A DNA stretch of 64,000 nt. Source: Aliiroseovarius crassostreae (GTDB taxonomy: Bacteria > Pseudomonadota > Alphaproteobacteria > Rhodobacterales > Rhodobacteraceae). The notes under the pieces are model-generated. The model searched no databases. It had not been told where the DNA came from and was given only the letters and a program-made list of their open reading frames with translations. This document shows positions 1-64,000 of the stretch, piece after piece; positions within the stretch are counted from its first letter, which is position 1; each line of letters starts with the position of its first letter. Position numbers and translations under genes: made by a program. The stretch is taken from contig NZ_LKBA01000006.1 of assembly GCF_001307765.1 (NCBI RefSeq), forward strand, positions 400,001 through 464,000. Direction: 5' to 3'.

Positions 1-4
1 GACA

Positions 5-15
5 GACTATGAGTC
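5..15. promoter_or_regulatory. C-box-like operator (left copy)
   Basis: The sequence GACT-ATG-AGTC matches the GACT-N3-AGTC box recognised by controller proteins of restriction-modification systems. The same box recurs 100 bp to the right, just before a C-protein-like gene. Its position at the window edge suggests it serves a gene, or a second promoter, lying outside to the left. Binding is inferred. Confidence 0.4.
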
Positions 16-104
16 AACCACGAGGGCGCATGTCCCCCTGCCTCTTCCTGCATTCTTGAATGTCGCCAGTGACTTCGGGCCTTCCGTCAGCCTAAGTCGA
101 ATAT

Positions 105-115
105 GACTTATAGTC
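105..115. promoter_or_regulatory. C-box-like operator / promoter of the XRE gene
   Basis: GACT-TAT-AGTC is a symmetric box 30-40 bp before the start of the small XRE gene. It overlaps a TATAGT hexamer at 109-114 that could be a -10 element. This layout is what is known for self-regulating C proteins of restriction-modification systems. No convincing -35 element is visible, which would fit activator dependence. Confidence 0.45.
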
Positions 116-144
116 TATGGTCGAAAGCGTGACCACCATGCGCG

Positions 145-363
145 ATGCCGCGCATGTCAATTCAATCGCGCGTTTCGAGAAATATCCAGAGGATCAGGAG
201 GGAGAAGGACCTTTCGCAAGAAGAGGTCGCCCATCGCGCGGACATTCACCAGACCTACCTGAGCGGCGTCGAAACCGGGAAGCGCAACCCGTCGATCTTG
301 GTGGTCGAGCGCATCGCCAAGGCCCTCGGCGTGGACGTGTCGAAAATCTTCAAGCCGAACTAG
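145..363 (+). CDS. small XRE-family regulator, C-protein-like
   Basis: This 72-residue protein consists almost only of an HTH_3 (lambda repressor-like) fold. The helix-turn-helix spans about residues 24-45 (LSQEEVAHRADIHQTYLSGV). The size, the sequence pattern and the motif ETGKRNPSILVVERIAKAL resemble controller (C) proteins that time restriction-modification gene expression. Start codons at 145 and 154 are both possible; neither has a strong ribosome site. GACT-N3-AGTC boxes upstream support an autoregulated C-like circuit. No restriction or methyltransferase gene is visible in this window, so the target genes may lie to the left or the regulator may be an orphan. Confidence 0.75.
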   Translation: MPRMSIQSRVSRNIQRIRREKDLSQEEVAHRADIHQTYLSGVETGKRNPSILVVERIAKALGVDVSKIFKPN

Positions 364-428
364 GGTTATCCCTGACACGCTCTGGCCTTGCGTCTTATCG
401 ATCTTCATCAGCATCTTAGGAGATCGAA

Positions 429-629
429 ATGACCGACATCGTGACACTCAAAGCCATCTGCGAAGAACTCAAAATTGACCCGCGCGAAGCCCGTGAGCGC
501 CTGCGTGCCGCCGCCAGCGACGCCAAGGCAAACCCCGAACTGGCGAAGGCTCGAAAACCGCGCACCGCTTGGCAGTGGGTGAAGGGGTCCGCCGCCGAGA
601 AGGAGGCTCGAAAAGCGCTCGCCATCTGA
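429..629 (+). CDS. small conserved-looking hypothetical protein
   Basis: A 66-residue, charged, probably all-helical protein beginning MTDIVTLKAICEELKIDPRE. An AGGAG-type ribosome site lies just upstream (tcttaggagatcgaaatg). The N-terminal half resembles a small HTH-like fold (ICEELKIDPREARERLRAA), and the C-terminal half is rich in Lys and Ala with a central WQWVKGS. It follows the XRE gene on the same strand after a gap of about 65 bp and may be co-transcribed. I recognise no assigned function; it could be a small nucleic-acid-binding accessory protein of the island. Confidence 0.6.
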   Translation: MTDIVTLKAICEELKIDPREARERLRAAASDAKANPELAKARKPRTAWQWVKGSAAEKEARKALAI

Positions 630-741
630 GACTTGTACTAATGAAATGCTGGGGTCGCTTGTTTGCGGCCCTTTGCATTGGCATGGGACCGAAGGCCATT
701 TCGACGTTTTCTATCGACCTGCTCTTTCGTCAGACCGGCTA

Positions 742-1638
742 TTAGGGGCGCGAAAAACGACTGAAGTAGTCGACTGCGTCCTCCTCTTGTTCCTCTTCAA
801 TATCCGCCAGTGGCGCGCGCGCACCCAACGTCAAGAGCGACAGGGAAAGATCGTACCGCTCTGAGATCATTGAGTGTTCTGTGACAGGCTCCCTCAGCCA
901 AGTCCCTCCATCGTGTCTAGTCGGTTCGATCAGCCCAACACTTCCGGCATTGCGCGCCACCGGCGACATCAAGGGGATTTCTCGCGGCGGCAATCCAGCA
1001 ACTTTGATAAACGCACCCGATTTGAACGCAGGTTCGCTGGACCTGGCCCAAAGAACGTAACCATCACGACTTACAACAAGGATGGCTCTTTTCTGGGTGT
1101 ATGAAAGCCACCGGAGCGTTGCTGCTGTCAACGAGACTTCGTAGCGCTCGGCACAAGCACCCAGCATGTCGAAATCAGCAGCGCGGTTCGCGGGAATCTG
1201 TGCTCGAAAATCATCCAGCGGCATTAGTAGACCGGCGGCGAAGCGGTTGGCCTCGGCTTCGACACGATTATATTCGCTATCCCATCTCACCATGTCCTCG
1301 GGACGGCATTGAAAGCCGTTTGGGTATTTCTTTCGGTGAAGCAAGTAGTGGCCGAACTCGTGCGCAATTGTGAAATTCACCCGCCCTTTTAAGCGGAGAG
1401 AATCGGAGTAGCCGATCCCCCACTCACCAGATCCATCCGGTTTTGGAATAAGTGCGCCCTCAAAACCGTCAAATCCCCGCGGGCGCACGCGTGTAATGGG
1501 ATCGTCTGGAAATACCTGTTGACTGTACTTTTGAGCCAAACTCGCCACGTCTACTGGAAAGCGAGCGGCCCCAAAGGCTGTAGTCAACAGGATTGAAAGG
1601 TCATTCGCCCACCGCTCCGGGCCTTTGTCTTGCTTCAT
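742..1638 (-). CDS. capP: ImmA/IrrE-type zinc metallopeptidase, CapP-like
   Basis: A 298-residue protein with the zinc-peptidase signature HEFGH (His93, Glu94, His97) followed by RVEAEANRFAAGLLMP, whose glutamates (Glu127/129) supply the third ligand in ImmA/IrrE proteases. The C-terminal half is a sensor-like domain of unclear fold. It overlaps the upstream HTH gene by ATGA, so the two are translationally coupled. Known CBASS regulators pair the repressor CapH with the peptidase CapP, which cleaves CapH when stimulated by DNA damage or single-stranded DNA. Gene order, domain types and the divergent CD-NTase operon fit that pair. The activating signal here is inferred. Confidence 0.85.
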   Translation of the reverse strand: MKQDKGPERWANDLSILLTTAFGAARFPVDVASLAQKYSQQVFPDDPITRVRPRGFDGFEGALIPKPDGSGEWGIGYSDSLRLKGRVNFTIAHEFGHYLLHRKKYPNGFQCRPEDMVRWDSEYNRVEAEANRFAAGLLMPLDDFRAQIPANRAADFDMLGACAERYEVSLTAATLRWLSYTQKRAILVVSRDGYVLWARSSEPAFKSGAFIKVAGLPPREIPLMSPVARNAGSVGLIEPTRHDGGTWLREPVTEHSMISERYDLSLSLLTLGARAPLADIEEEQEEDAVDYFSRFSRP

Positions 1639-1958
1639 TCGTCATCCCAGAGGTCAAGCATCTTGCGCATCGTATCACGTTTGTCCGGGTCCAATCCGAC
1701 GAATTTCCGAAAGAAAACCTTGTCCTCAGGAGATAAGTCGTCTGCGGTATTAATTGGCGTGCCGATAAGAACATCGACCGTCGTGTCCAAGGCAGCCGCA
1801 ATCGCAGCCAATTTGTCCGCAGACGGCCTCGGGGGATTCTTGTTTTCGAGTTCCCAAATGTAACCTTTGCTGCATCCCGCCTTGGCCGCGAGTTGGTCGA
1901 GAGTGAGGCCGCTTCCTTTTCGGCGATCCCGAATCCGCTGGCCCATTGGTGTGGTCAT
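1635..1958 (-). CDS. capH: XRE-family repressor, CapH-like
   Basis: A 107-residue protein with an N-terminal HTH (about residues 18-60, including LDQLAAKAGCSKGYIWELE) and a short acidic C-terminal tail (DLSPEDKVFFRKFVGLDP...). GGAGGG five bases before the ATG at 1958 supports this start. It is the first gene of a two-gene operon with the metallopeptidase and is divergent from the CBASS operon. The likely role is repression of both operons from the shared intergenic region, relieved by cleavage by its partner. The tail after the HTH is where CapH-type proteins carry the cleavage site and dimerisation part; I cannot locate a scissile bond from sequence. Confidence 0.85.
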   Translation of the reverse strand: MTTPMGQRIRDRRKGSGLTLDQLAAKAGCSKGYIWELENKNPPRPSADKLAAIAAALDTTVDVLIGTPINTADDLSPEDKVFFRKFVGLDPDKRDTMRKMLDLWDDE

Positions 1959-1978
1959 GTCCGCCCTCCGTGTGCTTT

Positions 1979-2056
1979 GTTCAGAGTAGACATATTTTTC
2001 CTCCTTGACAAACGTGACGGCAGGTCACACCTTTGTGTTCAGAGTAGCGGTATTTT
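1979..2056. promoter_or_regulatory. divergent operator region of capHP and CBASS operons
   Basis: The element GTTCAGAGTAG-N3-TATTTT occurs twice as a direct repeat, at 1979-1998 and 2037-2056. Between the copies lies an inverted repeat GTGAC-GGCAG-GTCAC (2014-2028), and CGTGACACG sits at 2058-2066. This dense set of sites between a repressor gene and its presumed target operon is a good candidate for CapH operators or paired promoters. Binding is inferred. Confidence 0.6.
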
Positions 2057-2153
2057 GCGTGACACGTTTCTTGGCTATCATCAACATATCGGGCAGTGAC
2101 GATAGGCCAACCCTACACATAGGGGCGGCCAAGCGACCTAGAAAGGGTCCACG

Positions 2154-3401
2154 ATGAACAAGCACTTGGGGACCCCGGCCGCACCGTGGGACAGTGTTTC
2201 GGAACAGATGTTGGCGGCCGTGGCCATCAAGATCGAACTACCACCGAGCATGCACGCACTTCTGGCAGAGCGGAAAGCGGCTATCGAGAAGCACCTTGAA
2301 CGCGATGGAAGCCCTTTGAAAGGGAAGATCCGTCTCTTCTACCAGCAAGGCTCGGCAGCCATCGGCGCAACCATTCGAGCCAAATTTCGCTTCGAAGGTT
2401 TCGACATTGACATCATTGTCGAACTGAATACACCGGGCTTGACGCCTTGGGAGGCCCTTGAGTTGCTCTACGAGGCCATGCGGGGGGAGCGTGGCTCGCG
2501 TTACTACGACATGACTGAGCGCCAGACTCGGTGTGTGACGATCCACTATGCTGACGGGATGCACCTTGACCTGTCTCCTGCTGAATTGATCAGCGAAATC
2601 GACCCGCGCCGTAGCTACATCTTCCATTCCAAACCTGAAGATCAGCGCAACAAAGACCACAGGGTGTTGACCAACAGTTTCGGGTTTGTCGAGGAGTACA
2701 ATTCGACCTGCCCGGTCGATCTGTCGTTTCAGCAGGAGTACGCTCGGCGGGCACTCCAAGCCGATCAAGGCCTGGTCGTCATGCAGAAGGATGCAGACTC
2801 TTTGCCTGTACCAGCCCACTCGACTGTCGTGGGAGGGAAATCAGCGGTCACCGTGGCACTTCAACTTCTCAAAAGGAACCGCAACATCCGATGGGCAACC
2901 CGGGACGGGCGCATGCCCGCCTCTGTGATGCTGAGTTGTCTGACGTTGGAGGTCGCAGAATCAGGGCGGACCATTGGTCAGAACCTCAAGATCATCGCGC
3001 AGCACATCCTCGACCGCCTGCTGTGGGCGAAAAGCGTAGGTGAACTGATCCATGTGGAGAACCCGCGATGCCCCGGCGATGTGTTCACTGATCGCTGGCC
3101 CGAAAACCACTCCGCACAAGACAAGATGATCGCGGACATGAAGCTGTTCTTGGAACAACTCAGCGTGCTTCTCGATGATCGACGGACTTTGCGTGAACGT
3201 CGCGACACCTTGAAAGCCATGTTCGGCGAAGACATTGGCCAGCAAGTCGTGGACGACATGGAACGCGAGATTGGTGAGGCTATTCGCACTGGTCGTCATG
3301 GCTTCGGCGCGCTCGGCGGCCTTGCTATGAGCCCAACCATCGCACGGGCCAAACCAGCGGTGAAGCCTTCGACATTCTATGGCACGCGGTTTTGGAAATG
3401 A
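2154..3401 (+). CDS. CD-NTase (cGAS/DncV-like nucleotidyltransferase) of a CBASS system
   Basis: A 415-residue nucleotidyltransferase. The active-site motif is GS at residues 66-67, then FDIDI with Asp84 and Asp86, and a third acidic residue in LDLSP (Asp139). This is the GS...D-x-D...D arrangement of CD-NTases, which make cyclic di- or trinucleotide second messengers on phage infection. GAAAGGG lies a few bases before the ATG. Its stop overlaps the E2 gene by ATGA, and a patatin effector follows, defining a CBASS operon. The C-terminus ends in ...TRFWK rather than glycine, which matters if the neighbouring E2 acts on this end. The nucleotide product and clade cannot be told from sequence alone. 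Confidence 0.9.
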   Translation: MNKHLGTPAAPWDSVSEQMLAAVAIKIELPPSMHALLAERKAAIEKHLERDGSPLKGKIRLFYQQGSAAIGATIRAKFRFEGFDIDIIVELNTPGLTPWEALELLYEAMRGERGSRYYDMTERQTRCVTIHYADGMHLDLSPAELISEIDPRRSYIFHSKPEDQRNKDHRVLTNSFGFVEEYNSTCPVDLSFQQEYARRALQADQGLVVMQKDADSLPVPAHSTVVGGKSAVTVALQLLKRNRNIRWATRDGRMPASVMLSCLTLEVAESGRTIGQNLKIIAQHILDRLLWAKSVGELIHVENPRCPGDVFTDRWPENHSAQDKMIADMKLFLEQLSVLLDDRRTLRERRDTLKAMFGEDIGQQVVDDMEREIGEAIRTGRHGFGALGGLAMSPTIARAKPAVKPSTFYGTRFWK

Positions 3402-3877
3402 TGAAATCCCTTCTGGCACAAGTGGACGCAATGCAGCGCGATTGGCCGCAGTTCCAACCCACGAAGGGGTTCGGGCCGCAGTCCGTTGTCTGGTTTGGCG
3501 ATATTAAGGGCATAGATCGAAAATTTCAGATCAGCATCGAGTACGGCCTGCCGCTGACCGGGCGAACTGAACTATACCGGCGCATGCCCGTGGTTCGCGT
3601 CCTGAGGCCCTCGCTAGTCCCAAATTGGGACGCCGAAGAGGAGTCGCCACTCCCTCACGTTTACTTCGAGCTTCCAGACATCAGGTTGTCTCCGCTTTGT
3701 TTGTTCGACCCTAAGGCTCGTGAATGGGACCCATCCATGCTCATCAGCCGAACGACCGTTGGCTGGACTGTGCGCTGGCTCGCCGCTTACGAGTTCTGGG
3801 AAATGACCGGGCGTTGGATCGGCGGCGGGCGACACGAGGAAATTGGGACAGAAAAGGGCGACAGCCATGCCGCGTGA
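3398..3877 (+). CDS. stand-alone E2-like protein of type II-short CBASS
   Basis: A 159-residue protein with the hallmarks of the CBASS E2 (ubiquitin-conjugating-like) domain. It has PHVYF (His87), then LSPLCLFDPKAREW with candidate catalytic Cys101, then TVGWTVRWLAAYEFWEMTGRWIGGG. No E1 (ThiF-like) or JAB peptidase gene is adjacent, so this is the E2-only type II variant rather than the full Cap2/Cap3 form. E2 proteins in CBASS attach to the C-terminus of the CD-NTase and prime its activity. The start at 3398 gives a 4-bp ATGA overlap; an upstream TTG (3392) is less likely. The assignment rests on motif recognition. Confidence 0.8.
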   Translation: MMKSLLAQVDAMQRDWPQFQPTKGFGPQSVVWFGDIKGIDRKFQISIEYGLPLTGRTELYRRMPVVRVLRPSLVPNWDAEEESPLPHVYFELPDIRLSPLCLFDPKAREWDPSMLISRTTVGWTVRWLAAYEFWEMTGRWIGGGRHEEIGTEKGDSHAA

Positions 3878-4940
3878 CAGCGAATATGACCACACCGTTC
3901 CTCGACGCTCTGACGGAACGAGACAAACTCTCAGACCGGTTCAGCCGTGGCCTGCGGAGAAGCCGTTCAAGATACTTTCCATCGATGGCGGCGGCATCTT
4001 GGGCATTCTTCCATGCATGGTGTTGGCTGAAGTCGAGAAACGGTTCCTTGGAGGTGAGCCAATCGGGCAGCACTTCGACATGATCGTGGGCACATCGACC
4101 GGGGGCATTATCGCGTTGGGCCTTGGACAAGGGAAATCTGCACAAGAAATCTCCAAACTCTACATTGAGCGTGGCCGGTTCATTTTTCCTGGAAATCGCC
4201 TTACGCGGTGGTTTCGCGGTTTGGCGGGCTGGGCATTCACCCCATACAACCGGGCCAACCTCGAAAACGAGCTGCGTCGAGAGTTTGCTGATGGTCTCTT
4301 CGGCTCTTCATCTGTCGCAACCTGCATACCGTCCTTCGATGGCAGATATGGTGAGCCATATGTTTTCAAGACGCCTCACCACCCCGACTACAAGAAAGAC
4401 CAGTATGAACGACTTGTGGATGTCGGGCTTTCCACTGCGGCGGCGCCAACGTTCTTTGCTGCGGTGAAAAGAAACGGATATGTGTTCGCAGATGGTGGCA
4501 TTTGGGCGAACAATCCCGCCATGATCGGTGTTGTGGACGCACTGACCTGCTATGACATTGATCGCACCCAGATCCGGCTACTGAGCCTCGGATGCGGTCA
4601 AGAAAGCTATCGGATGCGCTGGTGGCACCGCATCGGGGGGAAATTCATCTGGGCCAGCGCGTTTGTTGCCTCTGCTATGAGGGCACAATCGCACAACGCG
4701 TTGGGTCAAGCCGGATTGTTGATTGGTCGCCCCCATTTGCTGCGGCTAGATGCCCCTGAGGTCGCCAATAGGATTGGAATGGACAATGTCGACAGGGCTT
4801 TGGCGGAAATGCCCCCCGTCGCAAGATCGCTTGTGGAAGCATCGGGCCAAAGGATTTCCCAGATATTTCTCCAAGATGAGCACCCGGAACCATCGCGGGC
4901 TCAACACACCGAGCCAAGCGACAGTGCGATTTCAGTCTAA
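3867..4940 (+). CDS. capV: patatin-like phospholipase, CBASS effector CapV
   Basis: A 357-residue patatin domain. It shows the oxyanion loop DGGGILG (residues 40-46), the nucleophile elbow GTSTG with Ser77, and the catalytic DGG with Asp209. CapV-type effectors are switched on by the cyclic nucleotide made by the CD-NTase and degrade membrane phospholipids, killing the infected cell. I chose the ATG at 3867, which overlaps the E2 gene by 11 bp; a TTG at 3843 would add eight residues. It is the last gene of the operon. The glycine-rich loop reads GGGILG instead of the common GGGxRG, a conservative variation. Confidence 0.9.
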   Translation: MPRDSEYDHTVPRRSDGTRQTLRPVQPWPAEKPFKILSIDGGGILGILPCMVLAEVEKRFLGGEPIGQHFDMIVGTSTGGIIALGLGQGKSAQEISKLYIERGRFIFPGNRLTRWFRGLAGWAFTPYNRANLENELRREFADGLFGSSSVATCIPSFDGRYGEPYVFKTPHHPDYKKDQYERLVDVGLSTAAAPTFFAAVKRNGYVFADGGIWANNPAMIGVVDALTCYDIDRTQIRLLSLGCGQESYRMRWWHRIGGKFIWASAFVASAMRAQSHNALGQAGLLIGRPHLLRLDAPEVANRIGMDNVDRALAEMPPVARSLVEASGQRISQIFLQDEHPEPSRAQHTEPSDSAISV

Positions 4941-5122
4941 GCAGGGCATTATGAAATTCGGCAGGGGCCTTCCCGCCAGATACGAAGGCTTCTTAGCGTC
5001 GCAAGCGTTGCGCAGACATCCTGTCTCTGCTCGATATGCTACCCAAATGATACCCACGGGAAGCAAGGGCTAGTTTCGCGCAAAGACGACAGCGTCTAGT
5101 CTCTTGTTTTTATTTATTAAAA

Positions 5123-5197
5123 TGGTGCCCGGGGGCGGAATCGAACCACCGACACGAGGATTTTCAATCCACTGCTCTACCCCTGAGCTACCCGGGC
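5123..5197 (-). tRNA. tRNA-Phe (GAA)
   Basis: A 75-nt cloverleaf on the minus strand with encoded CCA. The acceptor arms are GCCCGGG/CCCGGGC, the D arm GCTC/GAGC, the anticodon loop TTGAAAA (GAA), and the T arm GGTGG-TTCGATT-CCGCC. The anticodon stem (GTGGA/TCCTC) has one U-U mismatch at pair 28-42. The gene lies about 180 bp beyond the last defence gene, so it could be the attachment site of the island, but no integrase or repeated tRNA end is visible in the window. Confidence 0.95.
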
Positions 5198-5310
5198 ACG
5201 GGAGAAGCGATTTACGTCTGACACGTTACTGTGCGCTGGACGTTGCATCGTTCGGGTAGCGGGGTTCTAGTCTTGGGCGACGGGGGTGTCCAGAGGAAAA
5301 ATCGACTTTT

Positions 5311-5505
5311 TCACTGCGGGCGCAAAGTTTTTTCCGAAAGCGCCTTTGCGATCTCCTCCATCGCTTCATCCGCATCCTCCGGTGCGTCAGCCGGAACGGC
5401 GTAGGAGCCGTTCAGCCAACGTCCCAGGTCCACATCTGCACAACGCCGCGAACAGAACGGGCGGTATTTCGGATCGGTATCCTTGGCGCAGATCGGGCAG
5501 CTCAT
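5311..5505 (-). CDS. yacG: YacG family zinc-finger protein (DNA gyrase inhibitor)
   Basis: A 64-residue protein with the YacG zinc site: CPIC at residues 3-6 and CSRRC at 18-22, that is C-x2-C...C-x3-C, followed by [16 protein letters not shown]. The E. coli protein binds GyrB and inhibits gyrase. The length is typical. Its start overlaps the end of the RNase E/G-like gene by 4 bp, and yacG closes the infA-maf-RNase-yacG minus-strand operon, a common order in Rhodobacterales. Confidence 0.9.
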
Positions 5506-6536
5506 GACAGGCTTTCCTTAAGCGCGATACGCTCTCTTTTACGCTGCAATTCGAAATTGCCCAGCACGGTCCACCCCGCCAGAGAGGTCTCAACCCCATC
5601 CGCCCTGAAGGCGTTGCGCAAAGCCGTTTCGATCTGGCGGCGTTCTTTCTTGGGGCTGGGGGCAAAATCGACAACAATCTGCCCGCCGAGCCCCCGCACC
5701 CGCAACGCACGCGGCAAAACCTTTGCCAGGGCGATATTGGCCTTAAGACCCGCCGCAGGGCTGGCATCCGGGCCGGTATTCACATCCACCGCAACCAATG
5801 CCCGCGTGGCTTCAACAAAGGCATACGCCCCGCCCGGAAGACGCACCAGCGCCCCGAGGGCCTCATCAATCAGATCCTCGACACCATGACGTTCAAACGC
5901 CCCCTCGGCATCATCAAGCTGGTCGGGCAGGTCCCATTCACGCCAGGCAAGCGCATGGGCATCGGCCCCTTCCACCAAAAGCTCCGGACTGCTCCCCTCA
6001 GCATCGGCCAAGACCGCGCGGGACAGATCCAGCATCGCCACGATATCATCCGCCACATCCGCATCGGATCCGCTGACCGAGACCGACCGCAGAATCAGCC
6101 CCTCCTCGGCCTCCCCCATCACGTCATGGGCAATTTCCAACAGGCGCTCGCGTTCCTCTTCATCCCGAATGGCGCGGCTGACATTCAGACCGGGCGCGCC
6201 GGGGGTGACAATGGCGTAGCGGCTTTTAAAGAGCACTTTTTGCGTGACCGGCACCGCCTTGCCAGCCTCGGCAAATCCGATCACCTGCACCAGGATCGCC
6301 TGACCGGGCGAAAGCCCTTTGCCCTGACGCAGAAACGCCGTTTCCCCATCCGGCAGACGCAGCATCATGCCCCCCTGCCCCTTCAACGGACGATCACAGA
6401 TCGCCCGGTAAATGGCACCGGGCAGAGCGTATTGCTCAGGCGGTTCGATCAGAAGGTCATCCAGTTGCCCATCGACAATGCGCGCAGCCGCGAGGCGGCC
6501 CCGATAGGTATCAAGCGCGACAATGCTGCCCTTCAT
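5502..6536 (-). CDS. ribonuclease E/G family protein, short form
   Basis: A 344-residue protein with the catalytic core pattern of RNase E/G: an S1-like N-terminal part, then [17 protein letters not shown], carrying the metal-binding aspartate of the DNase I-like subdomain, and [10 protein letters not shown] with the second aspartate. It is clearly shorter than full RNase E (about 900 residues) or RNase G (about 490), lacking the large C-terminal scaffold and probably the Zn-link region. It may take part in RNA processing. The operon order with maf and yacG is conserved in this group, suggesting it is a real family member and not a truncation. Confidence 0.85.
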
Positions 6537-6548
6537 GATCTTCGCTCC

Positions 6549-7130
6549 TTATATATCGTAAAGCGGAAAGCCGGCGGCGATCAGCAGGTTGGCGGTCTCA
6601 TGCACCGGCAATCCCACCACCGAGGTATAGCTCCCCTCGATCCAGCTGACAAAAGCGCCCGCCGGACCCTGAATGGCATATCCACCCGCCTTGCCCTGCC
6701 AGTCACCCGAGGCCAGATAGGCTGCAAGTTCCTGATCTGACAGGCGTTTCATCTTGACCGCGGTCACGACATCCCGCGCCCAGCGGCCTGTCGCAGTCCG
6801 GACCACAACCGAGGTGATCACCTTATGACGCCGCCCCTCTAGCGCGCGCAGGAACGCGGCGGCCTCGGCCTCATTACGGGGTTTTCCCATGATCCGACGC
6901 CCAAGCGCGACGGTGGTATCGGCGCACAGCACCACCTCATCGGTGGCCACGTCCATCGCATCGGCCTTGGCACCGGCAATGCGGCGGCAATAATTCAACG
7001 GAAGCTCGCCCTTCAGCGGGGTTTCATCCACATCCGGTGGGCGCACCGCATCAGCACGAAAGCCGAGCTGACCCAACAGCTCGGCCCTTCGGGGGCTTCC
7101 AGACCCGAGAATCAACTTGGGACGCGTCAT
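6549..7130 (-). CDS. maf: Maf family nucleotide pyrophosphatase
   Basis: A 193-residue protein with the Maf signature [11 protein letters not shown] at the N-terminus (residues 9-19), DETP (35-38), [16 protein letters not shown] and [11 protein letters not shown]. Maf proteins hydrolyse noncanonical or canonical NTPs to monophosphates and have been linked to septum control. The full-length protein lies between infA and the RNase gene with short gaps (about 12-16 bp), consistent with one transcript. Confidence 0.92.
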
Positions 7131-7146
7131 GCGCCTGTGATCCCGA

Positions 7147-7365
7147 TTACTTGAAGCGATAATTGATCCGACCTTTGGTCAGATCATAGGGGGTCATTTC
7201 GACCTGCACCTTGTCGCCAGCCAGAACGCGGATGCGGTTTTTCCGCATCTTGCCTGCCGTATGCGCGATGATCGTATGGCCGTTTTCCAGCTCGACCAGA
7301 AATGTCGCGTTCGGCAGGAGTTCCTTCACGACACCGGGGAATTCGAGCAGTTCTTCCTTGGCCAT
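7147..7365 (-). CDS. infA: translation initiation factor IF-1
   Basis: A 72-residue S1/OB-fold protein beginning [19 protein letters not shown] and ending RINYRFK, as in nearly all bacterial IF-1. I chose the ATG at 7365, preceded by CAGGAGTGAAC; a GTG two codons upstream is in frame but places the ribosome site too close. It heads the infA-maf-RNase-yacG operon. Confidence 0.97.
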
Positions 7366-7451
7366 GTTCACTCCTGTAAAAACACCCGTCCATCACGGGC
7401 GCCCTCTAAATGGTCCCAAACGGGAGGGTTTTCAAGGGAAATTCGGCCGTT

Positions 7452-8348
7452 TCAGCACAAAGTGACATTTGTGACGGGGAAAACGCGGTTTTCCTGTTCA
7501 TCCCAATGGGTTTTGGTCAGCACATTGCCGTCACGCCGCACCTCTCGGATCGCCTGTAAATCGACCTCGGCCCAGGTCCATCCCGGCGTGTCGAAACTGC
7601 CCTGTGCAAGGATGCCATTGGCGGGGAACCCCTTGTCGGGTGGGCCATATATGGCCGCAGCCCCCGTGTTGACATCCACCACTTCGTTCCAATCCGCCCG
7701 TCCCTGCGTCGGGGCGTGAACGGTGATGCATTGCCCTTCCAATGCCCGCGCCATGGCCCCCACCCGCACGCGGGTATAGCCCTCCAGCCCTTCCGTGGCA
7801 GAGGGCACCAGAATGATCTCGGCCCCCACGTCGATCAGCGCCCGCCCCAACAGGGGAAACTCGCTGTCATAACAGATCAAGACACCAATCTTGCCCAGCG
7901 CAGTGTCCATCACGACAAGCGGCCGCCCGCCCTGCACCTGCATCGGGTCCCGCTCCCACCGGGTCATGATCTGCTTGTCATGAATGACCTGCGCCCCGTC
8001 CGGGGTGAAAAATGTGGCACGGTTTACCGGGTGTGGAAAATCCGGGTCAAAACACGGGCCGGAGGGACCAAGGATGTGGACACCCCGCGCCGCCGCAAGC
8101 CCCGCGAGAACCGCGTTCATCTCATCCATCCGATCCGCAACCGCCCGCATCGAGCCCTGCACGTCAGCGGCAATATCGCGCCCGGCCAGCGACGCGAGCT
8201 CCATTGCACCATATTCGGGAAAAACCAAAAGCTCTGCCTTCTGCTCCACCGCCGCCCCGACCCAGCGCGTGAGCTTGCCTTCAACGCTGGCCCAGTCGTC
8301 ATGCCAGTCAATCGGATAGGCCGCCGCCGCAATACGCAGTTTGCTCAT
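7452..8348 (-). CDS. carbon-nitrogen hydrolase (nitrilase superfamily)
   Basis: A 298-residue enzyme with the nitrilase catalytic triad: Glu45 in VFPEYG, Lys125 in HDKQIM and Cys159 in GVLICYDSEFP. Such enzymes hydrolyse amides or nitriles, for example omega-amides or N-carbamoyl compounds; the substrate cannot be named. It lies upstream of infA on the same strand and downstream of GNAT and NTF2-like genes, separated from the GNAT gene by a pair of family-B repeats. The three may form one metabolic group. Confidence 0.88.
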   Translation of the reverse strand: MSKLRIAAAAYPIDWHDDWASVEGKLTRWVGAAVEQKAELLVFPEYGAMELASLAGRDIAADVQGSMRAVADRMDEMNAVLAGLAAARGVHILGPSGPCFDPDFPHPVNRATFFTPDGAQVIHDKQIMTRWERDPMQVQGGRPLVVMDTALGKIGVLICYDSEFPLLGRALIDVGAEIILVPSATEGLEGYTRVRVGAMARALEGQCITVHAPTQGRADWNEVVDVNTGAAAIYGPPDKGFPANGILAQGSFDTPGWTWAEVDLQAIREVRRDGNVLTKTHWDEQENRVFPVTNVTLC

Positions 8349-8368
8349 GATCTTCCTCTTATCGTTCA

Positions 8369-8501
8369 GGGGTGCTGCCCCTCGCCTCTTCGAGGCTCAC
8401 CCCGGGATATTTTAAACCAGAAAATAGAGGCACCCGTCCCGGTCATTTTCTGGTCAGAAATATCCTGGGGTGAGGACAAAGTCCGAGGGGCAAAGCCCCT
8501 G
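8369..8501. repeat. family-B repeat, inverted pair
   Basis: Two copies of the family-B repeat lie head to head: 8369-8428 read on the minus strand and 8443-8501 on the plus strand. Each contains TATTTTCTGGT followed by GAAATATCCTGGGGTGA-like sequence and a GGGGC-N3-GCCCC hairpin. Copies also occur near 11981 and 57341. The hairpins could end transcription of the flanking minus-strand genes. Confidence 0.7.
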
Positions 8502-8507
8502 CTTCCC

Positions 8508-9104
8508 TCACAGGGCGCGGATCCAGAATTGAAGTTGTTTTACATCTTCGTTCACTTTTCCAACATCTTTCCAGGGAAAAGACGCCAGAACCCCGTCAAT
8601 CTTTTCATATCCCCGCTTTCGCCAAAACTCATCCAACGGGCGATAGTTGGCGGGCCTGGCCGGGTGGTCCAATGGGCGGATCACGCTGCAAAACGCGGCG
8701 TATCGGCGCCCGAGGGTGCGGGCATGTGCTTCGCGGATGTCAAAAAAGCGATGCCCGATACCGCGCCCACGAAAGCTCGGCAACAGCACGCTTTCCGCAT
8801 GATAAAAGATGTCGCCAAGCTCATATCCGCTCTTTGCAAAAGCCGCGGCGAAATCATCGGCATGATCTTCCATCGGCGTGCCGGTTGCCGCCCCGACCAG
8901 CCTATCATCCTCAAAGGCCCCAACCAGCACCGCCCCTGCGGATTTGCGATAGCTCTGCAGGTAGCGGTGTTCATATTCGAATGTCCCATCATAAAGATAA
9001 GGCCAGTCGCGAAACACCTGCATGCGCAGCCGGGCCACATCTGCCAGATGATCCTCCAGATCCGCACCTGTCAGGGGGCGAACATCAATTCCCGCGGACG
9101 TCAT
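8508..9104 (-). CDS. GNAT family N-acetyltransferase
   Basis: A 198-residue protein with a GNAT fold. Motif A is visible as ESVLLPSFRGRGIGHRFFDIREAHA (R-G-R-G-I-G, the acetyl-CoA pyrophosphate loop, about residues 113-118). It overlaps the NTF2-like gene by 4 bp (ATGA type), so the two are translationally coupled. The substrate is unknown. It sits with a nitrilase-type amidohydrolase, which hints at metabolism of an amine or amide. Confidence 0.85.
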   Translation of the reverse strand: MTSAGIDVRPLTGADLEDHLADVARLRMQVFRDWPYLYDGTFEYEHRYLQSYRKSAGAVLVGAFEDDRLVGAATGTPMEDHADDFAAAFAKSGYELGDIFYHAESVLLPSFRGRGIGHRFFDIREAHARTLGRRYAAFCSVIRPLDHPARPANYRPLDEFWRKRGYEKIDGVLASFPWKDVGKVNEDVKQLQFWIRAL

Positions 9105-9496
9105 GAGACCTGCCGGATCCAGTCGTTGAGGTTGTAATAGGTGGTCACCCGCGTGATCAGCCCGTCCTTGAGCGAGAAGAATGCCCCGGCGGGCAGCACA
9201 TAGGTCTGGCCATGCGCCTCTGGCAGTCCCGGATCGGTTTTCAGATAGGTGCCATTCACGGTAAATTCGGCCGCGCCACGGGTGCCATCCGCGCTGACCA
9301 TCACCACCATATCGGTGAGCTGCTCGCTATAGGTTTCATTCATATGGGCGCAAAATTCACCAAACGCGTCTTTGCCCACGCGCCGCGCCCCTTCATTCAC
9401 GTCATGCACGAACTCATCCGACAGGCAGGCCACCATGCCCGCGATGTCCCCCGCATTGAATGCGGCATAGTAGCGTTGAATAGTGTCGCGGCTCAT
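9101..9496 (-). CDS. NTF2-like / SnoaL-like (ketosteroid isomerase-related) protein
   Basis: A 131-residue single-domain protein with the NTF2-like opening pattern IQRYYAAFNAGDIAGMVACLSDEFVHDVNEG and a C-terminal beta region ending YYNLNDWIRQVS. These alpha+beta barrels act as isomerases, hydrolases or binding proteins, and the function here is unknown. It is coupled to the GNAT gene downstream by overlapping start and stop codons. Confidence 0.8.
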   Translation of the reverse strand: MSRDTIQRYYAAFNAGDIAGMVACLSDEFVHDVNEGARRVGKDAFGEFCAHMNETYSEQLTDMVVMVSADGTRGAAEFTVNGTYLKTDPGLPEAHGQTYVLPAGAFFSLKDGLITRVTTYYNLNDWIRQVS

Positions 9497-9634
9497 CCGG
9501 TTTCCTCAGCTGATCTCATGGACTTTTTGCCAAACTGCCGCCATGGCACCAGCAGCACAAGCCGGAATGCGACGCTTCACGCCGTATTCCCACCGCAAGT
9601 GTCCCGTTCCCGCCCGGCAAAAGCGCCCGGATGA

Positions 9635-10099
9635 TTAAAGTGGTGGCACCCCTTCGGGCAGACCGAAATGCGCCTGCAGTTTTGCGCGGATCTGGTCGCG
9701 GGCCTGACGGTAGGCGTCAAGCTTTTCCTCGCGCCGCGTTCCAATCGCGGTGGGATCAATAATGGGCCAGTAGATCACCTCAAGATGACAGCGCCGGGCC
9801 AGTTCCTCAGCGCGGGCCTGACTGGCGGGCGACAGCGCAATCACCAGATCGAAACTGGACAGGTCATCCCCCCATTCCTCCATCTGGTCAAAACTGCGCA
9901 CCTTATGCGCCGACAGTTCGACCCCAAGTTCGGAACAGACCGCCACGGCAAAGCCGTCGATTTCCAGCTCGGAATGCACCCCCGCTGACTGGACATAGAT
10001 GTCCTGCCCGTAAAGTGCCTTCATCAGCCCTTCGGCCATCGGTGAGCGCACCGAATTATGATCACAACAAAAAAGAACCGACTGCGGCCGATCAACCAT
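9635..10099 (-). CDS. low-molecular-weight protein tyrosine phosphatase / arsenate reductase-like
   Basis: A 154-residue LMW-PTP fold with the phosphate-binding loop C-x5-R at Cys12-Arg18 (CDHNSVRS) near the N-terminus. Such proteins are either tyrosine phosphatases or thioredoxin-type ArsC arsenate reductases; no arsenic genes are nearby. It directly follows the UPF0262 gene (3-bp gap) in the hisD-UPF0262-phosphatase operon, an order common in Rhodobacterales, so a housekeeping phosphatase is more likely. Confidence 0.85.
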   Translation of the reverse strand: MVDRPQSVLFCCDHNSVRSPMAEGLMKALYGQDIYVQSAGVHSELEIDGFAVAVCSELGVELSAHKVRSFDQMEEWGDDLSSFDLVIALSPASQARAEELARRCHLEVIYWPIIDPTAIGTRREEKLDAYRQARDQIRAKLQAHFGLPEGVPPL

Positions 10100-10102
10100 G
10101 TA

Positions 10103-10585
10103 TTATCCCCAGTGCAATACACAGATCAGAGTGAACAGGCGGCGCGCGGTGTCAAGATCAATTTCCGCTTTGCCCTCAAGCCGCTCCTGCAACACCCGCG
10201 CCCCTTCGTTATGAATCCCGCGCCGCGCCATGTCGATGGCTTCGATCTGGCTGGGCGGCAGGGCCTTGACCGCATCGAAATAGCTTTCACAGATCGCGAA
10301 GTAATCCTTCACCACCTGACGAAATGGCCCAAGCGACAGAAGAACCAGACCCGCAGGCGTGCCCTCTTCGGTCTGGGCCTCCATCACCAGACGTTTTTCC
10401 TGAATGGCCAGACGCAGATGATAGGGGCCTTCCGGCACGACCTGGTCGCCCCGTGCCTCTAGGGCAAAACTGTTGTCTTCCAGCAGATCAAACACCGCCA
10501 CCTTCCGCTCCTGCTCAATCGCAGGGGTGGGGGCGGCCAGTCCGGTCTCGTCAATGTCGATATGGGTGATACGGTTTGTGCTCAT
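10103..10585 (-). CDS. UPF0262 family protein
   Basis: A 160-residue protein matching the UPF0262 pattern: N-terminal RITHIDIDE, then QERKVAVFDLLEDN, GPYHLRLAIQEKRLVMEA, and the C-terminal MARRGIHNEGARVLQERLEGKAEIDLDTARRLFTLICVL. The function is unknown. It is almost always next to hisD in alphaproteobacteria, as here (10 bp after hisD). Confidence 0.9.
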   Translation of the reverse strand: MSTNRITHIDIDETGLAAPTPAIEQERKVAVFDLLEDNSFALEARGDQVVPEGPYHLRLAIQEKRLVMEAQTEEGTPAGLVLLSLGPFRQVVKDYFAICESYFDAVKALPPSQIEAIDMARRGIHNEGARVLQERLEGKAEIDLDTARRLFTLICVLHWG

Positions 10586-10595
10586 GGTCTCAGGT

Positions 10596-11897
10596 CTACT
10601 CGTTCAGGGCGTCAAGCCGCGCACGCACGGACAGGCCATGCGCCTCAAGGCTTTCGGAAATGGCAAGGGTTTCAGCCGCCGGCCCGATCGCGGCCAGTGC
10701 GGCCGGGGTCATCCGCGCCAGGGTGGTGCGCTTAATGAAATCCATCACCGACAGACCCGACGAAAACCGTGCCGAGCGCGCCGTCGGCAGCACATGGTTT
10801 GGCCCCCCAACGTAGTCGCCAATGGCTTCCGGCGTGAATTGACCAAGGAAAATCGCACCGGCATGGGTGCATTTCTGCCCCAGCGCATCCGGGTCCGCGA
10901 CGCAAAGCTCCAGATGTTCCGGCGCAATGCGGTTCGACAACGCCGCCGCCTCATCCAGATCGCGCACGGTGATCACCGCGCCAAAATCACGCCAGCTTGC
11001 CCCGGCAATCGCACGCCGTTCCAGCGTCTGCAGACGGGCATCAACGGCATCAGCCACCGCGCGCCCGAACCCCTCATCGGTGGTGATCAGGAGCGATTGC
11101 GCGCTCTCATCATGTTCGGCCTGGCTCATCAGATCCAGCGCCAGCCAGTCCGGGTTGTTATCCGCATCCGCAATCACAAGGATTTCCGACGGGCCAGCAA
11201 TCATGTCGATGCCCACCTTGCCAAACACCCGGCGCTTGGCAGCTGCCACAAATGCGTTGCCCGGCCCGGTGATCTTGTCGACCGGTTGAATGCTCTCTGT
11301 TCCATAAGCCAGCGCCGCAATCGCCTGCGCCCCGCCAACCCGGTAAATCTCATCCACACCTGCAATTTTTGCAGCAAGCAGCACAAGCGGATTGACCTGT
11401 CCATCCGGCGTGGGCACGGTGATCGCCAGACGCTCAACCCCCGCCACCTTGGCCGGAATCGCGTTCATCAAAACCGAGGACGGATAGGTCGCCAGCCCGC
11501 CGGGCACATAAAGTCCTGCCGCCGAGACCGGCGTCCAGCGCCAGCCCAGATCAGCACCGCTGTCATCGGTCCACATGGCATCCGCAGGCAGTTGTTTCTC
11601 GTGATAGGCCCGGATCCGCGCCGCCGCCAGTTCCAGCGCCTCCCGGTCGGCCCCTGCCACCTTCGCGCATTCCGCCGCAATCTCGCTTTCGCTAAAACGC
11701 AGACGATCTGCCGTCAGCTCCAGACGGTCAAACTTCGCGGTCAGGGCCAGAACCGCCGCATCCCCACGCGCACGCACATCCGCAATGATCCCGGCCACGA
11801 TATCATCCACTTCGGGGCTGTCCTCGCGCTTCATCGACAAAAGCCCGGCAAAGCGCGCTTCGAAATCGGCGTCCTGACTGTTCAGAAACTGGGGCAT
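10596..11897 (-). CDS. hisD: histidinol dehydrogenase
   Basis: A 433-residue enzyme catalysing the last two steps of histidine synthesis (histidinol to histidine, NAD- and Zn-dependent). Signature stretches include GPGNAFVAAAKRRVFGKVGIDMIAGPSE, and SQAEHDESAQSLLIT with zinc and catalytic residues. AAGGAG seven bases before the ATG at 11897 fixes the start. It heads a three-gene operon with UPF0262 and the LMW phosphatase. Confidence 0.97.
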   Translation of the reverse strand: MPQFLNSQDADFEARFAGLLSMKREDSPEVDDIVAGIIADVRARGDAAVLALTAKFDRLELTADRLRFSESEIAAECAKVAGADREALELAAARIRAYHEKQLPADAMWTDDSGADLGWRWTPVSAAGLYVPGGLATYPSSVLMNAIPAKVAGVERLAITVPTPDGQVNPLVLLAAKIAGVDEIYRVGGAQAIAALAYGTESIQPVDKITGPGNAFVAAAKRRVFGKVGIDMIAGPSEILVIADADNNPDWLALDLMSQAEHDESAQSLLITTDEGFGRAVADAVDARLQTLERRAIAGASWRDFGAVITVRDLDEAAALSNRIAPEHLELCVADPDALGQKCTHAGAIFLGQFTPEAIGDYVGGPNHVLPTARSARFSSGLSVMDFIKRTTLARMTPAALAAIGPAAETLAISESLEAHGLSVRARLDALNE

Positions 11898-11980
11898 GGT
11901 GATCTCCTTTGACCAACCTCTAACGGCCCGCCCCCCTGCCCTCAAGCCCGCACCCGCCCCCTCGGCGCAATTTTCCGCCC

Positions 11981-12043
11981 TTATTTTCTGGTTTGAAATA
12001 TCCTGGGGTGAATTGGCGCAGCCAAGAGGGGCAAAGCCCCTGT
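11981..12043. repeat. family-B repeat
   Basis: A copy of the dispersed unit with TATTTTCTGGT, GAAATATCCTGGGGTGA and a GGGGC-AAA-GCCCC hairpin. It lies between hisD and DUF2948, directly next to a family-A repeat. The hairpin is not followed by a clear T run, so a role as a terminator is uncertain. Confidence 0.7.
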
Positions 12044-12050
12044 TTACCCG

Positions 12051-12120
12051 AGCGTTTCGGGAGCAACCTGTGACACATGGTTATTCCGAAACGCCCACGA
12101 CATTGATGTCTCTTACCGGG
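12051..12120. repeat. family-A repeat (partial MITE-like unit)
   Basis: It begins AGCGTTTCGG and contains CCGAAACGCCCACGACATTG. Its core (12085-12110) is nearly identical, in reverse complement, to the right half of the copy at 18981-19093, and matches the copy at 16081-16141 in the same orientation. It fills the gap between hisD and DUF2948 together with the family-B repeat. Confidence 0.7.
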
Positions 12121-12161
12121 TGTCCACTTATTGCTGCGTCCCAACAAAAAATAGAAACGCT

Positions 12162-12644
12162 TCAGGGATGCTCGGGCGTATGTTTCGAGGGCGCAATATA
12201 GGGTCGGGTCACATCCTGAAGCGTGACATCCAGCGTCTCGACCTCCAGCTGGATCGCACCATCCCCCGCCAGTGTCAGTTCAACCACGCCGGTGCCATCC
12301 TCTCCGGCGGTAAATGACAGCGACAACAGGGACAGGATCGTGTCCGCGTCTCGCGACACACCCTGACTTTTGACCTTCATCACATCGGATACCGACAGCA
12401 CCGCCTGCACCCGCTCCACCTCGCGTCCCCGCAGCTTTGCCGCCTCCAGGTCTTCCCAGCGGAATCGGTTCAGAAGCAGGGAAAACCGGCGTTTCCCTGC
12501 CTGCCACGACATCTCGGACGCCGGAAACACCGCATCTTGCGTCAGCGTCGACAGAACCTGCAGATCTTCCGTGTCATAGGCCAGAAGGCGCAGCGCCTCT
12601 TCGCCGCCATCTTCGAACCGGGCATCCGCGATCTCGTGTGTCAT
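12162..12644 (-). CDS. DUF2948 family protein
   Basis: A 160-residue protein with the pattern ADARFEDGGEEALRLLAYDTEDLQVLSTLTQDAVF and a repeated beta-rich C-terminus. I assign it to DUF2948 from that pattern and its position. It lies 6 bp downstream of murA on the same strand, an arrangement frequent in Rhodobacterales. Function unknown. Confidence 0.85.
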   Translation of the reverse strand: MTHEIADARFEDGGEEALRLLAYDTEDLQVLSTLTQDAVFPASEMSWQAGKRRFSLLLNRFRWEDLEAAKLRGREVERVQAVLSVSDVMKVKSQGVSRDADTILSLLSLSFTAGEDGTGVVELTLAGDGAIQLEVETLDVTLQDVTRPYIAPSKHTPEHP

Positions 12645-12650
12645 GTGGGC

Positions 12651-13916
12651 TTACTCCTTGATCCGTTCGATCTTTGCCCCGATCGACGACAGTTTGCGCA
12701 CCACTTTCTCATACCCCCGATCAAGGTGATAGACCCGGCTGACAATGGTTTCCCCCTCGGCCGCCATGGCCGCCAGGATCAACGAGACCGAGGCGCGCAG
12801 ATCGGTGGCCATCACCGGTGCGCCCTTCAGCTTTTCAACCCCATGCACAGTGGCCGTCCCCCCATGCACCTCGATATTGGCCCCCATCCGCATCAGCTCC
12901 GGCGCATGCATGAACCGGTTTTCAAAGATCGTTTCATGCAGGGTCGACGTCCCTTCAGCGGTGCAGAGCATCGCCATCATCTGCGCCTGAAGATCGGTCG
13001 GGAAGCCGGGGAACGGTTCGGTGGTCACATCCACCGCCGAGACACGCCCGTTGCGACGGGCCACTTTCAGCCCCTTTTCGGTCTCTTCCACATGGATGCC
13101 CGCCGCGTCGAGCTTTTCGCAAAAGCTCTCAACCAGCGAAATGCGCCCGCCGAGGCATTCCACCTCACCCCCGGCAATCGCAGGCGCCAGCATATAGGTG
13201 CCCAGTTCGATCCGGTCGGTGACAACCGGATGGGTGGCGCCATGCAGGCGATCAACCCCCTGAATGATGATCTCGGACGTGCCGTCCCCGTCGATCTGCG
13301 CGCCCATCTTGCGCAGACAGGTCGCCAGATCGACGATCTCCGGCTCGCGGGCGGCATTTTTCAGCACCGTTGTGCCCTTTGCCAGCGTGGCGGCCATCAT
13401 GATGTTCTCGGTCGCCCCCACCGAGGCAAAGCTGAGCTCGATCTCGGCCCCTTTCAGACCGCGCGGCGCCTTGGCGTGCAGATACCCTTCCTTGAGCTCA
13501 ATCTCGGCGCCCAGTTTTTCGAGGCCAAAGATATGCAGGTCCATCGGGCGGGCGCCAATCGCGCAGCCGCCGGGAAGCGACACAACCGCGTGGCCCAGAC
13601 GCGCCAGCATCGGCCCCAGCACAAGGTTCGATGCGCGCATTTTGCGCACGATGTCATATTCGGCCACGTGGTTGTTGATGTCATGGCTGGACATGGTCAG
13701 GACCTGTCCCTCCTGCATCGACGCGGCTTCGGCCCCAAGGCTTTCCAGAAGCTCGGTCATGGTCTTGATATCAGACAGGCGAGGCGCGTTGGTCAGGGTC
13801 AGCGGCTCTTCGCTTAAAAGCGTCGCGGGCATCAGGGTCAGGCAGGCGTTTTTGGCCCCTGCAATCGGGATTTGCCCGTTCAGCGCACCGCCGCCTGTTA
13901 CAATAATCGAATCCAT
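12651..13916 (-). CDS. murA: UDP-N-acetylglucosamine 1-carboxyvinyltransferase MurA
   Basis: A 421-residue enzyme of the first committed step of peptidoglycan synthesis, adding enolpyruvate from PEP to UDP-GlcNAc. Lys22-Asn23 (GAKNA) and the catalytic cysteine Cys118 in [10 protein letters not shown], the residue modified by fosfomycin, are present. Full length. It is followed by DUF2948 and preceded by a small coding gene. Confidence 0.97.
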
Positions 13917-13931
13917 CTGAACCGCCTCTCT

Positions 13932-14114
13932 TTACTCTTTCTGCTCTGGTCCGGGCTGTTCACCCGCCTGATATGCCTGATTTTCAGCCTGATCCGCCCG
14001 CGCACGGGCCTGGGCCTTGCGCCGCCCCATATTGGCCTTCAGCGCAGCCTTCAATCGGTCTTCACGGGATAGCCCTTTTTTTGCGGGCTTTGCAGGGGAG
14101 TTTTTCTGTTCCAT
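13932..14114 (-). CDS. small Lys/Ala-rich hypothetical protein
   Basis: A 60-residue, highly charged, coiled-coil-like protein (RKAQARARADQAENQAYQAG). The start lies close after a Lys-rich stretch (MEQKNSPAKPAKKGLSREDRLKAALK). It is 15 bp upstream of murA on the same strand, so it probably shares its transcript. Low-complexity proteins of this kind are often annotated beside murA in this order; no function is known to me. Confidence 0.65.
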   Translation of the reverse strand: MEQKNSPAKPAKKGLSREDRLKAALKANMGRRKAQARARADQAENQAYQAGEQPGPEQKE

Positions 14115-14204
14115 GGAAAATTATTTACCCCAGACCCAAAAAAGGGTCCAGAAGGGGCTTGCACCCCTGAGCGAATATGAGTATTCCCCGCCTCACACAA
14201 CGAT

Positions 14205-14279
14205 GCTGTGGTAGCTCAGTGGTAGAGCGCACCCTTGGTAAGGGTGAGGTCGGGAGTTCAATCCTCCCTCACAGCACCA
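14205..14279 (+). tRNA. tRNA-Thr (GGT)
   Basis: A 75-nt cloverleaf with acceptor GCTGTGG/TCACAGC, D arm GCTC/GAGC, anticodon stem-loop CACCC-TTGGTAA-GGGTG (GGT), T arm GGGAG-TTCAATC-CTCCC and encoded CCA. All stems pair. Confidence 0.97.
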
Positions 14280-14450
14280 TCCCCCCCCTAAATCAGAAAA
14301 CAATAAAATACAATCCTCGCGGGTCTTTTGTGACATCTGACCGCATGGGGAGGACCGGCCTTTTCGGTGATTTCTCCATGGATCCCCAATGAAAAAAGAA
14401 CTTTGCGCACCGGGCATGGCACAAAGGAGTGTGGCGAAGCGCGCGCTATA

Positions 14451-14474
14451 GCGGATTACCTTAAGGTAATCCGC
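14451..14474. promoter_or_regulatory. perfect 24-bp palindrome upstream of luxR
   Basis: The arms GCGGATTACC and GGTAATCCGC flank TTAA, making a fully symmetric 24-bp site 45 bp before the luxR start. A second TTAAGGTAA occurs at 14497-14505. The lack of a T run argues against a terminator. It is larger than, and unlike, the usual lux box (ACCTGTC-type arms), so it could be the site of this LuxR or of another regulator. Confidence 0.6.
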
Positions 14475-14518
14475 AATTTTGGGTTGTAAAGCCCCGTTAA
14501 GGTAAACAGAATTTGCCC

Positions 14519-15130
14519 ATGGGACGTAACCAGAGTATCGATTCTTTGTTGGCAGAACTGACCCCCTTGGCGGAAGCGGGGTATTTCATCGGTTTGCACA
14601 TCCGGTTTGCCTCGCCGCTGATGACATTTCAGACCTTCCCGCAGGCCTGGACCGATCACTATACCCAAAATGCCTACGCCCTGCGCGATCCGCTGATCGC
14701 AACCGGGATTTCCCATACCGGCGCCATCCGCTGGAGTGCAATCACCCTGCCGGATCCGTTTGGCATTATGGACGAGGCCAAGACCTTCGGACTGGTCTAT
14801 GGGGTCTGCGTCTCTTGTGGGCCTGTGACCTCGCGCACGGTTGCAAGCGTGGCGCGCAGTGATCGCGAATTCACCGACGAAGAGATTGCCACGATTACGG
14901 GCATCGTCCTGAGATTGCATCATGAAACCCAGCCCCCTGACAGCCTGACCAATGCCGAAATCGAAGCCCTGCGTATTCTGGCGGCAGGGGAAAGATATGC
15001 CAATGGCGCTGCCCTGCTTGGCATTTCGGAAAGCGCGCTGAAGGCCCGACTGAGCTCGGCGCGCAAGAAACTGTTTGCGCGCACCTCGGCCGAGGCCATC
15101 CAGCGCGCCAAAGATTACCGCCTGATCTAG
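14519..15130 (+). CDS. luxR: LuxR-family autoinducer-binding transcriptional regulator
   Basis: A 203-residue protein with an N-terminal autoinducer-binding domain (about residues 20-135). It has the expected aromatic and acidic residues (Trp44, Tyr48, Asp57-Pro58, Trp72) and a C-terminal HTH from about 142 (LTNAEIEALRILAAGERYANGAALLGISESALKARLSSARKKL). The HTH is more divergent than in LuxR itself. The ATG at 14519 is used; a TTG two codons earlier is possible. It lies 76 bp before luxI on the same strand, and a 24-bp palindrome precedes it. It probably senses the AHL made by LuxI. Confidence 0.9.
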   Translation: MGRNQSIDSLLAELTPLAEAGYFIGLHIRFASPLMTFQTFPQAWTDHYTQNAYALRDPLIATGISHTGAIRWSAITLPDPFGIMDEAKTFGLVYGVCVSCGPVTSRTVASVARSDREFTDEEIATITGIVLRLHHETQPPDSLTNAEIEALRILAAGERYANGAALLGISESALKARLSSARKKLFARTSAEAIQRAKDYRLI

Positions 15131-15142
15131 GCGGCGACCCCG

Positions 15143-15172
15143 GGACATCGACCACTGCCACTGGCGGTGTCC
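15143..15172. promoter_or_regulatory. inverted repeat between luxR and luxI
   Basis: GGACA (15143-15147) and TGTCC (15168-15172) enclose CACTGCC-ACT-GGCGGTG (one mismatch). The nested symmetry upstream of luxI makes this a candidate regulator site for luxI or an RNA hairpin in the luxR-luxI transcript. No T run follows. Confidence 0.45.
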
Positions 15173-15206
15173 TCTACATTTGCTCAATCTTACCTGGAGG
15201 GAAGTC

Positions 15207-15794
15207 ATGCAAACCACCACTCTTTCGTTCGAAAATCTGCACAACCATGGCGAGCTTTTCGCAAATCTGCTTCGCGCAAGACGGCAGAGCTTCATCGTTC
15301 AAAACAACTGGGACCTGCCCGAGGCGCTGGGGATGGAATATGACCAGTATGACACCCCGGCCAGCCGTTGGGTTGCGGTGCATGAATTTGGACAGATCCT
15401 TGCCGGGATTCGGCTGACCCCAACCACCACGCGCTGCGGCATCTACAGCTACATGATCCGTGACGCTCAGCTGGGCCTGCTGGAGTCGATCCCCCAGGAT
15501 CTGCTTTATGACGAGGCCCCGGTGGCCGATACTATCTGGGAATCGAGCCGCGTTTTCGTGGCACATGACACGCCGCAGCGCATTCGCAACGTGGTGCATG
15601 GGATGCTGATCAGCCAGATGACCAAAACCGCCCGCGATCTGGGGGCAACCCAGGTTCTGGGTCTCATTCCCGCAGCCTGGCCCCGCTTTGCCAAACGGCT
15701 GAAACTGGATATCGAAGCCGCCGGGCGCATCATGCATCTCGACGGTGTCGACAATCAGGTGGTGAAGATCAACCTGACCAAGAAGCTGCACTGA
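15207..15794 (+). CDS. luxI: acyl-homoserine-lactone synthase
   Basis: A 195-residue LuxI-type enzyme that joins S-adenosylmethionine and an acyl carrier to make AHL. The conserved residues are in place: Arg25/26 and Trp35 (RRQSF...NNW), Asp46 and nearby Asp49, Arg69 (GIRLTPT), and Glu112 with Arg115 (IWESSRVFV). The start at 15207 has TGGAGGG six bases upstream; an upstream in-frame start at 15180 lacks a ribosome site. It is followed by a strong terminator. The acyl chain length cannot be predicted. Confidence 0.95.
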   Translation: MQTTTLSFENLHNHGELFANLLRARRQSFIVQNNWDLPEALGMEYDQYDTPASRWVAVHEFGQILAGIRLTPTTTRCGIYSYMIRDAQLGLLESIPQDLLYDEAPVADTIWESSRVFVAHDTPQRIRNVVHGMLISQMTKTARDLGATQVLGLIPAAWPRFAKRLKLDIEAAGRIMHLDGVDNQVVKINLTKKLH

Positions 15795-15809
15795 CCCTGC
15801 CGAGTGCAG

Positions 15810-15865
15810 GGCAAGAAAGGGCGCAACCCTGCGCCCTTTCTTGCCGGTTTTGGCCATTTTTTTTC
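15810..15865 (+). terminator. strong terminator after luxI
   Basis: A 16-bp perfect stem (15810-15825 with 15830-15845, arms GGCAAGAAAGGGCGCA / TGCGCCCTTTCTTGCC) with a 4-nt loop. It is followed by GGTTTTGGCC and a run of eight T. Confidence 0.85.
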
Positions 15866-16080
15866 ACCGCTCTGGCGGAACAATATTATTTTAGCTAATC
15901 TTTCAGAGCATTTTCGCACCACGGATGCGCCTTAAGGCGTCCCCGCCCGCGCAATGATTATCTGTGTTCAAGCGGCGTTTCGGCTGCCATGAACACCCGT
16001 TCATGTGCAGCGAAGCCGGGGGGCCGGCATTCAGTAAAACGTTTTGGGACAGGTCCGGTGACCTGCCTTTCCAGTGCTCC
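15866..16080. other. intergenic stretch before the outer-membrane protein gene
   Basis: No gene is supported here. It contains the palindrome CGCCTTAAGGCG (15928-15939), sharing CCTTAAGG with the palindrome before luxR, and a small hairpin CATGAAC-ACCC-GTTCATG (15989-16006). The open frame that runs through it from 15964 is only an upstream extension of the barrel gene. Confidence 0.5.
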
Positions 16081-16141
16081 TTGTTTATCCCGAGTTTATC
16101 CCGAAGCGCCCAAAACATTGACATCTCTTGCCGCGTTTCGG
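16081..16141. repeat. family-A repeat (partial)
   Basis: Contains TTTATCCCGAAGCGCCCA and ACATTGACATCTCTTGCCG, aligning closely with the copy at 12051-12120, and then CGTTTCGG. It lies 50 bp before the barrel gene and may carry part of its promoter. Confidence 0.65.
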
Positions 16142-16191
16142 CTGTCCCCCCCTCTGGGAAAGGCCGGACCGCTTTAGGAAAGGATCAGACC

Positions 16192-16773
16192 ATGTTCAAA
16201 ACGATTTCCTGTTTTTCAATTATAGCACTTATGGCTGGCGGCAGCGCCCATGCGGGCAATCCCAGCCCCGCCCCTGCGCCCCAACCGGTTTACGTGACCC
16301 CGGCCCCACCCCCCTCGGTCGACTGGACCGGCGGGTATATCGGCGCAGAAATTGGCTATGGCGATATTGGCACAAATGCTCCCGGCGCAAATGGGGACGG
16401 GCTGATCGGCGGGATCATCGCCGGGTATGATTACGATTTCGGCACCTGGGTGGCCGGGCTTGGCATTGATTATGACGTCACCGATATCGATATCGGCGAC
16501 GAGGCCAATCTGGAGCACGTCCTGCGCCTCAAGGCCCGTGGCGGACCCAAGCTGGGGCGGGGGCTGGCCTATCTCACCGGCGGTTATGCCCACACGTCCC
16601 TTGAGGATCGGGACGACAGCGGATATTTCATCGGTCTTGGATATGAACACCGCATGACCGACAATTTCAGCGTCGGGGCTGAGCTTCTGTATCACGAATT
16701 CTCGGATTTTGACGGATCCGGCGTGGATGTGGATGCCACCACCATCCAGCTGCGCGCCAGCTATCGGTTCTGA
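16192..16773 (+). CDS. outer-membrane beta-barrel protein (Opa/OmpA-like porin family)
   Basis: A 193-residue protein with an N-terminal signal peptide (MFKTISCFSIIALMAGGSAHA, cut about residue 21). A Pro-rich linker (PSPAPAPQPVYVTPAPPP) follows, then the surface-antigen barrel opening DWTGGYIGAEIGYG, glycine-rich strands and a C-terminal aromatic strand ending RASYRF. This is the usual outer-membrane insertion signal. AGGAAAGGATC precedes the ATG. It is likely a small eight-stranded structural barrel; the exact role is unknown. Confidence 0.88.
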   Translation: MFKTISCFSIIALMAGGSAHAGNPSPAPAPQPVYVTPAPPPSVDWTGGYIGAEIGYGDIGTNAPGANGDGLIGGIIAGYDYDFGTWVAGLGIDYDVTDIDIGDEANLEHVLRLKARGGPKLGRGLAYLTGGYAHTSLEDRDDSGYFIGLGYEHRMTDNFSVGAELLYHEFSDFDGSGVDVDATTIQLRASYRF

Positions 16774-16780
16774 TCTGGTC

Positions 16781-16829
16781 AAAGCGTTTCGGGGTCACGC
16801 GCCTGACACCTGATGTCGCGGCGCTTTAA
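16781..16829. repeat. family-A repeat (short, end-only copy)
   Basis: It begins AAAGCGTTTCGGGG and ends GCGCTTTAAA, about 49 bp, as if the interior of the 114-bp unit had been lost. It follows the barrel gene directly and precedes the bidirectional terminator. Confidence 0.5.
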
Positions 16830-16834
16830 ACGCC

Positions 16835-16862
16835 AAACGCCCGGGATAGGTCCCGGGCGTTT
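16835..16862. terminator. bidirectional terminator
   Basis: A perfect 12-bp stem, AAACGCCCGGGA / TCCCGGGCGTTT, with loop TAGG. It lies between the plus-strand barrel gene and the minus-strand acyl-CoA synthetase gene and can serve both. Confidence 0.85.
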
Positions 16863-16889
16863 GCAGTGACTTTCTTTGTGGACTGCGCG

Positions 16890-18782
16890 TCATTCCATCC
16901 ATTCATAGGGTCGGGTGAACTCCCCCAGAACATGGGAAATCGCTTCGTAATCCACCTCACCGCGGGCTTTGAGGCGGGCCACAAGACCGCGTTTCTTGTC
17001 GTCGATCACCTCAGCCACGAACGCTTCATGCCCAGCCTCAGAAAGGGCCTGATCATAGATCCGGGCAATAGCCTTTTTACGCAGATCCGGTTTGAACACC
17101 TTGCCCACGGCGGTTTTCGGCAGCTCGTCCAGGATCTCGATATATTTCGGCAGGGCAGCCTTTTCATGGATATGGGCCTTGGCATAGGCGCGCAGCTCTT
17201 CCGGGGTGGTAGAGCCCCCTGCAACCAGTTCCACATAAGCGCAAGGCAGTTCACCCGCATAACTGTCAGGCTGGCCAATGGCGCCCACCATGGCAATGGC
17301 CTCATGCCCGGCCAAACATTCCTCGATCTCGGCCGGGTCGATATTGTGACCACCGCGAATGATCAGATCCTTGGCGCGGCCGGTGATCCACAGATAGCCA
17401 TCTTCGTCCAGACGCCCGAGGTCGCCGGTGCGCATATAGGTGCCGTCCGCGAACATGCCGGCATTCTTTTCGGCCTCGGTATAGGTATTGCCGGTGAACA
17501 CACCGGGGTTGGTCAGGCAGATCTCGCCCACCTCATCCACACCATGTTCCTTCAGGATCGTGCCGCTTTCATCGCAGCTGAGGATCTTGATGTCGGTATA
17601 GGGGAACGGCACCCCGACCGACCCCACCTTCTTGGCCCCGGTCGGAGGGTTGCACGACACCAGACAGGTGGCCTCGGTCAGACCATACCCTTCGACGATG
17701 TTCACACCGGTCGCGTCAACAAAGCGGTTGTAAAGCTCGATCGGCAAGGGGGCAGATCCCGAAAACGCCGTCTTCAGCGTTGACACATCCGCATCCACCG
17801 GGCGCTGCATCAGCGCGGCAAAGGCCGTTGGAACCGAAATCATGAAGGTGACCTTGTAGCGTTCAATCAGCTTCCAGAAATTGTCAAACACGCCGTCACC
17901 GCGATACCCCGCCGGGGTCGGATGCACAAAATGCGCGCCGGACATCAGGCAGGCCATCCAGATCACGTGGACCGCGAAGACGTGGAACAGCGGCAGCGGG
18001 CACATGATCACATCTTCTTCGTTGAACAGAAGATTGGCCCCCAACCAGCCATTATAGACCATGCCCGAGTTTTTATGCTGCGCCACTTTCGGCGTGCCGG
18101 TCGTGCCGCCGGTATGGAAATAGGCCGCCACGCGATCCTCGTCGCTATCGGAAAAGTCCAGAACCTTGTTCTGCTTGGCCATCTCGGCATTGAAATTCAG
18201 CACGCGGGCATTGTGTTTCACCGGCACTTTCGGGCGGATGAGTGGCACAATCCAGCTTTTCGGCGGCTTGAGATAGCGGTTGAGGTCAATTTCCAGCACC
18301 GTTTTCACATTGGGCGCCATCGCCACGGCTTCATTGGCAAGCTGGGCGACCTCGGCCTTGGGAAAGGCCCGTAGTGTGACCAGCACCTTGGCATTGGTTT
18401 CACGCAGGATGCCCGCCACCTGCTCGGCATCCAAAAGCGGGTTGATCGGGTTCACGATCCCCGCAATCCCGCCCCCCATCAGCGCATACATCGTCTCGTT
18501 CGAGTTGGGCAGCAGATAGGCGATCACATCATTTTCACCAATCCCCAGCGACCGAAACAGGTTTGCCGCCTGACAGGACCGCTCCAGCATCTCACGCCAG
18601 GTCACGGTCTCCTTCGGATCCGCCGCCCCGGATGTCAGCTGAAACGACACGGCCGGACGGTTCGGGAATTTCTTCGCCGTGCGTTCCAGCATCTGGTAAA
18701 GCGACTTTGGCGTGTCGCGTGCCTCCCATGTCATTTCGGCCTCAACCGCGTTCCGGTCAATCATCGAGCCAAAATCATACAT
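16890..18782 (-). CDS. AMP-dependent acyl-CoA synthetase
   Basis: A 630-residue ANL-superfamily enzyme that activates a carboxylic acid as acyl-AMP and then acyl-CoA. The P-loop-like motif is HTGGTTGTPK; further motifs are VEGYGLTEATC, the adenylate-binding YMRTGDLGRLDEDGYLWITGRAKDLIIRGG, and a C-terminal catalytic lysine in PKTAVGKVFKPDLR. Length and motifs suggest a long- or medium-chain fatty-acid or aryl-acid substrate, which cannot be resolved. It is monocistronic, ending at a terminator. Confidence 0.9.
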   Translation of the reverse strand: MYDFGSMIDRNAVEAEMTWEARDTPKSLYQMLERTAKKFPNRPAVSFQLTSGAADPKETVTWREMLERSCQAANLFRSLGIGENDVIAYLLPNSNETMYALMGGGIAGIVNPINPLLDAEQVAGILRETNAKVLVTLRAFPKAEVAQLANEAVAMAPNVKTVLEIDLNRYLKPPKSWIVPLIRPKVPVKHNARVLNFNAEMAKQNKVLDFSDSDEDRVAAYFHTGGTTGTPKVAQHKNSGMVYNGWLGANLLFNEEDVIMCPLPLFHVFAVHVIWMACLMSGAHFVHPTPAGYRGDGVFDNFWKLIERYKVTFMISVPTAFAALMQRPVDADVSTLKTAFSGSAPLPIELYNRFVDATGVNIVEGYGLTEATCLVSCNPPTGAKKVGSVGVPFPYTDIKILSCDESGTILKEHGVDEVGEICLTNPGVFTGNTYTEAEKNAGMFADGTYMRTGDLGRLDEDGYLWITGRAKDLIIRGGHNIDPAEIEECLAGHEAIAMVGAIGQPDSYAGELPCAYVELVAGGSTTPEELRAYAKAHIHEKAALPKYIEILDELPKTAVGKVFKPDLRKKAIARIYDQALSEAGHEAFVAEVIDDKKRGLVARLKARGEVDYEAISHVLGEFTRPYEWME

Positions 18783-18900
18783 TCTTCTTCCTCCCGCGCC
18801 CTTTCATGTGGGTCGTCTGATCCGAAAAGAATGATCTTAAACGTGAGACCGGGCAAGGGGAACCTGACGCGCAAGAAAAGTGCAGTTGCGTCACTTCATA

Positions 18901-18950
18901 AAAACAACGAAAAAAACGAAAAACGGACCGATCCCGGAGGGTCGATCCGT
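18901..18950 (-). terminator. terminator for the ABC exporter gene
   Basis: A hairpin at 18923-18950 (ACGGACCGATCC / GGGTCGATCCGT with one mismatch and one wobble, loop CGGA). It is followed on the minus strand by a T-rich tract (complement of 18901-18922). A family-A repeat lies between the gene end and this site, so it is within the transcript. The rest of the 18783-19103 gap holds no supported gene. Confidence 0.75.
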
Positions 18951-18980
18951 TTCTTAACGTGTTTGCAATAGCTTACCTTG

Positions 18981-19093
18981 AAGCGTTTCAGTTTTAACCT
19001 GGCACAGGGGAAAACCGAAACGCCGCAAAAGCTATCAATGTCGTGGGCGTTACGGAAGAAACATATGTCTCAAGTTTATCCTGAAACGCTTTA
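18981..19093. repeat. family-A repeat, full-length (about 113 bp)
   Basis: Ends are AAGCGTTTCAG on the left and CTGAAACGCTTTA on the right, an inverted pair. The interior contains ACCGAAACGCC and, in reverse, the ATCAATGTCGTGGGCGTT core also found at 12085-12110. The right half aligns well with the 54608-54721 copy (CAAGTT-ATCC-GAAACGCTTTA). The size and terminal inverted repeats are MITE-like. Confidence 0.75.
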
Positions 19094-19103
19094 GGTCAGA
19101 CCC

Positions 19104-20903
19104 TCAGGCCCCGCCTTCCGTGAATTGCAGCTTGGCCAGACGCGCATAAAGTCCGCCCCCCTCGACCAGCTCATCATGGGTGCCCTGGGCCACAATCCGC
19201 CCCTCTTCGAACACCACAATCCGGTCCGCCTTTTTCACCGTTGCCAGACGGTGGGCCACGATCAGCGTGGTGCGCCCCTGCGCCAGCTCATCCACCGCAG
19301 CCTGGACAAGACGCTCACTTTCGGCATCCAACGCCGAGGTCGCCTCATCCAGCAACAGAACCGGCGCGTCGCGCAGGATTGCACGGGCAATGGCGATGCG
19401 CTGCTTCTGTCCGCCTGACAGCATCACGCCGCGTTCACCCACATAGGTGTCATACCCGTCCGGCAGGCTGGTCAGGAACTCATGCGCCGCCGCCGCCCGG
19501 GCCGCCGCCTCCACCTCGGCATCACTTGCGTCGGGGCGGCCAAAGCGAATGTTTTCCCGCGCCGACGTGGCAAACACCACCGCATCCTGCGGCACCATGG
19601 CGATATATTTGCGGAAATCATCACGGCGCATGTCGCGCAGATCCACGCCATCCAACTCCACCGAGCCGGAGTCAGGATCATAAAACCGTTCCAGCAGCTG
19701 TATAATGGTTGACTTCCCGGCCCCGGACGGCCCCACAAGGGCCACGGTCTCACCGGGTTTCACCTCCAGCGTGATCCCTTCAAGAGCTGCGAAATGCGGC
19801 CGCGACGGATAGTGGAAAGTCACATCCTTGAACGAAATCGCCCCTTCGGGACGGGCAGAGATCAGCTTGGGCTCAGCCGGGTCCTGCACCTTGTCCTCGG
19901 CATTCAAAAGCTCAACCAGCCGCTCAGTGGCCCCCGCTGCCCGCTGCAGCTCCGACCAGATCTCGGACAGGGCGCCCACCGCGCCCGCCACCATGACCGA
20001 ATAGATCACAAACTGGACCAGCGCGCCGATCGACATCCCCCCGTCGGTCACATCATGCATCCCGATCCACAGGATCCCCACCACGCCTGAGAAGATCAGC
20101 GTGATCACGATCACCGTCATGATGGCCCGCGTCGTGATACGGATCCGCGCGCTGTCAAAACTTTCCTCGGTCAGGTCGGCAAACTCACGGCGGCTCAGAT
20201 CCTCATGGGTAAAGGCCTGCACAGTCTGCACCGACAAAAGCGATTCCGACGCATTGCCTGAACTTTTGGCGATCCATTCCTGGTTCTCACGCCCCAGATT
20301 GCGCAGGCGCCGCCCAAGGATGATGATCGGCACCACCACAATCGGCACCAAAAGCAGCACAAGCCCTGTCAGCTTGGCCGAGGTGAACAGCATCAGGATC
20401 AGACCACCCAGGAAAATGAACATATTGCGCAGGGCCACCGAAACCGACGATCCGATCACCGACAGGATCAGCGTGGTGTCGGTGGTGATCCGGCTCAGAA
20501 CCTCCCCGGTCATGATGCGTTCATAAAAGGCCGGGCTCATGCCCACCACGCGGTCAAACACCGCCTTGCGAATATCCGCAACAACCCGTTCGCCCAGACG
20601 CGTCACCAGATAATAGCGCAGCCCGGTGCCCAGCGCGAGCAACCCCGCCACCGCAAGGGCGGCTACGAAATACTTGTCCAGCAGATGTCCCGCGCCCCCG
20701 TCAGCGTCAAAACCATCCACCACCCGACGCACCGCAATCGGCAGGATCAGCGAAATCCCCGCCGTGAACACCAGCGCGGCAAACGCACCGAGGATCCACA
20801 GCTTATGCGGTGCCATGAAGGGCCACAGCCCACTCAACGCACCAATCCGCTTGGATTTCTCCCGCTTGTCGATATCCATACCGGCGTTCTGTCGTCTTGC
20901 CAT
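19104..20903 (-). CDS. ABC exporter, fused permease-ATPase (MsbA/ABCB-like)
   Basis: A 599-residue half-transporter. The N-terminal permease (about residues 20-320) has about six membrane segments, and the ATPase has Walker A GPSGAGKST, Q-loop VPQD, signature LSGGQ, Walker B VLLLDEATSALD and H-loop AHR. Such proteins flip or export lipids, lipid-linked molecules or drugs as homodimers in the inner membrane. GAGGGAGAG precedes the ATG at 20903; the frame is open further upstream but lacks a ribosome site. No adaptor genes are adjacent, so the cargo is unknown. Confidence 0.9.
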   Translation of the reverse strand: MARRQNAGMDIDKREKSKRIGALSGLWPFMAPHKLWILGAFAALVFTAGISLILPIAVRRVVDGFDADGGAGHLLDKYFVAALAVAGLLALGTGLRYYLVTRLGERVVADIRKAVFDRVVGMSPAFYERIMTGEVLSRITTDTTLILSVIGSSVSVALRNMFIFLGGLILMLFTSAKLTGLVLLLVPIVVVPIIILGRRLRNLGRENQEWIAKSSGNASESLLSVQTVQAFTHEDLSRREFADLTEESFDSARIRITTRAIMTVIVITLIFSGVVGILWIGMHDVTDGGMSIGALVQFVIYSVMVAGAVGALSEIWSELQRAAGATERLVELLNAEDKVQDPAEPKLISARPEGAISFKDVTFHYPSRPHFAALEGITLEVKPGETVALVGPSGAGKSTIIQLLERFYDPDSGSVELDGVDLRDMRRDDFRKYIAMVPQDAVVFATSARENIRFGRPDASDAEVEAAARAAAAHEFLTSLPDGYDTYVGERGVMLSGGQKQRIAIARAILRDAPVLLLDEATSALDAESERLVQAAVDELAQGRTTLIVAHRLATVKKADRIVVFEEGRIVAQGTHDELVEGGGLYARLAKLQFTEGGA

Positions 20904-21112
20904 GCGGCTCTCCCTCATCGGGGCAGAAATGCCCCCGGCTCTGGCGAGGAATAACGACCCTGCCGCGCGGGAACAAGAGGCCGGGCCGGAATTGACGCCG
21001 GAAACACCCTTCCCCAGCCCCCTTTCCCCTGATCCCACGACTGCCATGCCGCAAAACCGGATCCATCGGTTGCACCGCGGGGTTTGCCACAGGACATGAC
21101 CGCTTTCCCTTT

Positions 21113-21129
21113 GTAGCCCCGCGGGCTAC
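21113..21129 (+). promoter_or_regulatory. hairpin just before an RNA methyltransferase start
   Basis: GTAGCCC-CGC-GGGCTAC forms a 7-bp stem ending ten bases before the ATG at 21139. It occupies the place where a ribosome site would be expected, and none is visible. It may modulate translation or may simply lie at the promoter. Confidence 0.4.
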
Positions 21130-21138
21130 ACCAGCGCC

Positions 21139-22293
21139 ATGACACAGCAGCACCCCGCGAAAAACACCCGCCTCGACATCTTCCTTGTCGCCCCCCCCGG
21201 CCTTGAACAGGCCCTGCGGGGTGAGGCACTTTCTGCCGGGTTTTCCGCGCCAAAATGCGTGCCCGGCGGGGTGCAGTTTCAGGGGCGCTGGCAAGAGGTC
21301 TGGCGCGCGAACCTGACCTTGCGCGGCGCAACCCGTGTTCTGGTGCGCATCGACCAGTTTCCCGTGACCCACCTGTCGCAGCTCGACAAGCGCGCCCATC
21401 AGGTGGATTGGGCCGCAGTTTTGCCGCGCGGGATCCCGGTCCGGGTCGAAACCACCTGCCGGAAGTCGAAAATCTATCACGACCGCGCGGCCAGTGAACG
21501 CATTGAAAAGGCGCTGGTTGATGTGATCGGGGCGCAACTGCCTGACCGCGCCGAAGAGGCCGAGATCACGGTGAAGGTGCGGATTGAAAAGGACCTCTGC
21601 ACCATCAGCCTCGACAGCTCAGGCGAAAGCCTGCACAAGCGCGGCCACAAAACCGCCACCGGCAAGGCGCCGATGCGCGAAACCCTCGCCGCGCTGTTCC
21701 TGCGGGAGATGGGGTTTGACGGCAATCCGCCCGTGCTGGACCCGATGTGCGGCTCCGGCACATTTGTGATCGAGGCCGCAGAGTGGGCGGCGGGGCTGCT
21801 GCCGGGGCGCAGCCGCAGTTTTGCCTTCGAAAAACTTACAACTTTCGACTTTGAGACCTACCAAAAGTTGAAAGAACGCCCTGCGCGCCCCCTTATAAAC
21901 TTTAAAGTTTCCCCGCCGCAGTTCTTTGGCTCGGACCGCAACGCGGGTGCGGTTGAGAACAGTCGCAAGAACGCAGACAGCGCGGGGGTGGCGGCGCTCA
22001 CCCAGTTCACCCACGCCGCGATCAGCGATCTTCAACGCCCTGACTGTGATCCGGGCATCGTTATTGTGAACCCGCCCTATGGCGAACGAATTGGCGATAA
22101 AAAACAACTCTTTGCGTTGCATGGCCGACTGGGTCAGGTGCTGCAAGAGCGGTTTTCCGGCTGGCGTGTGGGCCTCATTACCTCGGATGGGGGGCTGGCA
22201 AAAGCCACCAAACTGCCGCTCCTGCCCCCCGGCCCGCCCGTGGATCACGGCGGCCTGCGGGTCAAACTTTACCAGACGGATCCGCTGCCCTGA
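21139..22293 (+). CDS. THUMP-domain class I SAM-dependent RNA methyltransferase (RlmL-like)
   Basis: A 384-residue protein with an N-terminal THUMP/ferredoxin-like RNA-binding part (about 1-160) and a C-terminal Rossmann methyltransferase. The SAM loop is DPMCGSGTFVIEAA, and the catalytic motif IV is NPPYG (in IVIVNPPYGERIG), typical of N2-guanine methylation of 23S rRNA by RlmL-type enzymes. It lacks the second RlmK domain. It is divergent from the ABC exporter. The start at 21139 follows a hairpin rather than a clear ribosome site. Confidence 0.88.
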   Translation: MTQQHPAKNTRLDIFLVAPPGLEQALRGEALSAGFSAPKCVPGGVQFQGRWQEVWRANLTLRGATRVLVRIDQFPVTHLSQLDKRAHQVDWAAVLPRGIPVRVETTCRKSKIYHDRAASERIEKALVDVIGAQLPDRAEEAEITVKVRIEKDLCTISLDSSGESLHKRGHKTATGKAPMRETLAALFLREMGFDGNPPVLDPMCGSGTFVIEAAEWAAGLLPGRSRSFAFEKLTTFDFETYQKLKERPARPLINFKVSPPQFFGSDRNAGAVENSRKNADSAGVAALTQFTHAAISDLQRPDCDPGIVIVNPPYGERIGDKKQLFALHGRLGQVLQERFSGWRVGLITSDGGLAKATKLPLLPPGPPVDHGGLRVKLYQTDPLP

Positions 22294-22305
22294 TCTGATC
22301 GGGAC

Positions 22306-22695
22306 TCACGCGCCCTTCGGCAAAATATCTCTCTCTTCCAAGACCTTACGCGCAATGCGAAAACACTCCACCCCCTGCGGCACGCCGCAATAGATCGCAA
22401 TCACATGGATCGCGGCACGGATTTCTTCGAAGCTGACGCCATTGTTGATCGCGCCATTCAGATGCAGTTCCCATTCGTGCATCTTGCCCAGCGCGCCAAT
22501 CATCGACAGGTTCATGAGCGAGCGCGTTTTCGCGTCAATCGCCTCATCCCCCCAGCCAAAACCCCAGCACCACGCGGTCATCGCCTCCTGGAACGGACGA
22601 GAGAACTCATCCGCTGCTGCCAGATTTTTCTCAACATATTCAGCACCTAAGGTCGCTTTTCGCTTGGCCATCCCGGCCTTGAACAGATCATCCAT
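22306..22695 (-). CDS. carboxymuconolactone decarboxylase (CMD/AhpD-like) family protein
   Basis: A 129-residue all-helical CMD-family protein with NLSMIGALGKMHEWELHLNGAINNGVSFEEIRAAIHVIAIYCGVPQGVECFRIA. It has no CxxC peroxidase motif, so it resembles gamma-CMD rather than AhpD. It lies downstream of the GntR gene on the same strand and next to a divergent oxidative catabolic operon, so it probably acts in that pathway. The substrate is unknown. Confidence 0.87.
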   Translation of the reverse strand: MDDLFKAGMAKRKATLGAEYVEKNLAAADEFSRPFQEAMTAWCWGFGWGDEAIDAKTRSLMNLSMIGALGKMHEWELHLNGAINNGVSFEEIRAAIHVIAIYCGVPQGVECFRIARKVLEERDILPKGA

Positions 22696-22734
22696 TATTG
22701 GTCCTTTCAGGAAATTTGGAAACCGCAGCGGCGC

Positions 22735-23433
22735 TCATTCCAGCCCTGCCTCGGTCCCCTGTTCTGTCTCAGCCAAGAGCCGTTCCGCAATTTCGGTGGT
22801 GTCATCCAGATGTTGGTTGACAGCCCTGCGCGCCGCCTGCGGATCCCCCGAGGTAATGGCATCACAAATCGCCTGCATATGCTCCGCGCCCGACCGCACC
22901 CGGTCGGTTGAGGACAATGTCATCATCCGCAACCGGGAGATCCGCCCATTCAGTCGCTGCACGATTTCCCACGCAATGTGATGCCCGGCCCCCTGGAAAA
23001 TCTCGGAGTAGAAATCTGCAGAGGCCCGAAACAGATTGCCCGGCTCGCCCCCCCGTTCCCGCTGCAACCGCACCAAAGCAGCACAGAGGGTCTTGGCCCG
23101 CTCGGGCGTAATCCGACGCGCACAACTCTCGGCGGCAGCAGTTTCCAGCATTCGGCGGATGTCATAGATCTGGCGCGCATCATCGCGGCTCATCCTGGCT
23201 ACAATCGGGCCGCGTCCGGGCAGGATCTCCACCAGCCCTTCCGCCTCAAGATACCGAATTGTTTCACGAATTACGGTTCGACTGACCCCTAACTGATCAC
23301 ATAACGGGCGCTCGACCAGGCGGTCACCCGGCTTGAAATGCCCCTCGATGATCGCATCCCGCACCCGCTCCTGCACCATGTCACGCAGGGTTTTGGGGGG
23401 CTGTTCAATCGGTGAAAGTGTCGGTTTGGTCAT
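22735..23433 (-). CDS. GntR-family transcriptional regulator (FCD type)
   Basis: A 232-residue regulator with an N-terminal winged HTH (RDAIIEGHFKPGDRLVERPLCDQLGVSRTVIRETIRYLEAEGLVEILPGRG) and a C-terminal helical FCD ligand domain. The FCD pattern includes RRMLETAAAESCARR and metal-binding-like histidines near the end. It is divergent from the DUF1185-hydrolase-monooxygenase operon, and a palindrome ATGGTATACCAT lies between them. It probably represses the operon until a pathway acid binds. Confidence 0.92.
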   Translation of the reverse strand: MTKPTLSPIEQPPKTLRDMVQERVRDAIIEGHFKPGDRLVERPLCDQLGVSRTVIRETIRYLEAEGLVEILPGRGPIVARMSRDDARQIYDIRRMLETAAAESCARRITPERAKTLCAALVRLQRERGGEPGNLFRASADFYSEIFQGAGHHIAWEIVQRLNGRISRLRMMTLSSTDRVRSGAEHMQAICDAITSGDPQAARRAVNQHLDDTTEIAERLLAETEQGTEAGLE

Positions 23434-23490
23434 GGGTCTCCCTTAGCAGTGACACGCATTTCAGGCAAGAGCATATTGACTGACTGCATT

Positions 23491-23502
23491 ATGGTATACC
23501 AT
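23491..23502. promoter_or_regulatory. GntR operator candidate
   Basis: ATGGTATACCAT is a perfect 12-bp palindrome of the TGGTnTACCA type bound by many FCD GntR regulators. It lies between the regulator and the divergent catabolic operon. TTGACT at 23476-23481 upstream could be a -35 element. Confidence 0.65.
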
Positions 23503-23533
23503 GATACTGATATCGAATCGAGAAAGGCCGCCC

Positions 23534-24136
23534 ATGCCCGCAGAAATCCGCAAAACACTGCTCCATATTGAAGACACGCTGATCGAAGGGGGCAAACCCG
23601 CCGCGACCCCTCTCAGGATGATTGCCGCCATTGCCGTGATCAAAAACCCCTGGGCCGGGCAAGGGTTTACCGAGGATTTGCGTCCCGCAATCCATGACTG
23701 TGCGCCGGGGCTGGGCAAGCTCCTGACAGATATGGTGCTGGACGCGGCAGGGGGTGGCGACAAGGTCGAGGGTTATGGCAAGGCCGCCATTGTCGGCATG
23801 AATGGAGAGGTCGAACATGCCTCTGCGCTGATCCACACCCTTCGTTTCGGCAACCACTATCGCGAAGCCGTCGGGGCAAAATCCTATCTGGCCTTTACCA
23901 ACACCCGCGGCCCGGCCAACGCTCCGCTGCAAATTCCACTGATGGACAAAAACGATGGCGGCCGGCGCAGCCATTACCTGACCATCGCCCTGCAGGTGGC
24001 GGATGCGCCCGGAGCCGATGAAATTGTTGTGGCGCTTGGGGCCTCGATCGGTGGGCGCCCGCACCACCGCATTGGTGATCGCTATCAGGATCTGAAGGAA
24101 TTGGGGCATGACCTCGACAATCCTGCCGCCGTATAA
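23534..24136 (+). CDS. DUF1185 'amino acid synthesis' family protein
   Basis: A 200-residue protein beginning MPAEIRKTLLHIEDTLIEGGKP with RMIAAIAVIKNPWAGQGF and a C-terminal GRPHHRIGDRYQDLKELGHDLD, the DUF1185 pattern. The family's biochemical role is not settled despite its name. It is the first gene of the operon controlled by the divergent GntR protein. The ATG at 23534 is favoured. Its end overlaps the hydrolase gene by 29 bp. Confidence 0.82.
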   Translation: MPAEIRKTLLHIEDTLIEGGKPAATPLRMIAAIAVIKNPWAGQGFTEDLRPAIHDCAPGLGKLLTDMVLDAAGGGDKVEGYGKAAIVGMNGEVEHASALIHTLRFGNHYREAVGAKSYLAFTNTRGPANAPLQIPLMDKNDGGRRSHYLTIALQVADAPGADEIVVALGASIGGRPHHRIGDRYQDLKELGHDLDNPAAV

Positions 24137-25850
24137 GTCCTGCCCCCTTCCGGGGGGCACGCTGGCCTATCGCGAGGCGGGGCTTGGCCAGACCGTGGTT
24201 CTGATCCACGGGGTTGGCATGCAATCTGCCGCCTGGGCGCCGCAAATTGCCACTCTGGCCCGCTCACATCGGGTGATTGCGCTGGACATGCCCGGTCATG
24301 GTGGCAGTTCCCCCCTTTCCGCACAGGCACAACTGGCAGATTTTGTGGTCTGGCTGGGCGGGGCTTTGGATGCCTTGGAGTTGGGCACGGTCAGCCTGAT
24401 CGGTCACTCCATGGGCGCGCTGATCGCCGCAGGATATGCTGTCACCCACCCCGAGCGGGTTGAGCGTGTTGCGCTTTTGAACGGTGTCTTTCGCCGCAGC
24501 CCATCCGCCCGCGCGGCGGTCCTGTTCCGCGCAGAAACGATCCGTTCCGGCGCGTTCGATCTGGAGACACCGCTGGAGCGTTGGTTCGGCTCGACCCCGG
24601 AAGAAATTCAAGCCCGCAGTCAGGTGTCAGGCTGGTTAACCGAAGTTAATATCGACGGCTACGCAACGGCCTATACTGCTTTTGCGCGCGGGGACCAGAC
24701 CTATGCGGATCAGATCAAACAGATCCAATGCCCGCTCCTTGCCCTTACCGGAGACGGCGACCTGAACTCAACACCTGCCATGGCGCAGGCCATGGCGGCC
24801 GAGACCCCAGACGGACATGCTGTCATCATTGAAGGCCACCGTCACATGGTGAACCTGACAGCCCCGGAGGCGGTCAACGCCGCCTTGGCAACCTGGCTCA
24901 CATCCTCAACAAAGGAGCACATCATGCGTGAGATTGATCCCCGTGCCCTTCGCAACGCCTTTGGGGCCTTCCTGACCGGGGTCTGCGTGGTGACCACCCA
25001 TGATGCGGAGGGGCACCCGGTTGGGTTCACCGCAAATTCTTTCTCCTCGGTGTCCCTCGACCCACCACTGGTGTTGGTCTGCCTTGCCAATACATCAAGC
25101 AATTACAACACCTTTGCCCAGACCGATGGATTTGCGGTCAACATCCTCTCCGAAGGGCAGATCGATGTGTCAAACACCTTTGCCCGCCCGGTTTCCGATC
25201 GCTTTGCAGCGGTGGACTGGCAGGCGGGGCCGAAGGGCAGTCCGATTTTTTCCGGCACCTCCGCCTGGTTTGATTGTTCCATGTTCAACACGATCGAGGC
25301 AGGGGACCACCTGATTTTGATCGGCCGGGTCGAAGCGTTCGAGAACGGCACCGCCCCCGGTCTGGGCTATGCCCGTGGCGCCTATGTCACCCCCGCAGCC
25401 GAAGTCGAAGCCCTGTCCAATCAAGCCGACCTGATCATCTCAGCCCTGATTGAACACAACGGCAAGGTCCTGCTGGTCGACACGCAAGAGGGGAAACTTA
25501 CCCTGCCGGAAACCAAGGTTAAGAAAGACGGGGCATCTGCGGCCCTGACCCGACTGATCGACGGTCTTGGCATCTGTGTCGATCCGGGCTTCATTTACTC
25601 GGTCTACGAAGATGAAACGCGCGGACATCAGCATATCTCGTTCCTCTGTCAGGCGGCGGAGGGCACCCCTGCGCAGGGCAGTTTTTTCGACCTGTCCCCC
25701 GCTGCCCTGAAAGACATCGCCGACCCTGCCATGCGCACCATGCTGGAACGGTTCGCGGCCGAAAGCCGGATGGGGAATTTTGGGGTCTATTATGGCAATC
25801 GAAACAGCGGCCATGTGCGTCCGCTGTCGCAAGGGAGTTCGTCCAAATGA
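24108..25850 (+). CDS. fused alpha/beta-hydrolase and flavin reductase with Nudix-like tail
   Basis: One open frame of 580 residues holds what are normally two proteins. Residues 1-272 are an alpha/beta-hydrolase with nucleophile Ser101 in GHSMG, an acid in TGDGD, and His246. Residues 273 to about 415 are an HpaC-type NAD(P)H:flavin oxidoreductase (LRNAFGAFLTGVCVVTT, GFTANSFSSVSLDPPLVLVCL). About 420-560 looks like a degenerate Nudix fold without the REx2E box. An in-frame ATG at 24924 is preceded by AAAGGAG, so the reductase can also be made alone. A single C-to-A or C-to-G change in the TCA codon at 24907-24909 would give a stop, so this looks like a recent stop loss or a sequencing error. 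Confidence 0.85.
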   Translation: MTSTILPPYKSCPLPGGTLAYREAGLGQTVVLIHGVGMQSAAWAPQIATLARSHRVIALDMPGHGGSSPLSAQAQLADFVVWLGGALDALELGTVSLIGHSMGALIAAGYAVTHPERVERVALLNGVFRRSPSARAAVLFRAETIRSGAFDLETPLERWFGSTPEEIQARSQVSGWLTEVNIDGYATAYTAFARGDQTYADQIKQIQCPLLALTGDGDLNSTPAMAQAMAAETPDGHAVIIEGHRHMVNLTAPEAVNAALATWLTSSTKEHIMREIDPRALRNAFGAFLTGVCVVTTHDAEGHPVGFTANSFSSVSLDPPLVLVCLANTSSNYNTFAQTDGFAVNILSEGQIDVSNTFARPVSDRFAAVDWQAGPKGSPIFSGTSAWFDCSMFNTIEAGDHLILIGRVEAFENGTAPGLGYARGAYVTPAAEVEALSNQADLIISALIEHNGKVLLVDTQEGKLTLPETKVKKDGASAALTRLIDGLGICVDPGFIYSVYEDETRGHQHISFLCQAAEGTPAQGSFFDLSPAALKDIADPAMRTMLERFAAESRMGNFGVYYGNRNSGHVRPLSQGSSSK

Positions 25851-26884
25851 AGTTTTCACTTTTTGCCCATATGGAGCGCATCTCACCCGATCAGGACCAG
25901 AAGCAGCTTTATGACGAGTTCATCACCCTGTGCAAAATCGCCGATCAGGGCGGGATGCACGCGATCTGGACCGGCGAGCATCACGGGATGAACTTCACCA
26001 TTGCCCCGAACCCGTTGCTGAACCTGATTGACGTGGCGCGCCACACCAAAAATGTGCGGCTTGGCACGGGCACGGTGGTTGCGCCCTTCTGGCACCCGAT
26101 CCGGCTGGCCGGTGAAGCGGCGATGACCGACATCCTTACCGACGGTCGGCTGGAGCTGGGCATCGCACGCGGCGCTTATGAGTTTGAATATGAGCGCCTT
26201 ATGCCCGGCATGGACGCCTGGGAGGCAGGCCAGCGGCTGCGTGAGCTGGTGCCGGCGGTCAAGGCGCTGTGGAAGGGCGATTACGCCCATGATGGCGAGT
26301 TCCACCAGTTCCCCAAAACTACCTCGGCCCCGCAGCCAGTGCAGGCAGGCGGCCCGCCGGTCTGGATCGCCGCACGCGACCCGAACAGCCATGAATTTGC
26401 CGTGGCCAATGGCTGCAACGTGCAGGTCACACCGCTGTGGAAAGGCGACGAAGAGGTTGCCGATCTGATGGGCAAGTTCAACGCCGCCTGTGAGAAGCAT
26501 TCGGACCAGCCGCGCCCGAAGATCATGCTGTTGCAACATACCTATGTGGCCGAAGATGCAGCCGACACCGAGTTGGGGGCGGAGGAGCTCAATCGGTTCT
26601 ATTGCTATTTCGGCGCCTGGTTCATGAACAAGCGCGAGATCACGCAGGGATTGATCGAACCGCTGACAGAGGAGGACATTGCAAACCATCCGTTCTACTC
26701 TGCACAGGCCATGAAACGGGATCTGGTGATTGGCACCCCGGACGAGGTGATTGCGCGCCTCAAGGGATATGAGGCGCTGGGATATGATGAATATTCCTTC
26801 TGGATCGACAGTTCGATGAGCTTTGAGCGCAAGAAAGCGTCGCTGGAGCGGTTTATCAAGGACGTGATGCCCGCATTCCAATAG
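25847..26884 (+). CDS. LLM-class flavin-dependent monooxygenase (luciferase-like)
   Basis: A 345-residue TIM-barrel enzyme of the bacterial luciferase family (IWTGEHHGMNF, RLGTGTVVAPFWHPIRLAGEAAMTDILTDGRLELGIARGAYEFEYERL). It uses reduced flavin, here probably supplied by the flavin reductase encoded immediately upstream (4-bp ATGA overlap), to oxygenate a substrate. With the aldehyde dehydrogenase downstream it forms a two-component oxidative pathway. The substrate cannot be read from sequence; ring-opening of an N-heterocycle or oxidation of an amine are options. Confidence 0.92.
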   Translation: MKFSLFAHMERISPDQDQKQLYDEFITLCKIADQGGMHAIWTGEHHGMNFTIAPNPLLNLIDVARHTKNVRLGTGTVVAPFWHPIRLAGEAAMTDILTDGRLELGIARGAYEFEYERLMPGMDAWEAGQRLRELVPAVKALWKGDYAHDGEFHQFPKTTSAPQPVQAGGPPVWIAARDPNSHEFAVANGCNVQVTPLWKGDEEVADLMGKFNAACEKHSDQPRPKIMLLQHTYVAEDAADTELGAEELNRFYCYFGAWFMNKREITQGLIEPLTEEDIANHPFYSAQAMKRDLVIGTPDEVIARLKGYEALGYDEYSFWIDSSMSFERKKASLERFIKDVMPAFQ

Positions 26885-26902
26885 CGGTTAAGGGACAAAG
26901 AA

Positions 26903-28366
26903 ATGCAGAGATTTCAGCAGTATATTGGCGGCGCCTTCGAAGATGGGACCGCACAATTCGACAGTCTCGACCCCGCCTGCGGGCAGGTCTGGGCAAAGAT
27001 GCCCAATGCCTCACCCGAGGATGTGAACCGGGCGGTGGAGGCGGCTGAAACGGCATTTTTCTCATCTGACTGGGCGGGGATGACCGCAACCTCCCGCGGC
27101 AAGCTGCTGATGCGACTGGCGGATCTGATCGCAAAAAATGCACCACGGCTGGCAGAGCTGGAAACCCGCGACACTGGCAAGATCATCCGTGAAACCTCGG
27201 CGCAGATCGCCTATGTGGCAGAGTATTTCCGCTATTACGCCGGGCTGGCCGACAAAATCCAGGGCGCGCATCTGCCGATCGACAAACCGGATATGGAGGT
27301 CTGGCTGCGGCGTGAGCCCCTCGGGGTTGTGGCCGCAGTCGTGCCGTGGAATTCGCAGCTGTTCCTGTCTGCGGTCAAGATCGGACCTGCGCTGGCGGCG
27401 GGCTGCACCATGGTGCTGAAAGCCTCAGAAGACGGGCCGGCACCGATGCTGGAATTTGCCCGGATCTTTGATCAGGCAGGCTTTCCCAAGGGCGTATTGA
27501 ACGTGATCACGGGCGGGCCAGAGGTGGGCGCGGCCCTCACCCGCCACGAAAAAATTGCCCATGTGGCCTTTACCGGCGGACCGGAGACCGCGCGCCATAT
27601 CGTGCGAAACTCGGCAGAAAACCTTGCCTCGACCTCATTGGAACTGGGCGGCAAATCCCCCTTCATCGTGTTTGACGACGCGGATCTGGAAAGTGCCGTC
27701 AATGCCCAGGTGTCCGGGATCTTTGCAGCGACCGGGCAAAGCTGCGTGGCGGGGTCACGCCTTGTTGTGCATGAAGACATCAAGGCGGGTTTTCTTGCCC
27801 GGCTCAAGGAAAAGGCCGAAGCGGTGGTGATCGGCGCACCGGATGACATGGCGACCGAGGTCGGGCCCCTTTGCACAAGGCGCCAGCGCGATCTGGCGCT
27901 GGACCTGATCGAACGGTCGGTGGCGCAGGGGGCAAAGCTCATCACCGGCGGGCAACCCGTTGACCGCGAAGGGTTCTATTTCCCGCCAACCATTCTGGAT
28001 TGCGACGCGGCGCCCGATGCGGACAGCCTGACCCACGAGTTTTTTGGCCCGGTGCTGTCCGTCGTGTCCTTTCGCAACGAGGAAGACGCCATACGCATCG
28101 CCAATGAGACAAAGTTCGGCTTGGCCTCTGGCCTGTTCACCCGGGACCTGACGCGCGCGCATCGGATGATCCGCGCCATCCGGTCAGGCATTGTCTGGGT
28201 CAACACCTATCGGGCGGTCAGCCCGATTGCGCCGTTCGGAGGGCACGGGCTGTCTGGTCATGGGCGCGAAGGGGGGATCGAGGCCGCGATGGAGTATACC
28301 AAGGTGAAATCGGTCTGGTTGCGGACCTCAGATGACCCGATCCCGGATCCATTTGTAATGCGGTAA
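26903..28366 (+). CDS. NAD(P)-dependent aldehyde dehydrogenase
   Basis: A 487-residue ALDH with LELGGKSPFIVFDDADLE (general base glutamate), the catalytic cysteine in FAATGQSCVAGSRL, and VVPWNSQLFLSAVKIGPALAAGC for cofactor binding. It oxidises an aldehyde to the acid as the presumed last step of the cluster, which suggests the monooxygenase/hydrolase steps yield an aldehyde. It is 18 bp after the monooxygenase gene, same transcript. It ends before the convergent nnrS gene. Confidence 0.93.
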   Translation: MQRFQQYIGGAFEDGTAQFDSLDPACGQVWAKMPNASPEDVNRAVEAAETAFFSSDWAGMTATSRGKLLMRLADLIAKNAPRLAELETRDTGKIIRETSAQIAYVAEYFRYYAGLADKIQGAHLPIDKPDMEVWLRREPLGVVAAVVPWNSQLFLSAVKIGPALAAGCTMVLKASEDGPAPMLEFARIFDQAGFPKGVLNVITGGPEVGAALTRHEKIAHVAFTGGPETARHIVRNSAENLASTSLELGGKSPFIVFDDADLESAVNAQVSGIFAATGQSCVAGSRLVVHEDIKAGFLARLKEKAEAVVIGAPDDMATEVGPLCTRRQRDLALDLIERSVAQGAKLITGGQPVDREGFYFPPTILDCDAAPDADSLTHEFFGPVLSVVSFRNEEDAIRIANETKFGLASGLFTRDLTRAHRMIRAIRSGIVWVNTYRAVSPIAPFGGHGLSGHGREGGIEAAMEYTKVKSVWLRTSDDPIPDPFVMR

Positions 28367-28397
28367 CGGCGTGACGCGCTGATGGTCACGCTGGCAG

Positions 28398-29621
28398 TCA
28401 GAAACGCTTGGGGACCGGTTTTGCGCACCAGACCGGCCAGTAATGCACGGTGAAAAGCGCAAAACCTGCAAGCCACAGCAGGGCTGAGAGGTGGTTTGCC
28501 CAGCCATCCGCCCCGGGATAGGCCCCGCCAAGACGCAACAGAACCGACCCGATGATCAGGTGATAGACAAGCGTCAGCCGCCCACCGGCATGGAGCGGCA
28601 ACCCGGCATGAGCAAGGCTCGCCCGCGACATGATGGCCAGGGTCATCACACCAATCCCCCCCGCCATCCAAAGGTGAAGCGCCCCCGCATAAGGCAGCGC
28701 CACCGGATCCAGAATGGACAGGCCCATGGCAATAAACCCAAGCGGCACAAAGAGATAGCCCATATGGAGCACCCAAAGCAGGGCTTCACCACGCGTCAGC
28801 CATCCTTTCCAGCGCAGCAGCCGCAGCAAATGCCCGCCCCCCACCAGCAGCATCACGGGGGCAAGTGCGGTTTGGGTGGGCGACACGCTCCAGCCAAGCA
28901 ACACCAGCACGGATGCGGCAAAAACGATAAGGTCAAATGGACCAAGAGCAGCCGGGCGCCCCTCCTGCCCCTGTTTGACCAACCAGTTGCGGGTAAAGCT
29001 GGGGATCACCCGCCCGCCAACAAGGGTGATCAGCAACAGGGCCGCCGACAGGCCAAGGCGCAGGCCGGGGCCACGGGCAGGAAATCCTCCGTTCAGCCCC
29101 TCGAGGTGAAACAGCGCATTGCCGAGAATGTAGAGCGAAAACAGCGCGAGCAGCGGCAGGTTTTTCCAGTTCCGACCGGCGAGGACTTCGCGCAGGGACA
29201 TTGCCAGAAGCGCAAGCGGGAAGGCCAGATCCAGCGCCATGACAAGCGGGCCCGGAACAAGTGCCGAGACCAGCATCACCGCGCGCCCCACCGCCCAAAG
29301 GCCGGTCAGGACCGCCAGCGGCCAGCCCAGAATTGGCAGGCGCCCGGTCCAGTTTGGCACGGCGGTCAGCATGAAACCGGCCAGCGCCGCACCAAGATAG
29401 CCAAACAGCATTTCATGGGCATGCCAGCCGATTGGATCAAGATGGGTGGCCAGCACCCGTGTCCCGGTCAGCTCGACCAGCCACAGCACCATGGCCAGCA
29501 CCGCCCAGAGGCCAGCCCCCAAAAACAGCGGTCGGTAGCCAAAGCTCAAAAGCGCGGGACCGGTCCAGCGGCGCACCCGCGCCGAGCTGTTTCGGGTGTT
29601 GGAGGGATGCGGGTCGGCCAT
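28398..29621 (-). CDS. nnrS: NnrS family membrane protein
   Basis: A 407-residue integral membrane protein with about twelve hydrophobic segments and the NnrS pattern (RPLFLGAGLWAVLAMVLWL, WHAHEMLFGYLGAALAGFMLTAVPNWTG, and conserved histidines). NnrS is a haem/copper membrane protein associated with denitrification and protection from nitric oxide. It is the last gene of a minus-strand series with DUF2478 and the O2-independent ubiquinone genes, all of which suit anaerobic nitrate/nitrite respiration. No nitrite or NO reductase genes are in this window. Confidence 0.9.
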   Translation of the reverse strand: MADPHPSNTRNSSARVRRWTGPALLSFGYRPLFLGAGLWAVLAMVLWLVELTGTRVLATHLDPIGWHAHEMLFGYLGAALAGFMLTAVPNWTGRLPILGWPLAVLTGLWAVGRAVMLVSALVPGPLVMALDLAFPLALLAMSLREVLAGRNWKNLPLLALFSLYILGNALFHLEGLNGGFPARGPGLRLGLSAALLLITLVGGRVIPSFTRNWLVKQGQEGRPAALGPFDLIVFAASVLVLLGWSVSPTQTALAPVMLLVGGGHLLRLLRWKGWLTRGEALLWVLHMGYLFVPLGFIAMGLSILDPVALPYAGALHLWMAGGIGVMTLAIMSRASLAHAGLPLHAGGRLTLVYHLIIGSVLLRLGGAYPGADGWANHLSALLWLAGFALFTVHYWPVWCAKPVPKRF

Positions 29622-29646
29622 GGGTTTGCCTCTGAATTCGAAGGGA

Positions 29647-29724
29647 AAAGCGTTTCGGGTTCAATCCGTGACGGGGAAATACCGAAGCGCGACAGAAGAT
29701 ATCAAAGTTCTGGGCGTCTCAGGT
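29647..29724. repeat. family-A repeat (partial)
   Basis: It begins AAAAGCGTTTCGGG, then ACCGAAGCGC and ATATCAAAGTTCTGGGCGT, aligning with the left and middle parts of the copy at 18981. It overlaps the 3' end of the DUF2478 gene by a few bases and separates that gene from nnrS. Confidence 0.65.
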
Positions 29725-30240
29725 TTGGGGAACGTCACCGAGGACAGAGCGACACCAGTTCAGGATCGCGTCTTTCTCCGGGGCAAGTTCAACCGCTTCG
29801 CCCCCGGCAAACGCATCGAACTCAGCGCGGCTGTTCACCCCCACACCAACCAGAACCGGCACGTCCCGAGTGACCGCCTTGCCGATGGCCGAGACAAAGC
29901 CGCGCCCATTCAGCTCTTCCGGGCCGAACTTGTTCAGCACAAACAGGTCCGCGCCGGACAAATCCCCGCCTTCCACCGCGGATACCGCGTTGGCAATCGC
30001 GCCGGGATCCAGGCGGCAAGCATCTGATCCCGCCCCCAGGTTCTGGGTGATCTGGATCACCGGTCCACCGGGCAACACGCGCACTTTCATGTCACATCCA
30101 TTGTCGAACTGGCTGTCATGGCTGTGATCCTTGACGATGCCGGCCAGCTGTCGTCCCTGCGACTGCAACAATTCAGCCACCTCGCTGAGCAGTTGATCCA
30201 CCTTGCCACGTTCCGTGGAACTGATCCGTGCAATTCTCAT
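29719..30240 (-). CDS. DUF2478 family protein
   Basis: A 173-residue protein (MRIARISSTERGKVDQLLSEVAELLQSQGRQLAGIVKD...), P-loop-free but nucleotide-fold-like, ending LNWCRSVLGDVPQT. The DUF2478 family is commonly linked to molybdenum or anaerobic respiration loci; the function is unknown to me. It lies 14 bp downstream of ubiV, probably in the same operon. The start at 30240 is used; the frame extends 14 codons further without a ribosome site. Confidence 0.82.
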   Translation of the reverse strand: MRIARISSTERGKVDQLLSEVAELLQSQGRQLAGIVKDHSHDSQFDNGCDMKVRVLPGGPVIQITQNLGAGSDACRLDPGAIANAVSAVEGGDLSGADLFVLNKFGPEELNGRGFVSAIGKAVTRDVPVLVGVGVNSRAEFDAFAGGEAVELAPEKDAILNWCRSVLGDVPQT

Positions 30241-30254
30241 GTCACATTTCCCTT

Positions 30255-31166
30255 TTACGCCAGAGCACCATCCCCGGACCAATCCACCCCACGCGCACCG
30301 GTCAGAAAGCCATCTGACAGGCGGGTATTGGCGTCCAGTTCAGAAATTTCCTGTGCCGCCATGTCCGGCATCATCTCCCCTGCCAGAACCTGCGCATAGA
30401 TCGCACATAGTCGCAGGAAGCCATTGGATTGCGGCGACAGGCGCAGCGCGGTGACGCCCGCATCCCGCAATATGTCAATCTGGTGCACCGTGCAGGCATA
30501 GCTGTCAGACAGGGTCTGAACCCCGTTCATGGTCAGGAAGGGTTTGTCTTCCATCGTTCGCACGTCAAGCCCATCCAGATCCTCTTCGCAGGCAAACTGG
30601 CAATTGTCCTTGGTGCGCCCATGACGACGGGCGTGATAACAGCGCCCGGAAATGGCCAGTGGCAGGCGCCCGTGGCCCCAGGCCTCGATCACCAGTCCCA
30701 GCTCTGCCCCTTTGGCGCCCAGCGCCTGCACCGACGCAAGCGGCAATTCAGGTGGCAGGCAGATCCGGGTTGCCCCCCGGCGGGCCAGCCAGTCGAGCGT
30801 GCCTTCATTATAGACATTCACCAGCGGCCCCACGGAAAACGCCGTTCCTTCGGGCAGATAGCTGATCGCAGTCAGGTCATTGATTTCGACCTCAACCCCC
30901 ATCTCTGCCAGCTCTGCGGTCAGTTTGCGTTCCCGTTTCAGGGTCACCAGCGCAAGCGATGTCAGGGCCACATCCTTGCCCGCCTCCTGCAAGGTGGCGA
31001 CGGCCTCGGGAATGCGGTCGTGATAGAAGGGCAGGCGTTTTGAGCACACAAGCTCGCCCAGCGACACCCGGTCCACCGGCGCTTTGGCAAGGTCCGAATA
31101 AAGCTCGGACCAGCGATCGGCAGTCCAGAAAAACTGGTTCGGTCCAACGGTCAGTTCCATGGTCAT
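30255..31166 (-). CDS. ubiV: UbiV, O2-independent ubiquinone biosynthesis (U32 peptidase family)
   Basis: A 303-residue U32-family protein with the cysteine set GRCYHARRHGRTKDNCQFACEEDLDGL that binds a [4Fe-4S] cluster in UbiV. UbiU and UbiV together hydroxylate the ubiquinone ring without oxygen. It is seven bp after ubiU. Two ATG codons (31166 and 31160) are possible, both near AGGAAAG. The order ubiT-ubiU-ubiV and an FNR site upstream of ubiT support the assignment. Confidence 0.93.
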   Translation of the reverse strand: MTMELTVGPNQFFWTADRWSELYSDLAKAPVDRVSLGELVCSKRLPFYHDRIPEAVATLQEAGKDVALTSLALVTLKRERKLTAELAEMGVEVEINDLTAISYLPEGTAFSVGPLVNVYNEGTLDWLARRGATRICLPPELPLASVQALGAKGAELGLVIEAWGHGRLPLAISGRCYHARRHGRTKDNCQFACEEDLDGLDVRTMEDKPFLTMNGVQTLSDSYACTVHQIDILRDAGVTALRLSPQSNGFLRLCAIYAQVLAGEMMPDMAAQEISELDANTRLSDGFLTGARGVDWSGDGALA

Positions 31167-31173
31167 CTTTCCT

Positions 31174-32157
31174 TCACCGCCATGTTTTCTTGTAAGCACC
31201 CGTGGTCATCGCGCCCCCTTCGGACAGGCGGGCAAGCATGCCTTCCGGCATCGGCAACCCGGCCTCAAGCGCGTCCACCGCCGCCCGGAAATTGCGCACC
31301 ACCTGCGCCACATAAGACCGCGACCGCTGCCGCCCCTCGATCTTGAGGGCGGTCACGCCGGCCTTTTGCAATTGCGGGATCAGCTTCTCGGCGTTCAGAC
31401 TCACCGGGTCCTCAAACAGATGCCCGTCTTTGCCACCAGCGGTAAAACACCCTTTGCACAATGTGGGATAAGGGGCGTTTTCATCTTTGCCGACACGGTG
31501 GATCGTGTATCCGCCCAACTTTGCATCCAGCACCCCACCTTCGTCGTGATATTCCACATGGCTTGCAGGCGAACAGACCCCGTTCATATTGGGCGAGCGC
31601 CCGGTGGCATAGGAGGAAAGCGAACAGCGCCCCTCCGCCATCACGCACAAGCCACCAAACACGAACACTTCGGTCTCGACCTCAGTTTCCGCATTGATCG
31701 CGGCAATTTCCGGCACCGACAGCACCCGCGGCAGCACCACGCGTTTCACGCCGAACTCCCTGGCATAAAAGTTGATCACATCCGCATTCGCTGCCGCCGC
31801 CTGCACCGAGAGGTGACGGCGCAGGTTCGGGTGGTTGCGTGCGGCATAATCCAAGAGACCAACATCCGCGAGGATCACCGCATCCGCGCCGCAAGTCTCG
31901 GCATCCGCCACCGCCCGATGCCAGATTTCCTCTCGCCCGGCACAGGGGAACGTATTGATTGCAATCAGCACTTTCGAGCCGTTCTGGTGGGCAAAACGGA
32001 TGCCTTCGCGCATCTCCTCCCGGTCAAAATTCAGCCCCGGAAAATTGCGGGCATTGGTTTCGTCGGCAAAGCCGCAATAGATCGTGTGGGCGCCCGCCTT
32101 GACGGCAGCACGCAGGGCGGCAGGGGTGCCGGCGGGACAGACAATTTCCATCACCAT
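31174..32157 (-). CDS. ubiU: UbiU, O2-independent ubiquinone biosynthesis (U32 peptidase family)
   Basis: A 327-residue U32-family protein beginning MVMEIVCPAGTPAALRAAVKAGAHTIYCGF. It carries clustered cysteines GGLCVMAEGRCSL, MNGVCSPASH and LCKGCF for the [4Fe-4S] cluster. It forms a heterodimer with UbiV in the anaerobic hydroxylation of the ubiquinone precursor. It overlaps ubiT by 7 bp and is followed 7 bp later by ubiV. Confidence 0.95.
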   Translation of the reverse strand: MVMEIVCPAGTPAALRAAVKAGAHTIYCGFADETNARNFPGLNFDREEMREGIRFAHQNGSKVLIAINTFPCAGREEIWHRAVADAETCGADAVILADVGLLDYAARNHPNLRRHLSVQAAAANADVINFYAREFGVKRVVLPRVLSVPEIAAINAETEVETEVFVFGGLCVMAEGRCSLSSYATGRSPNMNGVCSPASHVEYHDEGGVLDAKLGGYTIHRVGKDENAPYPTLCKGCFTAGGKDGHLFEDPVSLNAEKLIPQLQKAGVTALKIEGRQRSRSYVAQVVRNFRAAVDALEAGLPMPEGMLARLSEGGAMTTGAYKKTWR

Positions 32158-32711
32158 GCGCCCAACTCCTCTTGCCGGCTGAGCACAACACCGGTGCGTG
32201 CTTCGGCAAAGGCCAGCGCCTTTTGCACATAAGCCCCAAGCGGGCCAGAGATCCGCGCCACCTCCTCGCTCAGGTCCAGTTCCGCATCATCCACCGCATT
32301 GCGCAGGGCCAGCGCGGCAGAGGTGTCCCCCTCGATCACCAGATCACGTGAGAAAAACAGCGCATCCCCATCATAAGCCCCGTGCACAAGCCCTAAAAGG
32401 GCGGCCAGCGGCCCGGCGATCCGCGCCTCTCCGCGTCCGGTGCCCCGCACCACGCGAATCTTCGGCTTGCCCCCTCCCGGCTGCATCTCAATCACAAAGG
32501 GCAGGTCGGTCGGGTCGAGCACAAACGGCGTGTGGACATGCTCCCCCAACCGGCGAAACAACCCCGGATGCTGCACCGCAATCTTGCGGGCATATGCAGT
32601 GAGCGAAAAGGACAGTGGCATCAAGGGCAAGCCCCGCAGGGCCCGCGCGGCAAGCCGCGGGACATGCGGGATCGTCAATGTTGGCTGGGTCAAATGGAGC
32701 TCCTTTCCCAC
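32151..32711 (-). CDS. ubiT: UbiT, SCP2-type lipid-binding ubiquinone accessory factor
   Basis: A 186-residue protein with an SCP2 sterol-carrier-like domain (FVLDPTDLPFVIEMQPGGGKPKIRVVRG ... DALFFSRDLVIEGDTSAALALRNAVDD). UbiT binds the lipid intermediates in anaerobic ubiquinone synthesis. It is the first gene of the ubiTUV operon, with a consensus FNR box 54 bp upstream of its start. Confidence 0.93.
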   Translation of the reverse strand: MGKELHLTQPTLTIPHVPRLAARALRGLPLMPLSFSLTAYARKIAVQHPGLFRRLGEHVHTPFVLDPTDLPFVIEMQPGGGKPKIRVVRGTGRGEARIAGPLAALLGLVHGAYDGDALFFSRDLVIEGDTSAALALRNAVDDAELDLSEEVARISGPLGAYVQKALAFAEARTGVVLSRQEELGAW

Positions 32712-32764
32712 CCGAGTTGAACCTGGTTCTGGTCAATTGCTACGCCCCTGGCCCCTGCGACAAA

Positions 32765-32778
32765 TTGATCATTGTCAA
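32765..32778. promoter_or_regulatory. FNR/FnrL box between ubiTUV and ubiDX
   Basis: TTGAT-CATT-GTCAA is a perfect match to the FNR consensus TTGAT-N4-ATCAA-type site as used in alphaproteobacteria. It lies between the divergent ubiT and ubiD starts and can activate both under low oxygen. Confidence 0.85.
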
Positions 32779-32818
32779 TTCAGAGGCAGATTTTTGCTGC
32801 TAGGACCCGAAGGACCTG

Positions 32819-34342
32819 ATGCAGGAGATCCCAGTCGTGCGTACCCACCCGTCCTTTCCCAGCCTGCGCCATTACCTCAACTGGTGCCGCGAGAGCGGCC
32901 AGTTTCAGAGCATTTCCGATCCGGTTTCAATCCGCCACCAACTGACCGCCGTGCATCGTCAGGTGCTGGAACACGGCGGGCCGGTTTTGCAGTTTGATCA
33001 TCCGGTGGCGGAGGGGGCTGGACCACTCATGCCTGTGGTGACAAACCTGTTCGGCACAACCGCCCGCGTGGCCGCCGGGCTGGGCATCGGACTGGAACAC
33101 GTGCCCGAGCTTGGCGCATTCCTGGCGGCGCTGCGTGCCCCCACCCCACCCGAAGGCATGCGTGATGCGCTGTCACGCTGGCCGATGCTGAAAGCGGCCC
33201 TGGCAACCCGCCCCAAAACGGTGCGCAAAGCCGCCGTGCAGGAGGTTATCTGCGAAGGCGACGCGGTCGATCTGGCCTCGATCCCCGTCTGCACCCACTG
33301 GCCCGGCGATGCGGGCCCGCTGATCACATGGCCCATTGTTCTGACCCGCCCCCAAGGCAGCTCTGCCGAGGATGTGGCGCGCTACAACGCGGGCGTCTAT
33401 CGGGCGCAGGTGATTGGCCGCGACAAAATCATCATGCGCTGGCTGGCCCATCGGGGCGGCGCGCATCATCACGCAAGCTGGGTCCGGGCGGGCGAGAAGA
33501 CCCCCGTTGCAATTGTGCTTGGTGCAGACCCAGCAATGCTTTTGTCAGCGGCCCTCCCCCTGCCTGAAAACGTGTCCGAGCTGACATTTTCCGGCGCATT
33601 GAACGGCCAGCGTCCCCGGCTGGTGCCGGCCCGGACCATTCCGATGATGGTGCCCGCCGAAGCCGAGATCGTGATCGAGGGGTATGTCTCCCCCACGGAG
33701 ATGGCCCCGGAGGGACCGTTTGGCGACCACACTGGCTATTACAACAATGCCGAGGATTTCCCGGTCCTGACCGTGACCGCGATCACCCACCGCAAGGATC
33801 CGCTGTATCTCTCCACCTATACCGGCCGTCCCCCCGATGAACCGGCCATCATTGGCGAGGTTTTCAACCAGCTGGCATTGCCCACCATTCAGGCACAGAT
33901 CCCCGAGATCCACGACCTCTGGCTGCCACCAGCGGCCTGTTCCTACCGGATGGCGGTGATTTCAATCCGCAAACGTTATCCCGGTCAGGCGCGCCGGGTG
34001 ATGATGGCGCTTTGGGGGATGCTGGCACAGTTCAGCTACACCAAGATGATCATCGTCGTGGACGAGGATATCGACCCGCGCAACTGGGATGACATCTCCT
34101 GGGCGCTGGCCACGCGGATGGATCCGTCCCGCGATGTGATGATGGTGGAAAACACACCGATGGATTATCTGGATTTTGCCTCTCCCGAGCCGGGGCTTGC
34201 GGGGAAAATGGGGATAGATGCCACCAATAAGCTGGGGGCAGAAACCCGCCGCGAATGGGGCACCGTCATGCAGACCGCCCCCGAAGACGCCGCCTTTGCC
34301 ACCGACCTTCTGGCACGGGTGATGCCGGAGATGACATCATGA
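32819..34342 (+). CDS. ubiD: UbiD family decarboxylase
   Basis: A 507-residue UbiD-family enzyme (HLNW-type N-terminus, EGYVSPTEMAPEGPFGDHTGYY containing the catalytic glutamate region, and ISIRKRYPGQARRVMMALWG). It decarboxylates polyprenyl-4-hydroxybenzoate using prenylated FMN. It overlaps ubiX, the prFMN synthase, by ATGA. It faces ubiTUV across an FNR site, so it most likely serves anaerobic ubiquinone synthesis, although UbiD relatives also decarboxylate aromatic acids. Confidence 0.9.
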   Translation: MQEIPVVRTHPSFPSLRHYLNWCRESGQFQSISDPVSIRHQLTAVHRQVLEHGGPVLQFDHPVAEGAGPLMPVVTNLFGTTARVAAGLGIGLEHVPELGAFLAALRAPTPPEGMRDALSRWPMLKAALATRPKTVRKAAVQEVICEGDAVDLASIPVCTHWPGDAGPLITWPIVLTRPQGSSAEDVARYNAGVYRAQVIGRDKIIMRWLAHRGGAHHHASWVRAGEKTPVAIVLGADPAMLLSAALPLPENVSELTFSGALNGQRPRLVPARTIPMMVPAEAEIVIEGYVSPTEMAPEGPFGDHTGYYNNAEDFPVLTVTAITHRKDPLYLSTYTGRPPDEPAIIGEVFNQLALPTIQAQIPEIHDLWLPPAACSYRMAVISIRKRYPGQARRVMMALWGMLAQFSYTKMIIVVDEDIDPRNWDDISWALATRMDPSRDVMMVENTPMDYLDFASPEPGLAGKMGIDATNKLGAETRREWGTVMQTAPEDAAFATDLLARVMPEMTS

Positions 34343-34905
34343 AACAGCGGGTGATATTGGGTTTATCGGGCGCCTCGGGCGCCGCCCTCGGCCTGTCGGT
34401 TGCACGACAGCTTGCACAAATGGAGACGATGATCGACCTTGTGGTCAGCCCGGCGGCAGAGCGCACCCTGGCGGAGGAATGCGGCGCAGGAGCTCTTGAC
34501 GAACTGCGCACGCTTGCCGCGGTCCATTACGATGTGCGCAATATTGGCGCCAGCATCGCCTCGGGATCCGTGCCCGTGGCCGGGATGATTGTCGCCCCCT
34601 GCTCCATGCGCAGCCTCGCGGCGATTGCCAATGGTCTGGACGATAACCTGCTGACCCGTGCGGCCGGGGTGCAGCTCAAGGAGCGACGCAAACTGGTGCT
34701 TCTGGCGCGCGAGGCCCCGCTGACACTGGCCCATCTGCGCAATATGACCGCAACCACCGAGATGGGGGCCATTATCCTGCCGCCCGTTCCCGCCTTTTAC
34801 CTCAAACCGAGCAGCGTGGATGACATCGTAACGCAGATTGCCGCCCGTGCGATTGACCTGCTCCGACTGGGGGCTGCGCAGGCACAGGCCTGGTCGGAAA
34901 CGTAA
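34339..34905 (+). CDS. ubiX: UbiX family flavin prenyltransferase
   Basis: A 188-residue flavoprotein with the family start VILGLSGASGAALGLSVARQL. Further motifs are VAPCSMRSLAAIANGLDDNLLTRAAGVQLKERRKLVLLAREAPLTLAHLRNM and ILPPVPAFYLKP. It makes the prenylated FMN cofactor of UbiD. Its start overlaps the ubiD stop, showing coupled expression with its client enzyme. Confidence 0.94.
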   Translation: MKQRVILGLSGASGAALGLSVARQLAQMETMIDLVVSPAAERTLAEECGAGALDELRTLAAVHYDVRNIGASIASGSVPVAGMIVAPCSMRSLAAIANGLDDNLLTRAAGVQLKERRKLVLLAREAPLTLAHLRNMTATTEMGAIILPPVPAFYLKPSSVDDIVTQIAARAIDLLRLGAAQAQAWSET

Positions 34906-34950
34906 CTTCGGTCCGGCACCGGGGCGCGTGGCCGAAGCCCCCCCTGCACG

Positions 34951-35364
34951 TTACTCTTTTGGAAACTGGTCGCGGAACTCGGCCAGGGTCAGGTCGCGCA
35001 GGGTTACATAGCCCACCACCAGATCCATCTCGGTCACCAGCGCGTGGGTCGCCTCAAGCCGGGTCAACAGGCGGATCGCATAACGCGCCTGCATCGCGGC
35101 GGACACGGTCAGGGTGGGTTTTTCCATGATCTCGTAAATGCTGACGCGGTTTGGATTGCGATTGCGCGAGATCACATCCCGGCCAATCATGCCGATGGTG
35201 ATCAACCCATATTCATCCGCGTCATCCCGCTTGCCGATCACCAGCGCGTCCACCCCGGTTTCTTCCATGATTTCCAGTGCCTTGCGGGTTGAAGACAGCC
35301 CGTCCACCACACGCGGATCCGGCTGCATGGCATTGCGCACACGGGTCACTTCCGGTTGGCTCAT
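34951..35364 (-). CDS. CBS-domain protein
   Basis: A 137-residue protein made of a CBS pair (AMQPDPRVVDGLSSTRKALEIMEETGVDALVIGKRDDADEYGLITIGMIGRDVIS, then IMEKPTLTVSAAMQARYAIRLLTRLEATHALVTEMDLVVGYVTLRDL). Such domains bind adenine nucleotides. It overlaps the PII-like gene by ATGA and closes a four-gene operon with two DUF1538 membrane proteins, so it may sense energy state for them. Confidence 0.88.
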   Translation of the reverse strand: MSQPEVTRVRNAMQPDPRVVDGLSSTRKALEIMEETGVDALVIGKRDDADEYGLITIGMIGRDVISRNRNPNRVSIYEIMEKPTLTVSAAMQARYAIRLLTRLEATHALVTEMDLVVGYVTLRDLTLAEFRDQFPKE

Positions 35365-35714
35365 AGCTCATCCTCCTTCAGCACATCACACAGAGCAGCC
35401 ACCTGAGTTTCCAGCCCGATCGCATCTTCGATATCAATCTGGAACACCACACCGCTGCCCGGCTCCTCACAAAAAGCGCCGACGTCGGCAACCGCGTCCA
35501 TGATTGAGGCCGCCTTGTGCTCTTCTACCAAAAACAAGGCCATATCGCGCTGACCGGCAACGGTCAGACCCAGAAAGGTCTTTTTCTGTTTCAGCCCTTC
35601 ACCGCGCACAGAGGTGATCACGCTGGCCCCGGTGGCCCCGGCGGCGCGGGCGGCATCCAGCACCGTGTCGGTCTTGCAATCCTCAACCAGGGCAATGATC
35701 AATTTGAATTTCAT
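35361..35714 (-). CDS. PII-like signalling protein
   Basis: A 117-residue PII-superfamily protein ([41 protein letters not shown]). The long T-loop-like region differs from GlnB/GlnK and lacks the uridylylated tyrosine. PII-like proteins often regulate the membrane protein encoded beside them. It overlaps the DUF1538 gene upstream by 4 bp and the CBS gene downstream by 4 bp, which points to one regulatory unit. Confidence 0.85.
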   Translation of the reverse strand: MKFKLIIALVEDCKTDTVLDAARAAGATGASVITSVRGEGLKQKKTFLGLTVAGQRDMALFLVEEHKAASIMDAVADVGAFCEEPGSGVVFQIDIEDAIGLETQVAALCDVLKEDEL

Positions 35715-36493
35715 GGCGCATCCTCTCTGTCGCCTTTGATGACTTGTTTCATACCATTACGTCGCGCGTTCCATTCCACAAGCTGCGCATAGCCCATAAC
35801 CGTGATCATCGGGAAGAGGCTGGCCAGCGCCACCAGCCCAAACCCGTCCAGCACCGGGCTGCGACCCGGCACGGTCGAGGCCAGCCCCAGCCCAAGCGCC
35901 GCCACCAGCGGCACGGTCACGGTAGAGGTGGTCACCCCCCCGCTGTCATAGGCCAGCGGCACGATCATCCGCGGCGCCGTCATGGTCTGGGCAATAACAA
36001 TCACGTAGCCGACGATCATGTAAAGATAGAGTGGCGTCCCTGTGACAATTCGGTAGGTGCCGACCGCCAGGCTCAGCGCCACACCAATCGCCACAGCGAT
36101 CCGCAACCCCCAGGCGCTGACCGCCCCGCCTGAAACATCCCGCGCCTTTAACGCAACGGCGATCAGCGAGGGTTCGGCAATGGTGGTGGAAAACCCGATG
36201 GCAAAGGCAAAAAGATAGGTCCAGCCATGAGCGCTCCAATCAGCCGGATTGCCGATAAAAGACGGATCCGTCAGCTGCCGCGCCATGCTTTCGCCAATCG
36301 GGAACAGCGCATGTTCAAGGCCAAACAGGAACAATCCAAGGCCCAGAACCACGTAAACCGATCCAAGCAGGACCTGCCGCAGATGCGGCACCGGTTTACG
36401 CAGCACAACCACCTGGAAAAACGCCAAAATGACCGCGATGGGCAGAATGTCCAGCACCGTGGACAGGATGGTTCGAATGAGGTCTGCAATCAT
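35711..36493 (-). CDS. DUF1538 membrane protein (second copy)
   Basis: A 260-residue integral membrane protein with about seven hydrophobic segments and the pattern [82 protein letters not shown]. It is a paralogue of the gene directly upstream, overlapping it by 4 bp. Each may form half of a transporter, with the PII-like and CBS proteins as regulators. The transported ion or solute is unknown. Confidence 0.88.
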
Positions 36494-37245
36494 CCCGTCT
36501 CTCCTCCGGCAACGGCCACGATGCCAAAGCCCAACACGAAAATGATCGGCAGAAGAGAGGCAAAGGCCACCAGCCCGAACCCGTCAATCATCGGGTTGCG
36601 CCCCTTGATCACAGAGGCCAGCCCCACCCCCAGCGCGGTGGTCAGCGGCACGGTCACGGTTGAGGTGGTCACGCCCCCGCTGTCATAGGCAATGCCGATG
36701 ATTTCAGGCGGTGCAAACCAGGTCATGATCACGACAATCACATAACCGCCGATGATCAGATACTGAATGGGCCAGCCCAACAGGATACGCAACACGCCAA
36801 TCACCAGCGAGGCCCCCACCGCAACCGCAACCGTATAGCGCAGCGCATCTGCATAGGCGTTCTGCGCGGCAGGCTCATCCGCCACGGCGCCGATCATGCT
36901 CATGGTGCGTGCGGCTTCTCCGGTGACGGCAATCAGTGCGGGTTCCGCCACGGTGGTGCCGAACCCCAGCGCAAAGGAAAAAAGCAACAGCCAGAACAGG
37001 TTACCCTTGTTGGCAAAGGCATCTGCAAGGCTTTCCCCCAGTGGAAACAGGGCAAGCTCCAGCCCGCGGATGAACACGGCCAGTCCGATCATCACGAACA
37101 AAAGCCCGATCAGCTTGGTCGAAATGTCATCAATCGGCTGCTTCAGCACCAGAAACTGAAACACCGCCACCACGCCGACAATGGGCGCAAGGTCGCGCGC
37201 CGTGTCCAGCGTCAGGCGGGAAAGAGCCTTGAATTCAGCGATCAT
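36490..37245 (-). CDS. DUF1538 membrane protein (first copy)
   Basis: A 251-residue integral membrane protein aligned with the second copy ([84 protein letters not shown]). The motif [15 protein letters not shown] is nearly identical in both and is probably the functional core. It heads the DUF1538-DUF1538-PII-like-CBS operon, downstream of the nqr operon terminator and so separately transcribed. Confidence 0.88.
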
Positions 37246-37514
37246 GGGCGGGTGCTCAGCCTCGGTGTCTTATTAAACAATCTAGCGGACAGGCCCGCTT
37301 ATGAACATGTATCAGATCAAGGTAAAAGATTTGTGCCGGGGGGGAAAGGAAACTATGCGCGAAAACTGCGCCGTGGTTGCGGATTTGATACGCCTGCTGC
37401 GCCCGCCTTGCCGGAAGAAAAACTTGCCGACAGGAAAAAGGGCTGTCCGCAAAATGCGCACAGCCCTTGTTGTCTTTTCCGTCCCGTCCAATCCAGTCGG
37501 TCCGGTCAGGCGTG
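37246..37514. other. intergenic region between the DUF1538 and nqr operons
   Basis: No gene is supported. It contains the nqr terminator (37438-37468) and, on the minus strand, the promoter region of the DUF1538 operon. Confidence 0.5.
37435..37468 (-). terminator. terminator of the nqr operon
   Basis: Stem AAGGGCTGT (37438-37446) with ACAGCCCTT (37460-37468) and a 13-nt loop. On the minus strand it is followed by TTTTTCC, just after nqrF. Confidence 0.8.
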
Positions 37515-38738
37515 TCAGCCGCCGAAATCATCCAGCATGATGTCTTCGCGATCTACCCCCAGCTCCAGGAGCATATTGATCACCGACGAGTTCATGATGG
37601 GCGGGCCACACATGTAGAATTCGCAATCTTCCGGCGCCGGGTGGTCCTTGAGATATTCATCATGCAGCACGTTGTGGATGAAGCCGGTATAGCCGGTCCA
37701 ATCATCCTCGGGCATCGCATCCGACAGGGCCACATGCCAGGTGAAGTTCGGGAACTCCTTGGCCAGTTCGTCGAAATCTTCGACAAAGAACATCTCGCGC
37801 TTGGAGCGTGCCCCATACCAGAAGGTGATCTTGCGATCCTTGTTCTTGAGGCGCTTCAATTGGTCAAAGATATGCGAACGCATCGGCGCCATACCGGCCC
37901 CGCCACCGATGAACACCATTTCCTTGTCGGTCTCACGGGCGAAGAACTCACCATAGGGGCCGGAAATGGTGACTTTGTCACCGGGTTTGAGGTTGAAGAT
38001 GTAAGACGACATCTTGCCCGGCGGGATGCCCTCGGCCCCCGGGGGCGGAGAGGCAACACGGACATTGAGCATGATCATGCCCTTTTCATCCGGGTAGTTG
38101 GCCATCGAATAGGCGCGCTCGACCGGCTCATCCACGACGCTCTCATATTGCCACAGATTGAACTTGTCCCAGTCTTCGCGATACTCGTCTTCGATGTCGA
38201 ATTCAGTATAGCTCAGCTTATGCGCGGGCGCCTCGATCTGGATATAGCCCCCGGCGCGGAAATTCACATCCTCGCCTTCGGGCAGATCCAGCACCAGCGC
38301 CTTGATGAAAGTGGCGACGTTTTCATTGGAACGCACGGTGCATTCCCACTTTTTCACGCCGAACACTTCTTCGGGGACTTCGATCTCCATATCCTGCTTC
38401 ACCGCCACCTGACAGGACAGGCGGTCGCCACAGGCCGCTTCGCGCTTGGTGATGTGGCCTTCCTCGGTCGGCAGGATCGAGCCGCCGCCGGAATGCACCT
38501 TCACCCGGCATTGGGCACAGGTGCCGCCACCACCGCAGGCGGAAGGGACAAAGAGCTTCTGTTCCGCCAGCGTCTGCAACAGTTTGCCACCAGCAGGGAC
38601 CGAGATGGTTTTCTCGCCGTTCACGGTGATGTTCACATTGCCGGTCGAGACCAGTTTCGACCGCGCGGCGAGGATGATTGCCACCAGCGCCAGCACGATC
38701 AGGGTGAAGAGGATGATACCTAGGCTAAAAGTTTCCAT
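37515..38738 (-). CDS. nqrF: Na+-translocating NADH:quinone reductase subunit F
   Basis: A 407-residue subunit with an N-terminal membrane anchor and a [2Fe-2S] domain. The iron-sulfur cysteines are in [13 protein letters not shown] and the later LSCQ. A ferredoxin-NADP reductase-like part follows with FAD (RAYSMANYP) and NADH sites ([13 protein letters not shown]), and a typical terminal DDFGG. It accepts electrons from NADH and feeds the complex. Last gene of the operon. Confidence 0.96.
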
Positions 38739-38748
38739 GTCTTCCCCC

Positions 38749-39356
<608 letters not shown>

Positions 39357-39357
<1 letters not shown>

Positions 39358-40010
39358 CAGTGCCCCCCAACGTTCTGAATTTCATATTCACGTTCCTCGA
39401 CCTGCGCAGGCTTCCATGTGCGGAAGGCCCAGATGATCAGACCGATGATGAAGAATGCCGATGGCGGCAGCAGCAAGAGGCCGTTCGGCACATACCAGCC
39501 ACCGTTATTCACGGTTTCCAGGATGGTCACACCAAACAGGCTGCCCGAGCCAAACAGCTCACGCACAACACCGACCAGCATCAGGATCAGCCCATAACCC
39601 AGACCGTTGCCGATCCCGTCGATGAAACTGTCGACCGGCGGGTTCTTCATGGCAAATGCCTCGGCCCGGCCCATCACGATACAGTTGGTGATGATCAGGC
39701 CAACAAAAACCGACAGGGTTTTCGAAATCTCAAACGCATAGGCCTTGAGAAGCTGGTCCACCAGGATCACGAGGGACGCGATGATCACCATCTGCACGAT
39801 AATGCGGATCGAGCCGGGAATGTGGTTGCGAATCATCGAGATGAACATCGAGGAGAACGCCGTCACAAAGGTCACGGCAACCGCCATCACAAAGGCCACC
39901 TGCAGCGACGAGGTCACCGCGAGCGCCGAACAGATCCCCAGAACCTGAAGCGCGATCGGGTTGTTATCGAGCAATGGGTCGATCAACATATCTTTGCGTT
40001 TATGCGCCAT
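39357..40010 (-). CDS. nqrD: Na+-NQR subunit D
   Basis: A 217-residue subunit with six membrane segments ([45 protein letters not shown]). It partners NqrE around the intramembrane iron site. It overlaps the nqrC stop and nqrE start by single bases. Confidence 0.96.
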
Positions 40011-40828
40011 CAGATGTTCCCCGCTTTCAGATTTTCCAGAAACGGCTTGTAACCCGCTTCACCCATCCAGAAATTGACAAGGTTATTCACCCCTGCCGTG
40101 GTCAGAGTGGCCCCGGCCAGCGCATCCACATGATACTCCGCCCCGGCGGCCGGCATTGCCTTACTCACGCTGATCTTCAGATCTCCGCTCGCATCCGCCA
40201 GCTTTTTGCCTTTCCACAGTGCCTTCCAGCGCGGGTTGTCCACCTCGGCCCCAAGGCCCGGCGTTTCCGCATGTTCGTAAAACTGCAGACCAAAGATGTC
40301 ATTGCCGTTCTCTTCCAAGGCGATATAGCCGTAAAGCGTCGACCACAGGCCATAGCCGTGCAGCGGCAAGATCACCTTGTCGATGGCGCCAGCCTCGTCG
40401 CGCAGCAGATAAACGGTCACGAACTGCCCCTGACGGCCAATCCCTGCGGGGTCGTCCTCCAGCGCAACCGAGGTCGCGGGGTCATCGGCGGCCTTGCGGT
40501 CATCAAAGCTGGCCGGATCAAAGGCGTCGGTGAAGGCCCCGGTTTTCAGCTCCAGAACCTGTGGTTCAAAGGCCGCAAATGCCTCCAGAACATCTACGTT
40601 CGGGTCATAGATCCCGGCGACCTGCAGAATGTTGATCTGCTTGTCTTTAAGCGCATTCACCACCTGCAACGGGCGCAGGGCCACGGCGGCGGCGGACACG
40701 ACCATCGAGGCCACAAGGCAAAGGGTCACGGCCACGAAAACGGTTTTGGCAACGGAATCTGCGGGCAGATCCAGGAACCGGCGGATCGCGCCCTTCGGCG
40801 CAGTGTCGTTTTGAAGATCGTTAGGCAT
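40010..40828 (-). CDS. nqrC: Na+-NQR subunit C
   Basis: A 272-residue subunit with one N-terminal membrane helix and a periplasmic FMN domain. The flavinylation motif DALAGAT puts the FMN-bearing threonine at residue 241. The covalent FMN is added by ApbE, encoded divergently nearby. The ATG at 40828 overlaps the nqrB stop by 8 bp. Confidence 0.96.
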
Positions 40829-42020
40829 TTCGCTTCGCCCTACGTTTGATATTGGCCTGAACAACGAAGTAGTCGATCAACGGCGCAAAGACATTGCCGA
40901 ACAGGATGGCGAGCATCATGCCTTCCGGGAAGGCCGGGTTCACAACGCGGATCATCACCACCATGAAACCGATCAGGGCGCCATAGAAATAACGGCCCAT
41001 ATTGGTTTGAGCGGCCGACACAGGCTCGGTGACCATGAACACCAGACCAAAGGCGTACCCGCCAACAACCAGATGCCAGTACCACGGCATGGCAAACATC
41101 GGGTTGGTGTCCGACCCGATCCAGTTCAAGAGCGTCGAAAACCCGATCATCCCGATCAGGCAGCCCAGCACCAGACGGTAGTTGGCAATGCGGGTGGCCA
41201 GCAGGAAAACAAGACCAATCAGCGCCGCCAGGGTCGACGTTTCCCCCATCGAGCCAGGAATGAACCCAAGGAAGCTGTCCCACCATGTCACGCCACGCGC
41301 GGCAAGTTCCTGAAAACCATCCGCGGCAGAGACAGCCAGCGCGGTTGCCCCGGTGAACCCATCCACCGGCACCCAGACACTGTCGCCCGACAGTTGCGCG
41401 GGGTAGGCAAAGTAAAGGAACGCCCGGCCGGTCAGCGCCGGGTTGAGGAAGTTCTTGCCGGTGCCGCCAAAGACCTCTTTACCGATCACCACACCAAAGA
41501 TGATGCCCATCGCCACCTGCCACAGAGGCGTGGTGGCCGGAAGGATCAGCGCGTAAAGCATCGAGGACACAAGGAAGCCTTCGTTCACCTCGTGTTTGCG
41601 CACGGTGGCAAAGATCACTTCGAAAATGCCGCCCGCCACGAGGGTCACGATATAGATCGGCAGGAAGTAAAGCAGCCCATGCAGCATATTGGCCAACGGA
41701 TTGGCGGCATTAAAGCCAATGCCCAGCGCTTCAATGATGCCCGCGCGCCAGCCCGAGGGGCCAAATTCGGCAATCGCAAGGTTGCTCTGATAACCCGTAT
41801 TATAAAGAGCCATCAGAATGCTGGGGATCGTGGCAATGACCACATAGGTCATAATCCGCTTCATATCCACGTAAGACCGCGCATGCGGTGCCACGGTGGT
41901 CACGGTTTTCGGTGTATAGACGAAGCTCTCCACCATCTCGTAGATGGGATAATACTTCGCCAGTCTGCCGCCCTTTTCAAAATGCGGCTCGATCCGATCG
42001 AAAAAGTTTCGCAAGCCCAA
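40821..42020 (-). CDS. nqrB: Na+-NQR subunit B
   Basis: A 399-residue polytopic subunit with about ten membrane segments and the flavinylation motif DGFTGAT (Thr226 as FMN site). It also binds riboflavin and is the main Na+-conducting subunit. It is three bp after nqrA. Confidence 0.96.
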
Positions 42021-42023
42021 GGT

Positions 42024-43379
42024 TTACCCCTCCTTCTCGATCTTCGTCAGACAATCGCGCAACGCGAGACCGTATTCATATTTCGCCGGACAGGCAAAGC
42101 CGATCAGACCAAGATCCTCTTCGTCCAGCTCTAGTGCGCCCAGCGCCTGCGCCTGATCGGTATCCATCACCAGCATCGCGCGCATCAGCTGCGTCGGCAG
42201 GAAATCCTGCGGCATCAAGGTTTCGAACGTGCCGGTCGGCACCATCGCACGGCGCCCCCCGTTCAGGTTCGATGTCAGCGGGAAGGTGCGCCCCGACAGG
42301 CGCGCAAGCGCAGAGCCCAACACCGGTTGCACCGCGTATTTCGAAAACATCGGACGGATCCAGCCCATCGGGATCTGTTTCTGATCCTCTTCGATCAGGG
42401 TGATCTGGCGTGCATAGCGGCCCAGATAGGCGCTTTCACCCGCGCCCGCGCGGCCGCTCAGAACAGAACCGGAAATCATCCGCACCGGCAGATCCGCGGG
42501 CAGGTCACCCGCCGCCAGATCCGCCATCGACGCACCAGCCACCGTGCGCAGGAGACGAGGATCCTTGCAGACCGGACCGGCCAGAGCAATCACCCGGCGC
42601 GCGTCATATTCACCAGTCAGGAGCAGGCGACCAATCATGATCACGTCCTGATAGGAGATGGTCCAGACGGTCTTGTCCGCGCGGGGCGGTTCCAGGAAAT
42701 GCATATGGGTGCCGGAAAGCCCCGCCGGATGCGGCCCGGCAAAAGCTGCGGCCTCCACCCCGGCCAGATCCTGCCCCGGCAGAGAGGTTCCATCGCTGTG
42801 ACACAGATAGGTCTTTCCGTCCGAGAGCGAGACCACTGCCTCAAGCCCGCTGGTGAACGCCTCTGCCTCTTCGGCAATGATCAGGGCCGGGTCCGCAGCC
42901 AGCGGTTCGCTGTCCATCGCATTGACATAAATCGCGGCAGGACGCGTGTCCGGGGCTGGAGTCTTGGAATAAGGACGGGTGCGGAACGATGTCCACAGAC
43001 CGGCGGCGCACAGACGTTCCACCACGCCCTCGGGTGAGGACACATCCCCTACCCCGGAAAAATCAACAGGCTCGGCTGCGCTCTCATCCACCTCGATCTC
43101 GATGCTGATCAACTTGCGCCGCGCGCCCCGATTGATCGCAGAGATCCTGCCGGTCACAGGGGAAACCACCTGCACATCAGGCATGTCCTTGTTGACGAGC
43201 ACAGGGGCACCAGCCCCAACCACATCACCCACCTCAACGGGGATACGTGGCTTCCACCCAAGATAGTCATCTCCAAGGATACCGACACGACGCAGTTCAG
43301 CCCCGTTTTCGATGTCAACCCTTGGCGCTCCGGATATAGGGATATTCAATCCCTTGCGTAGCAAGAAACGCTGCACAGT
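42024..43379 (-). CDS. nqrA: Na+-NQR subunit A
   Basis: A 451-residue peripheral subunit (FLLRKGLNIPISGAP at the start; QVLNGT-type core replaced by GGRRAMVPTGTFETLMPQD; LGLIGFACPAKYEYGLALRDCL at the end). The GTG at 43379, preceded by AGAGGGG, is the likely start; a TTG 12 codons upstream lacks a ribosome site. NqrA binds quinone/ubiquinone on the cytosolic side. It heads the nqrABCDEF operon. Confidence 0.95.
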   Translation of the reverse strand, partial: TVQRFLLRKGLNIPISGAPRVDIENGAELRRVGILGDDYLGWKPRIPVEVGDVVGAGAPVLVNKDMPDVQVVSPVTGRISAINRGARRKLISIEIEVDESAAEPVDFSGVGDVSSPEGVVERLCAAGLWTSFRTRPYSKTPAPDTRPAAIYVNAMDSEPLAADPALIIAEEAEAFTSGLEAVVSLSDGKTYLCHSDGTSLPGQDLAGVEAAAFAGPHPAGLSGTHMHFLEPPRADKTVWTISYQDVIMIGRLLLTGEYDARRVIALAGPVCKDPRLLRTVAGASMADLAAGDLPADLPVRMISGSVLSGRAGAGESAYLGRYARQITLIEEDQKQIPMGWIRPMFSKYAVQPVLGSALARLSGRTFPLTSNLNGGRRAMVPTGTFETLMPQDFLPTQLMRAMLVMDTDQAQALGALELDEEDLGLIGFACPAKYEYGLALRDCLTKIEKEG

Positions 43380-43549
43380 GTTCCCCTCTTCAGATTGGCT
43401 GGGTAGCTTATGCAATGAGATTGCCCTGGGTGAAAGTGGTCATTTCCCCTCTTACCCAAACTTTTTTGGTTGAATTGAACCGCAATGTCGCACAAAAGCG
43501 CCTTGTTGTAGTGCAAAACGACCGATCCGTGACCGAAAGGGGTTTCCAC

Positions 43550-44578
43550 GTGCCTGATCTGACCAAATTCTCACGCCGCAGTTTCCTTCTGATGCCTCTG
43601 GCTTTTGCAGCCTGCAAACCATCGCAGGCCTTCTACAAGCTGACCGGCCTCACCATGGGCACGGTCTACAACGTGGTTGCCCGTGATCCGGGGAACGGGG
43701 TGAGCGAAGCGGACATTCAGATTGCCATCGACAGTGCCCTGGCCAAAGTGAACCAGCAGATGTCGAACTGGGATCCGAAATCCGAAATCTCGCGCTTCAA
43801 TGCGCAGACCGGCACCGCCCCGGTCCAGGTCTCTGCCGATCTGTCCAATGTGATGCAGGCCGCGGAACAGGTGCATGTGGCCAGCGATGGTCGTTTCGAC
43901 ACCACAATCGGGCCGCTGATCGAGCTTTGGGGCTTTGGCGCTCCGGGGGCACAGGCCACGCCCGACATGACGCAGATTGCCGAGGCCCAGGCGCGTTCAG
44001 GTCACGCGAACACGCTGCAGGTTGGCACCAATGCGCTGCAGAAAACCCGCACTGACGCACAGGTTTATCTGGCGGCCATCGGCAAAGGCTATGGCGCTGA
44101 CATGGTTGGCAAGTCGCTGGAAAAACTCGGCATTTCGGACTACATGGTGGAAATCGGCGGCGATCTTTACGCCTCAGGCCGCAATGAGGCCGGCCTGCCC
44201 TGGCAGATCGGGATCGAGAAACCCGCAGCCCTTTCCGGTGGGATGCAGGACGTGATCGGCGTTTCGGGTCTGGGCCTCGCATCCTCCGGCGATTACCGCA
44301 ACTACTACGAAAAAGACGGTGTGCGCTACTCGCATGTGATCGACCCGAAAACCGGCCACCCGATCACCCACAAGACCGCCTCGGCCACGGTGCTGGCAGA
44401 AAACTCGATGCTGGCAGATGCCTGGGCCACGGCGATGCTGATCCTGGGCCGCGAGCGTGGTCTGGAAATCGCAGAAGCCCACAAACTCGCCGTGCTGTTC
44501 ATCGACCGCGACGAAGCGGCAAGTGATCTGCGGTTCAAAACCTCGGCCAGCTCGCGTTTTACCGCGCTGACCGCCTGA
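43550..44578 (+). CDS. apbE: FAD:protein FMN transferase ApbE
   Basis: A 342-residue protein with an N-terminal export signal carrying a twin-arginine motif (SRRSFLL) and a lipobox-like LAFAAC, then GLTMGTVYNV, WDPKSEISRFN, IGKGYGADMV and GGDLYASG. It transfers FMN from FAD to threonines of NqrB and NqrC in the periplasm. The GTG start at 43550 follows AAAGGGG. It is divergent from nqrA and is followed by nqrM. Confidence 0.93.
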   Translation: MPDLTKFSRRSFLLMPLAFAACKPSQAFYKLTGLTMGTVYNVVARDPGNGVSEADIQIAIDSALAKVNQQMSNWDPKSEISRFNAQTGTAPVQVSADLSNVMQAAEQVHVASDGRFDTTIGPLIELWGFGAPGAQATPDMTQIAEAQARSGHANTLQVGTNALQKTRTDAQVYLAAIGKGYGADMVGKSLEKLGISDYMVEIGGDLYASGRNEAGLPWQIGIEKPAALSGGMQDVIGVSGLGLASSGDYRNYYEKDGVRYSHVIDPKTGHPITHKTASATVLAENSMLADAWATAMLILGRERGLEIAEAHKLAVLFIDRDEAASDLRFKTSASSRFTALTA

Positions 44579-44684
44579 CAGTTTCGAGATCAAGCCGCGA
44601 CCCGGCTTGATCTCCGCCTTGCCCGCCCCGATATGATATAGGGACACGCGGCAAGACCTGCCCGACAAAAAGAGGCGCACCGAA

Positions 44685-44933
44685 ATGACCACCTTCTTCA
44701 TGACTTTCGCCATTTTGCTGATTGTGATGCTGGGCATGGCGCTCGGGGTGATTCTCATGGGGCGCACCATCAAGGGAAGCTGCGGCGGGCTGAACGCAAT
44801 CAGCGGCGCGGATCATTGTCTGGTCTGCAACAAGGAAATCGACCCGGACAGCCCCCTGCGGGACCGGCTGGAATGCCCGCGCAAGCGCGAGGCCCGCGAA
44901 AAGGCCGAACGGCTGGCTGCCGGCAAGGGCTGA
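44685..44933 (+). CDS. nqrM: Na+-NQR maturation protein NqrM
   Basis: An 82-residue protein with an N-terminal membrane helix and the NqrM/DUF539 cysteine set CGGLN..., DHCLVCNKEI, ECPRKR. NqrM helps insert the iron centre of NqrD/E. It is the second gene of the apbE-nqrM transcript, about 107 bp after apbE. Confidence 0.92.
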   Translation: MTTFFMTFAILLIVMLGMALGVILMGRTIKGSCGGLNAISGADHCLVCNKEIDPDSPLRDRLECPRKREAREKAERLAAGKG

Positions 44934-44975
44934 TACCCCTCCCGCCCTTCACAACATTCGCGACCAGCGACTGAG

Positions 44976-45170
44976 TTATCCCGCCGACAGCGGCACAAAC
45001 GCCAGCACGGCCAGCGCGCTTGCGGCCAGCCCCCCAAATACCCAAAGCTGCCAGCGTGGCCCTTCTGCCTTCCACACACGGCGATACTGATAGCCGCACA
45101 GGCAGGCCAGAACAAAGATGATCGTCGCCCAGAACGAGCTCAGCATCAGGCTATCTGTCGCAACTTCCAT
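44976..45170 (-). CDS. small membrane protein
   Basis: A 64-residue protein with two hydrophobic segments (FWATIIFVLACLCGYQY and LWVFGGLAASALAVLAFVPL) joined by a basic loop. GCGGAG precedes the ATG at 45170; longer in-frame starts lack ribosome sites. It lies convergent to nqrM. The function is unknown. Confidence 0.6.
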   Translation of the reverse strand: MEVATDSLMLSSFWATIIFVLACLCGYQYRRVWKAEGPRWQLWVFGGLAASALAVLAFVPLSAG

Positions 45171-45250
45171 GTTTTTTCTCCGCTTTCCGATATTTGGGTT
45201 ATGCTGAAACCATACGAGAATGACAATCCGTTCGGGAAGGAGAGGCCGCC

Positions 45251-45772
45251 ATGCCGACATCTTATCAATCACCGATGCGCGGAGATGACAAAACTCCGCA
45301 CACCCACAGTCAGAACACACGCAGCATTCAGCGGGTCGAAAAATCCCACATCCACACGATTCTGGATCACAAAGGGCATGAGGTGATCACCACCTCGCCG
45401 ACAGCCAGCGTCCGTGACGTGGTCGCAATCCTGCGAGACAAACGCATTGGTGCCATCGTGGTGATTGATCCGGAAGGGGAGCTGGTCGGCATCCTGTCGG
45501 AACGTGACATCGTGCGGGCCCTTGCGGATCGCCCGGATCACACCCTGCCGGGAAAGGTTCAGGAGCTGATGACGACGGATGTTCAGACCTGCAGCCCGGA
45601 TGACAGCAGCGAATCCGTTCTGACGCGCATGACCAAGGGCCGGTTCCGGCATATGCCGGTGATCGAGGGGGGACAGCTGGTCGGATTGATCTCCATCGGC
45701 GACCTCATTCATCAAAAGCTGCTGGAACTCGAACACGAAGCTTTGCAACTGAAACAGCTGATTGTCGGGTAA
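45251..45772 (+). CDS. CBS-pair domain protein
   Basis: A 173-residue protein with an N-terminal tail of about 30 residues rich in His and Ser, then two CBS motifs (ITTSPTASVRDVVAILRDKRIGAIVVIDPEGELVGILSERDIVRAL and LMTTDVQTCSPDDSSESVLTRMTKGRFRHMPVIEGGQLVGLISIGDLI). AAGGAGAGG precedes the ATG. Stand-alone CBS proteins of this type bind AMP/ATP or NADH. It is the last gene before the mobile element. Confidence 0.85.
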   Translation: MPTSYQSPMRGDDKTPHTHSQNTRSIQRVEKSHIHTILDHKGHEVITTSPTASVRDVVAILRDKRIGAIVVIDPEGELVGILSERDIVRALADRPDHTLPGKVQELMTTDVQTCSPDDSSESVLTRMTKGRFRHMPVIEGGQLVGLISIGDLIHQKLLELEHEALQLKQLIVG

Positions 45773-45804
45773 GGCCCTGATCCCCTGCCCTGCGACAGCG
45801 GTAT

Positions 45805-46011
45805 GTGGCGCGTAACTTCTCATTGATACGAGGTGACGATGGAACGAGGCTGGCCCTCAAGAGGGTCGAAACCTCTTCACCTGTGAACTCAGGCATGCGT
45901 GTCTGCACCGGAGTGTTCTTTCCGGCTAGCATTGATGAACTTGCTGCGCTGCACGGCATACATCCATGGACATTACGGCGGCGGATTGGAGAGTTAGAGG
46001 GGAGCAGTTGA
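45805..46011 (+). pseudogene. small HTH-containing frame, possibly a remnant
   Basis: An open frame of 68 codons from a GTG. Its last part, ASIDELAALHGIHPWTLRRRIGELEG, resembles a helix-turn-helix of excisionase or regulator type. The first part has no recognisable pattern and no ribosome site, so this could be a fusion of debris. It lies at the left end of the mobile region. The remainder of the 45773-46163 gap holds nothing else I can support. Confidence 0.3.
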
Positions 46012-46128
46012 CGAGACGTCATGTGCTGTTTGGAGTGTCATTTTAGCAGCCAGTTGCGTTTTTCCGGCGTATCCGCGCTCTAAGATGACAGCGATTACCC
46101 CCTGATTTCAGCGGCCTAGCGCAATTTG

Positions 46129-46157
46129 TTGACTTAACATCACCGCCGTGATACTAA
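46129..46157 (+). promoter_or_regulatory. promoter candidate of the ATPase gene
   Basis: TTGACT (46129-46134) and TACTAA (46152-46157) are 17 bp apart. The ATG at 46164 is about where transcription would begin, and no ribosome site is present, so a leaderless message is possible. Confidence 0.45.
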
Positions 46158-46163
46158 TCATAC

Positions 46164-47600
46164 ATGTTGGAAATTTCAAAAGGCGATATCTTAAAAAGCC
46201 TCAAGCGTGACAACCCATGGTGGGAAGCTGCCTACGAGATTCCTCTCAGCCCGACAGAGAAAAAGCGGGCCTATTTCACTCCATTCACGCAGCTCGCACT
46301 GGATTGGGGCGTTCGGCGCTCAACAATTCTCATGGGACCACGCCGTGTTGGCAAGACCGTAATGCTGCGCCAGATGATCGAACAAGCCATTTCAGATGGT
46401 TTCGACGGTCAAAGCATCCTCTTCGTCTCCATCGATACACCGCTTTATAGCGGTATGCCGCTGACGCGCCTGATCGAACTATTTGAAGAAGTCACTGCGC
46501 ACGATCCAAATGAGCGCCGGATTATCGTTTTTGACGAGATACAATATCTCAAGGATTGGGAAGTTCACCTTAAGGTGCTGACCGACCAATATCCCGACAC
46601 GCGATTTATTGCATCTGGCTCTGCCGCAGCCGCCTTGCGATTAAAGAGCCAGGAATCCGGTGCTGGTCGATTTACTGACTTCTTCTTGCCCCCACTGACA
46701 TTCGCAGAATTTCTGGCATTTCGAGACCTTGAAGACGAACTGATCGAAGTTGCCCAGTCTGGTGCCACCTTGCGCTTTGCGACGCCCGACATCGAACGCT
46801 TGAACATTGAGTTCATCAATTACCTAAACTTCGGCGGCTACCCAGAGGCCGTATTGAACGAGCGCATTCAATCTGACGTTCAGCGCTATCTGGGGCGAGA
46901 TATCATCGACAAAGTTTTGCTGCGTGATCTCCCCAGCCTCTACGGTATTCAGGACATTCAGGAGTTGAACCGGCTCTTCACCACAATCGCCTATCACACA
47001 GGGCAAGAAATCAGCCTCGATGGGCTGGCACAAAGCTCGGGCGTTGCGAAAAACACGATCACAAAATACCTCGATTACTTAGAAGCGGCGTTTCTGATCG
47101 TGCGCGTGCGCCGTGTCGATGACTCAGGTAAAACGTTCCAGCGGATGCGCCATTTCAAGGTCTACTTGACCAACCCGTCGATGCGTTCGGCCTTATTTGC
47201 CCAGCTTTCTGATGGCGACCAAGCCATGGGGGCAATGGCCGAAACGGCGATTTTCAGCCAGTGGTTTCATTCTGGCCTGATGAAAAACCTGCACTATGCC
47301 CGTTGGAAAAAGGGGCGCACAGAACTGGAAGTTGATTTGGTCCGTGTTGATCCTGCGCGCCTCAAGCCGACATGGGCATATGAGATCAAATGGTCGGATC
47401 GGTTTGCGGATCAGCCGGGCGAATTGCGCGGTCTCATCGAGTTTGCCAAGCGCAACTTCGGCGAAGAAATCCCAGCGGGAGCCACCACCAAAACGATCAC
47501 GCAAAATAGCGAAATCGACGGGATTGCCATCCGTCATTTCCCTTGCGCACTGCATTGCTACCAGGTTGGTAAAAATGTTGCGGAAGGCCGCGCGCCATAG
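46164..47600 (+). CDS. AAA ATPase with DUF4143 domain
   Basis: A 478-residue protein with Walker A GPRRVGKT (residues 58-65), Walker B IIVFDEIQ (Asp124-Glu125), a sensor in FIASGSAAAAL, and a C-terminal DUF4143 region (ALFAQLSDGD ... WKKGRTELEVDLVRVD). The C-terminus has an endonuclease-like ExK-type pattern (ELEVDLV...YEIKWSD). This family is common in mobile elements and has been suggested to have defence or toxin-antitoxin-type roles; the role here is unknown. It has lower GC than the flanks. Confidence 0.85.
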   Translation: MLEISKGDILKSLKRDNPWWEAAYEIPLSPTEKKRAYFTPFTQLALDWGVRRSTILMGPRRVGKTVMLRQMIEQAISDGFDGQSILFVSIDTPLYSGMPLTRLIELFEEVTAHDPNERRIIVFDEIQYLKDWEVHLKVLTDQYPDTRFIASGSAAAALRLKSQESGAGRFTDFFLPPLTFAEFLAFRDLEDELIEVAQSGATLRFATPDIERLNIEFINYLNFGGYPEAVLNERIQSDVQRYLGRDIIDKVLLRDLPSLYGIQDIQELNRLFTTIAYHTGQEISLDGLAQSSGVAKNTITKYLDYLEAAFLIVRVRRVDDSGKTFQRMRHFKVYLTNPSMRSALFAQLSDGDQAMGAMAETAIFSQWFHSGLMKNLHYARWKKGRTELEVDLVRVDPARLKPTWAYEIKWSDRFADQPGELRGLIEFAKRNFGEEIPAGATTKTITQNSEIDGIAIRHFPCALHCYQVGKNVAEGRAP

Positions 47601-47643
47601 CGTGCGGCGAAAACCAACAACCGTTGCTTTGATTGCCGTCTAA

Positions 47644-47666
47644 TTTGTAAACTTTGGGTTTACAAA
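47644..47666. promoter_or_regulatory. AT-rich inverted repeat after the ATPase gene
   Basis: TTTGTAAAC-TTTGG-GTTTACAAA is a perfect 9-bp inverted repeat 44 bp past the stop codon. It may be an operator or recombination site; there is no typical T run for a terminator. Confidence 0.4.
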
Positions 47667-47690
47667 ATAGACCATCCATAAAGTCGCTTA

Positions 47691-47870
47691 TCAAAACAAA
47701 CTCAATTGGCGGGCAGCTGCTTCATTACGTTTCCACGTTTCCGACTGCGCCGCATGATCCAGCCACGCCATGACATAGTCTACAGGTGTGCCAATATCTG
47801 CGATCTGCTCAGTTGTGGCAGTTCGAGCACCGCGCGAAATGGCGGCTTCTGCTGGGGGAATGACCCTGAC
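47691..47870 (-). pseudogene. C-terminal remnant of an unknown protein
   Basis: The minus strand reads a protein-like tail (…AAISRGARTATTEQIADIG, then TPVDYVMAWLDHAAQ and WKRNEAAARQLSLF followed by a stop at 47691). The frame is lost just upstream, near 47870, where haemagglutinin-like sequence begins on the other strand. It has no start codon of its own. The composition looks like genuine coding; the family is not recognised. Confidence 0.4.
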
Positions 47871-48405
47871 TGCGGATGGTCGATTACTTATCGGTCAGGC
47901 GCAAGCCACGGGTCCAACAAACGTTCGTTCAAACACCGCCTCCGTTGTTGTCGAAACTTCTCTGTTCTCTGAAGATGCCATCTCATTGACGGGTATCTCT
48001 GCCGAAGTGACCGCAGGGGCCACCTTGGCGTCCGCAACAGACCTGACAATTACGGCTGATACGGTCACGCTTGGGGCTGACGCGCTTGCCGCAGCAGGTA
48101 TGGACGCAGATGGAAATCTCAGAACAACGGGCGATCTGTCCGTAACGACCGGCATCCTTGCAGCAACTGATGCAAGCCTTGCGGCTGCTGGTGACGCATC
48201 ACTGACCATCGATGAAATTCTGAACATGCCGCGCACGCATCAAGTGCTTCAAGTCACGGGGGTGGGGACATGGATTTGTCCCAAGGTGCGGCAAAATGAG
48301 ATCGCCCCGACTTGCTTCATGCTCGGTGAAAATCACGTTGAGGGCGGACGGCTGGAACCTGATCCGAAGGTCACTCTCCCGACTGGATTGGAGGACATTC
48401 AATGA
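47859..48405 (+). pseudogene. filamentous haemagglutinin-like repeat fragment joined to another tail
   Basis: From about MTLTADGRLLIGQAQ the frame encodes Ala/Thr/Gly-rich repeats typical of two-partner-secreted adhesins (DLTITADTVTLGADALAAAG, DLSVTTGILAATDASLAA). There is no signal peptide or secretion domain. After about residue 140 it changes character (THQVLQVTGVGTWICPK, then VEGGRLEPDPKV). The stop overlaps the next gene by ATGA, so the last part may belong to a real upstream partner of that gene. I read it as a chimera of remnants. A longer frame from 47788 exists but its first part is antisense to the neighbouring remnant. Confidence 0.4.
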
Positions 48406-48647
48406 GAGTAATTCGTTTTTTTATCTGGGTCGGGCTGCTGGCCATCATTCTGATGATCTGGAATGGCGCGGGTTCACCCTATGTGATCTGGAGCTATTCC
48501 TACCATGACAACGGCACCAGCGATCCCTTTGCGGATCGTTACTACACGAGCTGCACCTTCACCAACTTCCGCACCTCCGTCACGCAGCCTGCCCGTGCAG
48601 GGCGCTGTGGCTGGGTCAAGTGGATCAGCAGTGGAGCGGTTCAATGA
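48402..48647 (+). CDS. small secreted or membrane protein of the element
   Basis: An 81-residue protein with one N-terminal hydrophobic helix (FFIWVGLLAIILMIW), then a Tyr/Ser-rich region (YVIWSYSYHDNG, DRYYTSCTF) with three cysteines. It starts at ATGA shared with the preceding frame. It looks like a small mobile-element or phage-type protein; the function is unknown. Confidence 0.55.
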   Translation: MRVIRFFIWVGLLAIILMIWNGAGSPYVIWSYSYHDNGTSDPFADRYYTSCTFTNFRTSVTQPARAGRCGWVKWISSGAVQ

Positions 48648-48652
48648 CAGGA

Positions 48653-48922
48653 TCAATGCACCGATTGGATGTACAGCGCATCAACTGGCTCGGGAATGCT
48701 TGGCGGCAAACTGAAACACTTGGTCAACTCAACGCGCACCATAGCTTTGAGGCAATCCAGGATCAGGCTTTGTTTGACTGTGCCCTTGGCAATCAAACCG
48801 TCGCAATGCTCCCGATCTTCGATCCCGAAGATCCGGTAGGGTGCAACTGTCTCCCACAGTTCGACATAGCACAATGGGGCCAACCATTCTTCCACCTCTT
48901 CAATGTCTTTAAAAATTACCAT
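48653..48922 (-). CDS. hypothetical protein
   Basis: An 89-residue frame on the minus strand (MVIFKDIEEVEEWLAPLCYVELWETVAPYRIFGIEDREHCDGL...), acidic and with a natural composition. The overlapping plus-strand frame looks less protein-like. There is only a weak ribosome site. It is the only minus-strand gene in this part of the element. Function unknown. Confidence 0.5.
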   Translation of the reverse strand: MVIFKDIEEVEEWLAPLCYVELWETVAPYRIFGIEDREHCDGLIAKGTVKQSLILDCLKAMVRVELTKCFSLPPSIPEPVDALYIQSVH

Positions 48923-48983
48923 CTGAGCAATCTATCAGATCGCTGTTTTGCAACGCAAATTTCTGACGCAAAGGGGCTTGCCC

Positions 48984-49463
48984 ATGAGCTTTGAAACCGA
49001 CACCGCCATGCAAAACATGTATCGGGATGCTCTGATGGAGCAAACCGTCAGAAAATTGCAGACCGATCCCGATTGGCGGCGTTTTCGCGCCATCACGGAC
49101 GCGGCCCAACGCCAAACTGCCGAAGAGAATGAGAGCTACAAGGCGGATTACGCGCTGCGGGTAGATAAAGCGCGCCAAGACCTGATCCGCAAAGCTGGGG
49201 CTAAGACCTTTGATCATCCAACGCCTTATGGCACGGATCGCTTCAACAAAGACTACATCAACAGGCAAGCTCAGAAAATCGTGCGCCACGAACACGAGGG
49301 CAAACTGCATTCGATACGTGAGGCTGAGGTCGCAGGGTACGAGGCGCTCGGTGAGGACATCCGCTCACGCGGTCGGCTGAAAGATCATGCGCGTGACGAC
49401 TTTGCCCGCGCGGTTGATCGGCGATCTGGCCAGGATAGGCGCATGCCAGGTCCTGAGCGATGA
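48984..49463 (+). CDS. hypothetical charged protein of the element
   Basis: A 159-residue, strongly charged, helical protein (MSFETDTAMQNMYRDALMEQ ... DRFNKDYINRQAQKIVRHEH). AAAGGGG lies 8 bases before the ATG at 48984; the frame continues upstream without a better start. The style matches small genes near conjugation or mobilisation loci in Rhodobacterales, but no named domain is visible. Confidence 0.6.
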   Translation: MSFETDTAMQNMYRDALMEQTVRKLQTDPDWRRFRAITDAAQRQTAEENESYKADYALRVDKARQDLIRKAGAKTFDHPTPYGTDRFNKDYINRQAQKIVRHEHEGKLHSIREAEVAGYEALGEDIRSRGRLKDHARDDFARAVDRRSGQDRRMPGPER

Positions 49464-49552
49464 CCTGCCATCCAATGACCATCTGGAAGCACCAAAATGA
49501 CCAATTAGGGCAGGTATTGTGACGTAAACAAACGGCAACGAAAGGACATAAA

Positions 49553-50155
49553 ATGAATACCGGATATATTGACCCGAAACGCCAGGAAGCTCGACAAAGC
49601 TACACCGGCAGCCGCCTAACGGATAGCCAGTTTGATGAGGCCTGGAATATTTCGAGCATTATCAATCGTGAAATCCACAGAACAGGATCGTTCCGCGAAA
49701 AGCTTACAGACTTTGCTCACGCATTTGCGCGCAATGAGAAGTTCGACGCCATGCGCGGAGAGACGATCTTGCGCGATATCTACAGCGCGCGCTATGGCGA
49801 AAGCATGAATCAGACCCGTGAAGGGCTGATGGAATGTGAGGCGACGTTGCGTGACACTGGCGATGATCAAGCCCTGCATCACGCGCGTATGGTTGAAACG
49901 CTAATCCAGGATGGGCCAACCATGCCCTTCTATCGCGCTTACGATATTTCGGCGGTGGAAATGGCACGACAGCATGGCGTTACCGAGTCCGGCGCGAAAT
50001 CCATGATGAAAGAAGCCTTTGAAAAGGCTGAGGGGCGCGATCTCTACATTTCGGGCAAAGAACTCGAAGAACGGCATCACAAGCCAGTTCACGAGGCTGA
50101 ACGCGCCATTCAGCGGTCCGACCGGCAACGCCAACGCACAGGGCCACAGATGTAA
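49553..50155 (+). CDS. hypothetical protein, mobilisation-gene-like
   Basis: A 200-residue charged protein (MNTGYIDPKRQEARQSYTGS, then DISAVEMARQHGVTESGAKSMMKEAFEKAEGRDLY). AAAGGAC precedes the ATG. It shares style with the gene before it and may be a pair with it. I recall similar proteins next to relaxase genes in this order, but cannot assign a function from sequence. Confidence 0.6.
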   Translation: MNTGYIDPKRQEARQSYTGSRLTDSQFDEAWNISSIINREIHRTGSFREKLTDFAHAFARNEKFDAMRGETILRDIYSARYGESMNQTREGLMECEATLRDTGDDQALHHARMVETLIQDGPTMPFYRAYDISAVEMARQHGVTESGAKSMMKEAFEKAEGRDLYISGKELEERHHKPVHEAERAIQRSDRQRQRTGPQM

Positions 50156-50266
50156 AACCCAATAAGTTGTTGCAACAATTGGGAAAATATGCCTATCATG
50201 TTCCCTTTTTATTCATGCGCAAGGGCCGCGCATGATCGGAACATAGGAGTAAGAAAGAGAGCAGAG

Positions 50267-50566
50267 ATGAACGAACCCGCACCACACCATCCATCAAAGA
50301 CACCAAGCCTCCGCTTCAACTGGCAGGATTGGTTGCCATATTTTGACGACCCGGATGTTCCGCTGGATCAGAAACGGGAATTGATCGAAACGCTGTGGTC
50401 GCTCGTGTTGTCTTTCGTGGATTTGGGGTTTGATCTCAATCCAACCCAAATCTCCTGTGGAGAAGAACTGGACCTCAAGGCCCTACTTGAGGCGGCTGTG
50501 CTATACTCCGACCAATCAAACATTAAAAATACCGCTGACCAAGGCGGAGAAAGGGAGGCGTCATGA
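50267..50566 (+). CDS. small protein coupled to the serine recombinase
   Basis: A 99-residue acidic protein (LRFNWQDWLPYFDDPDVPLDQKRELIETLWSLVLSFVDLGFDL). GAGCAGAG precedes the ATG at 50267. It overlaps the recombinase start by ATGA, so the two are co-translated. The position suits a recombination directionality factor or accessory protein; this is inference. Confidence 0.65.
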   Translation: MNEPAPHHPSKTPSLRFNWQDWLPYFDDPDVPLDQKRELIETLWSLVLSFVDLGFDLNPTQISCGEELDLKALLEAAVLYSDQSNIKNTADQGGEREAS

Positions 50567-52173
50567 GCCAGAAAACAATCACCAAAGCCGTCATTTACTG
50601 TCGGGTATCAGGGGCCAAGCAGGTTCGTGAAGGCGATGGGCTCGCGTCCCAGGAAAATCGCTGTCGAGAATACGCGACCTATAAGGACTACGATGTTGTT
50701 GAGGTGTTCAAGGATGATATGTCGGGCAAGTTCGAGCGCCGTCCGGCGATGGATCGAATGCTGGCCTTCCTGCGGTTACATCCCAAAGACTCGGTTGTTG
50801 TCATCATCGACGATATCAGCCGATTTGCCCGCAATGTGCAGGCGCATATCGCGCTGCGTGAAACCCTGAGCGATGCTGGCGGCATCCTGGAAAGCCCATC
50901 CATCGAATTTGGCGAAGACAGTGACTCGCGACTGGTTGAGCACATGCTGGCATCAGTGGCGCAGCATCAGCGCGAGAAGAACGCCGAACAAACGTCCAAT
51001 CGTATGAAAGGGCGGATGATGAACGGCTATGCCGTATTTGCGGCTCCCATCGGCTACACATACAAGAAAACCGGTTCTCACGGGAAACTTCTTACACGCG
51101 ATGAGCCCGTCGCCTCGATCATCGCCGAAGGACTTGAGGGGTACGCCAATGGTCGCTTTTCCTCACAGGCAGAACTGCGACGCTTCTTCGAAAGCCAACC
51201 CGATTTTCCGAAGGACCTGCCGGGTGGGAAAATTCGCCAGCAAAAGGTCAGCGATATCCTGAACCGTGTTATCTACGCTGGTTACGTCGAACACGAGCCA
51301 TGGGGCATCACGCGCCGCAAGGGATACCACGAGGCGCTGGTGTCGCTAGAAGTCTTTGAGAAGGTGCAGGCGCGCAAGAACGAAACCGCAGTCGCCCCCA
51401 AGCGTAAAGACATCAACGAAGACTTCCCCCTGCGAGGGGCTGTCGTGTGCGGTTGCTGTGAACGTCCAATGACGGCTTGCTGGTCAAAGAGCGCCACTGG
51501 CAAACGCTATCCATATTTCTGGTGCCAGACGCGCGACTGCACCGAATATCGCAAGAGCATTCGCGGCGAAAAAATCGACGATGGTTTTGAAGAGATCATG
51601 CGCGGCATGGCCCCTAGCCGAAATCTGCTCGAACTGGCGATGGCGATGCTCAAGAACGCTTGGCAGCAACGTATTGATCAGGCTGTGAATGCCAACTCGT
51701 CTCTCAAGAGGCAGATTACTGATCTTGAGAAGCAGCAAGATACGCTGATCGAACGCTTGGTCGAGACTTCAAATCCAAAGGTCCTGGCTGCGTTTGAGGG
51801 TAAAATCGCGAAACTTGAAGAAGACAAGCTGCGACTGAACGACAAACTGACCCAGAACCAGCAACCCAAAGCAACAAAGGGTGAAATTTTCGAACTTTTG
51901 AAAGGCTTTCTGTCAAGCCCTTGGAATCTTTACGAGAAAAGCTCTCTCAACACCCGAAAAACCATTCTCAAAACGGCTTTCAAAGCACCTTTGGCATATG
52001 ACCGTAAAACCGGGTTTCGAACTCCGCAAACATCTGCAATATTTGAGTTTTTCGCGGATTTCACATCAAAATGTGAAATGGTGCGGTCGAGAAGACTCGA
52101 ACTTCCACTCCTGTTAAGGAACAGCGACCTCAACGCTGCGCGTCTACCAATTCCGCCACGACCGCACATCTAG
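50563..52173 (+). CDS. large serine recombinase (integrase)
   Basis: A 536-residue protein with an N-terminal resolvase domain (YCRVS with catalytic Ser16; IIDDISRFARN; REKNAEQTSNRMKGRM), a recombinase domain (about 155-285), a zinc ribbon (Cys296/298/299 with Cys321 and Cys326), and a coiled coil (about 370-430). The last 31 codons, from Met506, are read antisense through tRNA-Leu, so the C-terminus is supplied by the target site. In the free element the C-terminus would differ. It is the integration enzyme of this element. Confidence 0.92.
   Translation: MSQKTITKAVIYCRVSGAKQVREGDGLASQENRCREYATYKDYDVVEVFKDDMSGKFERRPAMDRMLAFLRLHPKDSVVVIIDDISRFARNVQAHIALRETLSDAGGILESPSIEFGEDSDSRLVEHMLASVAQHQREKNAEQTSNRMKGRMMNGYAVFAAPIGYTYKKTGSHGKLLTRDEPVASIIAEGLEGYANGRFSSQAELRRFFESQPDFPKDLPGGKIRQQKVSDILNRVIYAGYVEHEPWGITRRKGYHEALVSLEVFEKVQARKNETAVAPKRKDINEDFPLRGAVVCGCCERPMTACWSKSATGKRYPYFWCQTRDCTEYRKSIRGEKIDDGFEEIMRGMAPSRNLLELAMAMLKNAWQQRIDQAVNANSSLKRQITDLEKQQDTLIERLVETSNPKVLAAFEGKIAKLEEDKLRLNDKLTQNQQPKATKGEIFELLKGFLSSPWNLYEKSSLNTRKTILKTAFKAPLAYDRKTGFRTPQTSAIFEFFADFTSKCEMVRSRRLELPLLLRNSDLNAARLPIPPRPHI
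52079..52165 (-). tRNA. tRNA-Leu (GAG)
   Basis: An 87-nt class II tRNA on the minus strand. The acceptor GCGGTCG/CGACCGC, anticodon stem-loop CAGCG-TTGAGGT-CGCTG (GAG), long variable arm and T arm with TTCGAGT are present, with encoded CCA. The tRNA is intact. The mobile element abuts its 3' end and the recombinase frame overlaps it entirely. Confidence 0.95.
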
Positions 52174-52336
52174 GCTTGGTGAGGGGCGATATAGCGAAGG
52201 CTGAGGGGGATGTGAAGAGGAAAAGCGCCAGATCTGCAAAAAGATTTTCGCAATCCTCGCCCTGCCTCCGGGCACCCTGTCGGGTCCGACATGCTGGCCT
52301 TTGACATTTCGCCTGTTCACTGCCAAATGAAACCCT

Positions 52337-53008
52337 ATGAAAGCACCTGAGAACATGCCGCCCGTCACCTGGGAAACCGCCGATACTCTTGTTGATTATG
52401 AACAGGCCGTTGCCCGGATGGAGGCCCATGCCGACGCGATGGCCCGTGGTGAGGCCGGTGAGATGATCTGGCTGTTGGAGCATCCGCCCCTTTATACAGC
52501 AGGCACTTCGGCCGACCCGAAAGATCTGGTCGCGCCAGACCGGTTCCCGGTCTACCCGTCAAAGCGCGGCGGGCAGTATACCTATCATGGGCCAGGACAG
52601 CGCGTGGCTTATGTGATGCTGGATGTGGGGGCGCGGGGGCGCGATGTGCGGGCTTTTGTGGCCGCCCTTGAGGATTGGGTGATCAAGACACTGGCCGAAT
52701 TCAACGTGACCGGAGAGAAACGCGATGGGCGCGTCGGCGTCTGGGTTGTGCGCGATGACAAACCGCTGACCGTTCTGGGGCAGAAACCCGAAGACAAGAT
52801 CGCCGCGATCGGTGTGCGCCTTCGAAAATGGATCAGCTTTCACGGCATTTCGATCAATGTGGAGCCGGATCTGGAGCATTTCTCGGGCATCGTGCCCTGC
52901 GGAATCTCTGAACATGGGGTGACCAGCCTGGTGGATCTGGGCCTGCCGGTCACGATGGAGGATGTGGATGTGGCGCTGCGGTGCTGCTTTGACGAGGTGT
53001 TCGGCTAG
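52337..53008 (+). CDS. lipB: lipoyl(octanoyl) transferase LipB
   Basis: A 223-residue enzyme that moves octanoyl groups from acyl carrier protein to lipoyl domains. Landmarks are [16 protein letters not shown], the catalytic lysine in [12 protein letters not shown] (Lys154), and the catalytic cysteine in IVPCGI (Cys188). Full length and first core gene after the integrated element. The gap back to tRNA-Leu (170 bp) is its promoter region. Confidence 0.95.
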
Positions 53009-53095
53009 GACGGGTCCGAAAACGATCTGCCCCCTCACCCCGATTGAACGCTCCCCGGTCAGCGAAACTTTCCGCACTTCAACAGAGGGGTGCCT

Positions 53096-54241
53096 ATGTC
53101 CATTCTGAGATCTTTCGGCCCCGCAATTGCCGGAGCCTCAGCCACCGAAGCGCTGCGGGCAGGGGTCGGGGCGCTGTTCGGGTTGGGGCTTGTCGGACTA
53201 TTGCTCTTGTCACCAGACATTGATTTGCGGCTGGGTCTGTATCTTGTTGCGCCGTTCGGGGCGACCTCGGTTTTACTGTTTGCGGTGCCGAACAGCCCGC
53301 TGGCCCAGCCCTGGTCCGCAATTGTGGGCAATACTGTGGCCGCGCTGATTGGGGTGGCTGTTTGCCTGCTTGTGGCAGACCCCGTCCTGCGGGTTGCCCT
53401 GGCCGTCGGGCTTGCGATTGTTGCCATGGTTCTATGCCGCGCCGTGCACCCCCCGGCCGGGGCCGTTGCCATGACCGCAGCACTGTCCCCTGACGTCATT
53501 TCACATCTGGGGTTCTGGTTTGCCCTCACCCCCATTGCAGTCGGCACCACCGCATTGGTGCTGCTTGCGATGCTCTATGCCCGGATCACGCGGCGACACT
53601 ATCCCTTTCGGCAGTTTGATGACCCCGGCACTCACGGCACGGATGACCCTTCCCCCACCGAGCGCCTTGGGCTTTCCGAGGAAGACCTGACAGGCATCCT
53701 TGAACGATACCGGCAATCGTTCAATCTTGGCGTAGAGGATCTGGCCCGCATGATCGGCGCGGCTGAACTGCAGGCGGCGGCACAGTCCTCTGGACCGCTG
53801 ACAGCAGCAGATATCATGTCCCGAGAGCTGGTGCTGATCGGCCCCGACGCACGTCTTGGGGAAATCGCGGATCTGTTCAGCCTGCATCGGTTCGCATCCC
53901 TGCCCGTGGTAGGGCCGGATGCAGAATTTCTGGGGGTGATCTTTCAGATCCATCTGATCCACCAGGCACGGCAGGATGCGCTTCGACCCGATCACAGATA
54001 TTTGCCAGCGCTCCGGCGTCTTTTGGATCGCAACCAGCCAAAACAGGTCCGGGCAAAGGACATCATGAGCGTCATCACCGCCAACGCAACCCCGGCGACA
54101 CCTATCGGGGCGCTTCTTGCTTTGATGGCGGATGGGGACACCGATGCCGTTCCTGTGCTGGATCAGGGAAAAATTGTTGGAATTGTCACCCGGACAGACC
54201 TGATTTCCGCCTTGGCACGGTGTATCGTTCGCACAGCTTAA
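53096..54241 (+). CDS. HPP-family membrane protein with CBS pair
   Basis: A 381-residue protein with an N-terminal HPP domain of four or more membrane helices (APFGATSVLLFAVPNSPLAQPWSAIVGN; AVHPPAGAVAMTAAL, the HPP motif itself) and a C-terminal CBS pair (ADIMSRELVLIGPDARLGEIADLFSLHRFASLPVVG; RAKDIMSVITANATPATPIGALLALMADGDTDAVPV). HPP proteins have been linked to nitrite transport in chloroplasts and cyanobacteria; here the role is open. The ATG at 53096 follows AGAGGGG. Confidence 0.88.
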   Translation: MSILRSFGPAIAGASATEALRAGVGALFGLGLVGLLLLSPDIDLRLGLYLVAPFGATSVLLFAVPNSPLAQPWSAIVGNTVAALIGVAVCLLVADPVLRVALAVGLAIVAMVLCRAVHPPAGAVAMTAALSPDVISHLGFWFALTPIAVGTTALVLLAMLYARITRRHYPFRQFDDPGTHGTDDPSPTERLGLSEEDLTGILERYRQSFNLGVEDLARMIGAAELQAAAQSSGPLTAADIMSRELVLIGPDARLGEIADLFSLHRFASLPVVGPDAEFLGVIFQIHLIHQARQDALRPDHRYLPALRRLLDRNQPKQVRAKDIMSVITANATPATPIGALLALMADGDTDAVPVLDQGKIVGIVTRTDLISALARCIVRTA

Positions 54242-54292
54242 CCCGCAACCTTTGACGTGTGTGTAGGGGGGGAGAGGCGAGCGGGAGCATAT

Positions 54293-54415
54293 TCAGGAAA
54301 GAGCCGACAGAATCGGTTTGTTCCTTATTTTGATCCTTGGGCGGTTGGTCATCTTGCGGCTGCTCCCTGCGCGCCTGATCGCGTGTTTGGCCAGATCTTC
54401 CACCTCTCTTCTCAT
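54293..54415 (-). pseudogene. short frame, possible gene remnant
   Basis: A 40-codon frame on the minus strand (MRREVEDLAKHAIRRAGSSR ...) that begins one base after the stop of the fragment at 54417-54602. It is basic and protein-like but very short. It may be the start of a decayed gene. No family is recognised. Confidence 0.25.
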
Positions 54416-54416
54416 C

Positions 54417-54602
54417 TTATTTTTCGCCTTCCTCTTCGGCAAGTCCGCCTGCTTCACGGGTAACAGGATCAGCCGCAGTCACAATCTCGGGATCAATCAC
54501 CTGAGGGAAAAGACACCGGCGGAAAACAATCGGCAGTGCCGCTGGCTCTGTAGGCAAATGAAACCCATCATCTTCTTTTCCCAAAAAAGAACGTAAGACT
54601 TT
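54417..54602 (-). pseudogene. C-terminal remnant of an unknown protein
   Basis: The minus strand reads 61 codons with a natural protein composition (LPTEPAALPIVFRRCLFPQ, then IDPEIVTAADPVTREAGGLA) and ends in GEK-stop. It has no start codon and is cut off at its 5' side next to a full-length family-A repeat (54608-54721), as if the repeat had replaced or split the gene. A plus-strand frame over the same bases (54318-54596) looks less likely. Confidence 0.3.
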
Positions 54603-54607
54603 GTTTT

Positions 54608-54721
54608 AAAGCGTTTCGATTTATTATTGAGGCACAATAATGAGGTGAAACGCTCGAAGCCTACTGATGTTCGGGCGTTTCGAAATCAACTTGTGTTTCA
54701 AGTTAATCCGAAACGCTTTAA
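54608..54721. repeat. family-A repeat, full-length (114 bp)
   Basis: Perfect 12-bp terminal inverted repeats TAAAGCGTTTCG (54608-54619) and CGAAACGCTTTA (54710-54721), with internal GGTGAAACGCTCG and TTCGGGCGTTTCG. It is the best-preserved copy. Bases 54722-54949 contain no supported gene and must hold the cytochrome c promoter. Confidence 0.8.
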
Positions 54722-54949
54722 TCTATTTTACTCCGCCGTAAACATTTCCATTCTTCCCGAGAAACATCCGCCGCTCAGCCCTGCAGGCCCCGTGGTGAAT
54801 TTCCTTTGCGTGTTAAGGGCTTCGGCGAAAAGACACCATTACAATCAGTCATAGATCTGCCCCTTTCATTTCGGCCGAATTTGCGGCAAAATCTGCTTGG
54901 AAATAATGTCACGTGCAATAGCGTGGTTCTGTCAAACACGAGGACAAAC

Positions 54950-55414
54950 ATGAAAAAAGCTCTTACTTCCGCCGCTCTCCTTTTCGCTCTGACCGGAGCT
55001 GCCCAAGCCGAAGGTGATGCGGCCGCTGGCGAAAAAGACTTCAAGAAATGCAAAGCCTGTCACGCCATTGTCAGCCCAGAGGGCGACGTGATCTTCAAAG
55101 GCGGCAAAACCGGCCCGAACCTCTATGGTGTCGTGGGGCGTCAGGTCGCATCGGCAGAAGGCTTTAAATACAGCGCTTCAATCGCTGCTCTGGGTGAAAC
55201 CGGCGCAGTCTGGACCGAAGAATTGCTGGTCACCTATGTCATGAATCCGAAAGGCTTCCTGCAAGAGCAACTGGGTGATGACAAAGCCAAGTCGAAAATG
55301 ACCTTCAAGTGGAAAAAGCCGGAAAACATCATTGCTTACCTGGCAAGCGTGGCCCCGGCGATGGAAACCCCGGCTGGAGAAGCGGCCGAGGGCGAATCGA
55401 CCGCCACCAACTAA
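54950..55414 (+). CDS. c-type cytochrome (cytochrome c2/c550-like)
   Basis: A 154-residue protein with a signal peptide (MKKALTSAALLFALTGAAQA), a haem site CKACH (Cys34, Cys37, His38), GKTGPNLYGVVGR, and a late methionine ligand region (KSKMTFKWKKPENIIAYLAS). It ends in an acidic tail. Probably a periplasmic electron carrier to the cytochrome oxidase encoded 200 bp downstream. The ATG at 54950 follows AGGACAAAC. Confidence 0.92.
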   Translation: MKKALTSAALLFALTGAAQAEGDAAAGEKDFKKCKACHAIVSPEGDVIFKGGKTGPNLYGVVGRQVASAEGFKYSASIAALGETGAVWTEELLVTYVMNPKGFLQEQLGDDKAKSKMTFKWKKPENIIAYLASVAPAMETPAGEAAEGESTATN

Positions 55415-55466
55415 GGCTGGCCCCTCAGACGGGCGCTGTTTGGCGCCGCCAACCGCACAGAATATG

Positions 55467-55505
55467 CGTCCCGGCAGGCTAATCCCCTGTCGGGACGTTT
55501 TTTTT
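55467..55505 (+). terminator. terminator after cytochrome c
   Basis: A 12-bp stem, CGTCCCGGCAGG with CCTGTCGGGACG (one G-U pair), 7-nt loop, followed by eight T. Confidence 0.88.
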
Positions 55506-55616
55506 ACCCTGCCGCCTGCATCACATTGTTGCGCGCAGCCCCCTTCCTATACTAAACACGTTAAAAAACAGACGGGATGACTCCCCGTCAAAATCTAACC
55601 CGTAGGGAGGGTATCT

Positions 55617-57290
55617 ATGGCGGACGCAGCCATTTCGAGCCATGACCACCACGATGATCGTGGGTTCTTTACCCGGTGGTTCATGTCCACCAACCACAAG
55701 GATATCGGCATCCTTTACCTGTTTCTGGCAGGTCTCACCGGCCTGATTTCGGTCAGCTTCACCGTTTACATGCGGATGGAACTGATGGAGCCGGGCGTTC
55801 AATACATGTGTATGGAAGGCGCGCGCTTCTTTGCTGACGCATCCGCCGAATGCACCCCGAACGGACACCTTTGGAACGTGATGATCACCTATCACGGCGT
55901 TCTGATGATGTTCTTTGTGGTGATCCCCGCCCTGTTCGGTGGTTTCGGCAACTACTTCATGCCGCTGCAGATTGGTGCACCGGACATGGCGTTCCCGCGG
56001 ATGAACAACCTGTCCTTCTGGCTTTACGCGACCGGTGTGGCACTTGGCGTGGCCTCGCTGCTTGCGCCTGGTGGCAATGACCAGTTGGGGTCAGGCGTGG
56101 GCTGGGTGCTTTACCCGCCGCTGTCCACGACCGAGGGCGGATACTCGATGGATCTGGCCATTTTCGCGGTGCACGTTTCCGGTGCCTCCTCGATCCTTGG
56201 CGCGATCAACATCATCACCACCTTCCTCAATATGCGCGCACCGGGCATGACGCTTTTCAAAGTACCGCTGTTTGCCTGGTCGGTTTTTGTCACCGCCTGG
56301 CTGATCCTTCTGTCGCTGCCGGTTCTGGCGGGCGCGATCACCATGCTCTTGGTCGACCGCAACTTTGGCGGCACCTTCTTTGACCCGAGCGGTGGTGGAG
56401 ACCCGATCCTTTACCAGCACATCCTGTGGTTCTTCGGTCACCCGGAAGTGTATATCGTGATCCTGCCCGGTTTTGGCCTGATCAGCCACGTCATCGGCAC
56501 CTTCTCCCGCAAACCGATATTCGGCTATCTGCCGATGGTCTGGGCGCTGATTGCCATTGGCGTGATCGGGTTCGTGGTCTGGGCCCACCACATGTACACC
56601 GTCGGCTTGTCGCTGACACAGCAGAGCTACTTCATGCTGGCCACCATGGTGATCGCAGTTCCGACCGGCGTTAAGATCTTCTCGTGGATTGCGACCATGT
56701 GGGGTGGTTCGATTGAGTTCAAGACACCGATGCTGTTTGCCTTCGGCTTCCTGTTCCTGTTCACCATTGGCGGCGTGACCGGCGTGGTGCTGTCGCAGGC
56801 AGGTGTGGATCGTCTGTATCACGACACCTATTACGTGGTTGCCCACTTCCACTACACCATGTCGATGGGCGCGGCCTTCTGTATCTTTGCCGGTATCTAT
56901 TACTGGATGGCAAAGATGTCGGGCCGTCAGTACCCGGAATGGGCTGGCAAGCTGCATTTCTGGCTGTTCTTCATCGGGGTGAACCTGACCTTCTTCCCGC
57001 AGCACTTCCTGGGTCGTCAGGGCATGCCGCGCCGCTATATCGACTATCCGGAGGCCTTCGCCTACTGGAACAAGATCAGCTCGATCGGCGCAATGATCTC
57101 ATTCCTGTCCTTCCTGTTCTTCATCGGCATCGTGTTCTACACCCTGCTGGCGGGCCGTCGCGAAACGCGCCCGAACTACTGGAACGAATATGCGGATACG
57201 CTGGAATTCACCCTGCCCAGCCCGCCGCCGGAACACACCTTTGAAATCCTGCCGAAGCAGGAAGAGTGGGATAAGGGCCACTCGCACTAA
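55617..57290 (+). CDS. ctaD: cytochrome c oxidase subunit I (aa3 type)
   Basis: A 557-residue haem-copper oxidase subunit with twelve membrane segments. The CuB ligand and cross-link motif HPEVY (His275, Tyr279) is present, as are [11 protein letters not shown] with two CuB histidines, and [10 protein letters not shown] with the haem ligands. GGGAGGGTATCT precedes the ATG. Other subunit genes (ctaC, ctaE, assembly factors) are not in this window. It is followed by a strong terminator. Confidence 0.97.
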
Positions 57291-57300
57291 GGTGAGAAAC

Positions 57301-57339
57301 AAGAAAAGGCCCGGGCAAGTCCCGGGCCTTTTCTTTTGG
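57301..57339 (+). terminator. terminator after ctaD
   Basis: A perfect 15-bp stem (57301-57315 with 57321-57335, AAGAAAAGGCCCGGG / CCCGGGCCTTTTCTT), loop CAAGT, then TT. Confidence 0.88.
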
Positions 57340-57340
57340 G

Positions 57341-57410
57341 TCGGGGAGCAAGGGGGCGCTGCCCCCGTCCTTCGGACTCCCCCAGGGTATTTTCCACCAG
57401 AAAATAAGGA
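57341..57410. repeat. family-B repeat (reverse orientation)
   Basis: Read on the minus strand it has CCTTATTTTCTGGT, ATACCCTGGGGGAGTCCGAAGG and a GGGGGC-AGC-GCCCCC hairpin, as in the copies at 8369 and 11981. A weak family-A-like piece (ACCGAAACAC, 57439-57448, then ATGAATGTCGAGG) follows before the next gene. Confidence 0.65.
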
Positions 57411-57479
57411 GGGGGGCTGTCTCCTGTCCCGGGTGAACACCGAAACACTGTCAAAGGGCATGAATGTCGAGGACCACAA

Positions 57480-57983
57480 ATGCCATATGAGTGGATAAAG
57501 CCAAAGGAAATGGGCTCTCCGCGGGCAGAGCTGCATCTCTGGCCTTACCGGTCACTGTCACGGCGCGGGTTCGTCTGGGTGATCTCAGCGGTTTGTTTCG
57601 GGTTTGCGCTCCCGCTATTGGGGCTTCTGGGTCATCCCAGCCTATGGTTATTCCTGCCCATTTTGCTGGGCACGGTTGGTGGCCTTTGGTTTTTCATTGA
57701 TCGTTCTTACCGGGACGGTGAGATTTTGGAGGAACTGAAGATCTGGCCCGACCGGATCACCCTGACCCGCGATGGGCCAGGTGGCGCCCATGCCGAATGG
57801 GAGGCCAACCCCTATTGGGTGACGGTAGAGATGCACCCCAAGGCGGGGCCGGTGAAGAATTATATCACCTTGAAGGGCAATGAGCGCGAGGTGGAGATTG
57901 GCGCGTTTTTGTCGGAGGGCGAACGGCCACAACTTTACACCGAACTGGTTCAGACCCTGCGGGGTGTGAAATCTGCGCAATAA
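57480..57983 (+). CDS. DUF2244 family protein
   Basis: A 167-residue protein with two membrane segments (GFVWVISAVCFGFALPLLGLLG and WLFLPILLGTVGGLWFFI) and a C-terminal soluble part (ITLTRDGPGGAHAEWEANPYWVTVEMH). DUF2244 proteins are frequently encoded near cytochrome oxidase genes in alphaproteobacteria, as here after ctaD. The role is not known. Confidence 0.85.
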   Translation: MPYEWIKPKEMGSPRAELHLWPYRSLSRRGFVWVISAVCFGFALPLLGLLGHPSLWLFLPILLGTVGGLWFFIDRSYRDGEILEELKIWPDRITLTRDGPGGAHAEWEANPYWVTVEMHPKAGPVKNYITLKGNEREVEIGAFLSEGERPQLYTELVQTLRGVKSAQ

Positions 57984-57984
57984 A

Positions 57985-58009
57985 AAACCCCGCAAGACAT
58001 GCGGGGTTT
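57985..58009. terminator. bidirectional terminator
   Basis: Perfect 9-bp stem AAACCCCGC / GCGGGGTTT with a 7-nt loop, between convergent DUF2244 and yqeY genes. Confidence 0.85.
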
Positions 58010-58031
58010 CCAAATGGGGTCGAACAGGTGC

Positions 58032-58484
58032 TCAGCCCAGCTTGTCTTTGACCATGGGGCCGACCCGACCGAAATCCATCTGGCCGGTGTATTTGGCCTT
58101 GAGTTCGCCCATCACCTTGCCCATGTCGCGGATGCTCTCGGCCCCCACGGCGGTAATGGCCGCAGCAACGGCGGCTTCGGTTTCTGCTGCATCCAATTGT
58201 TTTGGCAGGAAATCCTCGATGATCTCGATCTCGCCACGTTCTTTTTCAGCAAGTTCCAGCCGGCCGCCTTCTTCATAGGCGCGCGCGCTTTCCTGTCGCT
58301 GCTTCACCATCTTGCCGAGGATCGCCAGCACGTCAGCGTCCGAGGTCTGTCCCTCCTCGCCCCCTCCTCGCAGGGCAATATCACGATCTTTGATCGCTGC
58401 ATTGATCAGGCGCAGGGTCGACAGCCGCACGGCGTCTTTGTCTTTCATCGCCGTTTTCAGGGCGTCATTGATACGGGCACGCAT
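58032..58484 (-). CDS. yqeY: GatB/YqeY domain protein
   Basis: A 150-residue helical protein (MRARINDALKTAMKDKDAVRLSTLRLINAAIKDRDIALR ... GKVMGELKAKYTGQMDFGRVGPMVKDKL), the YqeY family related to the tail domain of the amidotransferase GatB. Two ATGs are close (58490 and 58484); the latter gives proper spacing to AAAGGA. It is divergent from carA, as is common in this order. Confidence 0.9.
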   Translation of the reverse strand: MRARINDALKTAMKDKDAVRLSTLRLINAAIKDRDIALRGGGEEGQTSDADVLAILGKMVKQRQESARAYEEGGRLELAEKERGEIEIIEDFLPKQLDAAETEAAVAAAITAVGAESIRDMGKVMGELKAKYTGQMDFGRVGPMVKDKLG

Positions 58485-58680
58485 GTCCATGTCCTTTGGT
58501 CCGTTGTTGGTCCGAAGTCTGAATGTATCGAAAACCGCATTTTCAGGCAACACCCAACATATTGCGTCAGGCCTTTGAAATAAGGGAAAATATGTTTTTT
58601 CAAGACTCGGCATCTCCCCCTTGACCCATCCGGCTCCTCCCCTTAGGTTCGCGCCAATTTGGCCTGCCGGAGTCGAGAAA

Positions 58681-59844
58681 ATGTCAGCTGCCCCCCAACC
58701 AGAAACCGCCACCCCCACCGCCTGTCTTGCCCTTGCCGATGGCACCATCTTTTACGGGATGGGCTTCGGGGCCACCGGCGTGACGACCGCCGAGCTGTGC
58801 TTCAACACCGCTATGACCGGGTATCAGGAAATCATGACCGACCCGTCTTATGCAGGCCAGGTTGTCACCTTTACCTTCCCGCATATCGGCAACACGGGCA
58901 CCAATGTCGAAGATGACGAAACGGGCGATCCGGTTGCCGCTGGCATGGTGGTGAAGTGGGATCCCACCGATCCTTCGAACTGGCGCAACACCGAAGAGCT
59001 GACCCTGTGGCTGGAGAAACGCGGCCGCATTGGCATTGGTGGGGTGGATACCCGCCGCCTGACCCGCGCCATTCGTCAGCAGGGCGCACCGCATGTGGCC
59101 ATCGCCCATGACCCCAACGGCACGTTTGACGCCGAAGCCCTTGTGGCCGAAGCGCGGGCTTTTTCGGGTCTTGAAGGGCTCGACCTGGCCAAGGATGTGA
59201 CCTGTGCACAAAGCTACAAATGGGACGAAATGCGTTGGGCCTGGCCGGACGGTTTTCCCAAGCAGGAAAACCCGCGCCACAAGGTTGTGGCCCTCGACTT
59301 TGGCGCCAAACGCAACATTCTGCGCTGCCTTGCCTCGGCGGGCTGCGATGTGACCGTGCTGCCGGCCACCGCCACCGCTGAAGAGGTGCTGGCCCTCAAT
59401 CCCGATGGGGTCTTCCTGTCAAACGGCCCCGGCGACCCCGCAGCCACCGGCGAATATGCGGTGCCCATGATCCGCGAAATCCTGGAAACCGACTTGCCGG
59501 TTTTCGGAATTTGCCTTGGACACCAGATGCTTGCACTGGCACTGGGCGCACAGACCATCAAGATGAACCACGGCCATCACGGTGCCAACCACCCGGTCAA
59601 GGAACATGAGACTGGCAAGGTAGAGATCACCTCGATGAACCACGGTTTTGCGGTCAACGCTGACACCCTGCCGGACGGGGTTGTGGAAACCCATGTCTCC
59701 CTGTTTGACGGGTCAAATTGCGGCATCAAGATCGAAGGCCGCCCGGTCTTTTCGGTGCAGCACCACCCCGAGGCCAGCCCCGGCCCAATGGACAGCTATT
59801 ATCTGTTTGAACGGTTCGCATCGGCGATGGATGCCCGCAAATAA
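58681..59844 (+). CDS. carA: carbamoyl-phosphate synthase small subunit
   Basis: A 387-residue subunit with the N-terminal CarA domain (FNTAMTGYQEIMTDPSYAGQVVTFTFPHIGN) and a class I glutamine amidotransferase domain. The nucleophile is Cys278 in GICLGHQ, and HHPEASPGP supplies the catalytic His and Glu. It provides ammonia to CarB for arginine and pyrimidine synthesis. carB is not adjacent. Confidence 0.97.
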   Translation: MSAAPQPETATPTACLALADGTIFYGMGFGATGVTTAELCFNTAMTGYQEIMTDPSYAGQVVTFTFPHIGNTGTNVEDDETGDPVAAGMVVKWDPTDPSNWRNTEELTLWLEKRGRIGIGGVDTRRLTRAIRQQGAPHVAIAHDPNGTFDAEALVAEARAFSGLEGLDLAKDVTCAQSYKWDEMRWAWPDGFPKQENPRHKVVALDFGAKRNILRCLASAGCDVTVLPATATAEEVLALNPDGVFLSNGPGDPAATGEYAVPMIREILETDLPVFGICLGHQMLALALGAQTIKMNHGHHGANHPVKEHETGKVEITSMNHGFAVNADTLPDGVVETHVSLFDGSNCGIKIEGRPVFSVQHHPEASPGPMDSYYLFERFASAMDARK

Positions 59845-59880
59845 GCCAGCCGTTAAGTAAACGGCCGCGTTATAATTCCT

Positions 59881-59912
59881 AAAGCCCGCTCAGCAATGCG
59901 CGGGCTTTTTTG
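59881..59912 (+). terminator. terminator after carA
   Basis: Stem AAAGCCCGC (59881-59889) with GCGGGCTTT (59900-59908), 10-nt loop, followed by further T. Confidence 0.85.
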
Positions 59913-60009
59913 GTTAACGCCAATCAACTCGCCAATTATGGGTAAGGTTAACCGGGCGTTAACCATTTTCTACGCATGGTGACCGGATATACCTCCAAAT
60001 CCGGCTCCC

Positions 60010-61953
60010 ATGTCCGCAACACCGCTTCGCCTAATTCAGAACCATGACACATCGCCGCCAGCCCCGGCGATGACGGATGCACAGCACCCGCAGCGCAAGC
60101 AATTGGGACAGGTGCTGCTGGATATGGGCGCGCTTTCGAAAGAAAACCTCGAGATCGCAACCGCCTTGCAGCGCACGCAGGATGTGCGGCTGGGTGATAT
60201 CCTGCTGGCTCACGGCTTCGTGCGCCGAGTCGACCTCTACGCGGCACTTGCGCGCCAGTATGGGTGCAGCATCGCCGATCTGCACCGGCACCCCCCGGAT
60301 GTGCGGCTTATCGACGATCTCAGCGCAGATTTCTGCATTCGAAACCGCGTGGTGCCGTGGAAAAATGTTGGCGGTGGAACTGTCGTCATTTGTTCACGAC
60401 CCGATGAATTTGAGGCCCTGCAGAAAGAGTTTCCCGCGCATTGGGGGCGCAGCTTTCTGGCCATTGCCCCGGAAGAGGACATCCTCGACAGCCTTGTGAC
60501 CATGCGCCATCGCGCCCTGACCCAGCGCGCCGAAACCCGCGTGGCTGGACATGAAAGCTGCCGGGGCTGGAACCCCCGCACCGTTATCCGCTATGCAGCT
60601 CTCTTTCTGGCCATCCTGTGTGGCCTTTTCTTTTATTCCACCCTTGTTGGATTTTCGGTTCTGGTGAGCTGGGCCGTGTTCACCCTGCTGATGAATTCGG
60701 CGCTGAAACTGACCGCCAGCATTTTGTACTGGCGACGACAGAAAATCCCGGTGGATGATTTTGCTAGATCGGCAGATCTGCCCAGGCCTCATCGCCTGCC
60801 GATGATTTCGATCATGGTGCCGCTTTACAAGGAACGCGAAATCGCCGGACGGTTGGTTAAACGTCTGGAACGGATCATCTATCCCCGCGAATTGCTGGAA
60901 ATCTGCCTGGTTGTCGAAGAAGATGACACCCTGACACAGAACACGCTGGCACAGGCAGATCTGCCGCGTTGGATGCGTCAGGTCATCGTGCCGCGTGGCG
61001 TGGTGAAAACCAAACCACGCGCCCTGAACTTTGCGCTCGATTTCTGTCGCGGGTCCGTCATTGGCGTCTATGACGCCGAGGATGCCCCCGCCGCAGATCA
61101 ATTGCTGAAAGTGGCCCAGCGGTTTTCAGATCGTGGTCCGGAAGTGGCCTGCCTGCAGGGAAAGCTGGATTTCTACAATGCCCGCACAAACTGGCTAAGT
61201 CGTTGTTTTACTGTAGAGTATGCAAGCTGGTGGCGACTGGTCCTGCCGGGGATCGAACAAATCGGCTTTGCCATTCCCCTGGGCGGGACAACGTTGTTTT
61301 TCCGCAGACGCGCCCTGGAAGAGCTGGGCGGGTGGGATGCCCATAACGTCACCGAAGACGCGGATCTGGGCGTGCGCCTCGCACGTCATGGATATCGCAC
61401 GGAACTGATTGATACCGTTACCGAAGAAGAGGCGAATTGCCGGGCCTGGCCCTGGATCAAACAACGCTCACGCTGGATCAAAGGGTATGCCATGACCTAT
61501 GGGGTGCATATGCGCCATCCCGCGCGGCTCCTGTCTGATCTCGGGCTTTGGAAATTCATCGGCTTTCAATTGATTTTTCTCGGATCGCTGTCCGGGGTGT
61601 TGCTGGCCCCCCTGCTCTGGACCTTCTGGGCCTTCCCGCTGGGCCTGCCCCATCCCTTGCGCGACGTGATGCCCGATACCCTTCTGGCTCTGCTGGGGAT
61701 CAGTTTTGCGGCTGCGGAACTCTTGACCATAGCCATCGGCATTCAGGCCGTGAGCGGCCCCAAACACAAATGGTTGCGAGGCTGGGTGCCCACCCTGCAT
61801 TTCTACTATCCGCTTGCATCCATTGCCGCATTGAAAGGTTTTATCGAGATCGTCACCCACCCGTTTTACTGGGACAAGACCCAGCACGGGAAGTTTGACA
61901 CGCCGGCCACAGCCACCATTTCAGAAAGTTCCGCAAAACCGGTTCGGGTTTGA
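60010..61953 (+). CDS. GT2 family polysaccharide synthase with N-terminal MshEN-like domain
   Basis: A 647-residue membrane glycosyltransferase. Residues about 31-54 and 60-83 are two tandem copies of the MshEN motif (LGQVLLDMG...ALQ and RLGDILLAHG...ARQ), known to bind c-di-GMP. After two membrane helices (about 190-245) comes a GT-A domain with EEDD (303-306), YDAED (354-358), TEDAD (448-452) and QRSRW (485-489), then further membrane helices. This resembles cellulose-synthase-like enzymes and E. coli NfrB, which carries MshEN and GT2 in another order. It probably makes a secreted polysaccharide under c-di-GMP control. The product is unknown. Confidence 0.9.
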   Translation: MSATPLRLIQNHDTSPPAPAMTDAQHPQRKQLGQVLLDMGALSKENLEIATALQRTQDVRLGDILLAHGFVRRVDLYAALARQYGCSIADLHRHPPDVRLIDDLSADFCIRNRVVPWKNVGGGTVVICSRPDEFEALQKEFPAHWGRSFLAIAPEEDILDSLVTMRHRALTQRAETRVAGHESCRGWNPRTVIRYAALFLAILCGLFFYSTLVGFSVLVSWAVFTLLMNSALKLTASILYWRRQKIPVDDFARSADLPRPHRLPMISIMVPLYKEREIAGRLVKRLERIIYPRELLEICLVVEEDDTLTQNTLAQADLPRWMRQVIVPRGVVKTKPRALNFALDFCRGSVIGVYDAEDAPAADQLLKVAQRFSDRGPEVACLQGKLDFYNARTNWLSRCFTVEYASWWRLVLPGIEQIGFAIPLGGTTLFFRRRALEELGGWDAHNVTEDADLGVRLARHGYRTELIDTVTEEEANCRAWPWIKQRSRWIKGYAMTYGVHMRHPARLLSDLGLWKFIGFQLIFLGSLSGVLLAPLLWTFWAFPLGLPHPLRDVMPDTLLALLGISFAAAELLTIAIGIQAVSGPKHKWLRGWVPTLHFYYPLASIAALKGFIEIVTHPFYWDKTQHGKFDTPATATISESSAKPVRV

Positions 61954-62026
61954 CCCGCGGCGGGACATTTCCAGCTGCACGACCAGGTTCAAAGCGGTGC
62001 TGCGCTTCAGGTTTGCCCTGTCCCCG

Positions 62027-62674
62027 TCATACGCCGTCTTGCGCGGAATCCAATTTGAGCCGGGTTTCAAACGCCTTGGAAATATGGGTTTTCAGCGCAG
62101 CACGGGCGGCCTCCCGGTCGCGGGCCTCTATTGCGGTCACAATCGCATCATGCTCAGCAATTGCCACTTCGCTGCGCCCCTCTGCCGCCAGAGACGTGGT
62201 GGCCAGCAGCGCCATGGTGCGATGCACGAGGTCAAGCTGTTGCACGAGATAGCGATTATGGGACGCGAGGTGCAGGCGCTTGTGGAACCGGCGATTGGAG
62301 CGAGCCAGGGCCGCCGGATCATCCAGACGCGCCCGATCGTCCTCAACCATTTCGCGCAACACGCGGATTTCTTCCGGTGCGGCGTGCTGGGCGGCAAGTG
62401 ATGCGGCCAGGCCCTCAAGCTCGGCCCGCACAACATAGAGTTCAGCCAGTTGGTTATGCGTGAGGGACGCGACAATCAGGCTGCGCCCATCACGGGTCAG
62501 AAGCGATTGTGTTTCAAGCCGTTGCAAGGCTTCGCGAATGGGGGTGCGGGACACGCCGAACCGATCCGCCAGTTCGCTTTCAACCAGCCGATCGCCGGGT
62601 TTGTAAACCCCGACATCAATTGCCTCAAGGATCAGCTCGTAGGCATCTTTGTGCCCTGATTTCACGTCTGCCAC
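62027..62674 (-). CDS. GntR-family transcriptional regulator (FCD type)
   Basis: A 215-residue regulator with a winged HTH (LEAIDVGVYKPGDRLVESELADRFGVSRTPIREALQRLETQSLLTRDG) and a helical FCD domain with metal-site-like residues (RFHKRLHLASHNRYL ... EHDAIVTAIEARD). Its target is not evident. The adjacent genes are convergent (GT2 synthase) and divergent (HAD phosphatase). Confidence 0.9.
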   Translation of the reverse strand: MADVKSGHKDAYELILEAIDVGVYKPGDRLVESELADRFGVSRTPIREALQRLETQSLLTRDGRSLIVASLTHNQLAELYVVRAELEGLAASLAAQHAAPEEIRVLREMVEDDRARLDDPAALARSNRRFHKRLHLASHNRYLVQQLDLVHRTMALLATTSLAAEGRSEVAIAEHDAIVTAIEARDREAARAALKTHISKAFETRLKLDSAQDGV

Positions 62675-62819
62675 CTGTTCCTCCCGGATCCATCTTCGCG
62701 CAAGTTATGCACAGCGAAGCGCCACAAAGCAAACCCCAAGCCGTCACATCTCGTCGCAGATGCGTCCTGATCGCGTTTCCCACCTTTCCCCCATCGGACC
62801 GAGAGGATAGATTTGCACC

Positions 62820-63467
62820 ATGGTAGCTGATCAGTTTTCGCATATCTCGGAGTGGGTGTTCGACCTCGACAACACGCTCTACCCCCCTTCGGTCCGGCTG
62901 TTTGACCAGATCGAGCAGCGGATGACGGATTGGGTCATGCGAGAGCTTGGCGTGTCCCGCGACAAGGCCAACCACCTGCGGCAGACCTATTGGCGCGATC
63001 ACGGAACAACCCTTGCGGGCCTGATGAGAGAGCATGATGTGGACCCGGCCCCCTATCTGACCGAAGTGCATGATATCTCCTTCGACGCGCTGGAGCCGGA
63101 CCCGGCGCTGGCGGCTCGGATCAAATCACTGCCCGGGCGGCGAATTGTCTATACCAACGGTTCAGCCCCCTACGCAGAACGTGTGCTTGAGGCGCGCGGC
63201 CTGTCCGGGCTGTTTGACGCAATCTATGGGGTGGAGCATGCGGATTTCCATCCAAAGCCGGACCGTGCCGCATTCGAGGCAGTGTTTGCACGGGATGGGA
63301 TCACACCTCGACAGGCGGCTATGTTCGAGGATGATCCTCGCAATCTGGCAGTGCCACATGATCTGGGAATGCGCACCGTGCATGTGGCGCCCGACGCAGT
63401 CCCCGCCCAGCATATCCACCATCACACCCATGATCTTGCGGGATTTCTATCCCACCTGACAAGTTGA
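62820..63467 (+). CDS. HAD-superfamily pyrimidine 5'-nucleotidase-like phosphatase
   Basis: A 215-residue HAD protein with motif I VFDLDNTLYPP (Asp17 and Asp19), motif II VYTNGS, and motif IV FEDDPRNL. The DLDNTLYP pattern is that of the SDT1/pyrimidine 5'-nucleotidase group of HAD hydrolases. It hydrolyses phosphorylated metabolites such as nucleotides. It is 7 bp before the next gene, so probably one transcript. Confidence 0.9.
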   Translation: MVADQFSHISEWVFDLDNTLYPPSVRLFDQIEQRMTDWVMRELGVSRDKANHLRQTYWRDHGTTLAGLMREHDVDPAPYLTEVHDISFDALEPDPALAARIKSLPGRRIVYTNGSAPYAERVLEARGLSGLFDAIYGVEHADFHPKPDRAAFEAVFARDGITPRQAAMFEDDPRNLAVPHDLGMRTVHVAPDAVPAQHIHHHTHDLAGFLSHLTS

Positions 63468-63474
63468 GGCTCTT

Positions 63475-64000
63475 ATGACCGATTACAACGTGGATCTTTT
63501 CATTTCCGGCGGTGGGATCGCCGGGCAGGTCACGGCCTGCGCCTTTGCCGCAGCCGGATTTTCAGTGCTGCTTGCGGATCCTTTTGTGCCGGTCACTACG
63601 GCAGATGAAGAAAAATCCGACCTGCGCTCCACCGCGTTTTTACAGCCGGCACGTGGGCTGTTTGACCGGATCGGCCTGTGGGACGTGCTTGCGCCGCATG
63701 CCAAACCGCTGGACCAACTGGCCGTGATCGACACGGTGGGGTGGCCTCCGGAAATTCGGGACCGCCGTGTGTTTCAGTCCGCGGATATGAGCAACGACCC
63801 TTTCGGATGGAACCTGATGAACTGGGTCGTGCGGCGCGAAATCTGGGGATATCTGCAGGATCAGCCTGATATCACCGCGCTTTATGGTCACGGGTTCAAA
63901 TCAATCGTGAACCGTTCGGAGGAGGCGATTGTCACGCTGGACAATGGCGCGCGGGTGCGTGCCCGGATGGCGGTGGCGGCCGATGGCAAATTCTCTCCCC
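63475..64000 (+). CDS. ubiH: UbiH/UbiF/COQ6-type FAD monooxygenase (5' part, cut by window end)
   Basis: The first 175 codons of a flavin monooxygenase. The FAD-binding motif is GGGIAGQ (residues 12-18), followed by SDLRSTAFLQPARGLFDRIGLWD and ADGKFSP near the cut. The pattern is of the aerobic ubiquinone hydroxylases, which use O2, so this would be the oxygen-dependent counterpart of the UbiU/UbiV route at 30-32 kb. No stop is met before the edge. Confidence 0.85.
   Translation, partial: MTDYNVDLFISGGGIAGQVTACAFAAAGFSVLLADPFVPVTTADEEKSDLRSTAFLQPARGLFDRIGLWDVLAPHAKPLDQLAVIDTVGWPPEIRDRRVFQSADMSNDPFGWNLMNWVVRREIWGYLQDQPDITALYGHGFKSIVNRSEEAIVTLDNGARVRARMAVAADGKFSP

Follow-up and report, generated by a model that had tools for sequence, protein, structure and literature searches.

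A predicted type II-short CBASS locus of Aliiroseovarius crassostreae and the C-terminal tail of its cyclase

Introduction

Full type II CBASS contain Cap2 (E1-E2) and Cap3, and two papers (PMC10097602, PMC11153139) describe modification of the cyclase at its C-terminus with the involvement of an E2-type cysteine. In the former a terminal Gly or Ala is the rule for cyclases of E1-E2 systems, and the legend to its Fig. 1d, which describes the published logo, names three architectures, E2-only systems not being among them. An internal glycine lies at variable distance from the end, and would therefore be easily missed in alignments anchored at the very end. Our literature search recognised no survey of E2-only tails; the likeliest sources lay outside that search, and we make no claim that the tail rule described below is unpublished.

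The CdnG-E2 system of Serratia marcescens (8hsb, 8yjy, 9kkb) is a type II-short CBASS in which the E2 is a separate protein, and its fold is matched by that of the E2 found here. The closest solved cyclase is CdnG of Bradyrhizobium diazoefficiens (7ljn). Structures of CapP (7t5t) and CapH (7t5u) are available for the CapH/CapP switch; in the systems studied, according to PMC13373217, single-stranded DNA activates CapP, which cuts CapH.

Methods

The best 80 of 128 relatives were kept. Counting the copy in the window, i.e. the whole stretch of 64,000 nucleotides analysed here, 90 loci had a cyclase ORF. Seven duplicates were removed, and L015, L019, L029, L041, L083 and L090 were excluded (broken, cut off or E2 not found), leaving 77 loci. 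Control loci numbered 30, four of them lacking a cyclase by the motif used, which left 26. PADLOC confirmed 17 of the 26 as E1-E2 (7 + 10). Among the others L117 had a long neighbouring ORF, the neighbour in L107 returned zero matches, L102, L108, L115 and L120 were of other kinds, and a lone E2 was assigned in L113 and L122 by PADLOC and in L119 by single-sequence search only. Plasmid records with an E2 match numbered 71, from which eight were chosen for variety and examined; L127 had no cyclase ahead of the E2 and was dropped, leaving seven. The tree was made from 28 chosen E2-only loci and 16 of the 17 E1-E2 loci (L111 was left out).

Organization of the locus

Positions 742–4940 of the window contain capP and capH divergent from genes for a cyclase, a lone E2 and CapV (ORF list, PADLOC, Pfam, NCBIfam). 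The five genes lie where the original prediction placed them. All five frames are intact and the motif residues are present on ORF and motif checks, so that a decayed locus is ruled out. The unit is compact, packing five genes, among them those of its own switch, and a candidate operator into 4.2 kb, and makes a handy test case. The ORF list holds no other gene-sized ORF among the cyclase, E2, capV and tRNA genes, and there is therefore no E1 or JAB gene within the unit.

On the evidence of sequence matches and predicted models, the locus is a type II-short (E2-only) CBASS beside a CapH/CapP-type repressor switch. PADLOC, Pfam, NCBIfam, solved structures and Foldseek agree on this, in line with the original prediction, and the PADLOC and NCBIfam matches are much too strong to be due to chance. 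The CD-NTase has a GS...DxD...D active site (PADLOC, alignment, Foldseek), as in CBASS, and the operon includes a CapV effector, assigned by family with an NCBIfam score over the cut-off. The lone E2 lies downstream of the cyclase in an operon without E1 (ORFs, PADLOC, structure matches). Unlike full type II CBASS, the operon lacks the E1-E2 fusion and the JAB peptidase (ORFs, PADLOC), and the cyclase terminates in Lys rather than Gly or Ala. Bub/Bil-type ubiquitination-like operons combine E1 and E2 with further ubiquitin-like components but lack a CD-NTase, whereas the window has both a CD-NTase and CapV, in a unit without E1.

The combination of an E2-only system with CapH/CapP had been thought special. 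Divergent CapH and CapP are, however, found in 32 of 77 distinct intact E2-only loci (that of the window counted, in a survey of the best 80 of 128 relatives), and the combination is therefore common. The locus is ordinary for its class, and of a kind already known.

The cyclase and the E2 protein

The CdnG-like cyclase is encoded on the forward strand at 2154..3401 (415 aa). It has GS at residues 66-67, DID at 84-86 and D139, and it matches the PADLOC Cyclase family (7.9e-156) and 7ljn (3.6e-60). Its predicted model (pLDDT 83) matches Bradyrhizobium CdnG (Foldseek 2.5e-28), which upholds the predicted nucleotidyltransferase fold. Residues 385-415 have a pLDDT below 50, and we read this tail of the model as disordered. 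A search of the genome at E 0.001 gave one match, and thus no second copy of the cyclase. By eye in the printed alignment the cyclase of L004, also an E2-only locus, looks identical to 7ljn; L004 differs from the window in its tail (HTNMG-ERR) and in having an HNH-looking ORF (by eye) in the place of CapV.

The lone E2 (3398..3877, forward strand; 159 aa) matches PADLOC E2 (3e-49) and, by sequence, 8hsb_B (4.4e-8); Pfam and NCBIfam returned zero matches for this protein. The predicted model (pLDDT 87) matches chain B of the Serratia CdnG-E2 complex, 8yjy_B (Foldseek 1.2e-6, TM 0.68), so that the E2 fold is upheld as well. The next Foldseek matches are eukaryotic UFC1 structures, and these are weak (E 0.09 and up). 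Kinship with the Serratia system is distant, with sequence matches of 7.6e-7 for the cyclase and 4.4e-8 for the E2.

The CapH/CapP pair and a candidate operator

On the reverse strand capP (742..1638) encodes a 298 aa IrrE/ImmA-like M78 metallopeptidase with HEFGH at residues 93-97. It matches PADLOC capP (2.5e-67), Pfam Peptidase_M78 (56.4 bits) and the solved CapP (1.4e-57). Its partner capH (1635..1958, reverse strand) encodes a 107 aa HTH repressor that matches PADLOC capH (7.1e-29) and the solved CapH (1.1e-15). An ATGA overlap couples capH to capP. As in the described switch both proteins are present, i.e. an HTH protein and an HExxH M78 peptidase, encoded divergently from the immune operon and by genes coupled through ATGA.

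Between capH and the cyclase there is a direct repeat, with copies at 1978..1998 (TGTTCAGAGTAGACATATTTT) and 2036..2056 (TGTTCAGAGTAGCGGTATTTT), that from its sequence is a candidate CapH operator. A pattern search with GTTCAGAGTAGNNNTATTT gave two matches in the genome of the host, both in this region, and zero matches when the pattern was read backwards. The core GTTYAGAGTRG occurs twice in each of L009-L011, L014 and L087. It is missing from L008, whose HTH and M78 pair is a different one, and from L012, L013 and L016, where no CapH/CapP match was detected. We note a TTGACA hexamer at 2005-2010, 25 bases ahead of the second copy, that by eye reads as part of a promoter.

The C-terminus of the cyclase

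The cyclase ends with F408-K415 (FYGTRFWK; codons at 3375..3398, forward strand), i.e. a conserved aromatic-x-Gly followed by a short extension (TFYG-TRFWK). Gly410 is aligned in 59 of 59 cyclases of one alignment, which are 17-98% identical to that of the window. The original prediction regarded the terminal FWK as a departure from the glycine expected, and proposed a survey of the terminal residues of E2-only cyclases. In that survey (best 80 of 128 relatives) the cyclase ends xx[F/Y/N]xG plus 1-9 residues in 74 of 77 E2-only loci, a count that is partly fitted in that the idea came from the first tails and the counting pattern was written after the survey tails had been viewed. FWK is thus neither a one-off nor a departure from the E2-only norm. 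The extensions are variable in sequence across the 77 loci. The strict motif is missing in three cyclases, which end FHPMILGG, FHCG and FHPFVLDG.

By contrast, the E1-E2 control cyclases terminate exactly at Gly or Ala in 16 cases out of 17, the exception being L100 (RYA-GSALP), which has an extension. The motif was found in all three lone-E2 loci of the phylum control set and in six of the seven plasmid E2-only loci (Bacillota, Gammaproteobacteria and Alphaproteobacteria), where the exception is FHCG. On the tree, loci of like tail type and machinery group together (three changes for 44 rows), and therefore few independent switches back the link between tail and machinery. As a rule of thumb, the conserved Gly of E2-only cyclases is internal and a short tail of variable sequence follows it, while E1-E2 cyclases stop at Gly or Ala. 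This is a useful extra beyond the locus itself, since it renders a putative chemistry of conjugation free of E1 testable in many hosts.

Proposed processing of the tail

In the E2-only system of Serratia marcescens a study by Yan in 2024 reportedly ascribed processing of the cyclase tail to the E2 itself. The studied Serratia CdnG ends NTFYGE and the cyclase of the window STFYGTRFWK, so that both have TFYG plus an extension. A conserved glycine with an extension fits E2-driven processing of the kind reported for Serratia, and the earlier suspicion that the tail would need trimming is in line with this. The short tail after the conserved glycine is probably cut off, and we propose Y409/G410 or G410/T411 as the site. 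A cut before the glycine is suggested because the table of a review (PMC12135389), citing Yan 2024, gives Y405 as the cGASylation residue of Serratia CdnG; a cut after it is suggested by analogy with ubiquitin.

We think it likely that the locus as a whole is a CapH/CapP-controlled type II-short CBASS with E2-driven tail processing and CapV as effector. The course set out here, from induction by CapP/CapH through tail cleavage and conjugation to CapV activation and defence itself, is modelled on relatives. At rest CapH would bind the repeat lying between the capHP and cyclase-E2-capV transcription units and keep expression of both low. Single-stranded DNA arising from phage replication, or from damage to DNA of other kinds, would prompt CapP to cut CapH, and the operon would be induced. 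Cys101 of the E2 would then attack the flexible cyclase tail at F408-Y409-G410, expelling GTRFWK or TRFWK, and no E1 would be needed for the cyclase to become linked to the E2 as a thioester. The cyclase would next be passed on to lysine residues, probably those of other cyclase molecules, a step that would raise cyclase activity, and the cyclic oligonucleotide made would activate CapV, leading to destruction of the membrane.

We would give an even chance to a broader statement, that across bacteria E2-only CBASS conjugates free of E1 and ATP, passing the energy of the tail peptide bond to the E2 cysteine. The site would be aromatic/hydrophobic-x-Gly with a throw-away extension, and an internal as against a terminal Gly/Ala would separate the two chemistries from sequence alone.

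A host protease could instead trim the tail, with an E1-like ThiF/MoeB-type protein encoded elsewhere activating the carboxylate, so that the E2 is only a carrier as in full type II systems. In ubiquitin chemistry an exposed carboxylate requires activation, and ThiF/MoeB proteins are generally present in bacteria. However, loci in Alphaproteobacteria, Gammaproteobacteria, Bacillota and further phyla pair the tail motif with a lone E2, and a suitable protease would therefore be required in each host; moreover the Serratia study is reported to credit the E2 with the processing. We consider this explanation unlikely. Rather less probable is a scaffold or allosteric activator, with the conserved tail as a docking peptide and zero covalent chemistry. 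The CdnG-E2 complex has been solved (8hsb, 8yjy), and aromatic motifs in flexible tails commonly serve for docking, but Cys101 is aligned in 55 of 55 rows of the E2 alignment, and docking alone leaves the extension after the glycine unexplained. Finally, the extension might have no role, being read-through into the overlapping E2 start, with FWK as drift, which is very improbable: the E2 start codon does lie within the cyclase stop region (3398) and the extensions do vary, but the E2-only cyclases with the motif all have at least one residue after the glycine, those of E1-E2 loci almost all terminate at Gly/Ala, and the E1-E2 cyclase of L093 overlaps the next ORF yet stops at Gly, showing that gene overlap forces no extension.

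CapV and the flanking tRNA gene

In the operon of this putative E2-driven system the last gene is capV (3867..4940, forward strand), encoding a 357 aa patatin-like phospholipase effector with Ser77 and Asp209. It matches the PADLOC phospholipase effector (3.4e-114), NCBIfam CBASS_lipase (228.5 bits against a cut-off of 200) and solved patatin/CapV chains (best 1.3e-32).

A gene for tRNA-Phe (gaa) lies on the reverse strand at 5123..5197, 182 bases behind capV, and is a possible insertion locus of the CBASS unit. An att repeat of the tRNA 3′ end was sought and rejected, a 21-mer taken from it giving one genome match with two mismatches allowed, and the ends of a mobile element were not located in the sequence searched, in which 5 kb left of the window read as N. 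A tRNA-Phe gene within 190 bases behind capV is also present in L007 and L021, i.e. two of 15 related loci scanned. Two tyrosine recombinase matches lie on the same contig, one at a distance of about 180 kb that exceeds the cut-off and one at about 32 kb that falls short of it.

An intact type II-short CBASS locus

The locus (window positions 742-4940) comprises two divergent, densely packed units, with capP (742-1638) and capH (1635-1958) on the minus strand and the genes for the cyclase (2154-3401), E2 (3398-3877) and capV (3867-4940) on the plus strand; neighboring genes overlap within both units. All five proteins are named by PADLOC, and solved relatives were found for each: 7t5t for CapP, 7t5u for CapH, CapV-type patatins for CapV, CdnG (7ljn) and Serratia CdnG (8hsb) for the cyclase, and the E2 of that Serratia complex for the E2, which has no matching model in Pfam or NCBIfam. 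Structure prediction was run on the cyclase and the E2, and the models agree with these identities. In the predicted cyclase model the C-terminal 31 residues have a pLDDT < 50 and are read as disordered. The original prediction of an E2-only CBASS with CapH/CapP is thus borne out; the locus is an intact type II-short system, a new member of a kind already known, and its proteins are expected to function as their relatives do.

The C-terminal tail of the cyclase

The cyclase ends in FYGTRFWK, where a C-terminal glycine had been expected and FWK therefore seemed odd. For comparison, loci were gathered from the cyclase: 80 from genomes (the best 80 of 128 relatives), four from viral contigs and five from further genomes within the same class. 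Counting the window copy, 90 had a cyclase ORF, of which 83 were distinct and 77 intact with an E2 behind the cyclase. In 74 of these 77 E2-only cyclases (genome loci again the best 80 of 128 relatives) xx[F/Y/N]xG is followed by one to nine residues, so the expectation does not hold; E2-only systems in general follow this tail rule, which answers the puzzle. The extension is three to six residues long in 68 of the 74, and the residue preceding the motif glycine is F (32), Y (20), M (17), R (4) or C (1). Gly or Ala is the last residue in 4/77.

Full type II cyclases end in Gly or Ala, according to a passage of PMC10097602 covering 1,583 proteins; part of PMC11153139 gives the same ending. Sixteen of 17 control cyclases preceding a PADLOC-confirmed E1-E2 have terminal Gly/Ala. 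The exception, L100, reads RYA-GSALP at its C-terminus (near 2490-2511), the sole extension among the E1-E2 controls.

When 59 cyclases (17-98% identical to that of the window) were aligned, 13 columns had no exception; Gly410 is one of them, together with the GS/DxD/D active site. Gaps were used in this alignment to place the aberrant FHCG/FHP tails at Gly410. The motif is present in 3/3 lone-E2 loci of the phylum control set and in six of the seven plasmid loci inspected (Sutcliffiella, Priestia, Leuconostoc, Lactiplantibacillus, Pseudoalteromonas and Agrobacterium), and Serratia CdnG has the tail NTFYGE. The three E2-only cyclases without the motif have FHCG or FHP...G tails, and a Cereibacter plasmid cyclase likewise has FHCG; the E2s partnering such cyclases may cut elsewhere. 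In the tree, L006 and L088 group with the Cereibacter cyclase, with support. FHCG or FHP...G in place of F-x-G was seen in the E2-only cyclases of L006, L088, L089 and L130.

In the Latescibacteria locus L029 (5938-8451) the cyclase is fused in frame, exactly at the KHT within its tail motif, to what by eye appears to be an HTH plus M78 peptidase protein; no E2 match was found behind this cyclase.

Possible processing of the tail

In a 2024 study of the Serratia E2-only system, the cyclase C-terminus is reportedly processed and attached first to the cysteine of the E2, later to lysines. The end result is said to be poly-cGASylation, which activates the cyclase. Y405 is the modified residue of Serratia CdnG in a review table citing that study (within PMC12135389), and a passage of PMC11153139 proposes cyclase-cyclase conjugation for one type II short system. 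Because G406 and E407 come after Y405 in the solved chain, cleavage may precede the conserved glycine; the ubiquitin analogy would allow cleavage on its C-terminal side. The window cyclase would lose GTRFWK or TRFWK, depending on the side of Gly410 that is cut.

The extension might be only a by-product of gene overlap, such as that between the cyclase and E2 genes. This is unlikely, because the E1-E2 cyclase of L093 stops at Gly despite overlapping the next ORF. Three changes are needed to account for the E2-only label across a 44-cyclase tree, and the E1-E2 rows L104, L109 and L110 (GFA/GFG) adjoin the E2-only rows L126 and L128 (TFYGM/NFFGEN) with moderate support (82/90). The tail type therefore seems to follow the machinery, with few independent switches.

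The capH-cyclase spacer

A 21-base direct repeat lies between capH and the cyclase gene, its copies 86% alike and 58 bases apart. The pattern GTTCAGAGTAGNNNTATTT has two matches in the 3.72-Mb genome, both in this spacer; read backwards it has none in the same 3.72 Mb. The core GTTYAGAGTRG occurs twice in L087 (from a viral contig), L014 and L009-L011, loci with this type of CapH. L007 has one copy; its contig begins 232 bases before the cyclase, and the sequence there differs. The core is absent upstream of the cyclase in L008, which has another regulator pair, and in L012, L013 and L016, where no CapH/CapP match was found. An inverted repeat takes the place of the direct repeat in L008 (exact arms of 11), L012 (8) and L013 (19); none such lies upstream of the L016 cyclase. 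In these four loci regulator and putative operator may have been swapped as a cassette around the same CBASS core. In studied systems CapH/CapP work through ssDNA-activated cleavage, as a passage of PMC13373217 describes, and by analogy the pair in the window may do so.

Occurrence and genomic setting

The pairing of E2-only CBASS with CapH/CapP is not unusual: 32 of the 77 E2-only loci have divergent CapH and CapP at E 1e-3, and 27 have them at strict cut-offs (with the best 80 of 128 relatives as genome source). On the same sampling of the best 80 of 128, CapV is present in 62/77, and all three together in 30/77. The CapH/CapP counts are likely lower bounds, because PADLOC recognizes CapP in L036 and L004, where single-sequence search matched weakly. 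A fused HTH-M78 protein (PADLOC RmrA) replaces CapH/CapP in L074, and L008 has in their place an HTH protein with no match in PADLOC and a short M78 protein, which matches the capP model at only 1.6e-9.

A tRNA-Phe gene lies at most 190 bases behind capV in the window, and also in two (L007 and L021) of 15 related loci scanned. The predicted viral contig L087 (IMG/VR, IMGVR_UViG_3300027985_001644, 140-11421) carries a unit whose cyclase is 98% identical to that of the window, and matches both ends of the unit (window 4-760 at 89% and 4902-5016 at 81%). Its unit adjoins genes for a Prim-Pol/AAA protein, a GIY-YIG protein, a D12 methyltransferase and an S24 repressor. From these flanking matches and neighbors, a mobile element is the probable vehicle of the unit, and L087 is possibly a satellite or prophage ferrying CBASS. 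No ends of such an element were found in the sequence examined, where the 5 kb to the left of the window consist of N.

The left edge of the unit contains a small HTH gene (145-363) and a 66-aa ORF (429-629); window 1-616 matches a Ruegeria pomeroyi DSS-3 plasmid record at 92% identity. L009, L010 and L011 are three near-identical copies of the CBASS locus in one MAG assembly, L009 being 100% identical to L011 over 9.3 kb and 99.4% to L010 over 7.8 kb, and reflect either recent amplification or an assembly effect.
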